Assembly (NCBI GenBank): GCA_903858115.1
Contig: CAIOHR010000058.1
Location: forward strand, 167,303 to 231,302
Direction: 5' to 3'
From: an uncultured Pirellula sp.
Lineage (GTDB): Bacteria; Planctomycetota; Planctomycetia; Pirellulales; Pirellulaceae
Length of the DNA stretch: 64,000 nt
Every line of letters begins with the position of its first letter. Positions within the stretch are counted from its first letter, which is position 1. The position numbers were made by a program, and so were the translations under genes. Under the pieces are notes generated by a model, which did not search any database, was not told where the DNA came from, and saw nothing but the letters and a program-made list of their open reading frames with translations. Shown here one piece after another: positions 1-64,000 of the stretch.

Positions 1-1353
1 ATTGGTGCGCTAAGCTCCTTCGGACTAGGGTTGCCACAGTGGATGCAATCTCGTTCGCATGCGGTAGCTCCAATGATTGCGAATTCCAATAGTGCTTCCT
101 TTGGAAAAGCAAAATCATGTATCGTACTGTTCCTGCTGGGAGGTCCGCCGCAGCATGAAACATGGGATCCCAAGCCCGATGCTCCGAGCGAGGTTCGTGG
201 AGAGTTGGGTACGATTGCTTCGGCAACCCCTGGACTTCGTGTCGGCGCGTTGATGCCGATGACTGCCAAGCTTACCGATCGCATCGCAGTCCTTCGCGCG
301 ATGGCAACCGATGACAACGCGCATTCCTCCAGCGGTTACTGGATGTTGACGGGTTATCCTCATTCCCCGAAGAACAGCGAGAACGCGTTGCCCGGCGCAC
401 CGAATGATTGGCCCAGCACCGCCGCCGTCGTCAGGCACTTGAAGGGGGATGCAAAAAGTCTGCCAGGCTCCGTCCGATTGCCGGAAGAAATCTGGAACAC
501 CGGCAAAATTCTTTGGCCTGGTCAAGATGCAGGATGGCTTGGGGAACACGCTGACCCTTGGTTAGTGAATTGTGAACCTCACAAGAAAGATTTCAGAGTT
601 CCTACCATCGCATTGCCTGCGGATATGTCTACCGACCGATTGTTGGCCCGGAGATCGCTTCAGCAAAGCATGAATCGCAGTCTCGATGCGTTGCATGCCA
701 GTTCTTCGGCGCAACGTTGGGCGGCATGGCAGAGCAAAGCAATCGACCTACTTCAGAGCAATGCGGCGCAGCAAGCGTTTGCAATCGATCGAGAATCACC
801 AGAGACGCGCGAACGCTATGGCTCCAATCGCTTCGGTCAAAGTGTATTGATGGCTCGTCGGCTAGTAGAGGCTGGTGTATCGTTGGTTCAAGTGAATTGG
901 ACGCGCGGCGAAACGGACGAAGATGTTGCACCCGCTTGGGATACCCATGCCAAGAATACGCAGCGGCTGAAGAGTGCGTTGATGCCGCCGATGGATCAGG
1001 CGTACTCGGCATTGCTTGAGGATCTGGAGAAACGCGGCATGTTGGATGACACTTTAGTGGTTTGGATGGGTGAGTTTGGTAGGTCGCCCAAAATCAATGC
1101 GGCGGGTGGAAGAGACCACTGGGGGCATGTTTTCTCTGCGGCATTGGCCGGTGGTGGAGTTCAAGGTGGAGCCGTTTACGGCCAATCCGACAGGCAAGGA
1201 GGCTACCCACTCGAAGGCCGCGTCGAACCCCAAGACTTGACCGCTACGATCTATCATTGCTTGGGATACTCACCAGATACCGAGATTCGAGATCGATTCA
1301 ACCGACCGCTTGTGATCAGCAAAGGCCGTCCGATCCAACAGATTTTGACGTAA
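1..1353 (+). CDS. DUF1501 domain-containing protein, 5' end outside window
   Basis: Frame is open from base 1 (IGALSSFGLGLPQWM...), so the track start at 31 is probably not the true start. Motifs FLLGGPPQHETWDPKPDAPSEVRGELGTI and WMGEFGRSPKINAAGGRDHWGHVFSAALAGGG are typical of DUF1501. Confidence 0.9.
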   Translation: MGALSSFGLGLPQWMQSRSHAVAPMIANSNSASFGKAKSCIVLFLLGGPPQHETWDPKPDAPSEVRGELGTIASATPGLRVGALMPMTAKLTDRIAVLRAMATDDNAHSSSGYWMLTGYPHSPKNSENALPGAPNDWPSTAAVVRHLKGDAKSLPGSVRLPEEIWNTGKILWPGQDAGWLGEHADPWLVNCEPHKKDFRVPTIALPADMSTDRLLARRSLQQSMNRSLDALHASSSAQRWAAWQSKAIDLLQSNAAQQAFAIDRESPETRERYGSNRFGQSVLMARRLVEAGVSLVQVNWTRGETDEDVAPAWDTHAKNTQRLKSALMPPMDQAYSALLEDLEKRGMLDDTLVVWMGEFGRSPKINAAGGRDHWGHVFSAALAGGGVQGGAVYGQSDRQGGYPLEGRVEPQDLTATIYHCLGYSPDTEIRDRFNRPLVISKGRPIQQILT

Positions 1354-1753
1354 GACCGTTTTGGACCTTGGCCGGGTGGGCCATGCACCGCAAGGTGCAT
1401 ACGGATGACTGACCATGAGCGAACGTCTTCGACTGGGCACTAATACGAGCACGAAGATCCGAGGTGTTTTGATGCCGGCTTTGTGCCACAGGAACCTGGG
1501 AAATGAACCTTGCGCGACCAGTCGGACAAGCCGACTTGGGGGCGGTTTGCAACTTCTCGTACGCTGGCTAGCAGCTAACCGTACGCTCCAGTTGGGACGA
1601 GCCAACTGGGGGCGTGAAGGCAAGCTGCCGCATGTCGGACCGCGTTGCGACTTTCCCGATGACTTGGTCCTGGCCTTGTGGTAGAATGAATGCCCCACCA
1701 TCGCGGTTGTTGCTGCGGTTCCCATTCGCAATCCCACCAGAGAAGCTCTTCCG

Positions 1754-3136
1754 ATGCCTACCTTTCGAGACAAGGCGTTTCAGCCTTCCGTCCTGCAAGA
1801 TCGACGTCGTTTTCTGCAAGCGACTTCCGTTGGCAGTCTCGGTGTAGGAATCACGAGCAGCCTCACGCAGTCTGCGATGGCATCCGAGGTCCGAGCGAAA
1901 CCGGCCAAAGCATGTATCTTTATGTTCATGTGGGGCGGACCAAGTCAGTTGGATACGTTCGACCTAAAGCCCAACGCGCCGAGCGAAGTCCGTGGATCGT
2001 TTCAGCCGATCTCGACGCGTATTCCCGGGATGCAAATCTGCGAGCACTTTTCGAAACTCGCTCAACACACCGACAAAATTGCATTGATTCGATCGTTGAC
2101 GCACGACGACCCGGCTCACTTATCGAGCGGGCATGCAACAGTGACGGGACAATTAGCTCCAGTGCTCAATAGCGACGCCACGCCGCCTAGCGACAAAGAC
2201 TCGCCTCATATCGGAGCGCTCCTATCCAAGTTTCGTCCGAGCCAATTGGGCATGCCGACGTTTGTTACTTTGCCTTGGAAAGTGTTTCATCCCGCTGCAC
2301 CGGGGGGCGAAGCACCGGGGCAACATGGCGGTTGGTTGGGCTCGCGTCACGATGGGCTATTGCTAACCGGGGATCCGAATGCCAAAGATTGGAAGGCCGG
2401 CGCATTGACTCTTCCGTCGGACATGTCGGTGGAACGAATGCAAGCTCGCTATCAGCTTCTTCGCACACTCGATCGACAGCGCCCTAATGGTTCAAGCTCG
2501 ACGATGGGCCCGTTGGTTGATCATCAGTCGATTGCTTTTGAGTCGGTCACTTCGAGCCAAGTTCGGAATGCTTTCGATCTGTCGCGTGAACCCGATAAAA
2601 TTCGCGACCAATACGGCCGCAATATTCATGGTCAATCGGTATTGATGGCTCGTCGATTGGTCGAGCACGGGGTCCCTTTGGTGTCCGTCAATTGGCATAA
2701 CGATGGTCGCAATTTTTGGGATACGCACGGCAACAATTTCAATCGACTGAAAGATGACTTGATTCCTCCAGCAGATATGGCCCTCTCTGCATTGCTCGAA
2801 GATTTACAGCAGCGCGGCATGCTCGAAGAGACGTTGGTTGTGTGGGTTGGAGAGTTTGGACGCAAACCGCAGATCACGCCGAACAATGCGGGCCGAGAGC
2901 ATTGGCCTTATTGCTACAGCGGATTGATGGCAGGAGGTGGCATTCGCGGCGGTGTCGTCTATGGCGAGAGCGACGCGACCGCATCTTATCCGATCACGAA
3001 CCCGGTTAGCCCATTAGATTTTGGAACCACGATCGTGCATGCGTTGGGCATTCCAATCGATGCGAAGCTACACGATCGAGAGAACCGACCTCACAATGCC
3101 ACGTCTGGTAAAATCATTGAATCGTTATTTGGTTAG
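1754..3136 (+). CDS. DUF1501 domain-containing protein
   Basis: 460 aa; FMWGGPSQLDTFDLKPNAPSEVRG and VGEFGRKPQITPNNAGREHWPYCYSGLMAGGG; similar to its neighbours. Confidence 0.92.
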   Translation: MPTFRDKAFQPSVLQDRRRFLQATSVGSLGVGITSSLTQSAMASEVRAKPAKACIFMFMWGGPSQLDTFDLKPNAPSEVRGSFQPISTRIPGMQICEHFSKLAQHTDKIALIRSLTHDDPAHLSSGHATVTGQLAPVLNSDATPPSDKDSPHIGALLSKFRPSQLGMPTFVTLPWKVFHPAAPGGEAPGQHGGWLGSRHDGLLLTGDPNAKDWKAGALTLPSDMSVERMQARYQLLRTLDRQRPNGSSSTMGPLVDHQSIAFESVTSSQVRNAFDLSREPDKIRDQYGRNIHGQSVLMARRLVEHGVPLVSVNWHNDGRNFWDTHGNNFNRLKDDLIPPADMALSALLEDLQQRGMLEETLVVWVGEFGRKPQITPNNAGREHWPYCYSGLMAGGGIRGGVVYGESDATASYPITNPVSPLDFGTTIVHALGIPIDAKLHDRENRPHNATSGKIIESLFG

Positions 3137-3222
3137 CCAAGTGACTTAAACTGATTACGTAACTCCACCATGCATCTCCCACCCCTCGACAAAGCCTTTC
3201 CCTACTGAAGGATCACAACAAC

Positions 3223-4611
3223 ATGACTCAACCCAAGTATGGTTTCGATCGTCGAGGTTTTCTGCGAATGGGGATCGCGGGTGTCACGGGATCCACGTTG
3301 CCGATTTCGATCGCTCGCAGCGAGAACGCAAACAATGCAACCCAGACCGGCAAAGGCAAAGCGAAATCGGTTCTGCTCGTTTTGCTAAGTGGTGGACCTA
3401 GTCAATTGGATACGGTCGATCCGAAACCAGAAGCTCCAGCAGAGATTCGTGGTGAGTTTGGGACGATCGGCACGACGATACCTGGCGTCTCTATCTGTGA
3501 ACACTTGCCAAGAATGGCGAAGCAAACCGACAAATGGGCGTTGGTCCGAACGCTGGCGCACAGAGAGCACAACCATTTGCTCGCAACCCACATTGCGTTG
3601 ACAGGTCGCCCCTGTCCGATACCCCGTGGTGCAAGTGATTTGGATCGTGTCGAGACACGTAACGACTTTCCGAACTTGGCATCTGCCTTGAGCTACGTGC
3701 GACCACTTCAAAATGGAATACCCACGGGCGTTTCGTTGCCAAACTACTTGATCGAGGGACCATTGACTTGGCCTGGTCAGCATTCAGGCTTCCTCGGTCC
3801 CAAATTTGATCCGTGGCAAATCCAAGCGGATCCGAACGACAAGAATTTTCGGATGGATGCTCTCCAATTGCGAGAGGGTATAACATCCGATCGATTGTTG
3901 TCACGCAGAAAATTGCTGGATCAATTTCATAAGAATGGCAATCAACATTCCGGTCCCGAATCGATCTCGTTTCGAGAGCAACAACAATCGGCTTTCGATC
4001 TTCTCACGTCGGGCAAACTGGTAGACGCATTTGAGATCAACCGCGAGTCGGATGCGGTACGAGATCGCTACGGACGGAACAAATTCGGTCAGTCTTTGTT
4101 GCTATCTCGCAGACTCGTGGAAGCAGGAGTTCCGATCGTTCAGGCGACGATGGGGATTGTGCAAACATGGGATACGCACACCGACAATTGGGGCAAGCTG
4201 AAGAACAAACTACTTCCGCAACTCGATCAAGGGTTGGAGGCATTGATGGAAGATCTTTCAGCCTCCGGGTTGTTGGATCAGACTCTTGTGGTCGTGATGG
4301 GAGAGTTTGGCCGTACTCCCAAAATCTCAACATTGCCAGGGGAAACGTTGCCAGGCCGAGACCATTGGGCTCATGCTTACTCGGGGCTCTTTGCAGGTGC
4401 AGGGGTCATGGGGGGACAAGTGATCGGTCAAACTGATGCTAGGGCTGCGTATCCTGTCACTCGTTCGTGGTCTCCTGCCGATATCTGTTCGACATTGTTC
4501 AATGCATTGGGCGTAGAACATGATGTCACGATTTACGACCCGCTTCAACGACCGCATCATCTGTTGAACGGTTCGATTATTCATCCATTGTACACGGGGC
4601 GAAGCTCATGA
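3223..4611 (+). CDS. DUF1501 domain-containing protein
   Basis: 462 aa; LLSGGPSQLDTVDPKPEAPAEIRGEFGTI, MGEFGRTPKISTLPGETLPGRDHWAHAYS; stop overlaps the next start (ATGA). Confidence 0.92.
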   Translation: MTQPKYGFDRRGFLRMGIAGVTGSTLPISIARSENANNATQTGKGKAKSVLLVLLSGGPSQLDTVDPKPEAPAEIRGEFGTIGTTIPGVSICEHLPRMAKQTDKWALVRTLAHREHNHLLATHIALTGRPCPIPRGASDLDRVETRNDFPNLASALSYVRPLQNGIPTGVSLPNYLIEGPLTWPGQHSGFLGPKFDPWQIQADPNDKNFRMDALQLREGITSDRLLSRRKLLDQFHKNGNQHSGPESISFREQQQSAFDLLTSGKLVDAFEINRESDAVRDRYGRNKFGQSLLLSRRLVEAGVPIVQATMGIVQTWDTHTDNWGKLKNKLLPQLDQGLEALMEDLSASGLLDQTLVVVMGEFGRTPKISTLPGETLPGRDHWAHAYSGLFAGAGVMGGQVIGQTDARAAYPVTRSWSPADICSTLFNALGVEHDVTIYDPLQRPHHLLNGSIIHPLYTGRSS

Positions 4612-7600
4612 ACGATTTGAACATTTCAGCAGCATCGCTCAAACTCCGGCAAGTACCGCCGCAAGGGTTACGACGTAACGCGATGTTCGCTTGTGTTGTC
4701 GTATTGCTATTGAGTTCGCAAACTGCATTCGTGTCTCGTGTGTCCGCCCAATCGATCACAGCATTACAACCTACCTCGTGTCAACCTGGTGTTCCGGCCA
4801 AGTTGAAGATTCGCGGGAGCAAACTGCCCAACGATTTACGAGTAGTCTCGCATCGTAAAGAGGTAAAGGTCGCCATCGAAAAAGGGAGCGATACCGAAGC
4901 GACACTTGTGGTCGAAGTCCCGAGCGATACAAAACCTGGTCCCTTGGGATTATGGTTTGCAACTGCTAGTGGGCCGTTGACCAGCAAGGTAGTGTTGATC
5001 GATGAGCTGGCGACGGTGATCGATAATGGCAACAACCACTCGGTAGCAACAGCTCAGTCCGTGAACACACTCAGCGCGGTGGATGGCTCCAGCGATGGCA
5101 CGAAATCGGACCACTATCGATTTCACGTCGAAGCGGGACAACGGGTTGCGTTCGAGGTTCTCACACAAGCGATTCATTCCAAAATGGATCCGATGGTGAG
5201 ATTGCTTCACCCCGATGGTCGCGTATTGCATGTGGCGGATGATGATTCGATCGGACCAGATTGTCGATTTAGTTATACGTTTGCGGAATCAGGCGATTAC
5301 ATCCTGCAAGTGGGGGAGAGCCACTATGTTGCGGGAGGCGAGTATCATCTACGGATCGGCGACTTCCCTATTGTTCATCACGCTTTTCCGTTGGCAGTTC
5401 GCCAGGGAGAGAGTGTCAAGGTCGGCTTTACCGGTCCTGATGCATCGTCGGTTGTTGCCTCAGAGGTTGCGTCCCACTCTTCAACGAATACATCTTCGTC
5501 GAATAGTCAATTCTTGAATGTTCCCTCGCGATTTGCCGATGGCCGATCTGCTTCTTGGGGAACGATTGTCGCTAGCCCGTTTCCGCAACATATGGAATCG
5601 GTTGCGGTAAACTCTGCAGAGAAACAGAATACCGAATTGGCTAAGCAAGTCATTGATGTGCCGATGGGAATCAGCGGTCGATTGGAACATCAAGGGGAAC
5701 GGGACAGCTATTGGTTGCGAGGTACGAAAGGGCAAGTGTTGCGATTCGCCTCTCGGACACGAAGCTTGGGTTGCGCCACGATGTTGCAAATGTCGCTATG
5801 GAGTTCTGCTGGTGCGAAGCTTGCGGAGACACCTGTCAACGAATCGGATGAATGGAGCTTTGATGCTACGCTTCCGGAGGATGGCGAGTATCGACTGGAG
5901 GTAGGTGACTTACTGAAGCGAGGTGGAACGGAGTATGGTTATTGGGTTGAAGTGATTCCTTCAGGTGGTTTTTCCATCGCGATCAAGGCGGATGCCAAAG
6001 GAAGGCAAGCCTTTCCGATCGAAGAGTCCACGGGTGGGTGTGTTGTGGACTTGCAGATCGCACGCTTCGGATACGAAGGAGAGATCGAACTCAGTTTAGG
6101 TGAGGGAGTCGATGGTCTTAGACTATTGAACCCTCGCATTGCGAAGGGAGCAAAACAACATCGTGCGATCATCCTTGTCCAAGAAGGTTGGAAGCATGGT
6201 GATTTTCAATTATTGCAATTGCGAGGCCATGCGGTTGGTAACGAGAGAATCGCTTGCGAAGTTTCGAGCGCGGCACTTCGACGGGTTCTCGAACCTCATG
6301 TCCTGAGTCCTGAAAAATTTGCGGACGGGCTTCTGACGATGGCGGGCACGAACAAATCGCCGAGTGTGTTTGAGATTGTTCCAACCAGCAAAATCTTGTT
6401 GGACCGAGCTGCCAAAACGCATGAAGCCACGGTTCAAGTAAAGCGATTGAGCAAAGACTTCAAGGCGGGCGTGTCGCTTGACGGAAGCCAGCTTGCACCA
6501 GGTTGGAGTTTGGCTACTAAGGCCGAAAAAGATACTCTCAGTCTGACAATCACTCGGCCTGAAGGGGACACCAAACAATCGAATCGTGAACAGTCACATT
6601 TACCAATCCTCGCCTATACAGAGCTACCGGATCGTGTTCGCTGGGAGACGATCTCATTGCCTGTGAATTGGATTGATCGACCTGCCAAGTTAGAAGTTTT
6701 TCCTTCGACAATCGAGTTAGAAGGCCCCACTTCTCTGCAACAAATCGTGGTGACTGGATTTGATGCTGCGAACCAACCTCGCGATTGGACGCACGAAATC
6801 GCGGTCGTTTCAGCGAACCCTGCTATCGCCAAAGTTCAGAACAACAAAGTGTTCCCTGTCTCCAATGGAGCGACGGAGGTCATTGTCCAAATTGGAGAAA
6901 CCAAGCAAACGATCCCGGTCAAAGTTTCTAGCTTTGAAAAGAAACGCCCCGTTGCTTTTGAATCCGAAGTCCTCGTCGCGTTATCAAAGCAGGGTTGCAA
7001 TTCCGGTGCATGCCACGGTTCGCCAAGCGGAAAGGGAAGCTTCCGATTGTCGTTGCGCGCCTTTGATCGTGTTCTCGATGAGCTTACCATCATTCGCGAA
7101 GATTTTGGTCGACGGGTGAATCCGATCGAGCCCGATCAAAGCTTGTTGATGCTCAAGCCGATGATGAAAGTGACCCACGGTGGCGGTAAAGTTTTGAGCA
7201 AAGACGATGTCGCTTATAAGATCTTGCGAGATTGGATCGCAGAAGGATCCCATGCAGATCCGGCTGGCACTGCTCGTTGCGTGCGGCTTGAGGTTTATCC
7301 GAATACAAAGCGTGTTCTGAAACGGACGGCGGGGACGCAGCAAATTTCTGCAACGGCTCATTTCGCAGATGGAGTGAAAAGAGATGTGACACAGATTGTC
7401 TCCTTCGATAGCACCAATACCGAAGTTGCCACCGTCGATAAGAATGGTTTGGTCACTCCTCGTAATCGCGGCGAGACAGTTATTCTGGTTCGGTACTTGG
7501 AACACATCGAGTCTGTTCCGTTGATGTTTGTAGACGATGTGCCGGGTTTCGAATGGAGCCAACCCACATCGAAGAACTACATCGACGAATTGGTGAATGC

Positions 7601-9041
7601 CAAACTGAAGCAACTCCAATATTTGCCCGCCCCGACGTGTAGCGATTCTGCATTTTTGCGTCGCGTGTACATGGATGTGATCGGCATATTGCCTACGATT
7701 GATGAGACCAACGCATTCCTCGCAGATAGCAGTCCGGACAAACGGTCCAAGCTGATCGACAAACTATTGGAGCGCGAAGAGTATCCAAAGTACTGGGCAC
7801 TCAAATGGGGTGACTTGCTCAAGATGACGAGCAAGCTTGTGGGTGCTGATGGCGTCTACAAATACCACCGATGGGTCGAGGCTGCTATTCGATCGAATAT
7901 GCCATACGATCAGTTTGCTAAGGAATTATTGTCTGCCTCGGGTAGTACGCTTGCCAATCCGGCCGCTAATTTTTATCGAACCTCGACCGACATGAACGAG
8001 TGTGTCGAAACAGTTTCGCAAGTATTCTTGGGGGCCCGACTGCAATGTGCGAAATGCCACAACCATCCTTTTGAGCGATGGACTCAAGATAACTATTATG
8101 GTCTAGGTGCGTTCTTCAACCGGCTTCAACGAAAAACAAGCCAGCGACCTGGCGAAATGTTCGTCTGGACTGCAGCGACAGGTGAAGTGACTCAACCTCG
8201 TACGGGTGAAGTGATGAAACCGTGGCTCCCGCAAGTTGGAAGCATTGAATCGAAGGGAGACGAAGATCGACGTTCCGCATTTGTGTCGTGGTTGGTAGAT
8301 GTAAAGAATCCTTACTTTGCCAAAATCGAAGCCAATCGGATCTGGAGCCAATTGTTCTCGCGCGGCATCGTCGATCCCATCGACGACTTCCGCGATTCCA
8401 ATCCTCCCTCGAATGAGTCATTGCTCGAAGCGTTGGCGAAAGACTTTGTGGAAAGTGGATTCGATCGCAAACACTTGATGAAAAGGATTCTTAACAGCGC
8501 GACATATCAAGCGAGCAGTGATACGAATACTTGGAACGAGAATGACAAGATGTACTTCTCGCATCAATCACCTCGAATGCATAGCGCGGAGCAGATTTTG
8601 GATGCTATCAATCACGTGACAGGATTGAGCCAAACGTTTGCGGGGCTTCCTGCCGATATGAAGGCGACCCACTTGCCAGCACCGGATGTTGCGAAGAATG
8701 CCTTTTTGAAGGTCTTTGGCCAACCGGAACGAAGCACTGTTTGCGCATGCGAACGTGCGGAGGATTCAAACCTCGGCATGGCCATCGAGCTCTTTAATGG
8801 GCCGCTTGTTTATGAAAAGCTTCGCGATGCCAACAATCGTTTTCGTAAATCGCATGCGGCAGGTCGTTCGCCTCAGGAAGTGATTCGCGAACTGTATCTA
8901 GCTGCATTGTGCCGGCAACCAACGGACGCGGAAATGGAAGCTTCGTTGCAACATTGTCAGACACGCGTTGATCTTGCGTCGGGCTTTGAAGACCTCTGTT
9001 GGGTTCTTTTGAATACCGATGAGTTCCTTTTTCAACATTGA
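4608..9041 (+). CDS. DUF1549/DUF1553 protein with N-terminal pre-peptidase-like and Big2-like domains
   Basis: 1477 aa; C-terminal RRVYMDVIGILPTIDETNAFLADSSPDKRSKLIDKLLEREEYPKYWALKWGDLLK and ARLQCAKCHNHPFERWTQDNYYGLGAFF are DUF1549/1553 hallmarks; QGCNSGACHGSPSGKGSF looks like a CxxCH cytochrome-type motif. Confidence 0.88.
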   Translation: MNDLNISAASLKLRQVPPQGLRRNAMFACVVVLLLSSQTAFVSRVSAQSITALQPTSCQPGVPAKLKIRGSKLPNDLRVVSHRKEVKVAIEKGSDTEATLVVEVPSDTKPGPLGLWFATASGPLTSKVVLIDELATVIDNGNNHSVATAQSVNTLSAVDGSSDGTKSDHYRFHVEAGQRVAFEVLTQAIHSKMDPMVRLLHPDGRVLHVADDDSIGPDCRFSYTFAESGDYILQVGESHYVAGGEYHLRIGDFPIVHHAFPLAVRQGESVKVGFTGPDASSVVASEVASHSSTNTSSSNSQFLNVPSRFADGRSASWGTIVASPFPQHMESVAVNSAEKQNTELAKQVIDVPMGISGRLEHQGERDSYWLRGTKGQVLRFASRTRSLGCATMLQMSLWSSAGAKLAETPVNESDEWSFDATLPEDGEYRLEVGDLLKRGGTEYGYWVEVIPSGGFSIAIKADAKGRQAFPIEESTGGCVVDLQIARFGYEGEIELSLGEGVDGLRLLNPRIAKGAKQHRAIILVQEGWKHGDFQLLQLRGHAVGNERIACEVSSAALRRVLEPHVLSPEKFADGLLTMAGTNKSPSVFEIVPTSKILLDRAAKTHEATVQVKRLSKDFKAGVSLDGSQLAPGWSLATKAEKDTLSLTITRPEGDTKQSNREQSHLPILAYTELPDRVRWETISLPVNWIDRPAKLEVFPSTIELEGPTSLQQIVVTGFDAANQPRDWTHEIAVVSANPAIAKVQNNKVFPVSNGATEVIVQIGETKQTIPVKVSSFEKKRPVAFESEVLVALSKQGCNSGACHGSPSGKGSFRLSLRAFDRVLDELTIIREDFGRRVNPIEPDQSLLMLKPMMKVTHGGGKVLSKDDVAYKILRDWIAEGSHADPAGTARCVRLEVYPNTKRVLKRTAGTQQISATAHFADGVKRDVTQIVSFDSTNTEVATVDKNGLVTPRNRGETVILVRYLEHIESVPLMFVDDVPGFEWSQPTSKNYIDELVNAKLKQLQYLPAPTCSDSAFLRRVYMDVIGILPTIDETNAFLADSSPDKRSKLIDKLLEREEYPKYWALKWGDLLKMTSKLVGADGVYKYHRWVEAAIRSNMPYDQFAKELLSASGSTLANPAANFYRTSTDMNECVETVSQVFLGARLQCAKCHNHPFERWTQDNYYGLGAFFNRLQRKTSQRPGEMFVWTAATGEVTQPRTGEVMKPWLPQVGSIESKGDEDRRSAFVSWLVDVKNPYFAKIEANRIWSQLFSRGIVDPIDDFRDSNPPSNESLLEALAKDFVESGFDRKHLMKRILNSATYQASSDTNTWNENDKMYFSHQSPRMHSAEQILDAINHVTGLSQTFAGLPADMKATHLPAPDVAKNAFLKVFGQPERSTVCACERAEDSNLGMAIELFNGPLVYEKLRDANNRFRKSHAAGRSPQEVIRELYLAALCRQPTDAEMEASLQHCQTRVDLASGFEDLCWVLLNTDEFLFQH

Positions 9042-9085
9042 TTTTGCACCCATGGCTTTCCGCTCGCGCGGGAGATTGATCTGAA

Positions 9086-10456
9086 TTGTCTAGATATTTT
9101 AAGATTGCCATCGCGTTGTCGCTGAGTTGCTTTGCAGGCATAGGCTTAGCGTCTGAAGGTCAGCCTGTCAGTTTCCGAAATCAGGTGGCAACCATTTTGC
9201 TGGAGAATTGTGTAGCTTGTCATGGTCCGAAGAAAGCCGAAGGAGGGTACCGGATCGATACGTTCGATGAGCTACAAAAGCCTGGCGATTCGGGGGTACT
9301 ACCGGTCGTTTCGAATCCCGTGGCATCGAGTGAATTGTTGCGTCGTATCGCTTCGAAGGACGAATCCGAGCGAATGCCTCCAGAAGCGGAGCCGTTGGCT
9401 AAACCGCAAATCGAACTCATCCAACGGTGGATTACAGAGGGTGCCAAGTTCGATGGAGACAAAGGAAATGTTTCTTTGAACATGGTGATACCACCTAGAG
9501 CTTATCCCGATCCTCCAGCGACCTATCCCTCGCCGGTACCGATCACGGCGATGGCTTTTTCTCCTGACGGGTCGCAATTGTTGGTGGGTGGGTATCACGA
9601 AGTCACCGTCTGGAGCACGGCCGCTGGAACTTTGACTCGACGGATCAAGAATGTTGGCCAGCGAGTGCATGCGATTGTCTTTTTGGCGGACCAAAAGACC
9701 ATCGCGATCGGTTGTGGCGAGCCAGGCAAGAATGGAGAAGTACGGTTGGTCGACTTCGAATCAGGGAATTTGAAAGGAGTGGTTGGCAGAACGAGCGATG
9801 TCGTTTTCGATGTTGCAGTGAGGCCGATAGCTCCGGTAACTGATGCGTCCAATCCGGTGGCTCCCGAGAACGAGATCGCGATCGCTGCGGCGGACGGGAT
9901 CATTCGTATCGTCAATACCGATACGATGGTAGAAACGCGAGCGATTGCGAATCATGCCGATTGGGTCACTGCTGTAGCGTGGAGCGACGACGGAGCTCGG
10001 CTTGCGTCGGCAAGTCGAGATAAATCGGCCAAAGTGTTTGACGCCAAAAGCGGCGAGTTGCTAGTCAGTTACCAAGGGCATGGAGCTGCCGTTCGCGGTA
10101 TCGCATTTCTTCCTGACGGGAAGCATTTGTTTTCAACTGGTTCCGACAAAAAGATGCACCGATGGGAGACGGAAGGTGCTAAGAAAGTGGCAGAAGTGCC
10201 AGTCGGTGGTGAAGCCTTCAAAATGGTACGCGGAGGTCCGTGGGTATTCGTACCCAGCGCGGACCAGCAACTAAGATCCATCACATGGAGCGACAACAAG
10301 GTAGCGCAAACAATGTCAGGCTACCAAGACTGGGTATTGTTGCCTGCATATCATGCCGGAACCAATATGATCGCGGGAGGGGCGAATAACGGCGAAGTTC
10401 GATTATGGAATGCGACCGATGGCAAGCTCGTCCGCCAATGGATCGCCAAGCCATAG
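9086..10456 (+). CDS. Planctomycete cytochrome C (PSCyt1-like) plus WD40 repeat protein
   Basis: 456 aa, TTG start; ENCVACHGPKKAEGGYRIDTFDELQKPGDSGV then WD40-like blocks (HADWVTAVAWSDDGARLASASRDKSAKVFDAKSGELL). Confidence 0.85.
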   Translation: MSRYFKIAIALSLSCFAGIGLASEGQPVSFRNQVATILLENCVACHGPKKAEGGYRIDTFDELQKPGDSGVLPVVSNPVASSELLRRIASKDESERMPPEAEPLAKPQIELIQRWITEGAKFDGDKGNVSLNMVIPPRAYPDPPATYPSPVPITAMAFSPDGSQLLVGGYHEVTVWSTAAGTLTRRIKNVGQRVHAIVFLADQKTIAIGCGEPGKNGEVRLVDFESGNLKGVVGRTSDVVFDVAVRPIAPVTDASNPVAPENEIAIAAADGIIRIVNTDTMVETRAIANHADWVTAVAWSDDGARLASASRDKSAKVFDAKSGELLVSYQGHGAAVRGIAFLPDGKHLFSTGSDKKMHRWETEGAKKVAEVPVGGEAFKMVRGGPWVFVPSADQQLRSITWSDNKVAQTMSGYQDWVLLPAYHAGTNMIAGGANNGEVRLWNATDGKLVRQWIAKP

Positions 10457-10512
10457 TCGTGTATAGCTCGGCCGATCCGCCTACGCCTTATCTTGCCGAT
10501 GTTCCTAAACCC

Positions 10513-11181
10513 CTAAAGTCCCTTTAGAAACCAACCGGTAAAGTCAATCGCGCGGGTTCTGGGTGGTCGTATGTTGGTGACACGCCCGACAATCTCTCGC
10601 AATATCCGCTGCTCGAGATCTGTATCGTTTTCGAGTCGAATCCAGCCGAGGGTCAATGGCGCACTCAGTAGTCTATTGTCCGTTCGTGAGAGCGTTCCGT
10701 CGTGTCGTGTTGAGGCTGAGCCTTCGGCTGAAAGCAGTGACCGATCGACGTCTTCGATCTCTTTGATGACTTCGACGGCAACACTAAAGCCCTCATTGAC
10801 CGGTATTACTCGGATTTTGGCAGTACGGCGAATCGTCTGTAGAGTACTTTGCAATCGCTGGTATCCCTCTAGAGCGTCTTTTCTCCATGGTTCCAGGTAG
10901 GTGGCACCGACCTGTGGGTGAGTTTCCATGGTACCTTCGATCCACTGCGTCGAGTCTCGAACGGGGCGTTGCTCGATCTTGATGGAAAAATAATCGTCTA
11001 CCGTGTCAACGATTTGGTTCCAAAGAAACTCGGAGTCTGGCGAGTTCACGGACACGGGATTGGAAAGTAGGGTTTGTTTGTTGAGAGGAATCGATGGTAC
11101 GGATAGGGTTGATCGATTCAGCGTTTCGCAACCCAAAAACAAAAAAACTAAACCGAGATGTCCAAGGTACTTGATCTGCAT
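10513..11181 (-). CDS. Hypothetical lipoprotein
   Basis: 222 aa; N-terminus MQIKYLGHLGLVFLFLGCETLNRS resembles a lipobox. Confidence 0.65.
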   Translation of the reverse strand: MQIKYLGHLGLVFLFLGCETLNRSTLSVPSIPLNKQTLLSNPVSVNSPDSEFLWNQIVDTVDDYFSIKIEQRPVRDSTQWIEGTMETHPQVGATYLEPWRKDALEGYQRLQSTLQTIRRTAKIRVIPVNEGFSVAVEVIKEIEDVDRSLLSAEGSASTRHDGTLSRTDNRLLSAPLTLGWIRLENDTDLEQRILREIVGRVTNIRPPRTRAIDFTGWFLKGL

Positions 11182-11192
11182 AGAAGCCGATC

Positions 11193-11480
11193 CTAGGTGG
11201 ATGGTTTCGTTTGCTCAATATCCTTGAGCGATCGACCAAGACGTTTGCGAGAATTCGGAGTGCCTGAGTTGCCGCGCGAAACGCTAGATCCATCGGCTTC
11301 GACGGTTTGTCCGATGCCAGGTGCTCCGATGGGCGAATTGCTAAATGACAGCAAAGCTGGATGCAGCTTTCCGGAATCTTCCGGAGTTCCGATCGTTTCT
11401 AATGCATCGCTAACGCCTTGGAGCACGGATTGGCGAACTCCATTGCGAATCCATTGAAATAGTCCGAGATTGTTAGCCAT
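11193..11480 (-). CDS. Hypothetical protein
   Basis: 95 aa ORF just upstream of the lipoprotein gene on the same strand. Confidence 0.45.
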   Translation of the reverse strand: MANNLGLFQWIRNGVRQSVLQGVSDALETIGTPEDSGKLHPALLSFSNSPIGAPGIGQTVEADGSSVSRGNSGTPNSRKRLGRSLKDIEQTKPST

Positions 11481-11611
11481 GGTTTCATTCCTAGGTGGCG
11501 ATGGTTCGGGTTTATACGTTTGATGAAACGGACTTTAGCAACTTGACCGACCTGGCTCTAGATGGAATCGGGGGTGTTTTTCTTTGACAAAGCCGCGAAA
11601 GTTCAAAGTAT

Positions 11612-11730
11612 TGACACAGCCGACCAAAAGTTAAAGTAGTAGGCACATTCCATGTGCCGTCCACCTAAAATCCCTGCAAATCTTGAAGAGCGGACGGCGC
11701 GACGGAGCGTGCCTGCTGCTACTTTTTTTT
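11612..11730. repeat. REPIN/MITE-like palindromic element, copy 1
   Basis: acagccgaccaaaagttaaagtagtaggcacattccatgtgccgtccac...agagcggacggcgcgacggagcgtgcctgctgctacttt; reverse complement closely matches 35251-35367. Confidence 0.75.
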
Positions 11731-11836
11731 GTTCTGACTTCTTTAGGTGTGACCTGACGTGTCCATGGGATGCCGATACTGAAGCTCTCGACGATTAGGA
11801 CTTAGCGACAACCATTTCAAGCTACAGGATGAAGCC

Positions 11837-12181
11837 ATGAGCACGACAGTTGCATTGCAAACAACGGACTCGAGTTTGCCTAGCCTCGCCAGTTACCCTA
11901 AGGCATCAGATGCGAAGGGATCGCGTACTGCTCTATTGATTCGTCGAGTTATGCAGCAGATCGACGATCTTGTATTGGTAATCGACTACCGAGACAAAGA
12001 CGGCACAGTGACCAGACGGGTCGTAAGCCCGATTCGATTTGTAGCCGAGGACCGTTTCCTGGCGCTTTGTTTGTCCCGCGAGGAACCTCGCCAGTTCTAC
12101 CTGGATCGCTGCAGTAACGTTCGCGTGGATTTAGCGAACAATTACGTTATGCCAGTCGAAATCATGATTTGTGGTGGCTAG
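11837..12181 (+). CDS. Stand-alone WYL-like domain protein
   Basis: 114 aa; LVIDYRDKDGTVTRRVVSPIRFVAEDRFLALCLSREEPRQFYLDRCSNVRV resembles a WYL domain without an HTH. Confidence 0.5.
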   Translation: MSTTVALQTTDSSLPSLASYPKASDAKGSRTALLIRRVMQQIDDLVLVIDYRDKDGTVTRRVVSPIRFVAEDRFLALCLSREEPRQFYLDRCSNVRVDLANNYVMPVEIMICGG

Positions 12182-12185
12182 TGCG

Positions 12186-14285
12186 TTATTTTTTGTCTAG
12201 CACGAAGCTTTGGAGCGACCACCCTTCTTCTTCGGTATGCATGATGCCGCCGGAAGGCTGGAAATAGGTCCGGATTTCATCGAATGGAGGGAGCTGATTC
12301 CCGTTGAGTTTTTGGGCTTGGTCTTTATTCTTGTTTTTGGGATCGAGGATGCGATCGACGATAGCTGCTAACACACTCTTCGATGCGTTGAGTTTCCCTT
12401 CACGAAAAAGATCGTACTGCATTTCGAAGGAGCGATCGGATCGATTGAACTGCATCACACTCAATTGATCGCTTCCGGCGACGGTACCGAGGATTGACAT
12501 GACGCGTTCGACGTCGGGCTCTTTCATCAGCAGAGATTCCTCCGACTTAAGACGTTTTATCGCATCCTTGATCAGTTCAGCATCAGAGCCAAAAACAAAG
12601 TAACCATCCATAATAGTGATAGCCCAATGCTCGAGAAGAGGTTGGTCGTTCATTTCCTCTTCTTCCTCTTCCTTCTTGTTAGATTTCTTCGATGTATCGA
12701 ATTCGAGAGTTACTTCTGCTTCTTCCTCATTCTTGAAATTCCAGATACGGTAGCCTTCAAAGTCGAGAGGTGTGGCATTGGGCTCGTTCTTGCCGTAGCG
12801 TTCGATCACTTTGTTCAGTTTCTTATCTGGGTCTTTTAGTTTAAATAGCACCAAGGAGCGTTTGCTTTCTGTGGTTACAGGTTTCTGAATCTCGGTGACA
12901 ATAAAAAGTTCGGAAGATAGATAGGGCAACACTTCTTTTTGAATGTCGATTTGAGGCCCTTGGACATCGTCTCGAATTCCCTCCATAACACCCTGGAATG
13001 TTCCGTTACCGACATAAGCATCTACGAGAGGTTCGAATTTGGCAAAGGCATCCTTCAAATTCCAGGATAATCCAACGACCGATGCACTTTCTTTGCTGAG
13101 CCACGAAGGGGGCGATAGCCTTTCCACGTTTGGAAAATCGAGAATACCGACCGCTGGTTTGGTTGGCCTGGCGATCTTCACGAATCCATTGTGGAAAACA
13201 TCGAATCCATCTTCGGCGAGTTGGATATTGCCAGAAACGCATTGAATCGCGTCGAAGCCTTGTGTTTCCAGGATCTTGAGAAGGTCAGGATTTTTGGGCG
13301 TTCTTCCGCCGATTGCGCGCATCAGTTTCGCGATTCCAATGGGGCGAACGAAATACTCCACTTCGTATTTCTCATCTGTGTTTGCGACTTTTGTCTGAAC
13401 GTTTTTGTACAAGTCGAGGTTTGCTAAAGAGTCTTTGCGATCACCTGACTGCGAGCGAATCATTTCCGTCATGGTCGTTGCGTCGTCGGTGGCAAGCAAT
13501 GTGCCATTGCTAATTGCATAGTGCGATTCGAGCATTTTCGTTTCATTGGCAAGAGAAGGAGCCGTGTATTGTGTTACGCTGATCCCTTCGGTGGTCCAAG
13601 TTTTCGATGTTGCCTTTCTTTCGGTAAGTTGAGTGGCCAGTCGCTCGAGGAACTGTTCAGCTTTTTCTTTGCGGTCACCGATCTCAACTGACATGGCGAT
13701 CGAGTAAGGCTTTGTTCCTTCGCGTGCGATCCAACCTAGCGAGGTTTGTCCCGCAGCCAGTACTTCTAAGTCTTCCACCTTGAGGTTAAGCTGCCAGCCG
13801 GCTTCGCTGAACTTTGACTGAATCTCTTCTCGTTGAGTTTTCCAAAAGGCGGCCAGCTTTTCGTCTTTTGCTAGCTTTCCAAGGCCGGTCTTATTCCATA
13901 GCTCGATGAATTCTGGAACATTGGGGAAAGAGATCAACGCCTGCGTGGTGTCCGGAAATACTTTGGCGGCTGGAACGGAGTCGCCGGCAAAACATTCGTG
14001 GGATTTCCACAGGGAGCCAGTCCATGGGAAGCCCAATGTGGAGTTGGCAGCCATGAGGCAAATCATGATAGCTCGACGCGTTCCGTGCGATCGGTTAACT
14101 CTGGAAAATGAGCTTGTCACCGATGTCCCCCTTTGGTTGCAAAATGTCTGAAAAGGCGAATAGTCAGTCTGAAACAAAGCGTGTATCGTATCGCAAACCG
14201 CACGGTGTTGGGAACCCGGCTTTTCCCTTGGAGACCGGTTCTTTTCCCTTCTCGCGAAGTTAGTAGGCCAAATAAATTCTTTCAA
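12186..14285 (-). CDS. Large exported protein, DUF3352-like
   Basis: Up to 699 aa; start uncertain, with a signal-peptide-like segment RRAIMICLMAANSTLGFPW suggesting a start near 14066-14120. Confidence 0.6.
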   Translation of the reverse strand: MKEFIWPTNFARREKNRSPREKPGSQHRAVCDTIHALFQTDYSPFQTFCNQRGTSVTSSFSRVNRSHGTRRAIMICLMAANSTLGFPWTGSLWKSHECFAGDSVPAAKVFPDTTQALISFPNVPEFIELWNKTGLGKLAKDEKLAAFWKTQREEIQSKFSEAGWQLNLKVEDLEVLAAGQTSLGWIAREGTKPYSIAMSVEIGDRKEKAEQFLERLATQLTERKATSKTWTTEGISVTQYTAPSLANETKMLESHYAISNGTLLATDDATTMTEMIRSQSGDRKDSLANLDLYKNVQTKVANTDEKYEVEYFVRPIGIAKLMRAIGGRTPKNPDLLKILETQGFDAIQCVSGNIQLAEDGFDVFHNGFVKIARPTKPAVGILDFPNVERLSPPSWLSKESASVVGLSWNLKDAFAKFEPLVDAYVGNGTFQGVMEGIRDDVQGPQIDIQKEVLPYLSSELFIVTEIQKPVTTESKRSLVLFKLKDPDKKLNKVIERYGKNEPNATPLDFEGYRIWNFKNEEEAEVTLEFDTSKKSNKKEEEEEEMNDQPLLEHWAITIMDGYFVFGSDAELIKDAIKRLKSEESLLMKEPDVERVMSILGTVAGSDQLSVMQFNRSDRSFEMQYDLFREGKLNASKSVLAAIVDRILDPKNKNKDQAQKLNGNQLPPFDEIRTYFQPSGGIMHTEEEGWSLQSFVLDKK

Positions 14286-14297
14286 AGTTGCTTCGAT

Positions 14298-14900
14298 ATG
14301 CCAAAAGACGAAGAAGTTTTAGTAGTCCCGGCTCGACTCCTGGATGAGTTAGGGGCATTCTCTGGTTTTCAGCAGAATGTGGAGCGATACCTGCCTGCCA
14401 TTCTTGATCGATCGAACCAGTCCTTTCATCCTCGGAGTATCGTGGAGGACGATCCGTCTTTCAAGCAGTTGATTCCTTACATCATCCTAGAGTGTAGCGA
14501 TGAGAATCATACCCAGTTGTTTCAGTACACGCGAGGAAAGGGGCAGGGGGAGAAGAGGCTTCATGCGTTGCGGTCTATAGGCATTGGTGGGCATATATCG
14601 GTAGAGGACACTTCGGGGGATGATTGGTATGCCACGGGTATGCAACGCGAGTTAGCCGAAGAAGTCACGATCGAATGTGGAGGCCAGCAACGGATCGTCG
14701 GGTTGATTTACGATGATACGTCGGAGGTTGGACGCGTGCACCTTGGCATTGTGCACATCATGCAGCTTTCTTCTTGCAAAGTTAGCTCAGCCGAATTGGA
14801 ATTGGAGTTTGCTGGCTTTCGGCAAATCGACACGATACAGTCCGAAATAGACCGCTACGAAACGTGGTCTCAACTTTGTATCAAGCATCTGTATTCGTAG
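14298..14900 (+). CDS. NUDIX-like phosphoesterase
   Basis: In-frame ATG at 14298 (MPKDEEVLVVPARLLDELGAFSGF...) inside ORF 14133..14900; GIGGHISVEDTSGDDWYATGMQRELAEEVTIECG resembles a Nudix box. Confidence 0.65.
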   Translation: MPKDEEVLVVPARLLDELGAFSGFQQNVERYLPAILDRSNQSFHPRSIVEDDPSFKQLIPYIILECSDENHTQLFQYTRGKGQGEKRLHALRSIGIGGHISVEDTSGDDWYATGMQRELAEEVTIECGGQQRIVGLIYDDTSEVGRVHLGIVHIMQLSSCKVSSAELELEFAGFRQIDTIQSEIDRYETWSQLCIKHLYS

Positions 14901-14927
14901 TATGCATTTGTCGTTAGCTACGAAACG

Positions 14928-16262
14928 CTAATGGTTGGGCATAGAAGAGAAGTGTGATCTCGCTGCATCGATGGTGTGGCGGATGTCTTCAGAGGTATGT
15001 TTGGCGCTCACGAACAAAGCTTCGAATTGGCTGCACGGCATGTAGACGTTTTGATCCATGAGCCCCCAAAAGTATGCCGCGAACCTTTTGCGATCGGATC
15101 GGTCAGCAGAAGGCCAGTCCGACACAGGGTTGTCGTTGAAGAACAGGGTCATCATGCTTCCCACTCTTTGTAGTTGAGTGCGTATCCCAGCATCCGCGGC
15201 GGCTTGGCTAAGTCCGTTTGCAAGTTGAGTTGAGATTGTTTCCAGGTACTCGTAGGGTGGTTCATCCCGGAGCAATTCTAGTGTTTTCGCGCCTGCAGCG
15301 GTCGCCAGTGGGTTCCCTGAAAGTGTGCCAGCCTGATAGACCTTGCCCGCTGGCATGACGTTATCCATGATCGAGGCGCGGCCCCCGTACGCAGCGAGAG
15401 GCATACCGCCGCCGACAATCTTCCCGAGTGTTGTCATGTCGGGTTCGACGCCCCACACGGCTTGTGCGCCACCGTAGGCGACGCGAAATCCAGTCATGAC
15501 TTCGTCGAAGATCAAAACGCTGTTGTGTTTGTGCGTAAGCTCTCGAAGTGTTCGCAGGAACGGTTGCGTTGGCAGGACGGTGCCCATGTTTCCTACGACA
15601 GGTTCCAAGATCACAGCCGCAATCGCATTTGGTTGTTCATCGAAGACACGAAGGATGGCATCGCAATCGTTGTAGTTCAAAACGATGGTATCTTGAGAAG
15701 TGCCTGAAGTGACTCCAGGCGAATCCGGGACTCCGAGGGTTGCCGCTGCAGAACCGGCGGCGACAAGCAGTGAGTCGACGTGTCCATGGTAGCAACCAGA
15801 GAATTTGACGACTTTGTCTCTTCCTGTGACACCACGGGCTACACGAATGGCGCTCATGGTTGCTTCGGTGCCACTGCTTACGAGGCGCACTCGTTCCATG
15901 CTGGGAACCGCCGAGATGATGAGTTCGGCTAAGTGGGACTCCATTTCCGTTGGTGCTCCGAACGAAGTTCCTCGCGAAGCAGCTTGGCAGATCGCATCAA
16001 TCACTTGGGGGTGGGCGTGGCCGAGAATCATCGGTCCCCAGGAGCCGATGTAATCGATATAGCGATTGCCATCGATGTCAAAAAGGTACTGTGCTTCTGC
16101 ACGTTCGATAAATAGCGGGGAGCCACCCACGGCACCAAAGGCCCGGGCAGGAGAGTTTACGCCGCCGGGAATCAGTTGACGGGCGCGTTGAAATGCCCGA
16201 AGACTATTTTCTCTATTCACTATGGCTATCGTTTTTGAATACTGTCTAGTGTTTCTGATCAC
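14928..16262 (-). CDS. hemL: Glutamate-1-semialdehyde 2,1-aminomutase
   Basis: 444 aa; RARQLIPGGVNSPARAFGAVGGSPLFIERA, VRLVSSGTEATMSAIRVARG, MTTLGKIVGGGMPLAAYGGRASIM. Confidence 0.96.
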   Translation of the reverse strand: MIRNTRQYSKTIAIVNRENSLRAFQRARQLIPGGVNSPARAFGAVGGSPLFIERAEAQYLFDIDGNRYIDYIGSWGPMILGHAHPQVIDAICQAASRGTSFGAPTEMESHLAELIISAVPSMERVRLVSSGTEATMSAIRVARGVTGRDKVVKFSGCYHGHVDSLLVAAGSAAATLGVPDSPGVTSGTSQDTIVLNYNDCDAILRVFDEQPNAIAAVILEPVVGNMGTVLPTQPFLRTLRELTHKHNSVLIFDEVMTGFRVAYGGAQAVWGVEPDMTTLGKIVGGGMPLAAYGGRASIMDNVMPAGKVYQAGTLSGNPLATAAGAKTLELLRDEPPYEYLETISTQLANGLSQAAADAGIRTQLQRVGSMMTLFFNDNPVSDWPSADRSDRKRFAAYFWGLMDQNVYMPCSQFEALFVSAKHTSEDIRHTIDAARSHFSSMPNH

Positions 16263-16301
16263 GGAGGGTCTATGTGCCCAGTCCGCTGGCCGGACCGCAG
16301 T

Positions 16302-16628
16302 TTACCAGCCCATCACCATATTCGATTCGATAATTCTACGCGCTTTTTCTAGATCGGATCCAGTTTCAGCCATGTAAAGACGGATTGCATGAAGTTTATC
16401 ACCAGACGATTTTGACAAGCAATCTCGAGCGATGGAGCACATGTCGATCGGTGTTCCGATGGAACCAAGCGCGGATTTGGAGATGACCCAAGAGCTGCGA
16501 GGTCGTCGAGTTAATCGAAGGATCGTATCGGTCGGATAGGCGTCGACCAGCGCGTCGGTAGCTGCAGGCTCATTGTCCGCCCACGTGATGAATATGTGTG
16601 CGTCGGTCTCGATTTCGTAAAGCGGCAT
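16302..16628 (-). CDS. Hypothetical protein
   Basis: Start assigned to the internal ATG (MPLYEIETDAHIFITWADNEPAATDALVDAYPTD...) of ORF 16302..16802; 108 aa. Confidence 0.5.
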   Translation of the reverse strand: MPLYEIETDAHIFITWADNEPAATDALVDAYPTDTILRLTRRPRSSWVISKSALGSIGTPIDMCSIARDCLSKSSGDKLHAIRLYMAETGSDLEKARRIIESNMVMGW

Positions 16629-16994
16629 TGTGCATGAAGGGGTGTTAGAGTTTTTTCCGAATAACCGCCTGACGAAAACGAATAGTAACTGACCAGCTTT
16701 ATTTGTCGAACTCCATTTTTCCTGATTGGCATTTGTGGGTAGTTTTTGAGCGGATCGGAGGGGTTTCGTGCGTCTTGGGACGGTTTTGCCGCGCAAAGTC
16801 ACTCCAGTTTTCCCATCTTCGCCTTGTAAACCGTCTTGGTCTCAGGGCCGTTGAGTGAGGCCGTAGGGTTGACATTTTGGGGCGATGTCGATAGCTTTTC
16901 TAGATTCTTGCGCTTACTGGGTCGGTAGTGAAAACGGGGGTTCTGAGTTCACCGCCACCTCCGAAAAAGACCTATATACACTGCTGGCACCCGA

Positions 16995-18458
16995 ATGAAT
17001 CCTCAAGAACTGCTTCGAATAGTAGATTCGTTGCATCGCGAAAAGCAGATCAGTCCTGATCTCGTTATTTCCGCGATCGAATCTGCCCTCGTCACCGCTG
17101 CCAAGCGACAATTTGGCGAGGAAGCGGAGGTGTTGGTGAAAATTGCCCCAGAAGGAGGGCAAATTAGCGCTACCGTCAACGGGAAAGCTCTGAGCCAAGA
17201 TGAAATTGGTCGAATCGGAGCTCAGACGGCAAAGCAAGTTATCATCCAGAAACTCAAAGAAGCGGAGCGAGACGCTCGGTTGGACGAGTTTTATACACAG
17301 GTCGGCCAGCTTGTTACAGGTATCGTGCAGCGAACGGAACGAGGTTTGACTATCGTTCAGTTAGGCAATGTCGAAGCGATCTTGCCTCGTAGCGAGCAGA
17401 TCCCTGGCGAATCGTACCACAACGGCTCCAGGGTGAGGGCCGTTATTTACGAGGTTAAGGCAGCAGGCAATCGTGTAAAGATTATCCTATCGCGATCGCA
17501 CCCGAGTTTTGTACAACGGCTTTTCGAGCAAGAAATTCCTGAGATTTCAGATGGGGTGATTCGCATCAACGCCATCAGTCGAGAGCCAGGCTATCGCAGC
17601 AAGGTGGCGGTGAGCAGTTCAGATCAACGTATCGATTGCGTCGGCGCTTGCGTTGGAATGCGAGGAAATCGGATCAAGAATGTCACTAGCGAATTGGCTG
17701 GTGAGCGGATCGACATTGTGCGTTGGAGCGATGACCCGATGGTCTTGATTCCAAACGCGCTGCAGCCTGCAGAGGTAGAGCAGGTTCTTCTGTGCGATAT
17801 GATCGGTAGGGCGATTGCTCTGGTGAATGACGAGCATTTGTCCCAAGCGATCGGTCGGTTTGGTCAGAATGTTCGATTGGCTAGCAAGCTTTGCAGTTGG
17901 GACATTGAAATCATGACCGCTTCGGAGCTCGAAAAGCAAATTGAGCGAGCGATGGAAATGTTTATGCGGATCGAGGGGATGACTGAAGAGATCGCCCAGC
18001 AGCTTGTAGAGCAAGGTTACTTGTCGTATGACGACTTGTCCGTGATCGAGCCTGATGCATTGATGGAAATGGGCAATTTGTCCGAAGAAGAAGTGGATGC
18101 GATTGTTCAGCAGGCGGACGATAAAGCGGCTGAGCTCGAAGTGGAAGAAGAAGAAAGAAAAATCAAGGAAAAAGCTGACAAAGAGCGTCGAGCCACGGAG
18201 GAGCTTGAAGCAAAAGAGCGAAGCCAGGCAGCTGCAAAGTCTCAGCCTCCTGCCACGCCATCCCAGGAAGCTTCTCCTTCGGAATCGCTGACTCAGGACG
18301 CGGTGATCAAGGACGCTGTGGTCAAGGACGCTGTGGTCAAGGACGCGGTGGTCAAGGACGCGGTGGTCAAGGACGCTGTGGTAGAGGTTGCTGCGAATAC
18401 GGATGCTTTAAGCCCGCCAGAATCGACCAATCAAAATGGAGAAGAATCGCAAAGTTAA
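16995..18458 (+). CDS. nusA: Transcription termination/antitermination protein NusA
   Basis: 487 aa; MNPQELLRIVDSLHREKQISPDLVISAIESALVTAAKRQFGEE and VGACVGMRGNRIKNVTSELAGERIDIVRWSDDP; followed by infB. Confidence 0.95.
   Translation: MNPQELLRIVDSLHREKQISPDLVISAIESALVTAAKRQFGEEAEVLVKIAPEGGQISATVNGKALSQDEIGRIGAQTAKQVIIQKLKEAERDARLDEFYTQVGQLVTGIVQRTERGLTIVQLGNVEAILPRSEQIPGESYHNGSRVRAVIYEVKAAGNRVKIILSRSHPSFVQRLFEQEIPEISDGVIRINAISREPGYRSKVAVSSSDQRIDCVGACVGMRGNRIKNVTSELAGERIDIVRWSDDPMVLIPNALQPAEVEQVLLCDMIGRAIALVNDEHLSQAIGRFGQNVRLASKLCSWDIEIMTASELEKQIERAMEMFMRIEGMTEEIAQQLVEQGYLSYDDLSVIEPDALMEMGNLSEEEVDAIVQQADDKAAELEVEEEERKIKEKADKERRATEELEAKERSQAAAKSQPPATPSQEASPSESLTQDAVIKDAVVKDAVVKDAVVKDAVVKDAVVEVAANTDALSPPESTNQNGEESQS
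18297..18386 (+). repeat. 15-bp in-frame tandem repeat, 6 units, in the nusA 3' end
   Basis: gacgcggtgatcaag / gacgctgtggtcaag x2 / gacgcggtggtcaag x2 / gacgctgtggtagag, encoding (DAVVK)n. Confidence 0.97.
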
Positions 18459-18720
18459 TATTGAATTGAAGTCTAACGCAATCATGAGTGATACGGTACG
18501 ATCATGATTAGAAGTTGCGTTGGCGATCTTTCGAGATCGATTTGTCAATGGAATCAAGGCTTCGGCATGTGTCATGCGGGAGCCGTGGGAGGACCCACAA
18601 CCAACTTCGTGGGGGCATCCAAATGAAGTAATATACAGGTCGAGAAGGGCGAGTACTTCGGCTACCATTTGCCGAAGCTTGTACTTCTCCAAGGGTTGAG
18701 AACCCGAGGAAAGTTGCTCA

Positions 18721-21696
18721 GTGGCAGTACGAATTTATTCGCTGGCGAAGGACTTAGGACTAGACAGTAAAGAGCTGGTCGATCTCTGTACGCGTATAGG
18801 TATTCAGAATAAGGGTAGCGCGCTCGCTAGTCTCGAGGACGAAGAGATTGCGCGCATCAAAAAGCACCTTTCCGATAGATCCGCGGCGACGACCGCTGCC
18901 GCTGCTCCTCCTGTAGCAAAGCCGACCCGAGAGCCAGCGAAAGAGGCGCCGGTTCGTGACGCAGCCAATCGATTTGGAGGTGCAAAACGAGATCTTTCCG
19001 TTGGTCGTCGTTCTCCTGCCCTGGCGGGTGTCGGCGCAGGCAGTAACGATTCGCAAGAGTCGGAAGATGAGCTCTCTGAGAGTGAAGCAGTAGAAGCCGA
19101 GCCTATGCCGTCTGAAACTGTTTCGTCCCCGGATCCCGTGGTTGCACAAAGCCAATCGACCGAGACAGAAGCAGAGCCAGAAGTCTCCGAGTCGGTTGCG
19201 AAGGACTCAGTTCCGGTAGATGTGGTTGAAGAGAAGTCGTCGAGCGATGAAGATCCGTCGAGTCCGACTCCCGACAAACCGCAAGCGGGGCAGCGTAGGG
19301 ATGATTTCTATTCGCCCGCGCAAACAAGCGGCAAAGTTCGTGTTCTTGGCAGACCGAAGCTTGGATCGGAAGGTTCGAAACCAACTGGGGATCGGACGGA
19401 TCGAGCCAAGAAGTCACGCGAACCCATATTGAATCTGGCGAAGATCCCAAAGTCATCGACGCCATCCCCTGCACCAAAATCGCAAGAGCCTGCTACGCAA
19501 AAGCCCATCGTGAAGCTGACGCCTGACGTCATTCAGGGGGTGAAGAAGGGGATGGAGAAACCTTCGGAAAAGCCACAGCCTCCGCAAAAGCCCGGCCAAT
19601 CTGCTGGTTCGGGTGGGCGTGCTTCGACACCGAGTCAAACGATGCATGCGGGACTCGCTGACTTCAAAGCGAACGCGGAGAATAAACTCAATCAGAAAGG
19701 CAAAAAGCCGGTCGCTGATGAAGAAGCTCCAGTAGCTGCAAAGAAAAAGAGTTTTGCGGATACCCGTGCTGACCGCTTGAAAAGCACGAAGATCAAGACG
19801 ACCAAAGACTTGGCGTTGATCGAAGAGGAAGAGAACAACCGTCGAGGTGGAAAAGGTGGTCGGCACAAAAAGCAACCGACGATTGCACGGAAGGAAAAGG
19901 CTATCCTTGAAATGCCTTGCTCTATCCGAAGTTTCTCCGAAGCTGCTGGTGTACCTGCGGCTCGTGTGCTTCGGTCGTTGATGATGATGGGAACCATGGT
20001 AAACATCAACTCCACCCTTTCGCAGGAATTGGCGGAGATGGTCGCTGCGGACATCGGTATCGATATCGAGTTCAAGCAAGCGGAATCCTTGGAAACAAGC
20101 TTGATCAATCGGCTGGAGGCGGTCGAAGATAATCCAGAAGACATGGTATCGCGACCTCCGATTGTTACGTTCCTTGGGCACGTCGACCACGGCAAGACGT
20201 CGTTGTTGGATTACCTGATTGGAACGAAGATCGTCACTGGCGAAGCTGGCGGTATTACGCAGCACATTCGAGCTTACCAAGTCAAAAAGGACGGGCGGGC
20301 TATATCGTTCGTTGATACGCCAGGCCACGAAGCATTTACGGAAATGCGAGCACGTGGGGCGAATGTTACAGACATCGCAATTCTAGTAGTGGCGTTGGAT
20401 GACGGCATCATGCCGCAAACGGAAGAGGCTATCTCGCACGCGAAAGCGGCAGGCGTACCGATCGTTATTGCTGGTAACAAATGCGATTTGCCAGGTGCGG
20501 ATCTTAATCGTCTGATGACGCAGATGACGGAGCATGGTTTAACTCCGAGTGCGTGGGGGGGCGATGTCGAAGTCGTTCCAACCAGTGCGATCACTGGCCA
20601 AGGTATGGATGAATTGCTAGAAACCGTTCTAACGGTTGCAGAGCTTCATGAGTATCGAGCCAATCCGAAACGAGCTGCGACAGGGGTTTGCTTAGAAAGC
20701 GAACAACAATCCGATCGTGGAGTCATCGCGAAGGTGATGGTGCAGAACGGTACGCTCCGCGTCGGCGATATCGTCGTCTGCGGATCGACGTTTGGTAGAG
20801 TCAAGGCGATCTACGATACATTGAAGAAGAACAAACAGCTCACAGAAGCCGGTCCTTCCGTACCGGTCAACATTACCGGATTGGATAAACCACCCGAGGC
20901 TGGTGAGAAGTTCTTCGTTCTTGATGACATCGGGCAAGCGAGACAGTTGTCTGCGGATCGCGAAATGGCACTTCGCTCCACTTCCCTGTCTGGCACTTCG
21001 CCGAAAGTCTCCTTCGAGACATTCCAAGAATTGCTACAAAGCGGGAAGCTTGGCGTCAAAGAAGACAAAGTGGTCCTCAACCTTATTATTCGAGCCGACG
21101 TTCGCGGTTCATTGGAAGCGATCGAGAAAGAGCTTACCAAGCTCGATCACCCCGAAGTTGAAATCAAGATCTTGCAGCGTTCGGTCGGTGGAATCACCGT
21201 AGCTGACGTTACATTGGCGAGCGCCTCTCAGGCTGTCATCGTCGGTTTTAACGTCACGCCTGACGAGGCTGCACGAGTGTTGGCTGATGCACGAAACGTA
21301 GAAGTACGACGATACGACATCATTTATAACCTGGCTTTGGACATCAAGTCACTCATTGAGGGTCGATTGAAGCCAGAGGAAAAAGTGGTGGAACTAGGTC
21401 GTGCGATTGTCAAGCAAGTGTTCAGCGTTTCTCGAGTTGGCACGATTGCTGGTTGTTTCGTCGCCCAAGGGGCAATCGAACGAGGATGCCGAATGCGCGT
21501 CTTCCGAGATGGTCGTAAGATCGGTGAATACAACCTGGATACCTTGAAGCGTCATAAAGATGATGCCAAAGAAGTCCCACGTGGCATGGAGTGCGGTATC
21601 AAGTTGGCTGGATTCAACGACATCAAGGTCGACGATCTTCTAGAGGCGTATCGTATCGAAGAAGTTGCCCGAAAATTGGAGCCTTCGAGATCTTAA
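18721..21696 (+). CDS. infB: Translation initiation factor IF-2
   Basis: 991 aa, GTG start; VTFLGHVDHGKTSLLDYLIGTKIVTGEAGGITQHI, FVDTPGHEAFTEMRARGA, GNKCDLP. Confidence 0.97.
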   Translation: MAVRIYSLAKDLGLDSKELVDLCTRIGIQNKGSALASLEDEEIARIKKHLSDRSAATTAAAAPPVAKPTREPAKEAPVRDAANRFGGAKRDLSVGRRSPALAGVGAGSNDSQESEDELSESEAVEAEPMPSETVSSPDPVVAQSQSTETEAEPEVSESVAKDSVPVDVVEEKSSSDEDPSSPTPDKPQAGQRRDDFYSPAQTSGKVRVLGRPKLGSEGSKPTGDRTDRAKKSREPILNLAKIPKSSTPSPAPKSQEPATQKPIVKLTPDVIQGVKKGMEKPSEKPQPPQKPGQSAGSGGRASTPSQTMHAGLADFKANAENKLNQKGKKPVADEEAPVAAKKKSFADTRADRLKSTKIKTTKDLALIEEEENNRRGGKGGRHKKQPTIARKEKAILEMPCSIRSFSEAAGVPAARVLRSLMMMGTMVNINSTLSQELAEMVAADIGIDIEFKQAESLETSLINRLEAVEDNPEDMVSRPPIVTFLGHVDHGKTSLLDYLIGTKIVTGEAGGITQHIRAYQVKKDGRAISFVDTPGHEAFTEMRARGANVTDIAILVVALDDGIMPQTEEAISHAKAAGVPIVIAGNKCDLPGADLNRLMTQMTEHGLTPSAWGGDVEVVPTSAITGQGMDELLETVLTVAELHEYRANPKRAATGVCLESEQQSDRGVIAKVMVQNGTLRVGDIVVCGSTFGRVKAIYDTLKKNKQLTEAGPSVPVNITGLDKPPEAGEKFFVLDDIGQARQLSADREMALRSTSLSGTSPKVSFETFQELLQSGKLGVKEDKVVLNLIIRADVRGSLEAIEKELTKLDHPEVEIKILQRSVGGITVADVTLASASQAVIVGFNVTPDEAARVLADARNVEVRRYDIIYNLALDIKSLIEGRLKPEEKVVELGRAIVKQVFSVSRVGTIAGCFVAQGAIERGCRMRVFRDGRKIGEYNLDTLKRHKDDAKEVPRGMECGIKLAGFNDIKVDDLLEAYRIEEVARKLEPSRS

Positions 21697-21746
21697 CGCA
21701 ACGACCGCTCTTCAAAAGCGATCGATAAGCGAAAGAATGCACAACA

Positions 21747-22184
21747 ATGACTGTACGAAGACTACTGAAGGCTGGCGAGGCTATTCGAGAAGTGGTTTCC
21801 ATGGCGATTCTCACAGAATTGCGGGACCCCCGTGTCAAGAACGTAACTGTTCTCGGTGTCGAAGTAGCCCCTGATATGCGAGAGGCCAAAGTGGTCGTTA
21901 GCATCATGGGAAACAAAACGCAGCAATCCACGAGTCTTCGTGGATTGCAAAACTCTGCTGGATTTCTTCAATCGAAAATCTCCGAAAGAATTGATACACG
22001 CTACATCCCCAAGCTAACCTTCGTATTGGACGATGGGGTGAAGAAATCGATGGCAGTCTCCCAGATCCTTGAGCAAATCAAGGCAGAACGTGATGCTTCT
22101 CAGGCACTGCCGACGGAGGAACAATCAAAGGTCGATTCTGGCTCCCTTTCAGAAGAGCCCGTCGATGACCCACCATCGAATTGA
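21747..22184 (+). CDS. rbfA: Ribosome-binding factor A
   Basis: 145 aa; [44 protein letters not shown]; directly after infB. Confidence 0.93.
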
Positions 22185-22316
22185 TTCATCTGGGCTGCGC
22201 TGGATCGATGGATTCTAACAGCGTAAGATTTCAGATTCGTTGTTGCATCAGAGATGCGACCTTTGTCCAGTTCTGTATTCAATTAAAACCATTGATCATC
22301 TTCGCAAGTTAACGAC

Positions 22317-23552
22317 ATGAGCAGCCGAGCAGAAAAGTTCGAACAACTTCATAAATCCTTGAAGAAGCACTACAAGTTCACAGAGGACACGACAGAACGC
22401 AGTGTTCTCGAGTCCCTGCTCTATGCCTGCTGCCTGGAAGATGCTCGCCCAGATCAAGCCGAAGAGGCATTTGCGAAACTGCAACAAACGTATTTCGATT
22501 GGAACGAAGTTCGCGTCACCACGACCATCGAACTAAGCGAAGTATTGATAGGGCTTCCTAATCCGTCGGCCGCGGGGCATCGAATCAAGAGGTGTTTGCA
22601 ATCGATATTCGAGACGAGGTATCAGTACGATCTAGATGACCTCAAGAAAGCAAACCTCACCAAGGCGACTGAGGACATGCAAGCTTGGCAAGGGATGACG
22701 CCATTCGTGTTGAACTATGTGTCTCAACATTCATTAGGTGGCCACGCGATTCCTGCAGACACAGCCATACTCGAAGCACTGTTAGCGGCGGACATTCTGA
22801 CAACGGCAGAGGTTGAGAAGAAGTCTATTCCTGGAGTTGAGCGAGCTATCCCGAAGAACAAGGGATTGGAGTTTGCGAGCTTGCTACATCAATTCGCGGT
22901 AGATTTTTCCGCGAATGCCAAGAGCTCCATCGCTCTTGCGGTATTCAAAGATTTGGGTGTAACACCGAAGGCAAAAGTTGTAACGCCACCTCCCGCACCA
23001 AAGACAAACAAGAAAGCTCCTGCTCCCCCCGAGCCGGCTTCCAAACCGAGTCCGGTTGCAGCGGAAAAATCCCCTGCAAAACCAAGTCTAAAGGACTCAG
23101 AAAAAGAATTGAATTCTCCATCAGCTGACAAAGTAGGGAAGCCAAAAGGCTCGCCCAGCAAAGCCGAAGCGGTGAAGGCGGAACCTGCCAAGCTAGCCAA
23201 ACTAGAAGCCCTCAAGGGCGATAAGAAATCATCTGCAATTCAGGATACAGTAAAGAAGTCAGGGAAAGCCGACGCAAAGTTACCAGAAGTTAAATCGAAA
23301 GATCACAAGAAGCCAGAAGCAGCCAAGCCCGCAGCGAAAGCAACCGCGAAACCTGCTCCGCCTACGAAGCCTGTGAAGGGGAAGGCCGTCGAGAAACCAC
23401 CCACGAAGAAGACAACAAAGATTGCACCGACAAAGGGAAAGTCGGCTCCTTTGTCGAAATCTACACCGAAGGCGGACAAGTCCGAGGCTTCGTCCAAAAA
23501 GCCAGCGAAAATGGCAAACAACGTCAAAATGACAAAGAAGAAACCGAAGTAG
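22317..23552 (+). CDS. HhH-GPD/endonuclease III-like domain with long Lys/Ala/Pro-rich tail
   Basis: 411 aa; N-terminal half EVLIGLPNPSAAGHRIKRCLQSIFE and LGGHAIPADTAILEALLAADIL resemble the HhH-GPD fold; residues ~220-411 low-complexity K/A/P. Confidence 0.6.
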   Translation: MSSRAEKFEQLHKSLKKHYKFTEDTTERSVLESLLYACCLEDARPDQAEEAFAKLQQTYFDWNEVRVTTTIELSEVLIGLPNPSAAGHRIKRCLQSIFETRYQYDLDDLKKANLTKATEDMQAWQGMTPFVLNYVSQHSLGGHAIPADTAILEALLAADILTTAEVEKKSIPGVERAIPKNKGLEFASLLHQFAVDFSANAKSSIALAVFKDLGVTPKAKVVTPPPAPKTNKKAPAPPEPASKPSPVAAEKSPAKPSLKDSEKELNSPSADKVGKPKGSPSKAEAVKAEPAKLAKLEALKGDKKSSAIQDTVKKSGKADAKLPEVKSKDHKKPEAAKPAAKATAKPAPPTKPVKGKAVEKPPTKKTTKIAPTKGKSAPLSKSTPKADKSEASSKKPAKMANNVKMTKKKPK

Positions 23553-23638
23553 TCTGATGAAACTATATGTTGCTGCATCGTCCTTCGATTCAGTAGCTTG
23601 CAACTGATTGAATCACTTTTGTACAGAGGAGCTCTCCC

Positions 23639-24385
23639 ATGGCTGGCCACTCGCAGTGGGCAAACATCAAACATCGAAAAGCCGCAGTTGATGCTAAGAG
23701 AAGCAAACTTTGGAGCAAACTCTCCAAAGCAATCATTGTTGCGGCAAAACTCGGAGGAGGAGATCCTTCGGCCAATGTACGACTGCGAACTGCAATTCTA
23801 GATGCGAAAGCTGTTTCGCTTCCTCGCGACAACATCGAGCGAGCAATCAAAAAAGGAACAGGAGAAATCGCGGGTGGCGATGTCGAAGAAATTCTGTACG
23901 AAGGCTATGGGCCAGGCGGTGTGGCGGTCCTTTGTGATATTCTCACCGATAACCGCAACCGTACAGCACCAGAAGTTAGAAAGTTGTTTGAGAACTATGG
24001 CGGTAAGTTAGGTTCGACCAATTGCGTTGCGTACCTTTTCGAACGAAAAGGATTTTTCTCGATCAAGCAAAGCACCATCGAGCTTGAAAAGTTGATGGAG
24101 CTAGCACTCGAGAATGGCGCAGACGATGTTACGGAAAGTGGCGAGTACTTTGAGCTGACATGCGCCCCGGAGGCCTATTCAGGACTTGCGGAAGCCTTGG
24201 ACGCACAGAACATTGCGGTTGAAAACAAGGAAGTTTCGCGGGTACCCAGTTCGACAGTAGACGTCGATTCCGAAACAGCCGTCTCCGTGATGAAGTTGCT
24301 AGAGAAGCTTGAGGAACACGACGATGTTCAATCTGTTGCATCGAATGTGAACTTTACCGAAGAGCAACTGGCCTCGTTCCAGTAA
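23639..24385 (+). CDS. yebC: YebC/PmpR family transcriptional regulator
   Basis: 248 aa; MAGHSQWANIKHRKAAVDAKRSKLWSKLSKAIIVAAKLGGGDPSANVRLRTAI. Confidence 0.96.
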   Translation: MAGHSQWANIKHRKAAVDAKRSKLWSKLSKAIIVAAKLGGGDPSANVRLRTAILDAKAVSLPRDNIERAIKKGTGEIAGGDVEEILYEGYGPGGVAVLCDILTDNRNRTAPEVRKLFENYGGKLGSTNCVAYLFERKGFFSIKQSTIELEKLMELALENGADDVTESGEYFELTCAPEAYSGLAEALDAQNIAVENKEVSRVPSSTVDVDSETAVSVMKLLEKLEEHDDVQSVASNVNFTEEQLASFQ

Positions 24386-24415
24386 AGCGGCATAACTCGA
24401 CTGAAGGATGATACT

Positions 24416-25771
24416 TTGTCCACGATCCTGGCTCAAATCGAGCGACTGGATGCATCGCACCCCGGTTTCTCGGATTCTATCCTTTCGCTGCGAAAGAAGC
24501 TTAGCCCTGATGGCTCGGTAGTCTCCGCCAGAGGAAAGGAACTCACGATCCAAGTATTCGGCGAGCCTCTATCGCCAGGCCAAGTTGTGGAACGGATTTG
24601 CAACGATGTCAGGACGATGGGAACCTCGGCCGTGCTCCGTTACGCGCGAGCACTCGACGATCCGAAGATCACTGCCGAGGGGCTGAGGGTTCCCGTCGAT
24701 CGCATCAAAGCGGCGCACGATGCAGCGTCCCTTGAGTTTCTAGCATCGGTACGCCGAATTCGAGACAACATTCGGTTGTTTCAGTCAGGAATTCTTCACA
24801 GGGACGTCTCTCTCCAACCCAAACCAGGCGTCGTCCTAGAGCAGCGTTATACGGCGTTGAATCGGGTGGGGATTTGCGTGCCAGGCGGAGCTGCAGCCTA
24901 TCCCTCGACGGTGCTCATGACAGCAGTGCCAGCCCAGTGCGCTGGTGTGAAGGAGATCGCGATCGTCGCGCCCCCGACACCTTTGGGCGCTTACAACGCG
25001 GATATGCTCTCGGTATGTTGGGAGCTGGGGATTCGCGAAGTCTATGCAGTTGGGGGCGCACAAGCGGTGGCGGCACTCGCGTACGGGATTCCTGAGATAG
25101 CCCCCGTCGACAAAATAGTCGGTCCCGGCAACTTGTTCGTTGCGTTGGCAAAGCGCTTTGTGTACGGGCATGTCGATATCGATTCCATCGCCGGTCCCAG
25201 TGAAGTGGTTGTCTTGGCCGACTCCACGACCAATCCAAAGTTCGCAGCGTCTGATGTGTTGGCTCAAGCGGAGCATTCACCGGGGGCTAGTATCGTTATC
25301 AGTTGGGACGCTTCGATACTCGACGCCATCGAAGCGAGCGTGAACGAACAACTAAGAAGTCTAGAAAGAGCGGACCTGACGGTAGCATCATTGAATGCTT
25401 TTGGCGCCTTGATCTTGTGTCGCGATGAAGATCAAGCGTGCGAGGTCACCAATCTGATCGCGCCCGAGCACTTACAGATTGCAACGGACAATGCTCGATC
25501 GTTGTTGCCGAAGATTCGTAATAGTGGAGCAACCTTTTTGGGCCATTATTCTCCTGTTGCACTTGGCGACTATGCGGCAGGACCATCGCACGTACTCCCT
25601 ACCGGTGGAACGGCTCGCTGGGCATCGGGTTTATCCTCGAATCATTTCTTACGGTCCAGCAGCGTGATTGAGTATAGTGCTGAAGCGTTGCGTGCTATCG
25701 CACCCGATGTCGTAGCACTTGCCGACAAAGAAGGTCTCACCGCGCATAAGCAAAGCGTTGTGATTCGTTAA
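24416..25771 (+). CDS. hisD: Histidinol dehydrogenase
   Basis: 451 aa, TTG start; RVGICVPGGAAAYPSTVLMTAVPAQCAGVKEIAIVAPP, VGPGNLFVALAKRFVYGHVDIDSIAGPSEVVVLAD, AEHSPGA. Confidence 0.96.
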   Translation: MSTILAQIERLDASHPGFSDSILSLRKKLSPDGSVVSARGKELTIQVFGEPLSPGQVVERICNDVRTMGTSAVLRYARALDDPKITAEGLRVPVDRIKAAHDAASLEFLASVRRIRDNIRLFQSGILHRDVSLQPKPGVVLEQRYTALNRVGICVPGGAAAYPSTVLMTAVPAQCAGVKEIAIVAPPTPLGAYNADMLSVCWELGIREVYAVGGAQAVAALAYGIPEIAPVDKIVGPGNLFVALAKRFVYGHVDIDSIAGPSEVVVLADSTTNPKFAASDVLAQAEHSPGASIVISWDASILDAIEASVNEQLRSLERADLTVASLNAFGALILCRDEDQACEVTNLIAPEHLQIATDNARSLLPKIRNSGATFLGHYSPVALGDYAAGPSHVLPTGGTARWASGLSSNHFLRSSSVIEYSAEALRAIAPDVVALADKEGLTAHKQSVVIR

Positions 25772-25811
25772 CGCATCGCTTTCAACATCGTCGTGGTTCG
25801 CTCCGCGAACC
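25755..25811 (+). repeat. 57-bp direct repeat, copy A (hisD 3' end plus hairpin)
   Basis: gcgttgtgattcgttaacgcatcgctttcaacatcgtcgtggttcgctccgcgaacc; identical to 35187-35243; ends in hairpin GGTTCGC-TCC-GCGAACC. Confidence 0.97.
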
Positions 25812-25849
25812 AATGTCAGCTCGCTATGTGATTTCTCGTGATTTATAAC

Positions 25850-25961
25850 ACCTGCAGGTTTTACGTTTCGCGCCGATTTTCGACATGGATTCGACTTTTG
25901 CAATGTAGTCATACTCTCTCTGGGACGAGTGTTAACAAACTTTCGAGTTCGCTAAAATCCA
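25850..25961 (-). pseudogene. Degraded 3' remnant of an alkD-like gene
   Basis: Minus strand reads (V)DFSELESLLTLVPERV then, after a deletion/frameshift, DYIAKVESMSKIGAKRKTC, matching DLDLSEIESLLTLVSEKV and DYIAKVESMSEVGVKRKSSKC of the intact gene at 34287-35000. Confidence 0.88.
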
Positions 25962-26002
25962 CTTTGTCCGGTTACACCTGTGATCAGAGCATTTTTGGTC
26001 AT
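25962..26002 (-). pseudogene. gmd: 5' fragment of a GDP-mannose 4,6-dehydratase gene
   Basis: Minus strand from ATG at 26002: MTKNALITGVTGQ, typical Gmd N-terminus, then fused to the alkD remnant; upstream ggaagg may be an RBS. Confidence 0.6.
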
Positions 26003-26300
26003 CGAATCGATCCTTCCCAGAAAATCGTCGCCCTAACTTGCCAAACTTAACGGAAGGCAAAACGCTGGCGCAAGCGTGATAGCGGATTGAGTACTTCGAT
26101 TGCAATAGCGTGGAAACCTGGAAACCCAGGATTTCGAATTGGAAGCAATCGCTAGTTACTTATCGGCTGATCCAAGACTTAATTTGAGCAAACTGCCCAA
26201 TCGCCATTGACCCGAACTTCTTGCCACGACTAACTTACCAACTTCGCACGGTCTGAAGGGGTCAGCCCGCGCGAGTTCAACAAGCCAAAGGAGTGGCGAG

Positions 26301-27578
26301 ATGCACGAAAAGATTGATAATTGCAGGATTTGTGGATGCAAAAACCTGGTCGAAATATTGCACCTAGGCGATCAAGCATTGACGGGAGTTTTCCCGAAGT
26401 CAAAATTCCAAGCGGTTCCAATTGGCCCGCTGCAGCTGGTCAAATGCGCTGACGGCTGTGGTTTGGTGCAGCTCAATCATTCTTTCCCCGCTGACCAAAT
26501 GTACGGAGATAACTACGGGTACCGATCCGGCCTAAACGCGTCGATGGTAAAGCATCTACAAGGGCGAGTCAGAGAGGCTCGGTCTCGCGTTGAGCTTCAG
26601 CCTGGTGACATTGTACTTGATATCGGTAGCAACGATTCGACGACTCTACGCGCCTACGGAGACAAGGGTTTCCGGCTGATTGGCATGGACCCGAGTGGCC
26701 TCAAGTTCAAAGAGTACTATCCGAGCTACGTCCAACTAATTCCTGATTTTTTCAATGCGGACGCGTTCACAAAGCACTTCGGTCAAGAAAAAGCCAAAAT
26801 CGTTTCCTCGATCGCCATGTTTTATGATCTGGATGATCCCACCAGCTTTATGAAGCAAGTGTATGATTGTCTGGACGAAGAAGGTATCTGGGTATTCGAG
26901 CAGAGCTATTTGCCGCTCATGGTAGAACGAAATGCCTATGACACCGTTTGCCATGAGCATGTCAGCTACTATGCTCTCAAGCAAATCCAATGGATGACAG
27001 ATCAAATCGGCTTCAAAATACTTGATGTCGAGCTGAACGACGTCAACGGGGGCAGTTTCTGCGTGACGGTCGCAAAATCGAGTTCGAAACATGTTGCGAA
27101 TGAACGTGTTGTCCAAGAACTGTTGGAGCGGGAGCAAGCAGATGGGTACAACGATTGGGCTGTTTACGATCGATTCCGCGAAAGAGTATTCCGACTTCGA
27201 GACGAGCTTAAAAGCCTATTGCTTCAACTGAATGCTTCGGGCAACGATGTTTGTGGATACGGTGCGTCCACCAAAGGAAACGTGGTCCTTCAATTTTGCG
27301 ATGTTACCACCAAACAACTACGTGGCATTGCAGAAGTGAACCAAGAGAAATTCGGAGCTTTCACGCCATTCAACTATATTCCTATCTCATCCGAGTCGGA
27401 TATCAAAGCCGGGAATCCTGACTACATGATCGTTTTGCCGTGGCATTTTCGAGAGAATATCTTGAAACGAGAACAAGGATACCTTGCGGCTGGCGGAAAC
27501 CTAATTTTTCCGCTTCCTAATCTTGAAATCGTATACGGTACTGCAGCACAGAGAACAACAGGCCGCGTTGCGGCGTAG
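26301..27578 (+). CDS. SAM-dependent C-methyltransferase (NDP-sugar C-methyltransferase-like)
   Basis: 425 aa; N-terminal Cys cluster CRICGCKNLVEILHLGDQALTGVFP, VLDIGSNDSTTLRAYGDKGFRLIGMDPSG, C-terminal GYGASTKGNVVLQFC. Confidence 0.85.
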   Translation: MHEKIDNCRICGCKNLVEILHLGDQALTGVFPKSKFQAVPIGPLQLVKCADGCGLVQLNHSFPADQMYGDNYGYRSGLNASMVKHLQGRVREARSRVELQPGDIVLDIGSNDSTTLRAYGDKGFRLIGMDPSGLKFKEYYPSYVQLIPDFFNADAFTKHFGQEKAKIVSSIAMFYDLDDPTSFMKQVYDCLDEEGIWVFEQSYLPLMVERNAYDTVCHEHVSYYALKQIQWMTDQIGFKILDVELNDVNGGSFCVTVAKSSSKHVANERVVQELLEREQADGYNDWAVYDRFRERVFRLRDELKSLLLQLNASGNDVCGYGASTKGNVVLQFCDVTTKQLRGIAEVNQEKFGAFTPFNYIPISSESDIKAGNPDYMIVLPWHFRENILKREQGYLAAGGNLIFPLPNLEIVYGTAAQRTTGRVAA

Positions 27579-27593
27579 AAGCAAGAGCGTGAC

Positions 27594-28436
27594 ATGCAAG
27601 TGAAGAGATTCATCAAAAGTTGCCAACGAAAACTGTTAGCGCCATTCGATACTCGCTGGAAACGAGCCAAACTTAAAGCGGAGAAATTTGTGCTCAAAAC
27701 GATGGCTAAGCATGGAATTGCGTGCTCGGAAAATAGCATTCGACGCACGGACGGTGGGACGGCGGGAATCAGTTTGTCAGGTGGAGTAGGAGTCTTAAGT
27801 ATGGAATCGAGCAATCTCATGCTTGCATTCTTAAAAGCTAGCCAACGCCAAATTCCCGATCCTCGTACGTTGTTTCAAGCGATTGCAATTGGAAATGGCT
27901 TGGTGTTAGTCGGTCATCCACACGTCGGAACCATGTATGCGAACGCGTCAGATGTAGTTCAGTTGCCGCGACTTGTGATGAGAAACTACCAAGAAGACAC
28001 GACGATTGCACTTGAACGCTCCGTGGGTGGAGGTGATTTCGTGCTGCACTTCGGTGCACAACAAGGTTATCATTTGCTAACGCTATCACACCTGGTTGGT
28101 CCAACAGGACTACTGGTCGCATTCGAAACAAACGACGATATCGGTACGCTGAGACTGAATGTAGAGTCTCATAGGTTAGAATCTCAAGTCACCATCGTTG
28201 GACATGAGATTCGCACCTGTCAGAGTCTCACGCTGCTCACCCCTCCGGGCAAGAACTGCATCGTTTTTGTATCCGAGGGAACTCAACTGGATCCGCTGAC
28301 TGCAAGAAGCCTCACGGAATTCCTGAAGATCAATTCACTTGCAACCATCGTCGATGGTGCCCGAGTCGTATCCATCGAGGAGTTTGTAGGAAAAATCTCG
28401 AAGGCGAGCGCGTTTCCTTTTACCTCCGCCGCATAG
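27594..28436 (+). CDS. FkbM-like methyltransferase, divergent
   Basis: 280 aa; GGGDFVLHFGAQQGYHLLTLSHLVGPTGLLVAFETN resembles the FkbM SAM-binding segment with altered residues. Confidence 0.55.
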   Translation: MQVKRFIKSCQRKLLAPFDTRWKRAKLKAEKFVLKTMAKHGIACSENSIRRTDGGTAGISLSGGVGVLSMESSNLMLAFLKASQRQIPDPRTLFQAIAIGNGLVLVGHPHVGTMYANASDVVQLPRLVMRNYQEDTTIALERSVGGGDFVLHFGAQQGYHLLTLSHLVGPTGLLVAFETNDDIGTLRLNVESHRLESQVTIVGHEIRTCQSLTLLTPPGKNCIVFVSEGTQLDPLTARSLTEFLKINSLATIVDGARVVSIEEFVGKISKASAFPFTSAA

Positions 28437-28447
28437 CGAGAAAACCG

Positions 28448-30853
28448 ATGAACGTATACGCCGACATTCGATGTTTACAGGACACACGTTTTGCATTTCG
28501 AGGGGTAGGAATCCATGCATCAACACTTCTCGCAGCGGCAAAGGAGTACTTGCCAAAAGGTACCAATTTGATCGGGCTCGTATCGCCAGAAATTGGACGG
28601 TTAGACTCGTCGTTCGTATCGACCTTTGACTCGATCGAGACGGTTTTTGCGCCGCGCATACCGTCTGAGCCAGCTGCGTTTCTTCAGATGTCTCCCATGA
28701 CCCACGATCCTACGCGTGCGGCAAGGCTGATTGGTCGGTCAAGCATTTTCAGTGCGTCCGTGATCTACGATTTTATTCCTTACGATATGCCTGAACGCTA
28801 TCTGGTAGATGCGAAGAACGCCCAAGACTACAAACTCCAGTTAGCATGGTTGCCTTCGTACGATTGTTTTTTCCCGATTAGCCAATATTCGGCTCGACGT
28901 CTCAAGAACATATGTTCCATCTCCGCTGATCGCATTACGACTACGGGAGTTGCGTTGCGTCCCGATTTTGAAGCGATGTTGCAGGGCACGAACGCAATGC
29001 TCCGAACGGTTTTGCGTCCCAATTTTCCAAATCGGTACGTGGTCTGTGTTGCAGGGGCAGACCGGCGAAAGAACGTCGAAGTGTTGCTTGATGCTCATGC
29101 AAAACTGCCGCCCGAACACAATAATACGCATATTGTGATCGTTGGCTCCTACGGAGAAAGCCACATCGCCAAGTTGATCGATCACTATGAATCGCAGGGT
29201 GGTTTGTCTCGCAAGCTTCACTTCCTGCACGGAGTCTCGGATGCCGAACTAAAGAGCATTTACGCTGGTGCCGTGGCCGCGGTATGTTGTTCCGAAATCG
29301 AGGGATTCTCAATACCCGTTATCGAAGCGATCGCATGCCACTGTCCAAGTTTGGTCTCGGACAACGAGGCACATCGCGAGTTGGTTGACTTTGAGGATGC
29401 ATTCTTTGACATTCATGATTCGAATCGACTTTCACAGTTGCTCGCGGGAATCTCCAGTCAGCCGTTGATGCGAGAGAAAATAATCGCGGCGCAATCGCCT
29501 ATCGCGCAACAATTCGCGGCAAAACGGGTCTGCGAACGCTTCTGGAAACCCATCTCTCGTGGATTGCGGGAGGTGTCTGGACGCGTTCGAATGGTATCGA
29601 GGCACAATCTCTTGAATCGGCCACGGATCGCAATCCTATCCCCCTATCCACCCGAGGCATCAGGTGTGGCGGATTACACACGGCGAACCGTTCAAGCATT
29701 AGGACAGATTTCCGATGTTGATATCTACTCCAATGCAGAGAACCCCGCACCAACTCCGGAAGTCAAGAATTTCTTCCCAATAAGCGAAATCCCGTACACT
29801 TCTGGACAATATGACAATGTTTTGAGCGTCGTTGGCAACTCTCATTTTCACATTCCGATCATCAACCTGCAACGCGTCCATGGAGGTCCATGTTTGATGC
29901 ATGACAACCGTCTGGCGGAGCTTTACAATTGGTGGAAAGGTGAAGACTATCTCGCCGAGATGGCCAGTAAACACTTAGGTCGCAAAGTCAAAGCAAGCGA
30001 AGTCCGACATTGGATGAGTAATCCCGGCGATTTGCCGAGTATGTTCTTCTGTGAACTCATCGAATCTGCCACGCCCTTGATTGTACACTCGCGAGGCATA
30101 CAATCGCAGTGCTTCAAAGAACATGGAATCAAGCCAGAATACTTGACATTTTGCTGTTATCGGGACTTCGATACCAACGATTTAACACCGAGCGGCAAAC
30201 TGGCTGCTCGTGCTGCCTTGGGGATTGGAGCTGACGATTTCGTCATCATTAGTCTAGGTATTGTTGGTCCGACGAAAGGACCTTTTCAATGTATCGATTC
30301 TATGTCTCGGTTGAAGCAAAGCGGAATGAATCCTCACTTTTTCTTTGTAGGCAGCGCGGGGAGCCTCGAGCCAGCACTGCGTTCGCATGCTGCAGCCTTA
30401 AACGTTGCGGAAAATATACACTTTTGTGGCGAGTGGGTTAGCGAACAGGACTATGCCCGATACCTGATTGCCGCCGATATGGCTGTACAACTTCGCAATC
30501 ATTTCTTCGGCGGATTGTCAGGAGCCATGCTAGATTGCATTAGCTCGGGTCTCTCGACTGTAGCAAACGACGACTTGGCTAACGCACTGGAATCTCCCGA
30601 TAGCGTCGTCCGAATCAGTGACGAGCTTGATTCGTTGGAGTTGCTCGATGCAATCTTAGGCATCTATCAATCCGAAACATATCTTGATCGATTGAAACCC
30701 AGTCGAGCCGAGTACGTCCAGAAGCATAGCTTCGAGAGGTATGCGGTAAAATTGTTGGAAATCTTGGGACTTCCGTACGATTCGGATAGCCAGATGAACT
30801 CGTTTGCAAAAAACCATCGTAACTTGGATGTGTTGGAGTTAGCCAAGTCGTGA
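28448..30853 (+). CDS. Two-domain GT4-type glycosyltransferase
   Basis: 801 aa; first domain YVVCVAGADRRKNVEVLLDAHAKL...CCSEIEGFSIPVIEAIACHCPSLVSDNEAHREL; second domain RIAILSPYPPEASGVADYTRRTVQALGQ...FVIISLGIVGPTKGPFQCIDSM. Confidence 0.88.
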   Translation: MNVYADIRCLQDTRFAFRGVGIHASTLLAAAKEYLPKGTNLIGLVSPEIGRLDSSFVSTFDSIETVFAPRIPSEPAAFLQMSPMTHDPTRAARLIGRSSIFSASVIYDFIPYDMPERYLVDAKNAQDYKLQLAWLPSYDCFFPISQYSARRLKNICSISADRITTTGVALRPDFEAMLQGTNAMLRTVLRPNFPNRYVVCVAGADRRKNVEVLLDAHAKLPPEHNNTHIVIVGSYGESHIAKLIDHYESQGGLSRKLHFLHGVSDAELKSIYAGAVAAVCCSEIEGFSIPVIEAIACHCPSLVSDNEAHRELVDFEDAFFDIHDSNRLSQLLAGISSQPLMREKIIAAQSPIAQQFAAKRVCERFWKPISRGLREVSGRVRMVSRHNLLNRPRIAILSPYPPEASGVADYTRRTVQALGQISDVDIYSNAENPAPTPEVKNFFPISEIPYTSGQYDNVLSVVGNSHFHIPIINLQRVHGGPCLMHDNRLAELYNWWKGEDYLAEMASKHLGRKVKASEVRHWMSNPGDLPSMFFCELIESATPLIVHSRGIQSQCFKEHGIKPEYLTFCCYRDFDTNDLTPSGKLAARAALGIGADDFVIISLGIVGPTKGPFQCIDSMSRLKQSGMNPHFFFVGSAGSLEPALRSHAAALNVAENIHFCGEWVSEQDYARYLIAADMAVQLRNHFFGGLSGAMLDCISSGLSTVANDDLANALESPDSVVRISDELDSLELLDAILGIYQSETYLDRLKPSRAEYVQKHSFERYAVKLLEILGLPYDSDSQMNSFAKNHRNLDVLELAKS

Positions 30854-32229
30854 AGTCAAGCACAATACCGAAACCCGCACGGACTCGTATCCTTCTCGAT
30901 CTTTCACATACGCATTTCTCAAACTACCGCACCGGTATTCAGCGCGTCGTTCGCAGTCTTCATACGGAACTGCCAAATATTGCCGAAGAACTTGGGATTG
31001 ACTTTGCTGCCGTAGTTCTGGTCAACAACGAGTTTGTTTATCTTAATGAGTCAGAGGTGCATACGATCGAACCAGAGCCAACGCTTGACGATGTTTTAAA
31101 GAGCTGTCCGAATTGGTACAAGGTTTCGGCGCGCGCGGTTTGTTCGGTTGTACGGCTGAAAATAGTGAAGCGATGGTTTTTACCGGAACCAGGGCATCAA
31201 GGCATTTTCAAGCATGTAAGGAAACTTCGAAAGGCGATTTTCAAATTCAAGACGCCTGCCAACGATGGGACGGATCAACGTGTTCAATTTGGCCCCAACG
31301 ATATCCTGGTGATGCCAGACGGATATTGGGTGATGATGCATATTTGGGATGCGGTCGCTCGCGCAAAGGCACAAGGTGTCAAAGTTTCGGTTGTCGTCTA
31401 CGACTTGATTTGCATTACTCACCCGCAGTTTTTTGGGCCCGGTGCAAAAGAATGTTTTACCAAGTACCTGCGAGCGTTAAACGAATATGCGGATATGGCA
31501 GTCGCCATTTCACGGACGGTCGAATGTCAATTGCGAACGAAGCTTGCTCACTTGGCAACAGACGATCAAAGGCCTCCGGAATGCAAGAGCTTTCGCTTAG
31601 GGGTCACTATCGAGAATCCCGAAGGTGAAGTTCGCGAATCGATTGCCGCATTGTTTGAACACAAAGAAAAGCCGTACCTCATGGTTTCAACCTTTGAGCC
31701 TCGCAAGAACCACCAATTTCTGCTCGACTCCTTTGATCTCTTTTGGAATCGATCACCCTCCCGAAAACTCTTGCTGGTCGGAGCTATGGGGTGGATGAGC
31801 GAAGAGACGATCCAACGCATTCAAACGCATCCGCGTTTCGGTACACAGTTGCTGATGGTCAACGATGCAAGCGATGCAGAAGTCCAATTCTGCTACGAAA
31901 ATTGCCGGGCCGCAATCTATCCATCGATCGTAGAAGGCTTTGGATTGCCCATTATCGAAGCATTGCGAAATGGAAAAACAATTTTTGCAAGCAATACGTC
32001 CATCCACCGTGAGGTTGGAAGACAATATTGTCAATATTTTGATTTGAGTGAGCAAAATTCACTCGTATCTGCTATGGAATCGTGGGAGCGAGCTGGATGT
32101 CCAAGCCCTTTGCCTCCCATGCACCAGCTATTGGTTTCTTGGAACGACTCATCGCGACAATTGGCTGAGTCTGTTCTCTGCTTATCGGACCAGTTCCGTT
32201 ACCGCAACGCAGCGAATCGCGCTGCATAG
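30850..32229 (+). CDS. Glycosyltransferase family 4 protein
   Basis: 459 aa, GTG start overlapping previous stop; YLMVSTFEPRKNHQFLLDSFDLFW, IYPSIVEGFGLPIIEALRNGKTIFASNTSIHREVG. Confidence 0.9.
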   Translation: MKSSTIPKPARTRILLDLSHTHFSNYRTGIQRVVRSLHTELPNIAEELGIDFAAVVLVNNEFVYLNESEVHTIEPEPTLDDVLKSCPNWYKVSARAVCSVVRLKIVKRWFLPEPGHQGIFKHVRKLRKAIFKFKTPANDGTDQRVQFGPNDILVMPDGYWVMMHIWDAVARAKAQGVKVSVVVYDLICITHPQFFGPGAKECFTKYLRALNEYADMAVAISRTVECQLRTKLAHLATDDQRPPECKSFRLGVTIENPEGEVRESIAALFEHKEKPYLMVSTFEPRKNHQFLLDSFDLFWNRSPSRKLLLVGAMGWMSEETIQRIQTHPRFGTQLLMVNDASDAEVQFCYENCRAAIYPSIVEGFGLPIIEALRNGKTIFASNTSIHREVGRQYCQYFDLSEQNSLVSAMESWERAGCPSPLPPMHQLLVSWNDSSRQLAESVLCLSDQFRYRNAANRAA

Positions 32230-32305
32230 TCTGTCTTGACACGCTGAATCGCGGAATACTAAGTTGAAGTCGACGAAGTTGTTTCCTGTTATTGAGGTTG
32301 GAATC

Positions 32306-33658
32306 ATGACCGCATTGAGTTGGTTGACGAGTGGAAAAAAGAGCGAGGATAATTCTTTAACAGGAAAGTCGAATGCAACGAATCAAGTTCAGGCCTTGCT
32401 GGACGAAATCCTGCCCAAAAGAGCTGCATTGCTGGAATCCAAGTCCCCCATCAATGTCCGCACACTGATGGAACTCTACACGGTGGAGGAGCTTTGCGAA
32501 ACGGCCGAAGACTACTATCGCAACGTCGAGGATACGTCCGGTTTGCTTGCTAAGCCCTACATCTGCATGTCCGAAACGCCCGAACTATTGGGTGTCTTTT
32601 CGCAATTACTGCTTGGCATCAAGCCGGTTGGCGGGATGGACATCTTAGACTTCGGTGCAGGACCTGGTTGGGCTTCGCATGCGCTTACCAGTCTCGGGGC
32701 GAAAATGATCGTTTCCGACGTGTCAATATCCGGATTGAAGATCGCAGCCGATCGATTCAAGCGAAGTCCTATTCCCAGCCCCCATGTTCCACCCAAATTT
32801 CTGCACTTCAATGGCCGAACGTTTGATTTACCCAATGAATCTGTCGACCGCATTATTTGCATCGATGCATTTCATCACATTCCCAACCCAGCCGAAGTGA
32901 TTGGCGAAATGTCCCGCATTCTCAGGCTGGGCGGTGTTGCCGCGTTTGCCGAACCAGGTCCAAAGCACTCTTGGTCTCCTGGTGCACAATACGAAATGCG
33001 CCATCATCAAGTTGTTGAAAACGATGTGGTCATCGAAGACATTTGGGCGATGGCCAAACAAGTTGGATTCAGCGACATTCGGCTCGCGGTCTTCTGCACT
33101 TCACCGTTTCACGTAAGCATGAACGAATTCAATGAGTTCCTGGCTGGAGGCAAAAGCAGTTCTCAATATCTTCATACATCGCAACATTACATGCAAAATT
33201 CTAGACGTCTATTCTTTCTTTCGAAAGGGGCGGAAGGAATTGCGGATAGCCGATCAACGGAAGGACTACAAGCATCGATCAAGATCAAAGAAATCGGAGG
33301 TCCGAAGGTGCGTTTGGGTGATACGCTTTCCATCACAGCAAAGGTCACAAACACGGGGAAAGTCCGCTGGTTACCTCCTTGCCATGGGTTAGGCTCTGTT
33401 TGGCTCGGCGCCCATCTCCACGAAAAAGGCTCAACTTCAACCAAGTCGGGGTTCTTTACGACCCCTTTGCCAACCGATGAAGCAAAAGGACTGATGCCTG
33501 GCAAGTCGATCGAGTTCACATTCGAACTTACGGTACCAGACAAAACAGGAGATTTCGACTACGAATTCGACATGGTCTCGCAACAAGTCGCATGGTTTCA
33601 TAGCGTTGGATCACCAACGACGCGGATGTCACTAAGCGTTTACGGCGCGAATCGTTAA
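32306..33658 (+). CDS. Class I SAM methyltransferase with C-terminal Ig-like domain
   Basis: In-frame ATG at 32306 within ORF 32264..33658; MDILDFGAGPGWASHALTSLGAKMIVSDVS, IICIDAFHHIPNPAEVIGEMSRILRLGGVAAFAEPG; C-terminal IKEIGGPKVRLGDTLSITAKVTNTGKVRWLP beta-rich segment. Confidence 0.85.
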   Translation: MTALSWLTSGKKSEDNSLTGKSNATNQVQALLDEILPKRAALLESKSPINVRTLMELYTVEELCETAEDYYRNVEDTSGLLAKPYICMSETPELLGVFSQLLLGIKPVGGMDILDFGAGPGWASHALTSLGAKMIVSDVSISGLKIAADRFKRSPIPSPHVPPKFLHFNGRTFDLPNESVDRIICIDAFHHIPNPAEVIGEMSRILRLGGVAAFAEPGPKHSWSPGAQYEMRHHQVVENDVVIEDIWAMAKQVGFSDIRLAVFCTSPFHVSMNEFNEFLAGGKSSSQYLHTSQHYMQNSRRLFFLSKGAEGIADSRSTEGLQASIKIKEIGGPKVRLGDTLSITAKVTNTGKVRWLPPCHGLGSVWLGAHLHEKGSTSTKSGFFTTPLPTDEAKGLMPGKSIEFTFELTVPDKTGDFDYEFDMVSQQVAWFHSVGSPTTRMSLSVYGANR

Positions 33659-33874
33659 TGTCAAGCTTTCGTGCGGGACTTTGAGCCCGTCCGTTTCAAA
33701 CAAAGGATGGCTAATCTTTGGAGAACAAGGAATTTTGGCTTCGGATGCGATTCGGTTCGCTCGCAATTTGCGGATTCTGAATCGCAGGTTCCATAAGCTA
33801 GACCACGGCTCTCTGAACAACTGCGGTGGTATGGATGAGTGCTATGTCGCAGCTTGTTTGCGTACCCCGTCACT

Positions 33875-34129
33875 TCAATGCAAACCGGGGATGGTTTTGG
33901 GTTCTAGTCTCGTCATGGTCGCTTCGACTGAGCTCAGCAATGCCTTGGCTTTATTGACGGTCTCTTGATACTCGCTCGCAGGGTCGTTGCGGGCAACCAA
34001 ACCTGCACCTGCTTGGATATAAACTTTGCCGTTTCAGACGACCATGGTCCGCAAGTTAATGCAAGTATCCATGTTGCCTAGATAGTCAAAGTAACCGACC
34101 GCGCCCGCATAGGGCCCACGACGCGGTGA
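33875..34129 (-). pseudogene. trpE: 3' fragment of anthranilate synthase component I with internal stop
   Basis: Minus strand: [73 protein letters not shown]..., matching the TrpE C-terminus, with in-frame TGA and no upstream part. Confidence 0.92.
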
Positions 34130-34156
34130 AGCAAAGCGCCGTGATTCGTTAATACA
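34129..34156 (+). pseudogene. Diverged hisD 3' tail, copy C
   Basis: aagcaaagcgCCgtgattcgttaa versus hisD aagcaaagcgTTgtgattcgttaa; abuts the trpE fragment. Confidence 0.7.
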
Positions 34157-34286
34157 TGTTGGCGACAAATTGTAGAACGATTGACCTTAATCATTCTGAC
34201 GCATTGTGGACAATTGCCTTACTCTTCAACCCAGTTCTTAGTCCGGGCAGATCGCCAAGTTCTTCGAGAGGCGAACATTACCATTT

Positions 34287-35000
34287 CTAGCACTTCGAGG
34301 ATTTGCGTTTCACGCCGACTTCCGACATGGATTCCACTTTTGCAATGTAGTCCGTTGCGACCGGGACTTTACAAGCTATATCTCCCATCTCCACCTTTAC
34401 GGTACCGATTTTCTTGGCGATCTCCTTCGCTTTCTTGAGGAGCGGCTGAACGTAGCTGCCGATGCTAATCACAAATCCGTTCATCGTGTAGGCGACTCGC
34501 CCGTCTGCTTGATGTACTTTCTCCGAAACGAGCGTTAACAATGATTCGATTTCGCTCAAATCCAAATCGTCGTCTGGGCGTATCGCCACGATTGAAGAAT
34601 ACGTCGCCCAACCAGTGGATGCTATTTTAGGAACTTTGGATTTGATCCACTTCATCGCAAGCTCACGTCCATATGAACTCTCGGATGCAACCCACGGGAC
34701 GGTGTACTCGCTGATCATCTGCCACGATGCATTCTTCGCCCAAGTCTCGAGATGTTTCTTGGACATCTTTGAGCCATCGGCCACGAGGCCTGCGAGGTAC
34801 ATGGCGTCTGCGTTGCCTGTCTCGTAAAGCTCCATGGCAAGTGACTGATTGCCTTTGATTTTCTTCACGATGGTTTTCATGTCACCGACTTTGACACCAT
34901 ACATTTGTTCAATGGGGGCACCGTGTCGGGCGAATGTTTTTCGCGTTTGCTCTGAACCCAGTCTCTTGAGTTCAAACATTACTTCGTCGACTGTGTTCAT
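34287..35000 (-). CDS. AlkD-like DNA alkylation repair protein
   Basis: 237 aa; MNTVDEVMFELKRLGSEQTRKTFARHGAPIEQMYGVKVGDMKTIVKKIKGNQSLAMELYETGNADAMYLAGLV, typical of the DNA alkylation repair family. Confidence 0.85.
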   Translation of the reverse strand: MNTVDEVMFELKRLGSEQTRKTFARHGAPIEQMYGVKVGDMKTIVKKIKGNQSLAMELYETGNADAMYLAGLVADGSKMSKKHLETWAKNASWQMISEYTVPWVASESSYGRELAMKWIKSKVPKIASTGWATYSSIVAIRPDDDLDLSEIESLLTLVSEKVHQADGRVAYTMNGFVISIGSYVQPLLKKAKEIAKKIGTVKVEMGDIACKVPVATDYIAKVESMSEVGVKRKSSKC

Positions 35001-35080
35001 GTTGCCATCACTTAGAACGAGAGCCTTGCATTGTTGTATCCGCCTGAGACGCCTTCACTTAGTCGTGGCATTAGCGGTTT

Positions 35081-35157
35081 AACCACGAATAACACGAATG
35101 CCACGAATACGAAAACAATGGATTGAACATTCGCGTGATTTGTTCGATTCGTGGTCT
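35081..35157. repeat. CCACGAAT/ATTCGTGG inverted repeat element
   Basis: aaccacgaataacacgaatgccacgaatacg ... gttcgattcgtggtc. Confidence 0.7.
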
Positions 35158-35186
35158 AAAAACAGGATTGTGGCAGTTTCGTTCGT

Positions 35187-35243
35187 GCGTTGTGATTCGT
35201 TAACGCATCGCTTTCAACATCGTCGTGGTTCGCTCCGCGAACC
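35187..35243 (+). repeat. 57-bp direct repeat, copy B (hisD 3' end without hisD)
   Basis: Identical to 25755-25811, including the last hisD codons and stop. Confidence 0.97.
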
Positions 35244-35250
35244 TTTATGG

Positions 35251-35367
35251 GACAGAGGCGACAAAAGTAGCAGGCACGCTCCGTCGTGCCGTCCGCTCTT
35301 GGACATTTGCCGGTATGTGGACAGCACATGGCATGTGCCTACTACTTTGACTTTTGTCGGCTGTATC
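35251..35367. repeat. REPIN/MITE-like palindromic element, copy 2
   Basis: Inverted ends gtagcaggcacgctccgtcgtgccgtccgc / gtagtaggcacatgccatgtgctgtccac; flanked by ctttatgg at 35243-35250 and 35368-35375. Confidence 0.78.
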
Positions 35368-35451
35368 TTTATGGTGTGCGAAGCGAACTGGCGACAGACG
35401 ACCCGCCGATCTCGACGAGGCAGATTATTTGGAAAGAATTTGTCGAGCTAA

Positions 35452-35871
35452 CTACTTGGATTTCAACTCATACTTAATGTCCTTTGCGCCGCTTTCACCA
35501 ATCGTTTGGGAGAGTCCTGAAGTATTGAATTTCGAGTACTTCGCCGGCAAACCAGACTTCATGTTGACCTCAGGACCTGCCGAGGATTCCATAATGCTCT
35601 TTGTAATCTCGACTTTGTAAGCACCAGGTACAGCACCGGTTTTCTCATCAAAGGCCTTCATTTGGAATTTGCCTTCTTTGTTAGTAACTCCGTGCGCATT
35701 GTACGTTCCCTGTTCGGCAATAAAGATTACCGTGGCATCGGATACCGGCGTACCATCAAGCAACACGACTCCTTCAGCCGGAACCGTTTTCGGGAGATTG
35801 TCACCCTGGCACCCTGCCAAACAGAAACAGGTACATAATGCAAAAGATAGTTGGGCAATATGTGAATTCAA
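35452..35871 (-). CDS. Planctomycete-type small lipoprotein
   Basis: 139 aa; CTCFCLAGCQGDNLPKTVPAEGVVLLDGTPVSDATVIFIAEQGTYNAHGVTNKEGKFQM. Confidence 0.78.
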   Translation of the reverse strand: MNSHIAQLSFALCTCFCLAGCQGDNLPKTVPAEGVVLLDGTPVSDATVIFIAEQGTYNAHGVTNKEGKFQMKAFDEKTGAVPGAYKVEITKSIMESSAGPEVNMKSGLPAKYSKFNTSGLSQTIGESGAKDIKYELKSK

Positions 35872-35913
35872 ATTATCACTCCATACAAAAAAATTTTGTC
35901 ATAAAAGAAACAA

Positions 35914-35938
35914 GGGCTGAAGCGAAACGCTTCAGCCC
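35914..35938 (-). terminator. Intrinsic terminator downstream of the DUF1559 gene
   Basis: Minus strand GGGCTGAAGCG-TTT-CGCTTCAGCCC followed by TTGTTTCTTTT; perfect 11-bp stem. Confidence 0.85.
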
Positions 35939-35960
35939 AATAAAACTAGGGAAGATTCAA

Positions 35961-37076
35961 TTATTCCGGAACAGAGACGGTTTCACCACCAGCCTTGCTA
36001 CCGAGTGCTCCCCAGACACCGAATGGGCTTGGAACGCCGCTGGTTGCAGCAGGTGCTGGAACAGCGAGATTACCGGTATCGATATTGCTCGAAACAAATC
36101 GGACAGAACCGTCAGCCATACCAACCTGAACACCTCCGGTGTGAAAACTTCCAGCACTGAAAATGCCACCTTCCCAGTGCGGTTCGCCCGTTCCCACGAA
36201 GAGGAAGCAAGAAGCTTGATTCGGAGGCAGGATAGTTGTCACGCCGGCGAAGAATACTTTTCCTTCCCAGGCTCGGAATCCACGTGCGGTGTCACCTGTG
36301 TAGATAAGAGAAGGCGTCAACCAGTTTCTACCATTCCATTGCGCACGACAGCTCAAGGGCGCATATGTCGCAGGATCTGCCGCGATACCTAAAACCATTC
36401 CGGCCCCTTGGTTACTCGATGGTCGAATGAATTCGGAAAGAGCAATGGTGTTGCTGGTACCATCCGAGGCATCGGAAATTCTTGCATAGGATCGCCCGAA
36501 AAGACCACGATTGACAATAGGCAATTTTTGACCGGACAGCGCTACAGACCCTCGTTCTTTCGTTGCTCCCTGAATCACCATCGATGCGGCGTAGTTGTCA
36601 CCCGCACAATAGCCATAGTTGTTCAATCCTCGCGTTCTGTTGCCGTCTGTCGGTTCTAAACCTCCAGGATTGCTAGGGCATTCCAAAAATGGAGCACGCT
36701 GGCGGAAGGGAGCAGCACCGTTCCATGGCTCACGACCATCGTTGGTAATTGATTGAAAAAGTGCATTCTGCTCGATGAACGGCAAAATCGCGTAGTGCCC
36801 GGACATTGCAAACCTCTGCGCACTACCCTGGATGGAGCCGGGGTGAACACCTCCGGTCCCGCATTGCATGGCAGGGAACCGCTTGTAGGCTGACTCATAG
36901 TTATGACAAGAAAGTGTAATTTGCTTGACATTGTTGCTGCACTGCATGCGGCGTGCTGCTTCTCTTGCAGCTTGAACAGCAGGCAAAAGCAAACCCACCA
37001 AAATACCGATGATCGCAATGACCACCAAAAGCTCTACCAGTGTAAACCCTGGCCTTCGTCCAAAACTTTTTCTCAT
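35961..37076 (-). CDS. DUF1559 protein with prepilin-type N-terminal cleavage/methylation motif
   Basis: 371 aa; [63 protein letters not shown]-terminal [22 protein letters not shown]. Confidence 0.96.
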
Positions 37077-37584
37077 TCGTCAATCTCCAAAAAATAAAGA
37101 CAAAACAAGCCGTCAATGGTCTTAAGGTGAATCGCGACACCTAAAGAGAAACGCAGTTGTATTTTAAGCTGTCTTTAAAAGAAGTCTAGTACACCATGTG
37201 GGCCTTTTGTGGTGCTTTCTGCCCCTTTTTTTGGGGGGGTGGCTAATTTGTAACTAGTGAAAATTGCAACATTAGGAGAATTTGGGAATCGGTGCGCCCT
37301 AGAAAGGGGCTTCACTCGCCATTACGCTCTCTGGCCTGATCGAGATGCAGTGATGCAAAGATTGGGATAGGTTGGCCACTCTCAGCCGACTTGAGCACCG
37401 TTAGACGGGCAGGAGTGCTCATCCTACATTCGCCGAACAATCGATATCGACTAAAGAAACAAGCCCTTTCGATTCGGGTTGGGACAGTTCCTTTGCCTAT
37501 TGGCAAATCCGAAAAGCCAATAGAGGTTCTGGTCGAGGTATGTCGTCCGTTGAGGTAAGTCTAAGAAGTGAAGCTGGGGGGCTC

Positions 37585-38679
37585 TCAGTTTGTTTCAGAG
37601 AGTGTCTTTCGCTTTTCGGCGATGGTCAACATGAGTTGTTTTTGAGGAGCGACGAACTTCGCTACCCCTTGCTCCATCAGTGTCGCTTCCAAATGGGCCA
37701 CATCGATCGCTGCATCTAGCTCCTGCTGAACTTCGGCCGATATCATTTGATCGACTTGGCGAGCGAAGGACTGCTGACTCGATGCGACGGCTTGATTCGT
37801 CTCTGGTGGATTTGTTTGGATATCCGAACCTGCAAGTGCGCTGACGTACTTCCATGCTGGATCTGCCGGATTTTTGGTGCCGGTACTTGCGAAAATGATC
37901 TCTTGTTCCAGCGGTGTTTTGTTCTTCGCCCAGAACGCTTGGTTCGCCTGCCAAATACGCTTTGCATTCAAAATGCCATACTGTCCTTGTGCGGCTGAAG
38001 AGAGATCCTTGTGTTGCTCGAGTGTGTACTGGTCGATACGAGACACAAAGATGCTGTAAACGCTTTTGAATTGATCCAACGTTTTTCGGCGCTTCGCACC
38101 TCGCCAAACAGCATCGCGGGCCAGTTCATACTGTCGCATCGTAAAGATCAGCGTGACGTTGAGGGTGACTCCCGCCGCTGCAAGCTCTTCGAGCGAATCT
38201 AGCCCTGCAGGTGTGGCGGGAACCTTGATCATTCGGTTGTCATGCCCCGTTGCCCATTTCTTACCAAGTTCGATGTACCTTTGAACTCGCTCGGCGTGCG
38301 GCAAATTGACCGCTGGATCTTCCAATAATGGATCCAATTCAAAGCTGACCCAACCCGTGTTGCCACCACTACTTTCCCAGATGGAATGAAAAGAGGATTG
38401 TGCATCTCGCACGAGCTGGTCGGTTACGTTCCAACAAATGGTCTCATCATCTTGCCCCTTTGCTATAAAGGAGGCGATGGAATCGTCAAATCGACCGGTG
38501 CGAACCAAACCGGAGACAATAATCGGATTGCTCGTTGCGCCTACCGCTCCCCAAGCCAAATTCACTTCGACCAGTTTCGGATCGATCGAATCCAAGTACA
38601 GTTTAGTGCCGGTTTGAACAAGCGAAGCAATCGATGCATTGGACATGGTGTTTCTCGATCCATCTACGGAGTATTGCAA
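37585..38679 (-). CDS. Transaldolase family protein
   Basis: 364 aa; [76 protein letters not shown]. Confidence 0.88.
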
Positions 38680-38735
38680 ATTGAATTTTCAGCACAACGC
38701 TCTAGAGATGAAACGTTTAGTGCACATTCTCACCA

Positions 38736-39572
38736 TTGGAGTATAGCGTGAATTCGAATTCATCGAAGGAGAGGACTCGCCCAGTGGCCTGGATTACAGG
38801 AAGTGGAGCACCGCGAGTCGGCCGAGTTATCGCCGAGGAGTTCGCTCTCGCCGGCTACCGAATCGTGCTTCATGCAAACCGATCGCTAGAAGATGCTGAA
38901 TCGTTCCAGCGAGAATTGGCTAGCAAAGGTACCGAAGCAATGATTGTCCACGGCGCAGTCCAAGACGAATCGTTTGCACGGCGCGCGGTCGAATTGATTC
39001 TGACTCAATTCGGCCGACTCGATGTCTGCGTCAACGCGGCCGCGGTATGGGATTGGAAACGCCTGGAGGAAGTTACGGCCGAGGACCTTCAGCATCAATT
39101 CGAAGTCAACACTCTCGGTTCGTTTCTTTGTAGTCAAGCCTCAGGATTGGCCATGGTCCCGAATCCCAATGGCGGTTCCATCATTTTGATCGGTGATTGG
39201 GCTGTAGCTCGACCATACCCCAAATTCTCAAGCTACTTTGTTGGAAAAGGGGCGATCGAGTCGATGACACGCTCGCTTGCCGTGGAGCTGGCTTTGCGAA
39301 ATCCATCGATTCGTGTGAACGCGATTTTGCCAGGCCCTGTGATGCTCGATCCTTCCATATCAACCGAGGCGGCGGAGCGAATTCGCGACCAATCCCTTCT
39401 AAAGCGTCACGGGACACCGCAAGATGTGGCACGAGCTGCACGGTTCTTGGCCGAACAGCCCTTTATCACGGGCGTATGCTTGCCCGTCGACGGCGGCCGG
39501 ACAATCTACTCGGGTGAAGGATTAGATGCCGTTGCCCACCCCACATTCGCGACGGGACAGCACAAAAAGTAG
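38736..39572 (+). CDS. SDR family oxidoreductase
   Basis: 278 aa; VAWITGSGAPRVGRVIAEEFALAGYRIVLHANR, LDVCVNAAAVWDW, YFVGKGAIESMTRSLAVELALRNPSIRVNAILPGPV. Confidence 0.92.
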   Translation: MEYSVNSNSSKERTRPVAWITGSGAPRVGRVIAEEFALAGYRIVLHANRSLEDAESFQRELASKGTEAMIVHGAVQDESFARRAVELILTQFGRLDVCVNAAAVWDWKRLEEVTAEDLQHQFEVNTLGSFLCSQASGLAMVPNPNGGSIILIGDWAVARPYPKFSSYFVGKGAIESMTRSLAVELALRNPSIRVNAILPGPVMLDPSISTEAAERIRDQSLLKRHGTPQDVARAARFLAEQPFITGVCLPVDGGRTIYSGEGLDAVAHPTFATGQHKK

Positions 39573-39635
39573 CTTTGGAGAAACAGATTGCTAAAATAAA
39601 GTTCGACGTGCAAGAACAGCCTACTCAGTATATTT

Positions 39636-40322
39636 GTGGATGCGGAATCAACCATGAATCAATGCAGATCCATCGTTTGTTTGCTTACCCTCCTGCTACA
39701 GTTCCCGCTATGTTCCATGCTTGTTGCACAGGAACCATCAAAATCGTCGAATGAAAAGAAAACTTCATCAACTACGGAAACGATCACTCTCGGTGGTGGT
39801 TGCTTTTGGTGCGTAGAAGCGGTGTTCCAACGACTCAATGGAGTTTCAAAAGTCGTCTCCGGTTACACAGGCGGACATGTTGAAAACCCAACCTACGAAC
39901 AAGTCAGCAGCAAAAAAACAGGCCACGCCGAAGTCGTTCAAGTAACGTTTGATCCCGAGGTGCTACCGCTTGAGCTATTGCTCGAAGTCTTTTGGTACAC
40001 GCACGATCCGACAACACTGAATCGACAAGGAAACGACTATGGACCGCAATATCGATCGGCTGTCTTCTACGGGACGGATAAACAACGCGATGTTGCAGAA
40101 GCGGTCATGCAGAAGCTTGGTCAGTCCAAAGAATTCAAGAAAGAATACAAGAAGCCAATTGTAACGGAGATCACCCCGCTCTCTGTCTTTTATCCCGCAG
40201 AAGACTACCACCAAAATTTCTACAACTTGAACAAGCGAAATCCCTATTGCCAAAGTGTCGTTGCTGGAAAAGTTCGAAAATTCGAGAAGCTATTCAAGGA
40301 ACACGCTACTACTAAGAAGTAA
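39636..40322 (+). CDS. msrA: Peptide-methionine (S)-S-oxide reductase with signal-like N-terminus
   Basis: GGGCFWCVEAVFQRLNGVSKVVSGYTGGHVENPTYEQVSSKKTGHAEVVQVTFDP; start may be 39654. Confidence 0.94.
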   Translation: MDAESTMNQCRSIVCLLTLLLQFPLCSMLVAQEPSKSSNEKKTSSTTETITLGGGCFWCVEAVFQRLNGVSKVVSGYTGGHVENPTYEQVSSKKTGHAEVVQVTFDPEVLPLELLLEVFWYTHDPTTLNRQGNDYGPQYRSAVFYGTDKQRDVAEAVMQKLGQSKEFKKEYKKPIVTEITPLSVFYPAEDYHQNFYNLNKRNPYCQSVVAGKVRKFEKLFKEHATTKK

Positions 40323-40410
40323 CTCAACAGTCTTAAGCATCAGGCGAAAATCGGTTTGGAACATCACAACCCGCAGCGTGAGTTTTGAAGTTGCGCGTCA
40401 TTATGGTTTT

Positions 40411-40496
40411 CGGGCCAAAGGCCCAACCATTTGCATAGCCCAGGCTGAAGGCCTGGGAAACGAAACAAAACAAATCCCTTAGGGCCAACGGCCCGA
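40411..40496. repeat. Left hairpin array flanking the transposase
   Basis: GGGCCAAAGGCCC, GCCCAGGCTGAAGGCCTGGG, AGGGCCAACGGCCC in order. Confidence 0.9.
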
Positions 40497-40500
40497 CCGT

Positions 40501-40977
40501 TTGATGAAAAGGCGCTTTGACATGCCACAGTCCCTCGCCCAAGTTTGGCTCCACCTCGTCTTTTCTACCAAGGAACGTCGCCCGTTTTTGAATAACGAGG
40601 AGTTTCAAATTGAAATGTTTCGGATGTTATCGCATCATGTCAAAGAAGCCGGTTGTGTGAGCGCCTCTGTTGGTGGACACATTGATCATGTCCATTTACT
40701 GGTCGGCTTATCACGAACAATCACGATCGCAAAGTTAGTCGAGAAAATCAAAACAGAGACATCGACGTGGGCGAAAACCAAAGAGACTTGCTCGTCCACA
40801 TTCAGTTGGCAATCGGGCTATGGCGTATTCTCGGTTGGCCACTCTAACCGAAATGCCGTGGACGAATACATTAGGAATCAACGAGAGCACCATCACAAAT
40901 CATCATTCCAAGATGAGTTCCGTGAATTATGCAAACAACATGATATCGAAATTGACGAACGTTACGCTTGGGATTGA
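40501..40977 (+). mobile_element. IS200/IS605-like Y1 transposase (RAYT-like)
   Basis: 158 aa; MPQSLAQVWLHLVFSTKERRPFL, HUH motif GHIDHVHLLVGL, downstream Tyr in NAVDEYIRNQREHH; probable start 40522. Confidence 0.9.
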
Positions 40978-40993
40978 ATCCGATGCAAATGGG

Positions 40994-41080
40994 CGGGCCG
41001 TTGGCCCTATTGGACAATCTAAGGAACGATTACCCAGGCCTTCCGCCTGGGCTAGGTAAACATAGGGCCTTTGGCCCGGA
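40994..41080. repeat. Right hairpin array, mirror image of 40411-40496
   Basis: GGGCCGTTGGCCC, CCCAGGCCTTCCGCCTGGGC, GGGCCTTTGGCCC: reverse complements of the left hairpins in mirrored order. Confidence 0.9.
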
Positions 41081-41113
41081 AAAACAAATCCGGCCCGAAG
41101 GCCTTTCAGTGTC

Positions 41114-42637
41114 CTACGCTAGGATTTTGGAAATCACCTGCGGGCTTTCAACGCCAGTGAGTCTCGCGTCCAGCCCTTGGTGCTTGTAAATCAACCGATT
41201 GTGATCGATACCCATTTGATGAAGCATCGTCGCATGCAGATCGAAAATGCTGACAGGGTCGCTGGTAACGTTGTAACTGTATTCATCCGTCTCTCCGAGA
41301 GACATTCCAGGTTTAATCCCACCTCCCGCTAAGAAGATCGTAAAGCATCGAGGATGGTGATCGCGACCGTAATTGTCGGCCGTCAAAGCTCCTTGGGAAT
41401 AAATCGTCCTTCCGAATTCACCTCCCCAAATAATGAGTGTGTCATCCAGTAGGCCTCGTTGCTTTAGATCTTGAATCAGGGCCGTAGTCGGTTGGTCTGT
41501 ATCTTTGCACTGTCCTTTGATCGCCGCTGGCAATCCAAAGTGATGATCCCAACCCATATGGAACAACTGGATGAACCGAACGTCCCGCTCTGCTAAACGG
41601 CGAGCCAAAAGGCAATTCGACGCATAGGTTCCCGGCGTCTTGACCTCCGGTCCATACGACTCCAACACACTCGCGGACTCTCCGGAAATGTCGGTCAAAT
41701 CGGGGACACTTGCCTGCATGCGGAATGCCATTTCATACTGAGCAATTCTTGCTTGTATCTCGGGGTCACCCACAACATCCAATCGGCGTGCATTGAGTTG
41801 CTGTAACTCATCGAGCGTTCCGCGTCGCACATCGCGAGCTACCCCGGGCGGATTGGAAAGATAGAGCACGGGATCTCCCGAATTCCGAAACTTGACTCCC
41901 GCATGTTGCGTTGGCAAGAACCCACTACTCCACAGTCGATCGTACAGCGGCTGATCATCTTTTCGCCCCGTTCCGAACGAAGTCAAGACTACATACGCTG
42001 GTAAATCTTCGCACTCACTGCCAAGCCCATAGCTCAACCAAGAGCCCATACTCGGAAATCCACCCAGTTGCCGCCCCGTTTGAAAAAAGGTGATCGCCGG
42101 GTCATGGTTGATCGCTTCGGTGTGCATCGATTTGATAAAACATAATTCGTCCGCAACCTTCGGCAGATTTGGCATCAGATCGCTAATCCATGCACCTGAC
42201 TGACCATGTTGAGCAAATTTGAAAATACTGGGAGCGACGGGAAAATTCTTTTGGCCCGATGTCATCGTCGTCAAACGTTGACCTTGCCGAATCGAGTCTG
42301 GCAAATTCTCACCATGCTTGCTCGTCATGGCTGGTTTAGGATCGAACAAATCCATTTGCGATGGCGCACCCGATTGAAACAGGTAGATAACGCGTTTCGC
42401 CTTGACCGGCAGATGAGGCCAAGTCGACAACATGCCTTTCAAATTGGATTCCGATGACTGGTTGGATTCCGATGGCTGGGCACCATTTGCACGCGCACCA
42501 TGCATCGATTGTTGAAGCAGCGATGTCAGCGCCGCAAGACCGATGCCGGTACCTGACCGAGTAAGAAATGTTCGGCGAGCGATCGCTTGCCGAATCGACA
42601 TCGGCAGATGGTAAAATTGATTATCATTGCAATTCAT
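41114..42637 (-). CDS. DUF1501 domain-containing protein
   Basis: 507 aa; YLFQSGAPSQMDLFDPKPAMTSKHGENLPDS, IIWGGEFGRTIYSQGALTADNYGRDHHPRCFTIFLAGGGIKPG. Confidence 0.95.
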   Translation of the reverse strand: MNCNDNQFYHLPMSIRQAIARRTFLTRSGTGIGLAALTSLLQQSMHGARANGAQPSESNQSSESNLKGMLSTWPHLPVKAKRVIYLFQSGAPSQMDLFDPKPAMTSKHGENLPDSIRQGQRLTTMTSGQKNFPVAPSIFKFAQHGQSGAWISDLMPNLPKVADELCFIKSMHTEAINHDPAITFFQTGRQLGGFPSMGSWLSYGLGSECEDLPAYVVLTSFGTGRKDDQPLYDRLWSSGFLPTQHAGVKFRNSGDPVLYLSNPPGVARDVRRGTLDELQQLNARRLDVVGDPEIQARIAQYEMAFRMQASVPDLTDISGESASVLESYGPEVKTPGTYASNCLLARRLAERDVRFIQLFHMGWDHHFGLPAAIKGQCKDTDQPTTALIQDLKQRGLLDDTLIIWGGEFGRTIYSQGALTADNYGRDHHPRCFTIFLAGGGIKPGMSLGETDEYSYNVTSDPVSIFDLHATMLHQMGIDHNRLIYKHQGLDARLTGVESPQVISKILA

Positions 42638-42643
42638 GGTACG

Positions 42644-45600
42644 TTATTCCTTGGTCACTACTTCATCAAGATTGAGCAGGACATTTGCCGTCAGGGTGAG
42701 AGCTGCCAGGTCCGCTGGTTGTATATCGACTCCTTTTGATTCCCCCCAGGCGACAAGCTTCTTTGCAGCCTCAAGATCGGAACTGTACGCCTGAACGCGT
42801 CGTTCGTAACCAGCTACCAACACATCTAACTCTTGTTGCTCTGGATAACGACCGGTGACTTGCCGAAAGCCCCATCGGATTTTGCCTTCTAAATCTTTGT
42901 TCGGCTGATCATTCATTCGTTGTGCCAAGACTCGAGCCGCTTCTACGAATGTCACTTCATTCAATAACGCTAACGCTTGCAATGGCGTATTGGTTCTCGA
43001 TCGTTTGACGGTACAAAACTCGCGCGATGGCGAATCAAACATCAACATCGTTGGCGGAGCTGCTGTTCGTTTCCAAATCGTATACAACGAACGACGATAC
43101 AGTCCGTCATTCTTGTCGTGTTTGTAACCTCGCAAATCTCCATACTTGCTCGTCTCATCCCAAACGCCATCCGGCATGTAAGGACGTACGCTGGGTCCAC
43201 CCACTTTCTCAACCAACAAACCACTGATGGCCAACGCTTGGTCGCGCACCACTTCTCCCGGAAGTCGGAAACGAGGGCCTCGAGCCAGAAATTTGTTGTC
43301 GGCGTCATTTTTGTAGTCGAGCGGATCCGCTTTCGATGATTGTCGATAGGTTGAACTCATGACGATCTGCTTTTGTATCCCCTTCATGTCCCAGCCGATT
43401 CGCACAAATTCGGTCGCCAACCAATCCAGCAGTTCGGGATGGCTAGGTACTTCCGCTTGCGTGCCGAAGTTATCGACCGACTTGACGAGCCCGATGCCAA
43501 AAAATTTCTCCCACTGTCGATTCACCCAAACGCGAGCCGTCAGTGGATTCGATGGTGACACAATCCACTTTGCAAGCCCCAGTCGATTGACTGGAGCATC
43601 GTTGGGTAACGGCGGCAGAACGGACGGGATCCCACGGCTTACTTTCTCTCCCGGCTTGTCGTATTCTCCTCGTCGCAATAGGAAAGCATCGCGGGGCGTT
43701 GGCAGCTCTTTCATAATCATCGAAGTTGGCAACGAGTTCTCGAAGTCGGCAAGCTTCTTTTTAGCCGCTTCTAAGTCTCTCTGTTTGCGAGAAAACGGAT
43801 TGTCTACGTTCGTACGGAAGTAGTTCGCAATCTCCTTGGTCTGTACCGCTGTTCTATCTGAAATCGGGGTAGCAACAGCCGATCGGACGGTCTCAGGCAA
43901 TCCAATCTTGTCGATCTTGGCAACCGATGCCGCAACGCTGGTCGCATAAAGTCGAAACCGACCAATGTTGTGACCCGCGATCGCTTTATGTAGAAGACGA
44001 ACAGTCAACGTTGCGTCTTCGGGGATCTTCGTTGTTTGATCGACGAGAAACATGACGTTGCGAGCCAGTCGCTTCTCAGGATCGTTTCCATCGATCGCCC
44101 AGCCCTTTCCCTTGGAAAGAATGGAGGACGCTTCATAGCCCTTTTGGTTGTAATCCGCCTCTGCCTTTCCAAAGTTAAGCTTCACAGGGTCGGCAAGCGA
44201 TTTCGAATGAACTTCCGCTTCAATCCCCGAAAGAACAAAGTTGCCGTTGAAGGCTCTCCCCAAACTTTGATTGGGCAGCGACGGATCGGGAATGACTTCC
44301 AATCGTATCCCGGTCAGTTCACCAGCAGCGATCGTTGTGGAGACGGTATACGTATCGAGGTCTGGGTTCTTGCCCGATGCCAACCAAGAGTCATCGTTCA
44401 GTTTTTTGAACTTTGCTTTCCCTTCGCTTTTGACAGATGCGATCTTCAATGGAGTCCAGATGTTCGGTGTATCAGAATTCTCTTTTGAGATCCAGGACTC
44501 CCATTCGGTTTGTAAAGCGGGTAGTTCCTTCTCGGCCTCCGTAGCTATCTCTTGTGCGTGGCGAATAGCATCTTGGAGCTCCACCATTCTTCGAGACTGC
44601 TCCTCGGATGGTAACGTGATAAGCGGTTTGGAGTTGCCCGATTTTCCACCGCCCCCTTCTCCATCAAGCACGCCGCTTTCGTCGATAGAGTTGAAGAATG
44701 CAAAGAGCTGGTAAAACTCCTTTTGCGAAATGGGATCGTATTTATGGTCATGGCAACGACAACATCCCACGGTCAATGCGAGCCATGTCTGACCTGTCGT
44801 TTCCACTCGATCGATCACCGTTTCAGCGAACCACTCTTCAACAATTCGTCCTCCTTCACCATTGATACGATTGTTGCGATGAAACCCCGTTGCAACAAAC
44901 TGTTGTGTCGTCGGTGAAGGGAGCAAATCCCCTGCAAGCTGTTCAATGGTGAATTGATCGAATGGCATATTGGAGTTAAACGCCCGGATCACCCAATCTC
45001 GCCATTGCCACATTTGTCGCGACGAATCGGTTTGAAATCCATTGCTGTCTGCATAGCGAGCATAGTCCAACCACTGCAACGCCATCCGCTCGCCGTAACG
45101 TGGCGAGCCCAACAGACGATCGACCACTTTCTCGTACGCGCGCGGGGATAAGTCATTCAAGAAAGCGTCGATTTCTTCTTGCGTTGGAGGGATGCCTGTC
45201 AAATCGAGCGATAGACGCCGAATCAGAGTCGTTCGATCTGCTTCAGGAGAGGGCTTCAATCCATGGACTGCTAGTTTTTCTTGGACCAACACGTCGATGG
45301 GGTGCGCGGTTGAACCGGGCTCTCGTTTGGGTAACTCAGGTACCACTGGTGGAATAAAAGCCCAATGGCCTTCGTAAAGAGCCCCTTCTTCAATCCAACG
45401 CTTGAGCGTTTCCTTTTCCTTGGTAGTTAGCGTCTTGTTCGATTTCGGCGGTGGCATCAATTCGGACTCATCCGAGTTAAGGACCCGCTCCATCAAATGA
45501 CTCTTGGTCGCATCGCCCGGGATGATGGCTAACATGCGAACCGCATCATCGCGTACATCGAGGCGCAATTCCCCTTCGCGATGCGATCCATCCGGTCCAT

Positions 45601-45727
45601 GACAATGGAAACAATTCTCGGCAAGGATCGGACGAATGTCTCGATTGAACTGGATGCGTTCCTCAGACCTAGCCGTCGTCGAACAAGCGATCAGCAGGAA
45701 TAACAGCAAAGAAATTTGACGTTTCAT
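42644..45727 (-). CDS. PSCyt1-DUF1549-DUF1553 protein
   Basis: 1027 aa; IQFNRDIRPILAENCFHCHGPDGSHREGELRLDVRD, LIRRLSLDLTGIPPTQEEIDAFL, EFCTVKRSRTNTPLQALALLNEVTFVEAARVLAQRM. Confidence 0.96.
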   Translation of the reverse strand: MKRQISLLLFLLIACSTTARSEERIQFNRDIRPILAENCFHCHGPDGSHREGELRLDVRDDAVRMLAIIPGDATKSHLMERVLNSDESELMPPPKSNKTLTTKEKETLKRWIEEGALYEGHWAFIPPVVPELPKREPGSTAHPIDVLVQEKLAVHGLKPSPEADRTTLIRRLSLDLTGIPPTQEEIDAFLNDLSPRAYEKVVDRLLGSPRYGERMALQWLDYARYADSNGFQTDSSRQMWQWRDWVIRAFNSNMPFDQFTIEQLAGDLLPSPTTQQFVATGFHRNNRINGEGGRIVEEWFAETVIDRVETTGQTWLALTVGCCRCHDHKYDPISQKEFYQLFAFFNSIDESGVLDGEGGGGKSGNSKPLITLPSEEQSRRMVELQDAIRHAQEIATEAEKELPALQTEWESWISKENSDTPNIWTPLKIASVKSEGKAKFKKLNDDSWLASGKNPDLDTYTVSTTIAAGELTGIRLEVIPDPSLPNQSLGRAFNGNFVLSGIEAEVHSKSLADPVKLNFGKAEADYNQKGYEASSILSKGKGWAIDGNDPEKRLARNVMFLVDQTTKIPEDATLTVRLLHKAIAGHNIGRFRLYATSVAASVAKIDKIGLPETVRSAVATPISDRTAVQTKEIANYFRTNVDNPFSRKQRDLEAAKKKLADFENSLPTSMIMKELPTPRDAFLLRRGEYDKPGEKVSRGIPSVLPPLPNDAPVNRLGLAKWIVSPSNPLTARVWVNRQWEKFFGIGLVKSVDNFGTQAEVPSHPELLDWLATEFVRIGWDMKGIQKQIVMSSTYRQSSKADPLDYKNDADNKFLARGPRFRLPGEVVRDQALAISGLLVEKVGGPSVRPYMPDGVWDETSKYGDLRGYKHDKNDGLYRRSLYTIWKRTAAPPTMLMFDSPSREFCTVKRSRTNTPLQALALLNEVTFVEAARVLAQRMNDQPNKDLEGKIRWGFRQVTGRYPEQQELDVLVAGYERRVQAYSSDLEAAKKLVAWGESKGVDIQPADLAALTLTANVLLNLDEVVTKE

Positions 45728-46596
45728 TATTGTTTGCTCAAGTCTAGTAATTCAACTTTACGAAACTCGATCGGATGGCTCTCGGATTGCAGCGAGATCG
45801 TACCGCTGCTCAGCATCTTCGTACCCGCTTTTGTAGCGAGATCTTTTGCATGGGCATCGCGTTCATCGAGTTGTGGCTTGTTGTACTCAAGCACGACTTC
45901 ACCTTCGAGAATATGGCGAATGACTTCGTTGCCGCGCACTTCGACTTCGGCAGTGACCCAGCCGTCGCCGTGATACGTTTTCGATTTAGAGTTTGTGCAA
46001 TGGTTTAGAATCAATTTTCCATTCATCTCGACATTGGTGCCAGGTGTACATAGGTTGGAGGTCGTTCGATTGTCTTTGCCGTTTCCACCGAGGAACTGAA
46101 CTTCGATAGATGCCGGGAAGTCTTGATCCTTGCTTATCGTTTCTGGTTTCTCACCGTGAAGCATGACACCGCTATTGCGAATCGCCCAACCAGGTCCCCC
46201 TTTCGCTTGATCTCCAACAAAGCGATACTCGATGCGAAGTCGATAATGCGAGAAAGTGTCTTTGTAGAAAAGGTGCCCAAAAGTCTCTTTGAACTCTGGA
46301 TAGCCTTCATAGCCCACTTTGAGAATCCCATCCTCCACGCGGTAGGTATTGGCATGATTGACACCCAGATCGTGATAACGGATCTTGGGGGTCCAGCCGG
46401 TCAGGTCTTTCCCGTTGAAGAGCTGAATCCATTTTTCCGTCGCCGGCTTGGCGTCTTGACCGATCGCCAGGGGAGACAAAACACAACTGAAAGCAAGAGT
46501 CAAACCTACAAAAACTCGACGACAAGGGAATTTCATGGACATGGCAAATCGAATCATGCGAGAGAAATGGGAGGGGTGATCCAGCGGAACTTTCAT
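45727..46596 (-). CDS. DUF1080 domain (3-keto-disaccharide hydrolase-like) protein
   Basis: 289 aa; WIQLFNGKDLTGWTPKIRYHDLGVNHANTYRVEDGILKV, GPGWAIRNSGVMLHGE. Confidence 0.9.
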   Translation of the reverse strand: MKVPLDHPSHFSRMIRFAMSMKFPCRRVFVGLTLAFSCVLSPLAIGQDAKPATEKWIQLFNGKDLTGWTPKIRYHDLGVNHANTYRVEDGILKVGYEGYPEFKETFGHLFYKDTFSHYRLRIEYRFVGDQAKGGPGWAIRNSGVMLHGEKPETISKDQDFPASIEVQFLGGNGKDNRTTSNLCTPGTNVEMNGKLILNHCTNSKSKTYHGDGWVTAEVEVRGNEVIRHILEGEVVLEYNKPQLDERDAHAKDLATKAGTKMLSSGTISLQSESHPIEFRKVELLDLSKQ

Positions 46597-46762
46597 TATA
46601 AGCCGTAATGGCGTTGTTGTGGATTCGGCAAATCTAAAGTTCTGACGTAGTTTTCCGGTTACTGCTTGAGTAATCTGACAGCTTCGATGGATAGTGAAGA
46701 TTCCGTTTCAGTGTAACACGAAAATCAGGGTTTCACCAAAAGTGTGACCCGCAATCGTTGAG

Positions 46763-47446
46763 GTGAGAAAGTACGTGGCGACGATCATCGACTGGGTCCT
46801 CCATTTGGACAAACATCTCAATGAACTCATCACGAGTATCGGCCCCAATTGGCTTTATTTGGTTGTCTTTGGTATCGTGTTCTGCGAAACAGGATTGGTT
46901 GTTTTGCCTTTCCTGCCTGGGGATTCCTTGTTGTTCGCGCTCGGTGCTCTGTGTGCTTCATCGACCAATGTATCATTGAGCCTGTGGGTCCTCATCCCCA
47001 TGTTGACGTTTGCTGCCATCGCTGGCGATGCTCTCAACTATTGGCTCGGTGCCAAAATTGGACCACGCATCTTTCAAAGTGAAAGTTCCTGGTGGTTGAA
47101 CAAGAAGCACTTGGATCGAGCGCAGGCCTTCTATGAGAAGTATGGTGCCAAGACGATTGTGATTGCTCGCTTTGTGCCAATCGTGCGGACGTTTGCACCG
47201 TTCGTTGCAGGCGTTGGCAAAATGAACTTCACCAAGTTCTGGATGTATAACGTGGTCGGCGGTACGGTCTGGGTAGTCTCCTTCCTCGTCGCTGGCTACT
47301 GGTTCGGAAACCTCGAGATCGTCAAAAAGAATTTCTCTCTCGTAACGGTAGGCATTATCCTTCTAAGCGTGTTACCGATCGTCTTCGAATGGATTGCACA
47401 TCGCCGAGCCCAGTCGCAATCGACGCACCAATCTCCTAGCGAATAA
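46763..47446 (+). CDS. DedA family membrane protein
   Basis: 227 aa; VFCETGLVVLPFLPGDSLLFALGAL, FYEKYGAKTIVIARFVPIVRTFAPFVAGVGKMNF. Confidence 0.94.
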   Translation: MRKYVATIIDWVLHLDKHLNELITSIGPNWLYLVVFGIVFCETGLVVLPFLPGDSLLFALGALCASSTNVSLSLWVLIPMLTFAAIAGDALNYWLGAKIGPRIFQSESSWWLNKKHLDRAQAFYEKYGAKTIVIARFVPIVRTFAPFVAGVGKMNFTKFWMYNVVGGTVWVVSFLVAGYWFGNLEIVKKNFSLVTVGIILLSVLPIVFEWIAHRRAQSQSTHQSPSE

Positions 47447-47497
47447 AACATCTACGGGCGAGTAGGTATGGCTGCTGATGAAGACGCAGCACATACA

Positions 47498-48448
47498 TCA
47501 GCTATCGTCACTGCTCTCTTCGCTCTCCTCTTCGCCGTGGATGAGTTCATCTGCTCCGAGTTCGCAAAGGTCGCGAGCTGCTTCGGTCCCAAGCAGTGCC
47601 GCTTGTTCGACATTCGTGGCGCGAGTCGCGGGCCAACTCCAGTACTGTTCGATCATCTCGGAGTAGTCCATGGAGAAGACTCGAGCCGTGAGTCGCACGG
47701 TTTCACCATCGAATACCGCGTGCGCAGCGAGCGGTGCCAAACAACCAGCACGCATCGCTCGAAGCAAGGTTCGTTCGATGACCACAGCAAGATGTGTCAA
47801 TGGATGATCCAGCTTCATCAACGCAGCGCGAAGCTGCTCATCTTCTTCGCGAGTTTCCAACCCCAATGCCGCTTGCCCAACTGCAGGCAACATCTCCTCA
47901 AACGAAAAACGATGCGTGACTCGATTCGATAGTTGCAACCGATGCAGACCTGCACACGCGAGAATGATCGCGTCATACTCACCCGCATCGAGTTTCCGAA
48001 TGCGCGTATCGACGTTGCCTCGAATATCCATGACTTCTAGATCCGGTCTCAAGCGTAGCAACTGGGCTTTTCGGCGAGGCGAACCGGTACCGATCTTCGC
48101 CCCTTCGGGCAAATCGAGCAAGGAAGAATAGTTCACGGATAGAAAAGCATCAGCGGCATCCTCGCGATCAGGAACAGATGCTAGTACCAAACCCGGCACA
48201 GGTTCCGTCGGCAGATCCTTGAGGCTATGTACAGCCAGGTCGCAGGTCTTGTCCAACAGGGCACGTTGAATCTCTTTGGTAAAGACGCCAATCCCGCCGG
48301 ACGCTCCCAGAGGAGTGGTAGAGAGGTCTCCCGATGTCGTAATTTTTACCAATTCGACAGAATGTCCTTCTCGTTCAAGAAGCGATGACACATGATTGGC
48401 TTGCCAAAGGGCGAGTTGGCTTTGTCGTGTTCCGAGTCGAATCTGCAT
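47498..48448 (-). CDS. hemC: Hydroxymethylbilane synthase
   Basis: Start at internal ATG 48448 (MQIRLGTRQSQLALWQANHV); IGVFTKEIQRALLDKTCDLAVHSLKDLPTEPVPGL; the ORF track extends to 48658. Confidence 0.94.
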   Translation of the reverse strand: MQIRLGTRQSQLALWQANHVSSLLEREGHSVELVKITTSGDLSTTPLGASGGIGVFTKEIQRALLDKTCDLAVHSLKDLPTEPVPGLVLASVPDREDAADAFLSVNYSSLLDLPEGAKIGTGSPRRKAQLLRLRPDLEVMDIRGNVDTRIRKLDAGEYDAIILACAGLHRLQLSNRVTHRFSFEEMLPAVGQAALGLETREEDEQLRAALMKLDHPLTHLAVVIERTLLRAMRAGCLAPLAAHAVFDGETVRLTARVFSMDYSEMIEQYWSWPATRATNVEQAALLGTEAARDLCELGADELIHGEEESEESSDDS

Positions 48449-48640
48449 GGAGCTGTCGTCGTAAGTGTTAGTGGACGGAGTATTGCATCGTAATGATGTG
48501 CGGTTGCCTGCAAAAGAGAACCTGGAATTCGAAACACTCGAAATTCCTAGTCCCAAACCGTGCAACACAGATGCTAAACCCTGTAAGTCATTTCGCCCAG
48601 TCCGCAAAAGGTACATCGGTCGGGGCAGAATGCCAGCACT

Positions 48641-48784
48641 GACCGACGGAGCGGTCAACGACTTTCTCTTAACACCCTTTTCGAATCCGTGAATATCCGT
48701 GTATATCCGTGGCCTTGTTTCAAGGAATCATTCCTCAGCCACGGATGCGACACGGATGAAACACGGATAAAACACGGATAAAGA
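48641..48784. repeat. GACCG-hairpin plus CCACGGAT-type repeat cluster
   Basis: gaccgacggagcggtcaacgact ... tcgaatccgtgaatatccgtgtatatccgtggcc ... gccacggatgcgacacggatgaaacacggataaaacacggat. Confidence 0.8.
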
Positions 48785-48847
48785 AAAGCACCAGCGAGTA
48801 GATAATGGCGAGAGCAGATGGCCCTTAGTTCATAGAGCTTGCTCTCG

Positions 48848-48945
48848 GCTCGAATCCGTGTAAATGCGTGACAATCCGTGGCTCGGTTCTTGGGATTTCC
48901 TGTTTTCAGCAATAGCACGAACGGCGAGCGGTCAACGAATTGCTT
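48848..48945. repeat. Same repeat family, second cluster
   Basis: tcgaatccgtgtaaatgcgtgacaatccgtggc ... cgaacggcgagcggtcaacga. Confidence 0.65.
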
Positions 48946-49038
48946 CTTTGGCCATGTTTGATTTACAATGGTCCCGCTGCTAGTTGCTTGGTTGCTTTGC
49001 CAGGTTAATTACAGATACAAACAGCTAAGGAGTTTTTC

Positions 49039-49602
49039 ATGATTCGCAAGACGACCCGGACGACACTGCCGGAATATGACTCTTTAGTCCGCAAGGGAGT
49101 GTTTGATGATATTGTTGGCAAAATAGAGCTCATTCGCGGGGAGGTCGTCGAAGTGAATCCAGCCGGACCTGTCCATGATGACTATGTCACCTACTTGACA
49201 AATTGGTCGGTGATGAGCCGCGATGCAACGAAGACATATGTGACCTCTCAAACGGGTATGGAACTACCTGAATTGGATAGCCGGCCTGAACCAGACGTCT
49301 TCTGGGTGCGAAAAGCTCGATATCGATCGCACCATCCGTTGGCATCCGATGTTCAACTTGCGATCGAAGTTGCGGATTCTTCATTCGAAAATGATCTTCG
49401 CGTAAAACGCCAAATGTACGCAGAGGCAGGTGTCGTCGAGTATTGGATCGTGGATTGCCAATCGAAGTGCATTCACGTTTTCCGAAACGCCTCGGGCACG
49501 GATTATCAATCGCACTCGGTGTTGAACTCACCGGAAAAACTGAGCCCATTGATTGCCTCCGATGCCATCTTGGATTTGCAAGATTTGTTCGATGGAGAAT
49601 AG
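49039..49602 (+). CDS. Uma2 (DUF820) family endonuclease-like protein
   Basis: 187 aa; LIRGEVVEVNPAGPVHDDYVTYL, SRPEPDVFWVRKARY, LAIEVADSSFENDLRVKRQMYAEAGVVEYWIVDCQSKCIHVF. Confidence 0.93.
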   Translation: MIRKTTRTTLPEYDSLVRKGVFDDIVGKIELIRGEVVEVNPAGPVHDDYVTYLTNWSVMSRDATKTYVTSQTGMELPELDSRPEPDVFWVRKARYRSHHPLASDVQLAIEVADSSFENDLRVKRQMYAEAGVVEYWIVDCQSKCIHVFRNASGTDYQSHSVLNSPEKLSPLIASDAILDLQDLFDGE

Positions 49603-49618
49603 GAATGCGAAAGCCTTT

Positions 49619-49864
49619 TTTGGCCACGGATGAAACACCGATGGAACACGGATAAATAGAAATTAGGAATTAGGAGGGGCGGACAAGCCATTGGCCGAAA
49701 GAAATGGAAAGTGGCGAAAGAAGGAGTCTCGTGTTTTGAGATTCTTGCATTCTTACTTTTTCGTTTTCTTTCGTTCATTTCGGCTATTCAAGAATGACCG
49801 GCGGAGCGGTCAACGACTATCTTGGATCGAATCCGTGAAGATCTGTGTAAATCTGTGGCTCAAC
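49619..49864. repeat. CCACGGAT-type repeats and GACCG hairpin, third cluster
   Basis: gccacggatgaaacaccgatggaacacggataaat at 49622-49656; gaccggcggagcggtcaacgactatcttggatcgaatccgtgaagatctgtgtaaatctgtggc at 49796-49860. Confidence 0.8.
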
Positions 49865-49907
49865 TATAAGGTGCCAGGCACTTTAAAGGTATTGAGCTTT
49901 TTGCGGA

Positions 49908-50219
49908 TCAGTTGAGGCGGGTGGATAGGATGCTGACGGCTTGAAAAAGTTCGTACCAATGTCGAAACGTTTCTAGCGTGTCGACTACCATCGCATCTTT
50001 CCGATGAAAACCAACTTCGCTAATGCGTATCGTCTCATCTAGAAAATGGCCTCGAACGGGTGCTTCCACCGTCGCTAACTCATATCGCTCGTCATCCAAT
50101 TCTTCAATGGGAAGCGTTTTTCCCATCACTTGATGTACAACCCATAATGCTGCTTGATCCAGATCCGCATTGTCCACTACCGCTTGAACCGAACCGCTTT
50201 GAACATAAAACTTGGCCAT
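49908..50219 (-). CDS. Hypothetical protein
   Basis: 103 aa; MAKFYVQSGSVQAVVDNADLDQAALWVVHQVMGKTLPIEEL; compact coding-like ORF. Confidence 0.7.
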   Translation of the reverse strand: MAKFYVQSGSVQAVVDNADLDQAALWVVHQVMGKTLPIEELDDERYELATVEAPVRGHFLDETIRISEVGFHRKDAMVVDTLETFRHWYELFQAVSILSTRLN

Positions 50220-50596
50220 GTTGATTTCTTCCTTGATCGTTGCTTAAAAGTGGGGGCAGGTATTCAACCGCTCTGCCCACGCGTGAGGGGTGCGGGAGCA
50301 GAGGGTTGAATGACATTGGGGAGTGTCAAGGCTCACGTGTTGGATGTTGTGGCTCAGCGACCCAGAGTTCTATCCAAGTTCCCTAGGTCGTTTGCCCTGA
50401 CACAATACTTATCGCACCCCCCTTTGACACCACAGGTCACGCGGCAAATTTATTTCCGAGTTCCTTGCATATTGGCAGCTGGATGAATCTTTCGTGAAGC
50501 TACACTTCGATTATTCTGCATTCCGCTAGACTCTTTGGACTAATTTATCTCTATTGTCAATTCCAACATTCATTTATCCCGCAAAGGAACCCAACT

Positions 50597-52189
50597 ATGT
50601 TCAAACGATCGGACATCGAACGAGCTCATCAATATGAGGGAGGTATTTCCCGTCGTTGGTTTATGGCCTATGCGAGCGCTTTGAGCTCCATTCCTCTTCT
50701 GGAACGCTCATCGTGGGCTATGACTTCGCCTTCGTTTAGTAGCGATCCCTTCACATTGGGGGTCGCATCTGGCGATCCTGATCATCAAAGCCTCGTGCTC
50801 TGGACACGATTGGCTCCAGACCCACTCGATCCGCACGGCGGAATGAAGGCGGAACCAGTCCAAGTCACATGGGAAATCGCAACCGATGAAACGATGAAGA
50901 CGATCGTTGCATCTGGCAAGTCGGTCGCCACACCACAGCTTGGGCACTCGGTCCACGTGGAGGTAGACGGTCTAAAACCAGACCGATGGTACTGGTATCG
51001 ATTTCGAGCAGGAGATGCCACAAGTCCCATCGGCCGCACTCGCACGTTCCCTGCCCCTGATGCGATGCCAGACAAACTGAATTTCGCCGTAACCTCTTGC
51101 CAAAATTATGAACAGGGACTCTACACTGCCTATGAACAAATGGCCAACGATGACTTGGATCTCGTTTGCCACCTAGGGGACTACATCTATGAGTACGAAG
51201 CGGGACGCAATGGAAAGGTGCGAACGCATCACGGCAAGGAGATTCAATCCTTAGGCGATTACCGCATTCGGCATGCGCAATACCGATCGGACCCACTGCT
51301 TCACGAGATGCATGCGAAGTGTCCGTGGATCGTGACGTGGGACGATCATGAACTTGACAACAACTGTGCTGGCGACATCTCCGAAGAAAAAGACAAAGTC
51401 CATCCTGTCGACTTTTTGATTCGACGGGCGAACGCTTATCAAGCGTACTACGAGGCGATGCCATTGCGTCGCAGTTGTTTGCCTCGAGGCAGCGACATGA
51501 CACTTTATCGCACAGCTTCATTTGGGCAGCTTGCGGAGTTCCTGGTGTTGGATACGCGTCAATACCGATCGGATCAACCGAACAACGATAGAGCCTCTCC
51601 GCTTAATGTCTCAGCACTGGATAAGACACAAACGATGCTAGGGCGGCAACAAAAGAATTGGCTGAGCGGCAAATTGATCCAATCGCAAGCGAATTGGAAC
51701 ATCCTGGCTCAACAAGTCATGATGGGGATGGTTGGTTTTGTGCGAACAGAGAACGAGCCCGTTTATTCGATGGATCAATGGCCTGGATACGCGGCAGAGC
51801 GAATGGAGTTGATGCAGTTTCTTTCGGAACGATCGATCAGCAACCCAATCGTACTCACTGGCGACATCCACTCGAGCTGGGTCAATGAGCTTCGCATCGA
51901 TGATCGCCAAATCGAGCAAAAGCTTGTGGCGACCGAGTTCGTGGCGACTTCGTTGTCGAGCGGTGGTAATGGCTTGGAGAAGCCAAAGAGCTTAGAGTCC
52001 GTGTTGAGAAACAACCCATGCGTCAAGTATCACAATGGCGAGCGAGGTTATATTCGCTGTACAGTGACACCGAAGAGTTGGAAATCGGATTACATGGTGG
52101 TTGACGATGTACTGCAGCCCGGCGGCAAAACCTTTGAACGAAGCTCCTTCGTCGTCGAGTCCGGCAACCCAGCAGTTCACTCGGCTTGA
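50597..52189 (+). CDS. phoD: Alkaline phosphatase D family protein
   Basis: 530 aa; SRRWFM twin-arginine-like N-terminus; FTLGVASGDPDHQSLVLWTRLAP, HLGDYIYEYEAG, WIVTWDDHELDNNCAGD. Confidence 0.94.
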   Translation: MFKRSDIERAHQYEGGISRRWFMAYASALSSIPLLERSSWAMTSPSFSSDPFTLGVASGDPDHQSLVLWTRLAPDPLDPHGGMKAEPVQVTWEIATDETMKTIVASGKSVATPQLGHSVHVEVDGLKPDRWYWYRFRAGDATSPIGRTRTFPAPDAMPDKLNFAVTSCQNYEQGLYTAYEQMANDDLDLVCHLGDYIYEYEAGRNGKVRTHHGKEIQSLGDYRIRHAQYRSDPLLHEMHAKCPWIVTWDDHELDNNCAGDISEEKDKVHPVDFLIRRANAYQAYYEAMPLRRSCLPRGSDMTLYRTASFGQLAEFLVLDTRQYRSDQPNNDRASPLNVSALDKTQTMLGRQQKNWLSGKLIQSQANWNILAQQVMMGMVGFVRTENEPVYSMDQWPGYAAERMELMQFLSERSISNPIVLTGDIHSSWVNELRIDDRQIEQKLVATEFVATSLSSGGNGLEKPKSLESVLRNNPCVKYHNGERGYIRCTVTPKSWKSDYMVVDDVLQPGGKTFERSSFVVESGNPAVHSA

Positions 52190-52412
52190 TCGTAATTCAC
52201 TTTGCCTGATACGTAATCAGTTCCGTTTCGCTCAACCGGTCCTGTCCTTCTACCAACGCCAAGCACTTGCAGAAGCGTCCTCGAGGGAGCGGGCTCGATG
52301 GAAGCATGCTGGGGCAAAAAGTGCTGAAGGGCCGCGAGCTTGAAGATAGCGAGCTTGAGCGCACTGATCTCGTGCACCATCGTTAGGTGCATAGCCCAAT
52401 ACGCCAACGGCG

Positions 52413-53273
52413 CTAGATCCCACAGCCCAGGGGCGCGGCACCGCCGCGCACCCTGGGTACCGATTTGACGCATACGGCGATGAATCCGCCGCATTGCAAA
52501 TAAGGAAACCATGTGTTCTTTGCGATTTGGTTCGATTCGCGGTTGAGCCGCAACAGATCGCGAACATGCAAACCTGCCGATCGAAGGTCCGAAATCAATT
52601 CTCTCTCCGAAAAGATGTGCAGGAACATGGTCGGCAGTCCACGATACGGATAGATTCGGTCACCGTACTCCCAAGTCGGATCTCGAAAGGATCGAACCCT
52701 GTCCTTGATCGCACGTACAATCCCGCCAGGATCCTGGAACCACGTGCCGCGGTTGTGGACGTGAATTAGAAACACGCCGTCATCTCGTAGTAAGCGGAAT
52801 ACATGGCCGAGAAATGACCTGCGATTCTCTCGCCCCTGAACCATCCCCAGCGAACTGTACATACAAAAAATGGCGTCCGCTACCCGATCTTGGAAGCCGT
52901 TCAATTGGGCCATGTTCGCATAAACCTTGCCGCAGGAATGTGCGAGCCCTAGCGCATGTGCACGAACCCCGTATTCGCGCAACATCTCTCGGCTGAGATC
53001 GACACCGACCACATTCCATCCGGACGAAGCTAGTGGAATGAGGCTTCGTCCCGTTCCGCATCCGAAATCGATCGCTATTCGCTTCTCGCCATCCGAACGA
53101 TGTGATTGAGAAGGAACGACGGATGCAATGATCTCTTGGTCTAGTTTCAGAAGTGGATGCTCCGAGTGAAAGCGATCGTACTCGGTCGCTATCGACGCAT
53201 CGTTCACATAATCCCACGTGCCCCTTGAGACGCCAGCGGGTAACTGCCACGCCGGGCGTTCCTTCGCGGCCAT
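52413..53273 (-). CDS. Class I SAM-dependent methyltransferase
   Basis: 286 aa; KRIAIDFGCGTGRSLIPLASSGWNVVGVDLSREML, GVFLIHVHNRGTW; C-terminal ~30 aa overlap a palindromic element and may be altered. Confidence 0.88.
   Translation of the reverse strand: MAAKERPAWQLPAGVSRGTWDYVNDASIATEYDRFHSEHPLLKLDQEIIASVVPSQSHRSDGEKRIAIDFGCGTGRSLIPLASSGWNVVGVDLSREMLREYGVRAHALGLAHSCGKVYANMAQLNGFQDRVADAIFCMYSSLGMVQGRENRRSFLGHVFRLLRDDGVFLIHVHNRGTWFQDPGGIVRAIKDRVRSFRDPTWEYGDRIYPYRGLPTMFLHIFSERELISDLRSAGLHVRDLLRLNRESNQIAKNTWFPYLQCGGFIAVCVKSVPRVRGGAAPLGCGI
52426..52458. repeat. GC-rich palindrome
   Basis: gcccaggggcgcggcaccgccgcgcaccctggg, near-perfect hairpin. Confidence 0.8.
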
Positions 53274-53276
53274 ACG

Positions 53277-54026
53277 TCAGAAGCCTCTCCGGTCGACATA
53301 CACAGGTCGAGTCGCGGGTCGGTAGGAGGGCGTCGTGATGACCGTCCGTTGAGGGTACTCTTCACGCACGACGACTTCCGAGGGGTACGAGCGATAGACG
53401 GTCGTGTTCGATGGAGCCGTTCGAACCACTTGGCCATTTTGTTGCAAGGCGGTAATCACGTAGTCGCTTACGCCCTGCTGATTCATCCAAATCACTTCAT
53501 TGACATCGGGACGCGACGCCACGCCGTTCGCTTGGATGTGGGATACGATTACCGAATCGCTAACTCCGCTGTGTGTCATGTTTACGACTTCACTGGCACT
53601 CACTGGGCGGCGCGTGACGACTTTCGGCTGGACCGGTACGTAGGTTCGATGCTCTACGTAAGTTGGCCGCACATGAGTTGGATGAACATACGTTTGCTGG
53701 ACGTAGGTGGGGTGGCTCGTGTAAACGGGCTGTGCGTAGTAGGAATTTTGTCGTTGTGCATGGTCTCTTTGGTTTCCAAGCACTCCGCCAGCAATTGCGC
53801 CCACCGCTCCGCCGATGAGAGCCCCCTCGGTCGTGTCATCGCGTTGATGTCCAACAACACCACCTATCACCGCTCCCGTGACACCACCCAGTAGGGCGCC
53901 GTTTCGGGTGTTGTAGTTTTGAGAAAACTGTGCATTTGCTGAACTGGTCAGAGATAACCCAAGCATTGTCGTAAGAAAGCCACTGAATGCCGAAACGCAC
54001 AAGTGTCTATTTTTGGTCCAGCCCAT
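53277..54026 (-). CDS. Exported protein with glycine-zipper segment and Tyr/Val/Thr/Pro repeats
   Basis: 249 aa; LLGGVTGAVIGGVVGHQRDDTTEGALIGGAVGAIAGGVLGNQRD and YTSHPTYVQQTYVHPTHVRPTYVEHRTYV. Confidence 0.8.
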   Translation of the reverse strand: MGWTKNRHLCVSAFSGFLTTMLGLSLTSSANAQFSQNYNTRNGALLGGVTGAVIGGVVGHQRDDTTEGALIGGAVGAIAGGVLGNQRDHAQRQNSYYAQPVYTSHPTYVQQTYVHPTHVRPTYVEHRTYVPVQPKVVTRRPVSASEVVNMTHSGVSDSVIVSHIQANGVASRPDVNEVIWMNQQGVSDYVITALQQNGQVVRTAPSNTTVYRSYPSEVVVREEYPQRTVITTPSYRPATRPVYVDRRGF

Positions 54027-54145
54027 AAACTTCTCCCTTACCAGTTTGGAAGTGTACAGAATGCATGTCCGTTTGCATTCCCATACAATTTCGATCTAGT
54101 ACTGGAATAAATTATCGGCTGAATTGTGTCGAGACTGAATCGGAC

Positions 54146-54337
54146 TTAGCCAATGCAGTACATTGCGAACCACAGGACCGATGCGATCGCTAGCAAAAAA
54201 CCGACGGTCCAAACTCCCGTCTTTACCGCCTGACTGATAATGACGTTCACCCTCTCGTGGCGAGTGGCTGCCATCACCAACGAAGAAGCAATCAATACGG
54301 GAAAAAGCCAAAGAAGATATTCAATTGAAATTCCCAT
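54146..54337 (-). CDS. Small membrane protein
   Basis: 63 aa with two hydrophobic segments (MGISIEYLLWLFPVLIASSLVMA; TVGFLLAIASVLWFAMYCIG). Confidence 0.55.
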   Translation of the reverse strand: MGISIEYLLWLFPVLIASSLVMAATRHERVNVIISQAVKTGVWTVGFLLAIASVLWFAMYCIG

Positions 54338-54353
54338 GAAGGAACACTTCGCC

Positions 54354-54803
54354 TCAATCTAGCTGATTCGGTAGACTCACTCGAGCATTGGTATCTTTTA
54401 ACGCATCGGTCAAGTCAATAGGAACGCTATCCGCCCATAGACCTTCGAGATCGTAAAAAGCCCGATACTCCTCATCAAAGAGATGAACGATGATCGAACC
54501 ATAGTCGACCGCTATCCATCGACTCTCATCGTAACCAGACATGCTCAATCGAGACTCGCCCCGTTCCTTCATCAACCTATGAATTTCCTCGGCAATCGCT
54601 TGAAGCTGGCGTCGGCTCGTCCCCGTAACAATTAAAAAGCAGTCGAATATGCTGGTTTGCTTCGAGATATCGATCAAGACGATGTCTTGCCCTTTGCTTT
54701 CGGCGGCGGCTCGGGCCGCTAGCTTCGCCGTCGCAATGCTATCCGCAACGGACTGGGTGCTGTTTTTCTTGGGCTCGGTAATAACTGTTTCCGTTTCAAC
54801 CAT
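54354..54803 (-). CDS. rsfS: Ribosome silencing factor
   Basis: 149 aa; KGQDIVLIDISKQTSIFDCFLIVTGTSRRQLQAIAEEIHRLMKERG, WIAVDYGSIIVHLFDEEYRAFYDLEGLWAD. Confidence 0.95.
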   Translation of the reverse strand: MVETETVITEPKKNSTQSVADSIATAKLAARAAAESKGQDIVLIDISKQTSIFDCFLIVTGTSRRQLQAIAEEIHRLMKERGESRLSMSGYDESRWIAVDYGSIIVHLFDEEYRAFYDLEGLWADSVPIDLTDALKDTNARVSLPNQLD

Positions 54804-55162
54804 TCAGAGTGCTGCTTCTTAATCCTTAGTTCATGGGCATCGTTCCGTATTGGACTCGAACATCCCTATCAGTCTAGGTGAAAGTCGACAAAAAGTCACG
54901 CAGTACCGTGACAAGGTTCGCATCAAGCAAAATCGATCCAATTTTCTTTCAGAAGCCTCGAATCCTTTTGGGCAGATAGGGGCTCATAGATGTGTAGAAG
55001 CGGAAACCATCGCAACCCTGACAGAAACGGTGAACTTTTCACCGTTCAACGGCGTCTAAGTCAACAGAATTGTCAGGGACGAAAAATGTGGGAGCGACTA
55101 TGATGCGGTCGATAGGAGTAGCAGGAAGCTCAACATTCCTACCAGGATGAGTCGAAAATACA

Positions 55163-55720
55163 ATGAAAAAGCAAATCAAAACCAAAATAGAACGAAATAC
55201 TGAGCACTTCCGAGCCCTGGGGCTGCCCTCAGGGGAAAGTCGGATCGAAGTTATTCGTGAAGCCGCTAGAACGCGTGCAAAGCAACTTTCCGGCAGAGCT
55301 CACCCCTCTACGGTGGACTTCCATCGAGCGAAAATTGCAGTCGCTGCGTACAGGCTTTTGGACCCCCGTGGGCGTATTGATCTCTATGAGCGTGTTCAGC
55401 TTTCATGCCCGCTCGACCAAGTTGACCAACTCCCTCCACCACCTCCCGCGATTTCACCCATCAATCGACAGATTGAATGTGTTGCGGGAAAGCCTGAATT
55501 AAGTTCGGCGGATGGAATGCTGCCGATTCGAATGATGGATGGAACGGTAATTGAGCAAGCGATCGTGCAGTCAAACGAGGACGAGATCGATAGCGACTTA
55601 GAGAGCGATCTTTCCATCGCGGAACGACGCAATGTCGTGAGGCTTCTTCGGGAGCTCGAAGACACCGCATCAACACCATGGAAGCCGTTTGGCTGGATCC
55701 GGTCCAAGCTAGGGATCTAG
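55163..55720 (+). CDS. Hypothetical protein with J-domain-like N-terminus
   Basis: 185 aa; HFRALGLPSGESRIEVIREAARTRAKQLSGRAHPSTVDFHRAKIAVAAYRLLDPRGRIDLYERV. Confidence 0.55.
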   Translation: MKKQIKTKIERNTEHFRALGLPSGESRIEVIREAARTRAKQLSGRAHPSTVDFHRAKIAVAAYRLLDPRGRIDLYERVQLSCPLDQVDQLPPPPPAISPINRQIECVAGKPELSSADGMLPIRMMDGTVIEQAIVQSNEDEIDSDLESDLSIAERRNVVRLLRELEDTASTPWKPFGWIRSKLGI

Positions 55721-55732
55721 GAAGATGATCCT

Positions 55733-56431
55733 TTGAATAGCAAAGCTTGGAACAATTGCTGGAGAGGTCCCATCGAGGAGTGGGTGGTCTCTCAGATGGC
55801 CGATGCAGATGCAGGGCATGGCATCGACCACGTGCGTCGCGTCGTTTCTAACGCTGTGCTCATCGGCGAGCAAGAGTTTGCAAACATGTCCATTGTTCTT
55901 CCGGCGGCGTGGCTCCATGACTGTGTCGTTGTACCGAAGAATTCACCGATGCGGTCCCGGGCGTCATCGATGGCAGCCGAAAAGGCGTTGGAGTTCCTTT
56001 CGAAAATCGAGTACCCGAAAGAGCTCGTTCCGTTCATCATTCATTGCATTCATGCCCACAGTTTCTCAGCAAAAATAGTTTGCGAGACGCTGGAGGCCAA
56101 GGTCGTTCAAGATGCCGATCGCATGGAAGCGGTTGGTGCGATCGGCATCGCCAGGTGCTTGATGACAGGCGGTGCTATGAAGCAGCGGCTCTACGATCCG
56201 GAGGAGCCATTTCCCGTGCGGCGTCCTTATCAAGATAGTGTACAGTCCGTTGATCATTTCTTTGCAAAACTACTGGGGCTCGCATCCACCATGCAAACCG
56301 ATCACGGAAGGGAAATAGCGATGCATCGTACTGTCTTCATGCTGCAATTTCTGCATGAATTAGCCGACGAGATAGGCATAGATCATGCGAGCCTACAACA
56401 GGCCTTAGATGCATCCCATCACTTACGTTAA
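55733..56431 (+). CDS. HD domain phosphohydrolase
   Basis: 232 aa, TTG start; GHGIDHVRRVVSNAVLIGEQE, AAWLHDCVVVPKNS, VVQDADRMEAVGAIGIAR. Confidence 0.9.
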   Translation: MNSKAWNNCWRGPIEEWVVSQMADADAGHGIDHVRRVVSNAVLIGEQEFANMSIVLPAAWLHDCVVVPKNSPMRSRASSMAAEKALEFLSKIEYPKELVPFIIHCIHAHSFSAKIVCETLEAKVVQDADRMEAVGAIGIARCLMTGGAMKQRLYDPEEPFPVRRPYQDSVQSVDHFFAKLLGLASTMQTDHGREIAMHRTVFMLQFLHELADEIGIDHASLQQALDASHHLR

Positions 56432-56587
56432 AAGACGGTTATTTAGTCTCTTTTGGCATTTGTCTTACATGCCGCGGATCAGCCAGTTTCTTAAAGCTAA
56501 GCCATTCCGGTGACGGTTCTAACAAAAGCAATATGGCAGCGATGAGAGAAACAGGATTCTGAAGTGCAGATTTCGCGTCTAGAAACG

Positions 56588-56625
56588 AAAAAACCGCCAG
56601 GCGGAAACCACCCGGCGGTAAATTC
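56588..56625 (-). terminator. Intrinsic terminator of the histone-like gene
   Basis: Minus strand ttACCGCCGGGTGGTTTCCGCCTGGCGGTTTTTTCG: GC hairpin followed by T-run. Confidence 0.85.
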
Positions 56626-56682
56626 TAGTTGCTTGGAGCAGACTCTCGGCAGAAGCCGAGTGCTCTAGCAGAGCAACGGATA

Positions 56683-56829
56683 CTAGGAAGGAGTCTTGGT
56701 AGCTGGCTTCTTAGCAGCCTTCTTCTTCGCTACCTTCTTCTTGGTTGCAGCCTTCTTTGGTGCTGCCTTCTTAGCAGCCTTCTTCTTGGCTACTTTTTTC
56801 TTCGTTGCTCCAGCTTTTTTCTTGGCCAC
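56683..56829 (-). CDS. 48-aa Lys/Ala-rich histone-H1-like (AAKK repeat) protein
   Basis: Not in supplied ORF track. GTG start at 56829 after ggaggatatatcc; translation VAKKKAGATKKKVAKKKAAKKAAPKKAATKKKVAKKKAAKKPATKTPS*. Confidence 0.88.
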   Translation of the reverse strand: MAKKKAGATKKKVAKKKAAKKAAPKKAATKKKVAKKKAAKKPATKTPS

Positions 56830-57310
56830 GGATATATCCTCCGAAATGTCAAAACCTGGCTGTCGCAGAAAACTTCCCAGAAGCAGTTGGTAGGTAATCT
56901 GTTCTCAACAACCGATACTAAAAACCCTTTGCTGTTTCAGTTCCGACTCGACGTCATGTCTCACTCATGACAAGTCACAAGTGAAGTCAGATCTGATCCC
57001 GCAAAGGAACAACATCCAATGACGTAGTTGTATAAAAGTCGAAAACTAATGCAACATCTTTTCGACAATTTTTCCACATAAATGAAACCAATTTTCCACC
57101 AAGTCACGAAGCCTAACACGCCTCATTGGTACCTGCTTGCATAGGTTATGGAGCGTCATCTGCTTGCTGATGAAACGATGCAGCGCTAGCGCCATCTGGG
57201 TGGTTGGCACATGCAAGAACCAGCATAGACAGCCCGCTCGAACGATATCGACTCTGAAGGAATATCTCGTCCAAACGGTGAATGAGGTGTATTGCCAACG
57301 ACGTGGTCAA

Positions 57311-57344
57311 TTCGATTCACCAACAAATTCATTGGTGAATCGAA
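57311..57344. other. Perfect 13-bp inverted repeat hairpin
   Basis: TTCGATTCACCAA-caaattca-TTGGTGAATCGAA in a ~0.8 kb region lacking convincing genes. Confidence 0.75.
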
Positions 57345-57649
57345 ATCGCATCCATCTCAAGACTAGCCTCCACGTCTTCATCCTTCTCGATGAATGAACA
57401 TGCAACGCAACCGCGCAGAACATATTCGATGCGCCGAAGTGGCATGCCCACAAAGCAACCAGAGAACCGCGATACCATCTCCTGCATCATCGCTGTTGCA
57501 GAGGATGGATCTACTCGCGATGGAGCCTCATGATGCAGATTGCAGAATGAAAAAAAATTTCAGAATTTTTTTTCGCGAGTTCGTTTTTTTGTCCGTTGAA
57601 TCGCTTCAACGACAAGAATGAGCATTCCACGAAGTCGTACGAGTGTCGT

Positions 57650-58465
57650 TTACCACCATGAACCACCACCGCGTGCCGACTGAATCGTTTGCAGATTCGA
57701 ATACGCCAACGACGCGAAGAACAAACCTCCGATCTGTCCTCCATGGGTCAGTAGCCAGTATGCAGCAAGCCCACCAGCAACCGCACCCACGCAACATGCT
57801 TCGTACAAACCGTCGCGTCTCATGACGATTCCGATCAAGTGTCTTGCGATCTGACCTCCATCGAGCGGAAAAATGGGAAGCAAATTGAGTAGCGCCCAAT
57901 AGATACTCGATCCAACCAGAAAGTTGATCGCACAGAAAGCATACGGATTGTCGAGAACACGTGTCGCAGGCAACTGCACGCCGATCAATGAGCTGAGCCA
58001 TTCGAACGCAAAGACCTTTACGCCACACCCAAACGCAAGCCCACCGACGATTGCCGCCAACAATAACTGGATCGCAGGTCCAGCAGCGGAAATAACCAAC
58101 TGATCTTGGTGGGTTAGTCTTGCCCGCTTTCCCTGTCGTGCCCAAATAAATCCGGAACCTGGGATGGCAAGTCCTCCCATTTGGTACAAGACGATTTCGC
58201 ATTCAATTCCGTAGTACCGAAATGCCAAAGCATGCCCGAGTTCGTGAATCAAAATGCTAACAAAAGCTGTCAAAACCCATACCACCAACAGTCCTGCGAA
58301 GTTGGAGGAGATGCCTGCGATGGTGAACGCATGATGCATGCTCAGCGATTGCGAGTAGCCAAACGCAGCAGTCACTGCCCAAAACAACCATGTGACACGT
58401 ACCGGAAATTGAAAAAAACGAAACCGCCAGTCGTAGGGGCTCGCTTGTGGCTCACTCAGTAACAT
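57650..58465 (-). CDS. Site-2 protease (M50) family membrane protein
   Basis: 271 aa; FVSILIHELGHALAFRYYGIECEIVLYQMGGLA (HExxH) and NLLPIFPLDGGQIARHL. Confidence 0.92.
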   Translation of the reverse strand: MLLSEPQASPYDWRFRFFQFPVRVTWLFWAVTAAFGYSQSLSMHHAFTIAGISSNFAGLLVVWVLTAFVSILIHELGHALAFRYYGIECEIVLYQMGGLAIPGSGFIWARQGKRARLTHQDQLVISAAGPAIQLLLAAIVGGLAFGCGVKVFAFEWLSSLIGVQLPATRVLDNPYAFCAINFLVGSSIYWALLNLLPIFPLDGGQIARHLIGIVMRRDGLYEACCVGAVAGGLAAYWLLTHGGQIGGLFFASLAYSNLQTIQSARGGGSWW

Positions 58466-58507
58466 TCAAATCTGCTTCTTCTTGGTGAAAGCTACCTGAT
58501 GGGAAAC

Positions 58508-59023
58508 TCACGATCCGGTCGACTTACGCATTTTGGTCATCAAAGGTGCGATTACCGCAGCGGGAACAAACTTTTCAAGAGCTCTGCCATTGCCCATTGC
58601 AGCAATCTGTTTGATCAAGCTGCTTGAAACGTGAGAAAATTCTTCGTCGGCCATTAGGAATACTGTTTCGATTTCTGAATCCAATTGCCGATTGGCCATC
58701 ATCATGGTGAACTCTCCGGCAATGTCAGTCAGAGGCCGAACGCCTCGCACCATCACCTTGGCTCCAATACTTCGAACGAAATCCACAGCCAGCCCGTCGA
58801 ACGAATCGATGCGAACATTGGGCAAGTGGCGCGTCACTTGCCGAAGCAAATCAATTCTCTCGTCGGTTCCGAAAAGCGATTGCTTTTCGGAATTCACACC
58901 CACTGCAATCACCAACGACTCATACAACTGGGCGCTTCGCTCGATGATGTGCAGATGTCCAAGTGTCACAGGGTCAAACGATCCTGTGTAGACGGCATGC
59001 TGCGGAAGTAGCGGCTGCGACAT
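58508..59023 (-). CDS. coaD: Phosphopantetheine adenylyltransferase
   Basis: 171 aa; AVYTGSFDPVTLGHLHIIERSAQLYESLVIAVGVNSEKQSLF, VMVRGVRPLTDIAGEFTMMMANRQL. Confidence 0.97.
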   Translation of the reverse strand: MSQPLLPQHAVYTGSFDPVTLGHLHIIERSAQLYESLVIAVGVNSEKQSLFGTDERIDLLRQVTRHLPNVRIDSFDGLAVDFVRSIGAKVMVRGVRPLTDIAGEFTMMMANRQLDSEIETVFLMADEEFSHVSSSLIKQIAAMGNGRALEKFVPAAVIAPLMTKMRKSTGS

Positions 59024-59032
59024 AAAGGCCCC

Positions 59033-59680
59033 CTAGTGAAATTTTGCTCGGACAGCCGGCTTGCCTGCATGAAGAAAAATGACCAGATACAAAATGATCA
59101 TGCCGAGCGTCCACAAAATACCAAACGCTAGACCCACATAGAGAAAAATGTCCATAATTTGTCCCATATCGACTTCCGGCTGATTTGGTGCCTTATTCAT
59201 TTGCTCCAAAGCCTGCGCCTTGACTTGGTCAAACATGGCAAAGGTGATAATAACTCCTAACACCTGCTCAACCACCTTGTACACGATCAAACCCACAGTC
59301 GTCCACCGTACAAGATTCAGTCCCGAGAGACGGTGCTTTAGCCCCATGATGCCTGATATGATCATCAGAGTGGACAAAAGGATCGCGACGATTTGCAAGG
59401 CGATCTGAATTGCTAGCGCACCTGGAAACACGTTGAGATTTAGGTTCGGCGCCTGGGCACCATCGCCGTCGGCGGGCGCAGCCATGTTGGCTGAGAGGGC
59501 TGGGCCGACAACCAATTGCGCTATCGCTATCAAACTCCCGAAAATTCCGAGGATGCCCAATACCAAGAAAATAATGAGAAGCGCTTTTGTGAAACCGCTC
59601 ATCTGTCCACTCGATACGTCGACGGTGGGTGAATACGCTGTGGATGGTGAAAAAGGATTAACAGGTGAAGTGTTACTCAT
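59033..59680 (-). CDS. Hypothetical multi-TM membrane protein
   Basis: 215 aa with four hydrophobic segments. Confidence 0.75.
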   Translation of the reverse strand: MSNTSPVNPFSPSTAYSPTVDVSSGQMSGFTKALLIIFLVLGILGIFGSLIAIAQLVVGPALSANMAAPADGDGAQAPNLNLNVFPGALAIQIALQIVAILLSTLMIISGIMGLKHRLSGLNLVRWTTVGLIVYKVVEQVLGVIITFAMFDQVKAQALEQMNKAPNQPEVDMGQIMDIFLYVGLAFGILWTLGMIILYLVIFLHAGKPAVRAKFH

Positions 59681-60909
59681 GGACTGCCCGAAAGTAGTGA
59701 AAGCAATAACGACGAAAAACGCTCGACGTCTTGGTCGCTATTGTAGGCATGAACCGCTGCCCGCAAACGACCATGCCTAACGCTGAGCACGACTTTGTTC
59801 CGAATAAGTTCCATTCGGATCCGATTTGGATCGTGGTTGGGTAGAGAAAACGAGACGATTCCGCTGAGGTGACTTGATTTCAGCTTGGCAGAAGTTTCAT
59901 CTCGGTAGACCGTTGCTCCTACTCTTCGAAGCGAGTCTTGTAAAAGTTCCGCCGTTTCCAACACTGCAGCCGAAATTGGACTCTCCTGATGATGGCATCC
60001 CAATTCCAGCAATAGACTCATACTTCGTTCCAATCCGATTTGCCCAATATGATTGGCGGAGCCCCCTTCGTATCTCGAAGCATCTTCCTTGAGTTGCATG
60101 TTCGAGGTTTGGAAGTGATGCGACGCCTTGATGGAGCCCCAACCTACCATCCCGGGGGATAACCCCTCTAACCTCGATCTGCGGATGAATAAAATTCCGG
60201 CTCCTTCCGGTCCTAGCAACCACTTGTGCCCGTCTGCAGCAAGATAATCAATAGGGGTCGAACTTAGATCACACGGAAAAACTCCGAGACCTTGGATAGC
60301 ATCAACAAATAGTTGTGAGCCACATTCGTGCACCATGTCGCATAACTTAGCCAGATCCAATCGATAGCCCGATGCATAACCAACCCAGCTTGCACTGACC
60401 AAGCGGGTCGTTGAGTCCATTTTGGCTCGAATCGCATCGAGTTGAACGATTCCAGATTCATCGACTGGAACAACCCGAACATCGATCCCCTGTTTTCGCA
60501 ACTCCATCCATGGCAAAAGATTGCTCGAGAACTCATTTTCCAATACCACCACACTAGACTCCTTTCCGAACTGTTGCCACGGAAAGCAGCTGGCGACGAT
60601 GTTGATTCCAAACGTGGTGTTCGGGACAAGAGCTATTTCTTCACACTCACAATGCAACAATTTAGCGGCCTGGGATCGCAACTTGGCTGCCCGTGCTGCC
60701 CACTCCGGCCAGAAAAAATCGCCCGCCAACTGAGCCTGTTCCAGGAATTCACGCATCGCATCCGAGGAAATTCTCGGGATTGGGCTAACGGCTGCGTGAT
60801 CAAAGTAACTCCACTCCTGAGCCACGGTCATTTCCGCCCTAAGTTTCTCGCGAACCATCGCTGTTTGTTGAGAGAAATGGGTTACCGGCGTGAATGGTGG
60901 GTCGTTCAT
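59677..60909 (-). CDS. Class V aminotransferase (cysteine desulfurase-like)
   Basis: Start placed at internal ATG 60909 (MNDPPFTPVTHF...); LVSASWVGYASGYRLDLAKLCDMVHECGSQLFVDAIQGLGVFPCDLSSTPIDYLAADGHKWLLGPEGAGILFIRR. Confidence 0.93.
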   Translation of the reverse strand: MNDPPFTPVTHFSQQTAMVREKLRAEMTVAQEWSYFDHAAVSPIPRISSDAMREFLEQAQLAGDFFWPEWAARAAKLRSQAAKLLHCECEEIALVPNTTFGINIVASCFPWQQFGKESSVVVLENEFSSNLLPWMELRKQGIDVRVVPVDESGIVQLDAIRAKMDSTTRLVSASWVGYASGYRLDLAKLCDMVHECGSQLFVDAIQGLGVFPCDLSSTPIDYLAADGHKWLLGPEGAGILFIRRSRLEGLSPGMVGWGSIKASHHFQTSNMQLKEDASRYEGGSANHIGQIGLERSMSLLLELGCHHQESPISAAVLETAELLQDSLRRVGATVYRDETSAKLKSSHLSGIVSFSLPNHDPNRIRMELIRNKVVLSVRHGRLRAAVHAYNSDQDVERFSSLLLSLLSGSP

Positions 60910-61152
60910 GGGGGAAAATCTAAGGATTCTGGCAATCGGCGAAGGATTTTTAAGAAAAAAAGTGCGGCATAGCCTTGGGCGATGACACTGGGAAAACTTC
61001 AACTATACTAGCCAGCGGTGTACCCCAGGGATCACCCTCGTCATTGTTTCTCATTTCCGTCACCTCGAGTCGTTTTCCCTTCGCTTTCTCATGCGTAGCC
61101 ATCGATTGAGTAACCCGGCCTCGGCTGGCAACTTTTCAGAAGAGTACCGAGG

Positions 61153-61356
61153 TTGTTGATGCCAAGAATTATGTGTTTAGGTGGTTTAGTAGTTTCGGGA
61201 CTAGTATTTTTACTATTCCTCGTGAACTTTATTATGACCATCGCTGGAATGGGTGCTCTGTTTCGGTACCAGAGCATGCTAATGGATATCGTCTTCTTGA
61301 TTTGTTCTGGTACTCTAGGCTACCTGAGTTGGTCAGCTTTCCGCGAACTTAAATAG
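61153..61356 (+). CDS. Small membrane protein
   Basis: 67 aa, two hydrophobic segments, immediately upstream of and codirectional with the hydrolase. Confidence 0.6.
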   Translation: MLMPRIMCLGGLVVSGLVFLLFLVNFIMTIAGMGALFRYQSMLMDIVFLICSGTLGYLSWSAFRELK

Positions 61357-61364
61357 CCTAGAAA

Positions 61365-62141
61365 ATGAAATTCGATCCAGAGGCCTGGGTATTCTCCCGA
61401 CCTAGCTTGGGTGAACTCGAGACGGTGCTGATTTCACCAGCAAAACAGTCTCCAAAATCATTGGTCGTTCTGTGTCATGGTTTTGGCGCCCCAGGCACCG
61501 ATCTCGTCAATCTTTTTGACGATCTCCTCTACTATCTCCCAGATGAATCGCCGCAATTCGCGGTTTTGTTCCCCGCCGGCCCTATCGACCTGGAAGACCA
61601 AGGGCTCCCTGGCGGAAGAGCTTGGTGGCGTCTGAATATGGCAAAGCTCATGCAGATGGCCGCCACCAATTCATTTCATGAAATGCGAAATGTCGAACCA
61701 CCTGAAATCCATCGGGTCCGAGGCCAATTGGTTCATAGCATCCAAGCGGCACTCGACAAACTTTGTGCCGATCATGCCCTGAAGACCGAGCTTCCGATCG
61801 TGCTGGGTGGTTTCTCCCAAGGGGCGATGTTGTCGGTCGATACCTTGCTGCGAGGAAATCTAGCCAACGTTTCCGGTTTGTTCGCATACTCTGGCGCGTT
61901 GATTTGCGAATCCGCGTGGCGCGAATGCTCCTCCAAAGTTAGCGGTCTCTCTTTTGTTCAAAGTCATGGAACTCAAGATACCGTGCTGCCCTTCGAAACA
62001 GGCCAATGGCTCCATGATCTGCTCAAGGAGATGGGGATGCTCGGAGGAATGCTCCGTTTCGATGGCCCGCACACAATCCCTACCGAAGCTCTCATGCAGA
62101 GCGCCAAGCTTCTCCACACAATCAATACATCGAACATCTAA
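61365..62141 (+). CDS. Phospholipase/carboxylesterase-type alpha/beta hydrolase
   Basis: 258 aa; LVVLCHGFGAPGTDLVNLFDDL, VLGGFSQGAMLSVDTLL, SHGTQDTVLPFETG, DGPHTIP. Confidence 0.92.
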   Translation: MKFDPEAWVFSRPSLGELETVLISPAKQSPKSLVVLCHGFGAPGTDLVNLFDDLLYYLPDESPQFAVLFPAGPIDLEDQGLPGGRAWWRLNMAKLMQMAATNSFHEMRNVEPPEIHRVRGQLVHSIQAALDKLCADHALKTELPIVLGGFSQGAMLSVDTLLRGNLANVSGLFAYSGALICESAWRECSSKVSGLSFVQSHGTQDTVLPFETGQWLHDLLKEMGMLGGMLRFDGPHTIPTEALMQSAKLLHTINTSNI

Positions 62142-62165
62142 CATAAGCCGCCAGGTGCGCCCGAT

Positions 62166-62735
62166 CTATCTCGTTCGAGCCGTGTCTTTGCTCGCTAGTG
62201 AATCTCTGAGACTCATAAAGTCGGAGAGCAAGAAAATGACTGTCACGAAAGCGATAACAATCTCCGTCAAATTGACGAAACGAGCTGCGATGGTTTGTGG
62301 CATGATGTCGCTGTAGCCAAAAAAAGAAAAGTTCAGCGTGCTAAGATAAAAACAATCGAACAACGCTTCGTTCGGATCGAGTTCCCGAGACATACCTGCA
62401 AAGCTGTTGGGATTCAATCGATGCAGGCAATAGAAATCGAACGCGAACGACATCACCATCTGCCCCATGTTGATTGCCATCCAAACCAAAAAATGATGAT
62501 GCGACACATTCTGCTTCGCTGCGTACTGCAATTGTTGTACGTTTTCTGTCCCAAAGAATGCTGTCTTGACAAGGCAACCTACCACGATGATCAAACTCAT
62601 ATATCCTTCGGATAACCGGCCGATCGCAATCAGTTGTAGCAAGATGAGCCACCAAGCAACGATCAAAGCAACCTCGACTATGTTCCGAACCACCGGGATC
62701 AAAGGTGGCTTTCCCTGAGTTTTCGCATCAGCCAT
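62166..62735 (-). CDS. Ion channel (two-TM pore)-like membrane protein
   Basis: 189 aa; FDCFYLSTLNFSFFGYSDIMPQTIAARFVNLTEIVIAFVTVIFLLSDF resembles a K+-channel pore loop with an altered filter. Confidence 0.7.
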   Translation of the reverse strand: MADAKTQGKPPLIPVVRNIVEVALIVAWWLILLQLIAIGRLSEGYMSLIIVVGCLVKTAFFGTENVQQLQYAAKQNVSHHHFLVWMAINMGQMVMSFAFDFYCLHRLNPNSFAGMSRELDPNEALFDCFYLSTLNFSFFGYSDIMPQTIAARFVNLTEIVIAFVTVIFLLSDFMSLRDSLASKDTARTR

Positions 62736-63264
62736 TTGCTAGGCCCCGTCGATAAAACTCCAACGCGATCTGATTCGATTTGAAGGCCATATTTCTAAGG
62801 ACTTCGTCGGTAAGGTCCGTCCACATCCATTCCGCCACCTCGGTGTACTCGGGTGCAATTTTTTGCTCATCGACGACTTGGGCTACAAAGAAAAGGTCGA
62901 CGACAGGGATCTGGACGCCTTGATAGAGATAGCGGTTCGGTGCTGTCATCAAGTAACGCGTGTTGGTGATCTTCACACCAACCTCTTCAAAAACTTCGCG
63001 GTGCAATGCTTCTTCGCCTGATTCCTCTGGATCGACAAACCCTCCTGGCATTCCCAAAAGCCCCTTGCCGGGATCTCTCGCGCGAACCAGCAATAGAACC
63101 TTCCCCGCCTCGTTAACGATAATGCCACCCACCGCAGCGACCGGCCCAAAAAAAACGGTGTATCCACATGCGTGGCATCGGAACGGTCGCGGAGGCTCGG
63201 TGGAGTGTCTCGCTGCACCGCAACGGGGGCAATATGCATAGGCCTCGAATAGTTCAATCGACAT
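62728..63264 (-). CDS. NUDIX hydrolase with N-terminal zinc ribbon
   Basis: 178 aa; YCPRCGAA...RCHACGYTVFFGPVAAVGGIIVNEAGKVLLLVRARDPGKGLLGMPGGFVDPEESGEEALHREVFEEVGV. Confidence 0.93.
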   Translation of the reverse strand: MSIELFEAYAYCPRCGAARHSTEPPRPFRCHACGYTVFFGPVAAVGGIIVNEAGKVLLLVRARDPGKGLLGMPGGFVDPEESGEEALHREVFEEVGVKITNTRYLMTAPNRYLYQGVQIPVVDLFFVAQVVDEQKIAPEYTEVAEWMWTDLTDEVLRNMAFKSNQIALEFYRRGLANG

Positions 63265-63265
63265 G

Positions 63266-63910
63266 TTACTTGGATCGACTCACTGCTTCCAAAGCCGCAT
63301 TTCGCGCCGCTTCAAATTCGTCCCCCTTGGACCACGTTTGCATCTCGTCTTGATTGGCCGCTTCCCATCCGACTTCTAGCAGCAATCGAATATCTTGAAC
63401 GGCTCCGGACAAGTCCCAGTTTGGGTTATACTCGTCGGAACGCTGGTGATAATCCTTGGATGTCCATTCGTCGAGTTGCGTTTTTCCCCAGCCTTCGGGC
63501 TTGCCGATGACTTCGTAACCCGCGTGCAGATAGACGCCAGGCACACCGACTTTGGCGAGCGAGAATTGATCGGAGCGATAGTAGTATCCTTTGCTAGGCT
63601 CGCGGTCAGGCACAACGACTCTCGATTGCTTCTTCGCTGCGGAGGCGACAAGCTTATCGAGCGAACTCTTGCCGTAGCCAATCACATGGACATCCCGCGT
63701 TGGTCCCAAAAATCCGATACCGTCAATATTGACGACAGCGCTTTGTTTCCCATTCGGTACCGGCGGATGTTCTGCAAAGTACTTGGAACCCAAAAGCCCT
63801 TGCTCCTCCGCACCAACGGCTACAAACAAAAGAGAACGCCGGCTCGGAATTCCGCTATTCGAGATCGCTTCTGCCATTGCCAAGTTACTGGACTTGCCTC
63901 CCATGCTGGC
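63266..63910 (-). CDS. M28 family zinc peptidase, N-terminal part missing at junction
   Basis: RRSLLFVAVGAEEQGLLGSKYFAEHP, VVNIDGIGF, SDQFSLAKVGVPGVYLHAGYE, DEWTSKDYHQRSDEY; in-frame stop just upstream of codon 1 and the N-terminal half is absent. Confidence 0.8.
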   Translation of the reverse strand, partial: ASMGGKSSNLAMAEAISNSGIPSRRSLLFVAVGAEEQGLLGSKYFAEHPPVPNGKQSAVVNIDGIGFLGPTRDVHVIGYGKSSLDKLVASAAKKQSRVVVPDREPSKGYYYRSDQFSLAKVGVPGVYLHAGYEVIGKPEGWGKTQLDEWTSKDYHQRSDEYNPNWDLSGAVQDIRLLLEVGWEAANQDEMQTWSKGDEFEAARNAALEAVSRSK

Positions 63911-64000
63911 CTAGAACCTGAAAAGGGAATTAATGCCACAACTGAAATTGCAAAATTAGTTTTACAGATTGCTGCATTAGAAAATCCAGAGTTTGGAACA
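63910..64000 (+). CDS. Internal fragment of M20 (carboxypeptidase G2-type) peptidase, truncated by window end and junction
   Basis: Plus frame reads AGLEPEKGINATTEIAKLVLQIAALENPEFGT, the conserved (H)AGxxPEKGxNA segment; about 34% GC over the last 90 bp. Confidence 0.75.

Follow-up and report, generated by a model that had tools for sequence, protein, structure and literature searches.

A Subclass 1.2 TnpA_Y1 Gene between Mirrored Three-Hairpin Arms in a Pirellula Genome: A Probable REPIN/RAYT-Like System of a New Type

Introduction

The described systems closest to the locus studied here are the RAYT (TnpA_REP) proteins with their REP and REPIN sequences, the IS200/IS605 insertion sequences, the TIRtrons, and subclass 1.2 of the TnpA_Y1 proteins. 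In Quentin et al. 2018 (PMC6006769), subclass 1.2 was entered as 'REP: no', was described as generally devoid of IS200 terminal structures, and was found mostly in Cyanobacteria and Bacteroidetes. The REP search published there required GTAG or GTGG. A 2021 paper on TnpA_REP does not mention subclasses, and the open-access literature yielded nothing on arms at subclass 1.2 genes, although a subscription paper or an ISfinder entry could exist.

Here, we analyzed a stretch of 64,000 nucleotides (the window) from an uncultured Pirellula sp., whose genome comprises 7.89 Mb in 445 contigs. The window contains an element which probably belongs to a new type of REPIN/RAYT-like system, as a copy that carries the gene of the driving protein, a TnpA_Y1 of subclass 1.2.

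Results

Layout of the Element

The Y1/HUH transposase gene of the window lies between mirrored three-hairpin arms, which extend over positions 40412–40494 and 40995–41077 (Table 1). The first-pass annotation had described mirror-image three-hairpin arrays with one mismatch in the middle hairpin; this description holds, the mismatch being a single loop position in H2'. The interval that it assigned, 40411–41080, is close to the element, but the outer left end and a block of about 99% identity common to the window and a sister species, which extends to about 41104, lie beyond it. An alternative upstream TTG start of the transposase ORF is located at 40501.

Table 1. Features of the element in the window.
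Feature	Position	Strand	Observation
Resident palindromic repeat remnant AACCCGCAGCGTGAG, adjoining the element; probable target	40368–40382	+	Related AACCCGAMGCGTRAG abuts elements in L008 and L181; uninterrupted copy in L281
Outer left end TTTTGAAGTTGCGC; gene-less copies have it as a terminal inverted repeat	40383–40396	+	Borders several dimers on either outer side in inverted orientation; a similar sequence occurs in a further arm family
Left arm H1, short hairpin GGGCCAAAGGCCC	40412–40424	+	
Linker TTTGCATAG with N[TC]AG foot of H2	40430–40438	+	Ten arms share TTT, C and TAG without change; N[TC]AG also present in families that are unrelated
Left arm H2, long hairpin CCCAGGCTGAAGGCCTGGG	40439–40457	+	
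Left arm H3, short hairpin GGGCCAACGGCCC	40482–40494	+	
TnpA_Y1 transposase, assigned to subclass 1.2, 151 aa	40522–40977	+	Pfam PF01797 (1.6e-23), NF033573, motifs, tree
Right arm H3'	40995–41007	-	Reverse complement of H3
Right arm H2'	41033–41051	-	Reverse complement of H2, one loop mismatch
Right arm linker, reverse complement TTTACCTAG	41052–41060	-	
Right arm H1'	41065–41077	-	Reverse complement of H1

The hairpin sequence GGGCCNNNGGCCC occurs at 9 sites in the 7.89-Mb genome, four of them at the window element, and CCAGGCNNNNNGCCTGG at 5 sites, two of them at this element, while the reversed patterns of both gave no site in the same genome. Clearly, the concentration of hairpins at the window element is well beyond chance. 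A right-hand copy of the outer end TTTTGAAGTTGCGC was not found in the window, the element having the left end only. Without an outer TTTTGAAG end on its right side, the window copy may be immobile.

Class of the Transposase

The window protein matches the Pfam Y1_Tnp profile and scores above the cut-off of the NCBIfam IS200/IS605 equivalog NF033573, and the PDB relatives of the family profile are ISDra2, ISHp608 and related IS200-type proteins. Such matches would suit an ordinary IS200/IS605 insertion sequence with subterminal hairpins. However, the protein carries the signature of subclass 1.2 (DHVH, WQ and YIRNQREHH), with the HUH residues H56/H58, the catalytic Y116, the Y--NQ--HH motif, and the C-terminal DERYAWD. 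The pattern Y--xQ--HH is kept in 135 of 141 relatives. The length of 151 aa and the conserved tail DERYVW[DE] both fit the subclass 1.2 traits of about 148 aa and a specific tail. The motif of IS200/IS605 subclass 1.1, Y[IV]ENQ without HH, does not fit, as HH is present, and the Y---NP motif of RAYT (class 2 TnpA_REP) is absent from the protein, which has YIRNQREHH instead. Moreover, in a tree of the 141 relatives, four IS200 references and E. coli RayT, a branch separated the subclass 1.2 rows from the IS200 references (SH-aLRT 88 and 86), which, with so small a reference set, supports rather than proves the class assignment.

The host genome encodes three paralogues with 35–41% identity to the window protein, that is, few and divergent copies. 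A near-identical second copy of the gene was not found in this genome, the next best match being at 41%. Among the ORFs neighboring the transposase gene, no TnpB was recognized. As judged from its motifs, the window protein is a TnpA_Y1 of subclass 1.2, neither an ordinary IS200 transposase nor a class 2 RAYT, and the label 'IS200/RAYT-like' of the first-pass annotation finds no support as a class. Together with the inverted orientation of the window arms and their absence in mirrored form from same-order IS200 genes (see below), these properties largely refute the ordinary IS200/IS605 explanation, which we regard as most improbable.

Mirrored Arms at Subclass 1.2 Genes of Several Phyla

When flanks were analyzed with one pipeline, mirrored arms were detected at 87 of 137 subclass 1.2 genes drawn from several phyla, at 0 of 9 IS200 subclass 1.1 genes drawn from the same order, and at 3 of 23 other Y1 genes, a set that is mostly class 2 but includes two members (L336 and L345) that are probably not. 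A unit of a short and a long hairpin was present at 56/137, 2/9 and 0/23 of these genes, respectively, and the same unit with a [TC]AG foot at 41/137, 0/9 and 0/23. About one-third of the subclass 1.2 genes had no mirrored arms above the threshold. Usable flanks were available for 76 named loci; the left flank matched the inverted right flank at 53 of them and the direct right flank at 22, a match being a score above the 99th percentile of cross-gene controls. The arms at 87 of the 137 genes contradict the published trait of no REPs and no IS200 terminal structures; they are a point of difference from subclass 1.2 as published, not a protein feature that defines it.

The stems change completely between genes, while the grammar of the arm stays constant: a short hairpin, a linker of about 12 nt often ending in N[TC]AG, a long hairpin, about 25 nt, and a short hairpin. 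Among 96 short–long units from 65 genes, the linker length peaks at 12 nt and 58 linkers end in N[TC]AG right before the long hairpin, whereas GTAG is found at the hairpin foot in 7. At long hairpins near the genes, N[TC]AG was present on the 5' side in 75 of 207 cases and on the mirrored 3' side in 29 of 207; at long hairpins 700–2500 bp from the genes, it was present in 7 of 92. This tetranucleotide occupies the position that GTAG has in REPs, and since GTAG or GTGG was required in the published search, most N[TC]AG units would have been missed there. The L003 family does not have the [TC]AG foot (0 of 11 CCGGTGG hairpins).

The stems of the window family covary, with 98.9% of cells paired and four pairs changed on both sides. 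Folded as single-stranded DNA, a whole dimer is far more stable than its shuffles (z −9.9), while single arms deviate only modestly (z −2.2 and −2.3), and in their minimum-energy fold H1 pairs with H3 around H2.

In Bacteroidota, most copies of the GCCCTGAAAGGGC hairpin lie together at the gene and few are found at a distance, and we do not claim strong dispersal there. Around a subclass 1.2 gene of one such genome (L095, G061:C8:54118-56406), GCCCTGAAAGGGC hairpins form a stacked local array.

Each Gene with Its Own Palindromes

Each of the four subclass 1.2 genes of the host genome is flanked by its own distinct palindromes, and arm similarity drops as protein distance grows (Mantel rho −0.33, p 0.001). 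Orthologues of the window gene with 99% and 70% identity retain the arms. Strong window-type arms were present in 3 of 3 genomes with an orthologue of at least 70% identity and in 4 of 57 others (p 0.001), and the L003 palindrome in 6 of 8 genomes that have a gene of the L003 clade (at least 60% identity) and in 2 of 52 others (Fisher 1.5e-5; reversed-pattern controls 0), both p values being subject to cut-offs chosen after the data were seen and to the non-independence of the genomes.

In one of the genomes counted as being without an L003-clade gene (G036), a partial Y1_Tnp match adjoins CCGGTGGC palindromes (L340, G036:C1:3494623-3495000). For the paralogue L004, GATCCCNNNGGGATC was considered as a marker and rejected, being too short and present in 34 of 60 genomes; six of its eight copies in the host genome cluster at the L004 gene.

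These associations bear on the possibility that the arms belong to a MITE family which another transposase moves, and that tnpA was captured between two of its copies. Four genomes (G012, G021, G022 and G024) carry arms without a detected close orthologue, and outer TTTTGA[AT]GTTGC ends are found in two arm families, as such a capture would allow. It does not account, however, for four genes of one genome each having palindromes of their own, for the recurrence of the arm grammar around subclass 1.2 genes in several phyla, or for the divergence of the arms along with the protein, and it is thus very unlikely. A partnership of each gene with its own palindrome family remains the preferred reading.

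Gene-Less Dimers

The first-pass annotation had proposed a search of the genome for complete arms without a transposase. The host genome contains two such complete left-arm/right-arm dimers, L008 and L009 (G000:C350 and C262), as well as a single arm close to the end of a 1.7-kb contig (L012), and further dimers were found in relatives. With a covariance model of the arm, for which host-genome copies were part of the input, we counted 7 arms in the host genome, 28 in G021, 28 in G022, 10 in G024, 8 in G012, at least 66 in G032, and only 2 in the sister species G023. Among the 46 strong matches listed for five genomes (the host, G012, G021, G022 and G024), 34 are arranged as 17 pairs that face each other, mostly with 13 nt between the model ends, and 16 of these pairs enclose no transposase; there was one back-to-back pair and no tandem pair. 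Dimer sequences were also obtained from G012, G021, G022 and G032. Gene-less dimers exist in other families as well: at G000:C133 for L002 and at G002:C1 for L003.

Four loci searched against Rfam families gave no match. Other DNA matches in the host genome beyond the arm loci (e.g., L016, L036, L044 and L046) were discarded as short chance matches. In G032, the 70% orthologue (L048, G032:C1:2075454-2077312) is surrounded by long arrays of arm units instead of by a single pair. In G021 and G022, which carry about 28 arms each, relatives of the transposase are interrupted by stop codons (L211 on G021:C5 and L055 on G022:C60), and the hairpins flanking them differ from the window type.

The dimer of C262 is missing at the syntenic site of the sister species (G023:C123), where the joined flanks are 91% and 89% identical. 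In the alignment, the six-hairpin element is present in the host only, and the remaining spacer has also diverged. At the window site, in turn, the element is present in both species. Between the window and G023:C75, positions 40383–41104 show 7 differences in 721 positions, while the flanks show 219 in 2280 (9.6%); fourfold sites differ at 0 of 59 in the transposase gene and at 19 of 101 and 59 of 228 in neighboring genes. As the element is near-identical amid diverged flanks, simple common descent is insufficient to explain its distribution; an exchange in the recent past, or more than one insertion into this site, fits.

Discrete gene-less copies that contain both arms and the same linkers, one of them absent from the orthologous site, also bear on a different interpretation, namely that the arms are fixed regulatory or structural DNA or RNA of the gene, controlling translation or the transcript, and that the scattered dimers are unrelated palindromic repeats. 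The left H3 does lie close upstream of the ATG, and the structured, regulatory tnpA mRNA of Salmonella IS200 (PMC12594629) provides a precedent. Nevertheless, mirrored downstream arms are not needed for gene control, and we consider this interpretation unlikely. The gene-less pairs, the retention of arms at orthologues, and the mirrored arms that separate subclass 1.2 from true IS200 bear out the REP/REPIN-like organization suggested by the first-pass annotation. It had named clustering with ordinary IS200, with arms absent elsewhere or not conserved around orthologues, as the contrary outcome; the protein does lie on the IS200 side of the family, but arms are present at other sites as well and are retained at orthologues.

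Element Ends and Target

In two arm families, the common end of the dimers is TTTTGA[AT]GTTGCRC, in inverted orientation. Several of them sit between the AAG and CTT halves of other palindromic repeats such as AACCCGAMGCGTRAG, as if they had been inserted into hairpin-forming repeats. A resident MITE-like palindromic repeat, GGCTTGTTGC...ACAACCCGAAGCGTGAGCGAGGGA...TCCCTCGCTTACGCGTCGGGTT, was observed in L281 (G023:C73, about 500–640), in the flanks of L008 and in L181, and seems to be the landing place of six-hairpin dimers. An assignment of TTTTGAAGTTGC to the target instead of the element was considered; no uninterrupted copy was found among the loci retrieved.

Discussion

In the mechanism that we propose, the transposase would sit between two inverted copies of its own composite three-hairpin recognition arm. 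By analogy with TnpA_REP, which reads GTAG at the foot of the REP, the protein most likely binds, in single-stranded DNA, the long hairpin together with the N[TC]AG at its 5' foot. Cleavage via Tyr116 would follow, and whole inverted arm pairs would then be moved or copied, either with the gene, as at the window locus, or without it, as in the scattered six-hairpin dimers, the destination often being another palindromic repeat. Such movement may continue at present.

More broadly, the data tip slightly in favor of subclass 1.2 TnpA_Y1 proteins driving a widespread second REPIN-like world, of IS200-side origin, with a tripartite hairpin unit that is read at its N[TC]AG foot and cognate stems that change rapidly, in Planctomycetota, Verrucomicrobiota, Bacteroidota, Acidobacteriota and others. 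This would provide a partner sequence and a likely role for a protein subclass that had been classified but left without a function, and would place REPIN-like organization outside the class 2 RAYTs. As the protein remains alignable while the stems diverge completely, these loci offer a natural set of graded cases in which the reading of hairpins by HUH proteins can be studied. Many unnamed palindromic repeats of planctomycete and verrucomicrobial genomes could also be explained.

Among known systems, RAYT/TnpA_REP with REPs or REPINs (E. coli rayT, Pseudomonas REPINs) likewise has a Y1/HUH protein flanked by inverted hairpin units, dispersed gene-less inverted dimers, a palindrome family for each gene, and a tag at the 5' foot of the hairpin, comparable to the N[TC]AG of many, though not all, arm families. 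It differs in the protein, which is class 2 (Y---NP) in RAYT and, by its motifs, class 1.2 (Y--NQ--HH) in the window, in the unit (one hairpin against three), and in the foot (GTAG or GTGG against N[TC]AG); moreover, the copy numbers of window-type systems are mostly low. The IS200/IS605 elements ISHp608 and ISDra2 share an HUH/Tyr core of about 150 aa and hairpins near the ends. However, the hairpins of IS200 subclass 1.1 are non-inverted at LE and RE, whereas the window arms mirror each other with three hairpins each, and the window system has non-autonomous dimers and occupies a separate branch. TIRtrons (TIRYT, PMC3733652) also have a Y1 gene between long inverted repeats, some of which recur as dimers in the genome, but their proteins are mostly class 2.1 with HTH tails, their TIR motif is GGGGWSAS, and they have no three-hairpin grammar; the motif of the window protein rules out its membership in TIRYT. 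With subclass 1.2 as published (PMC6006769), the window protein shares motifs, length, the specific C-terminal tail and low numbers of divergent copies per genome, the difference being that here the subclass has arms and is common in Planctomycetota and Verrucomicrobiota.
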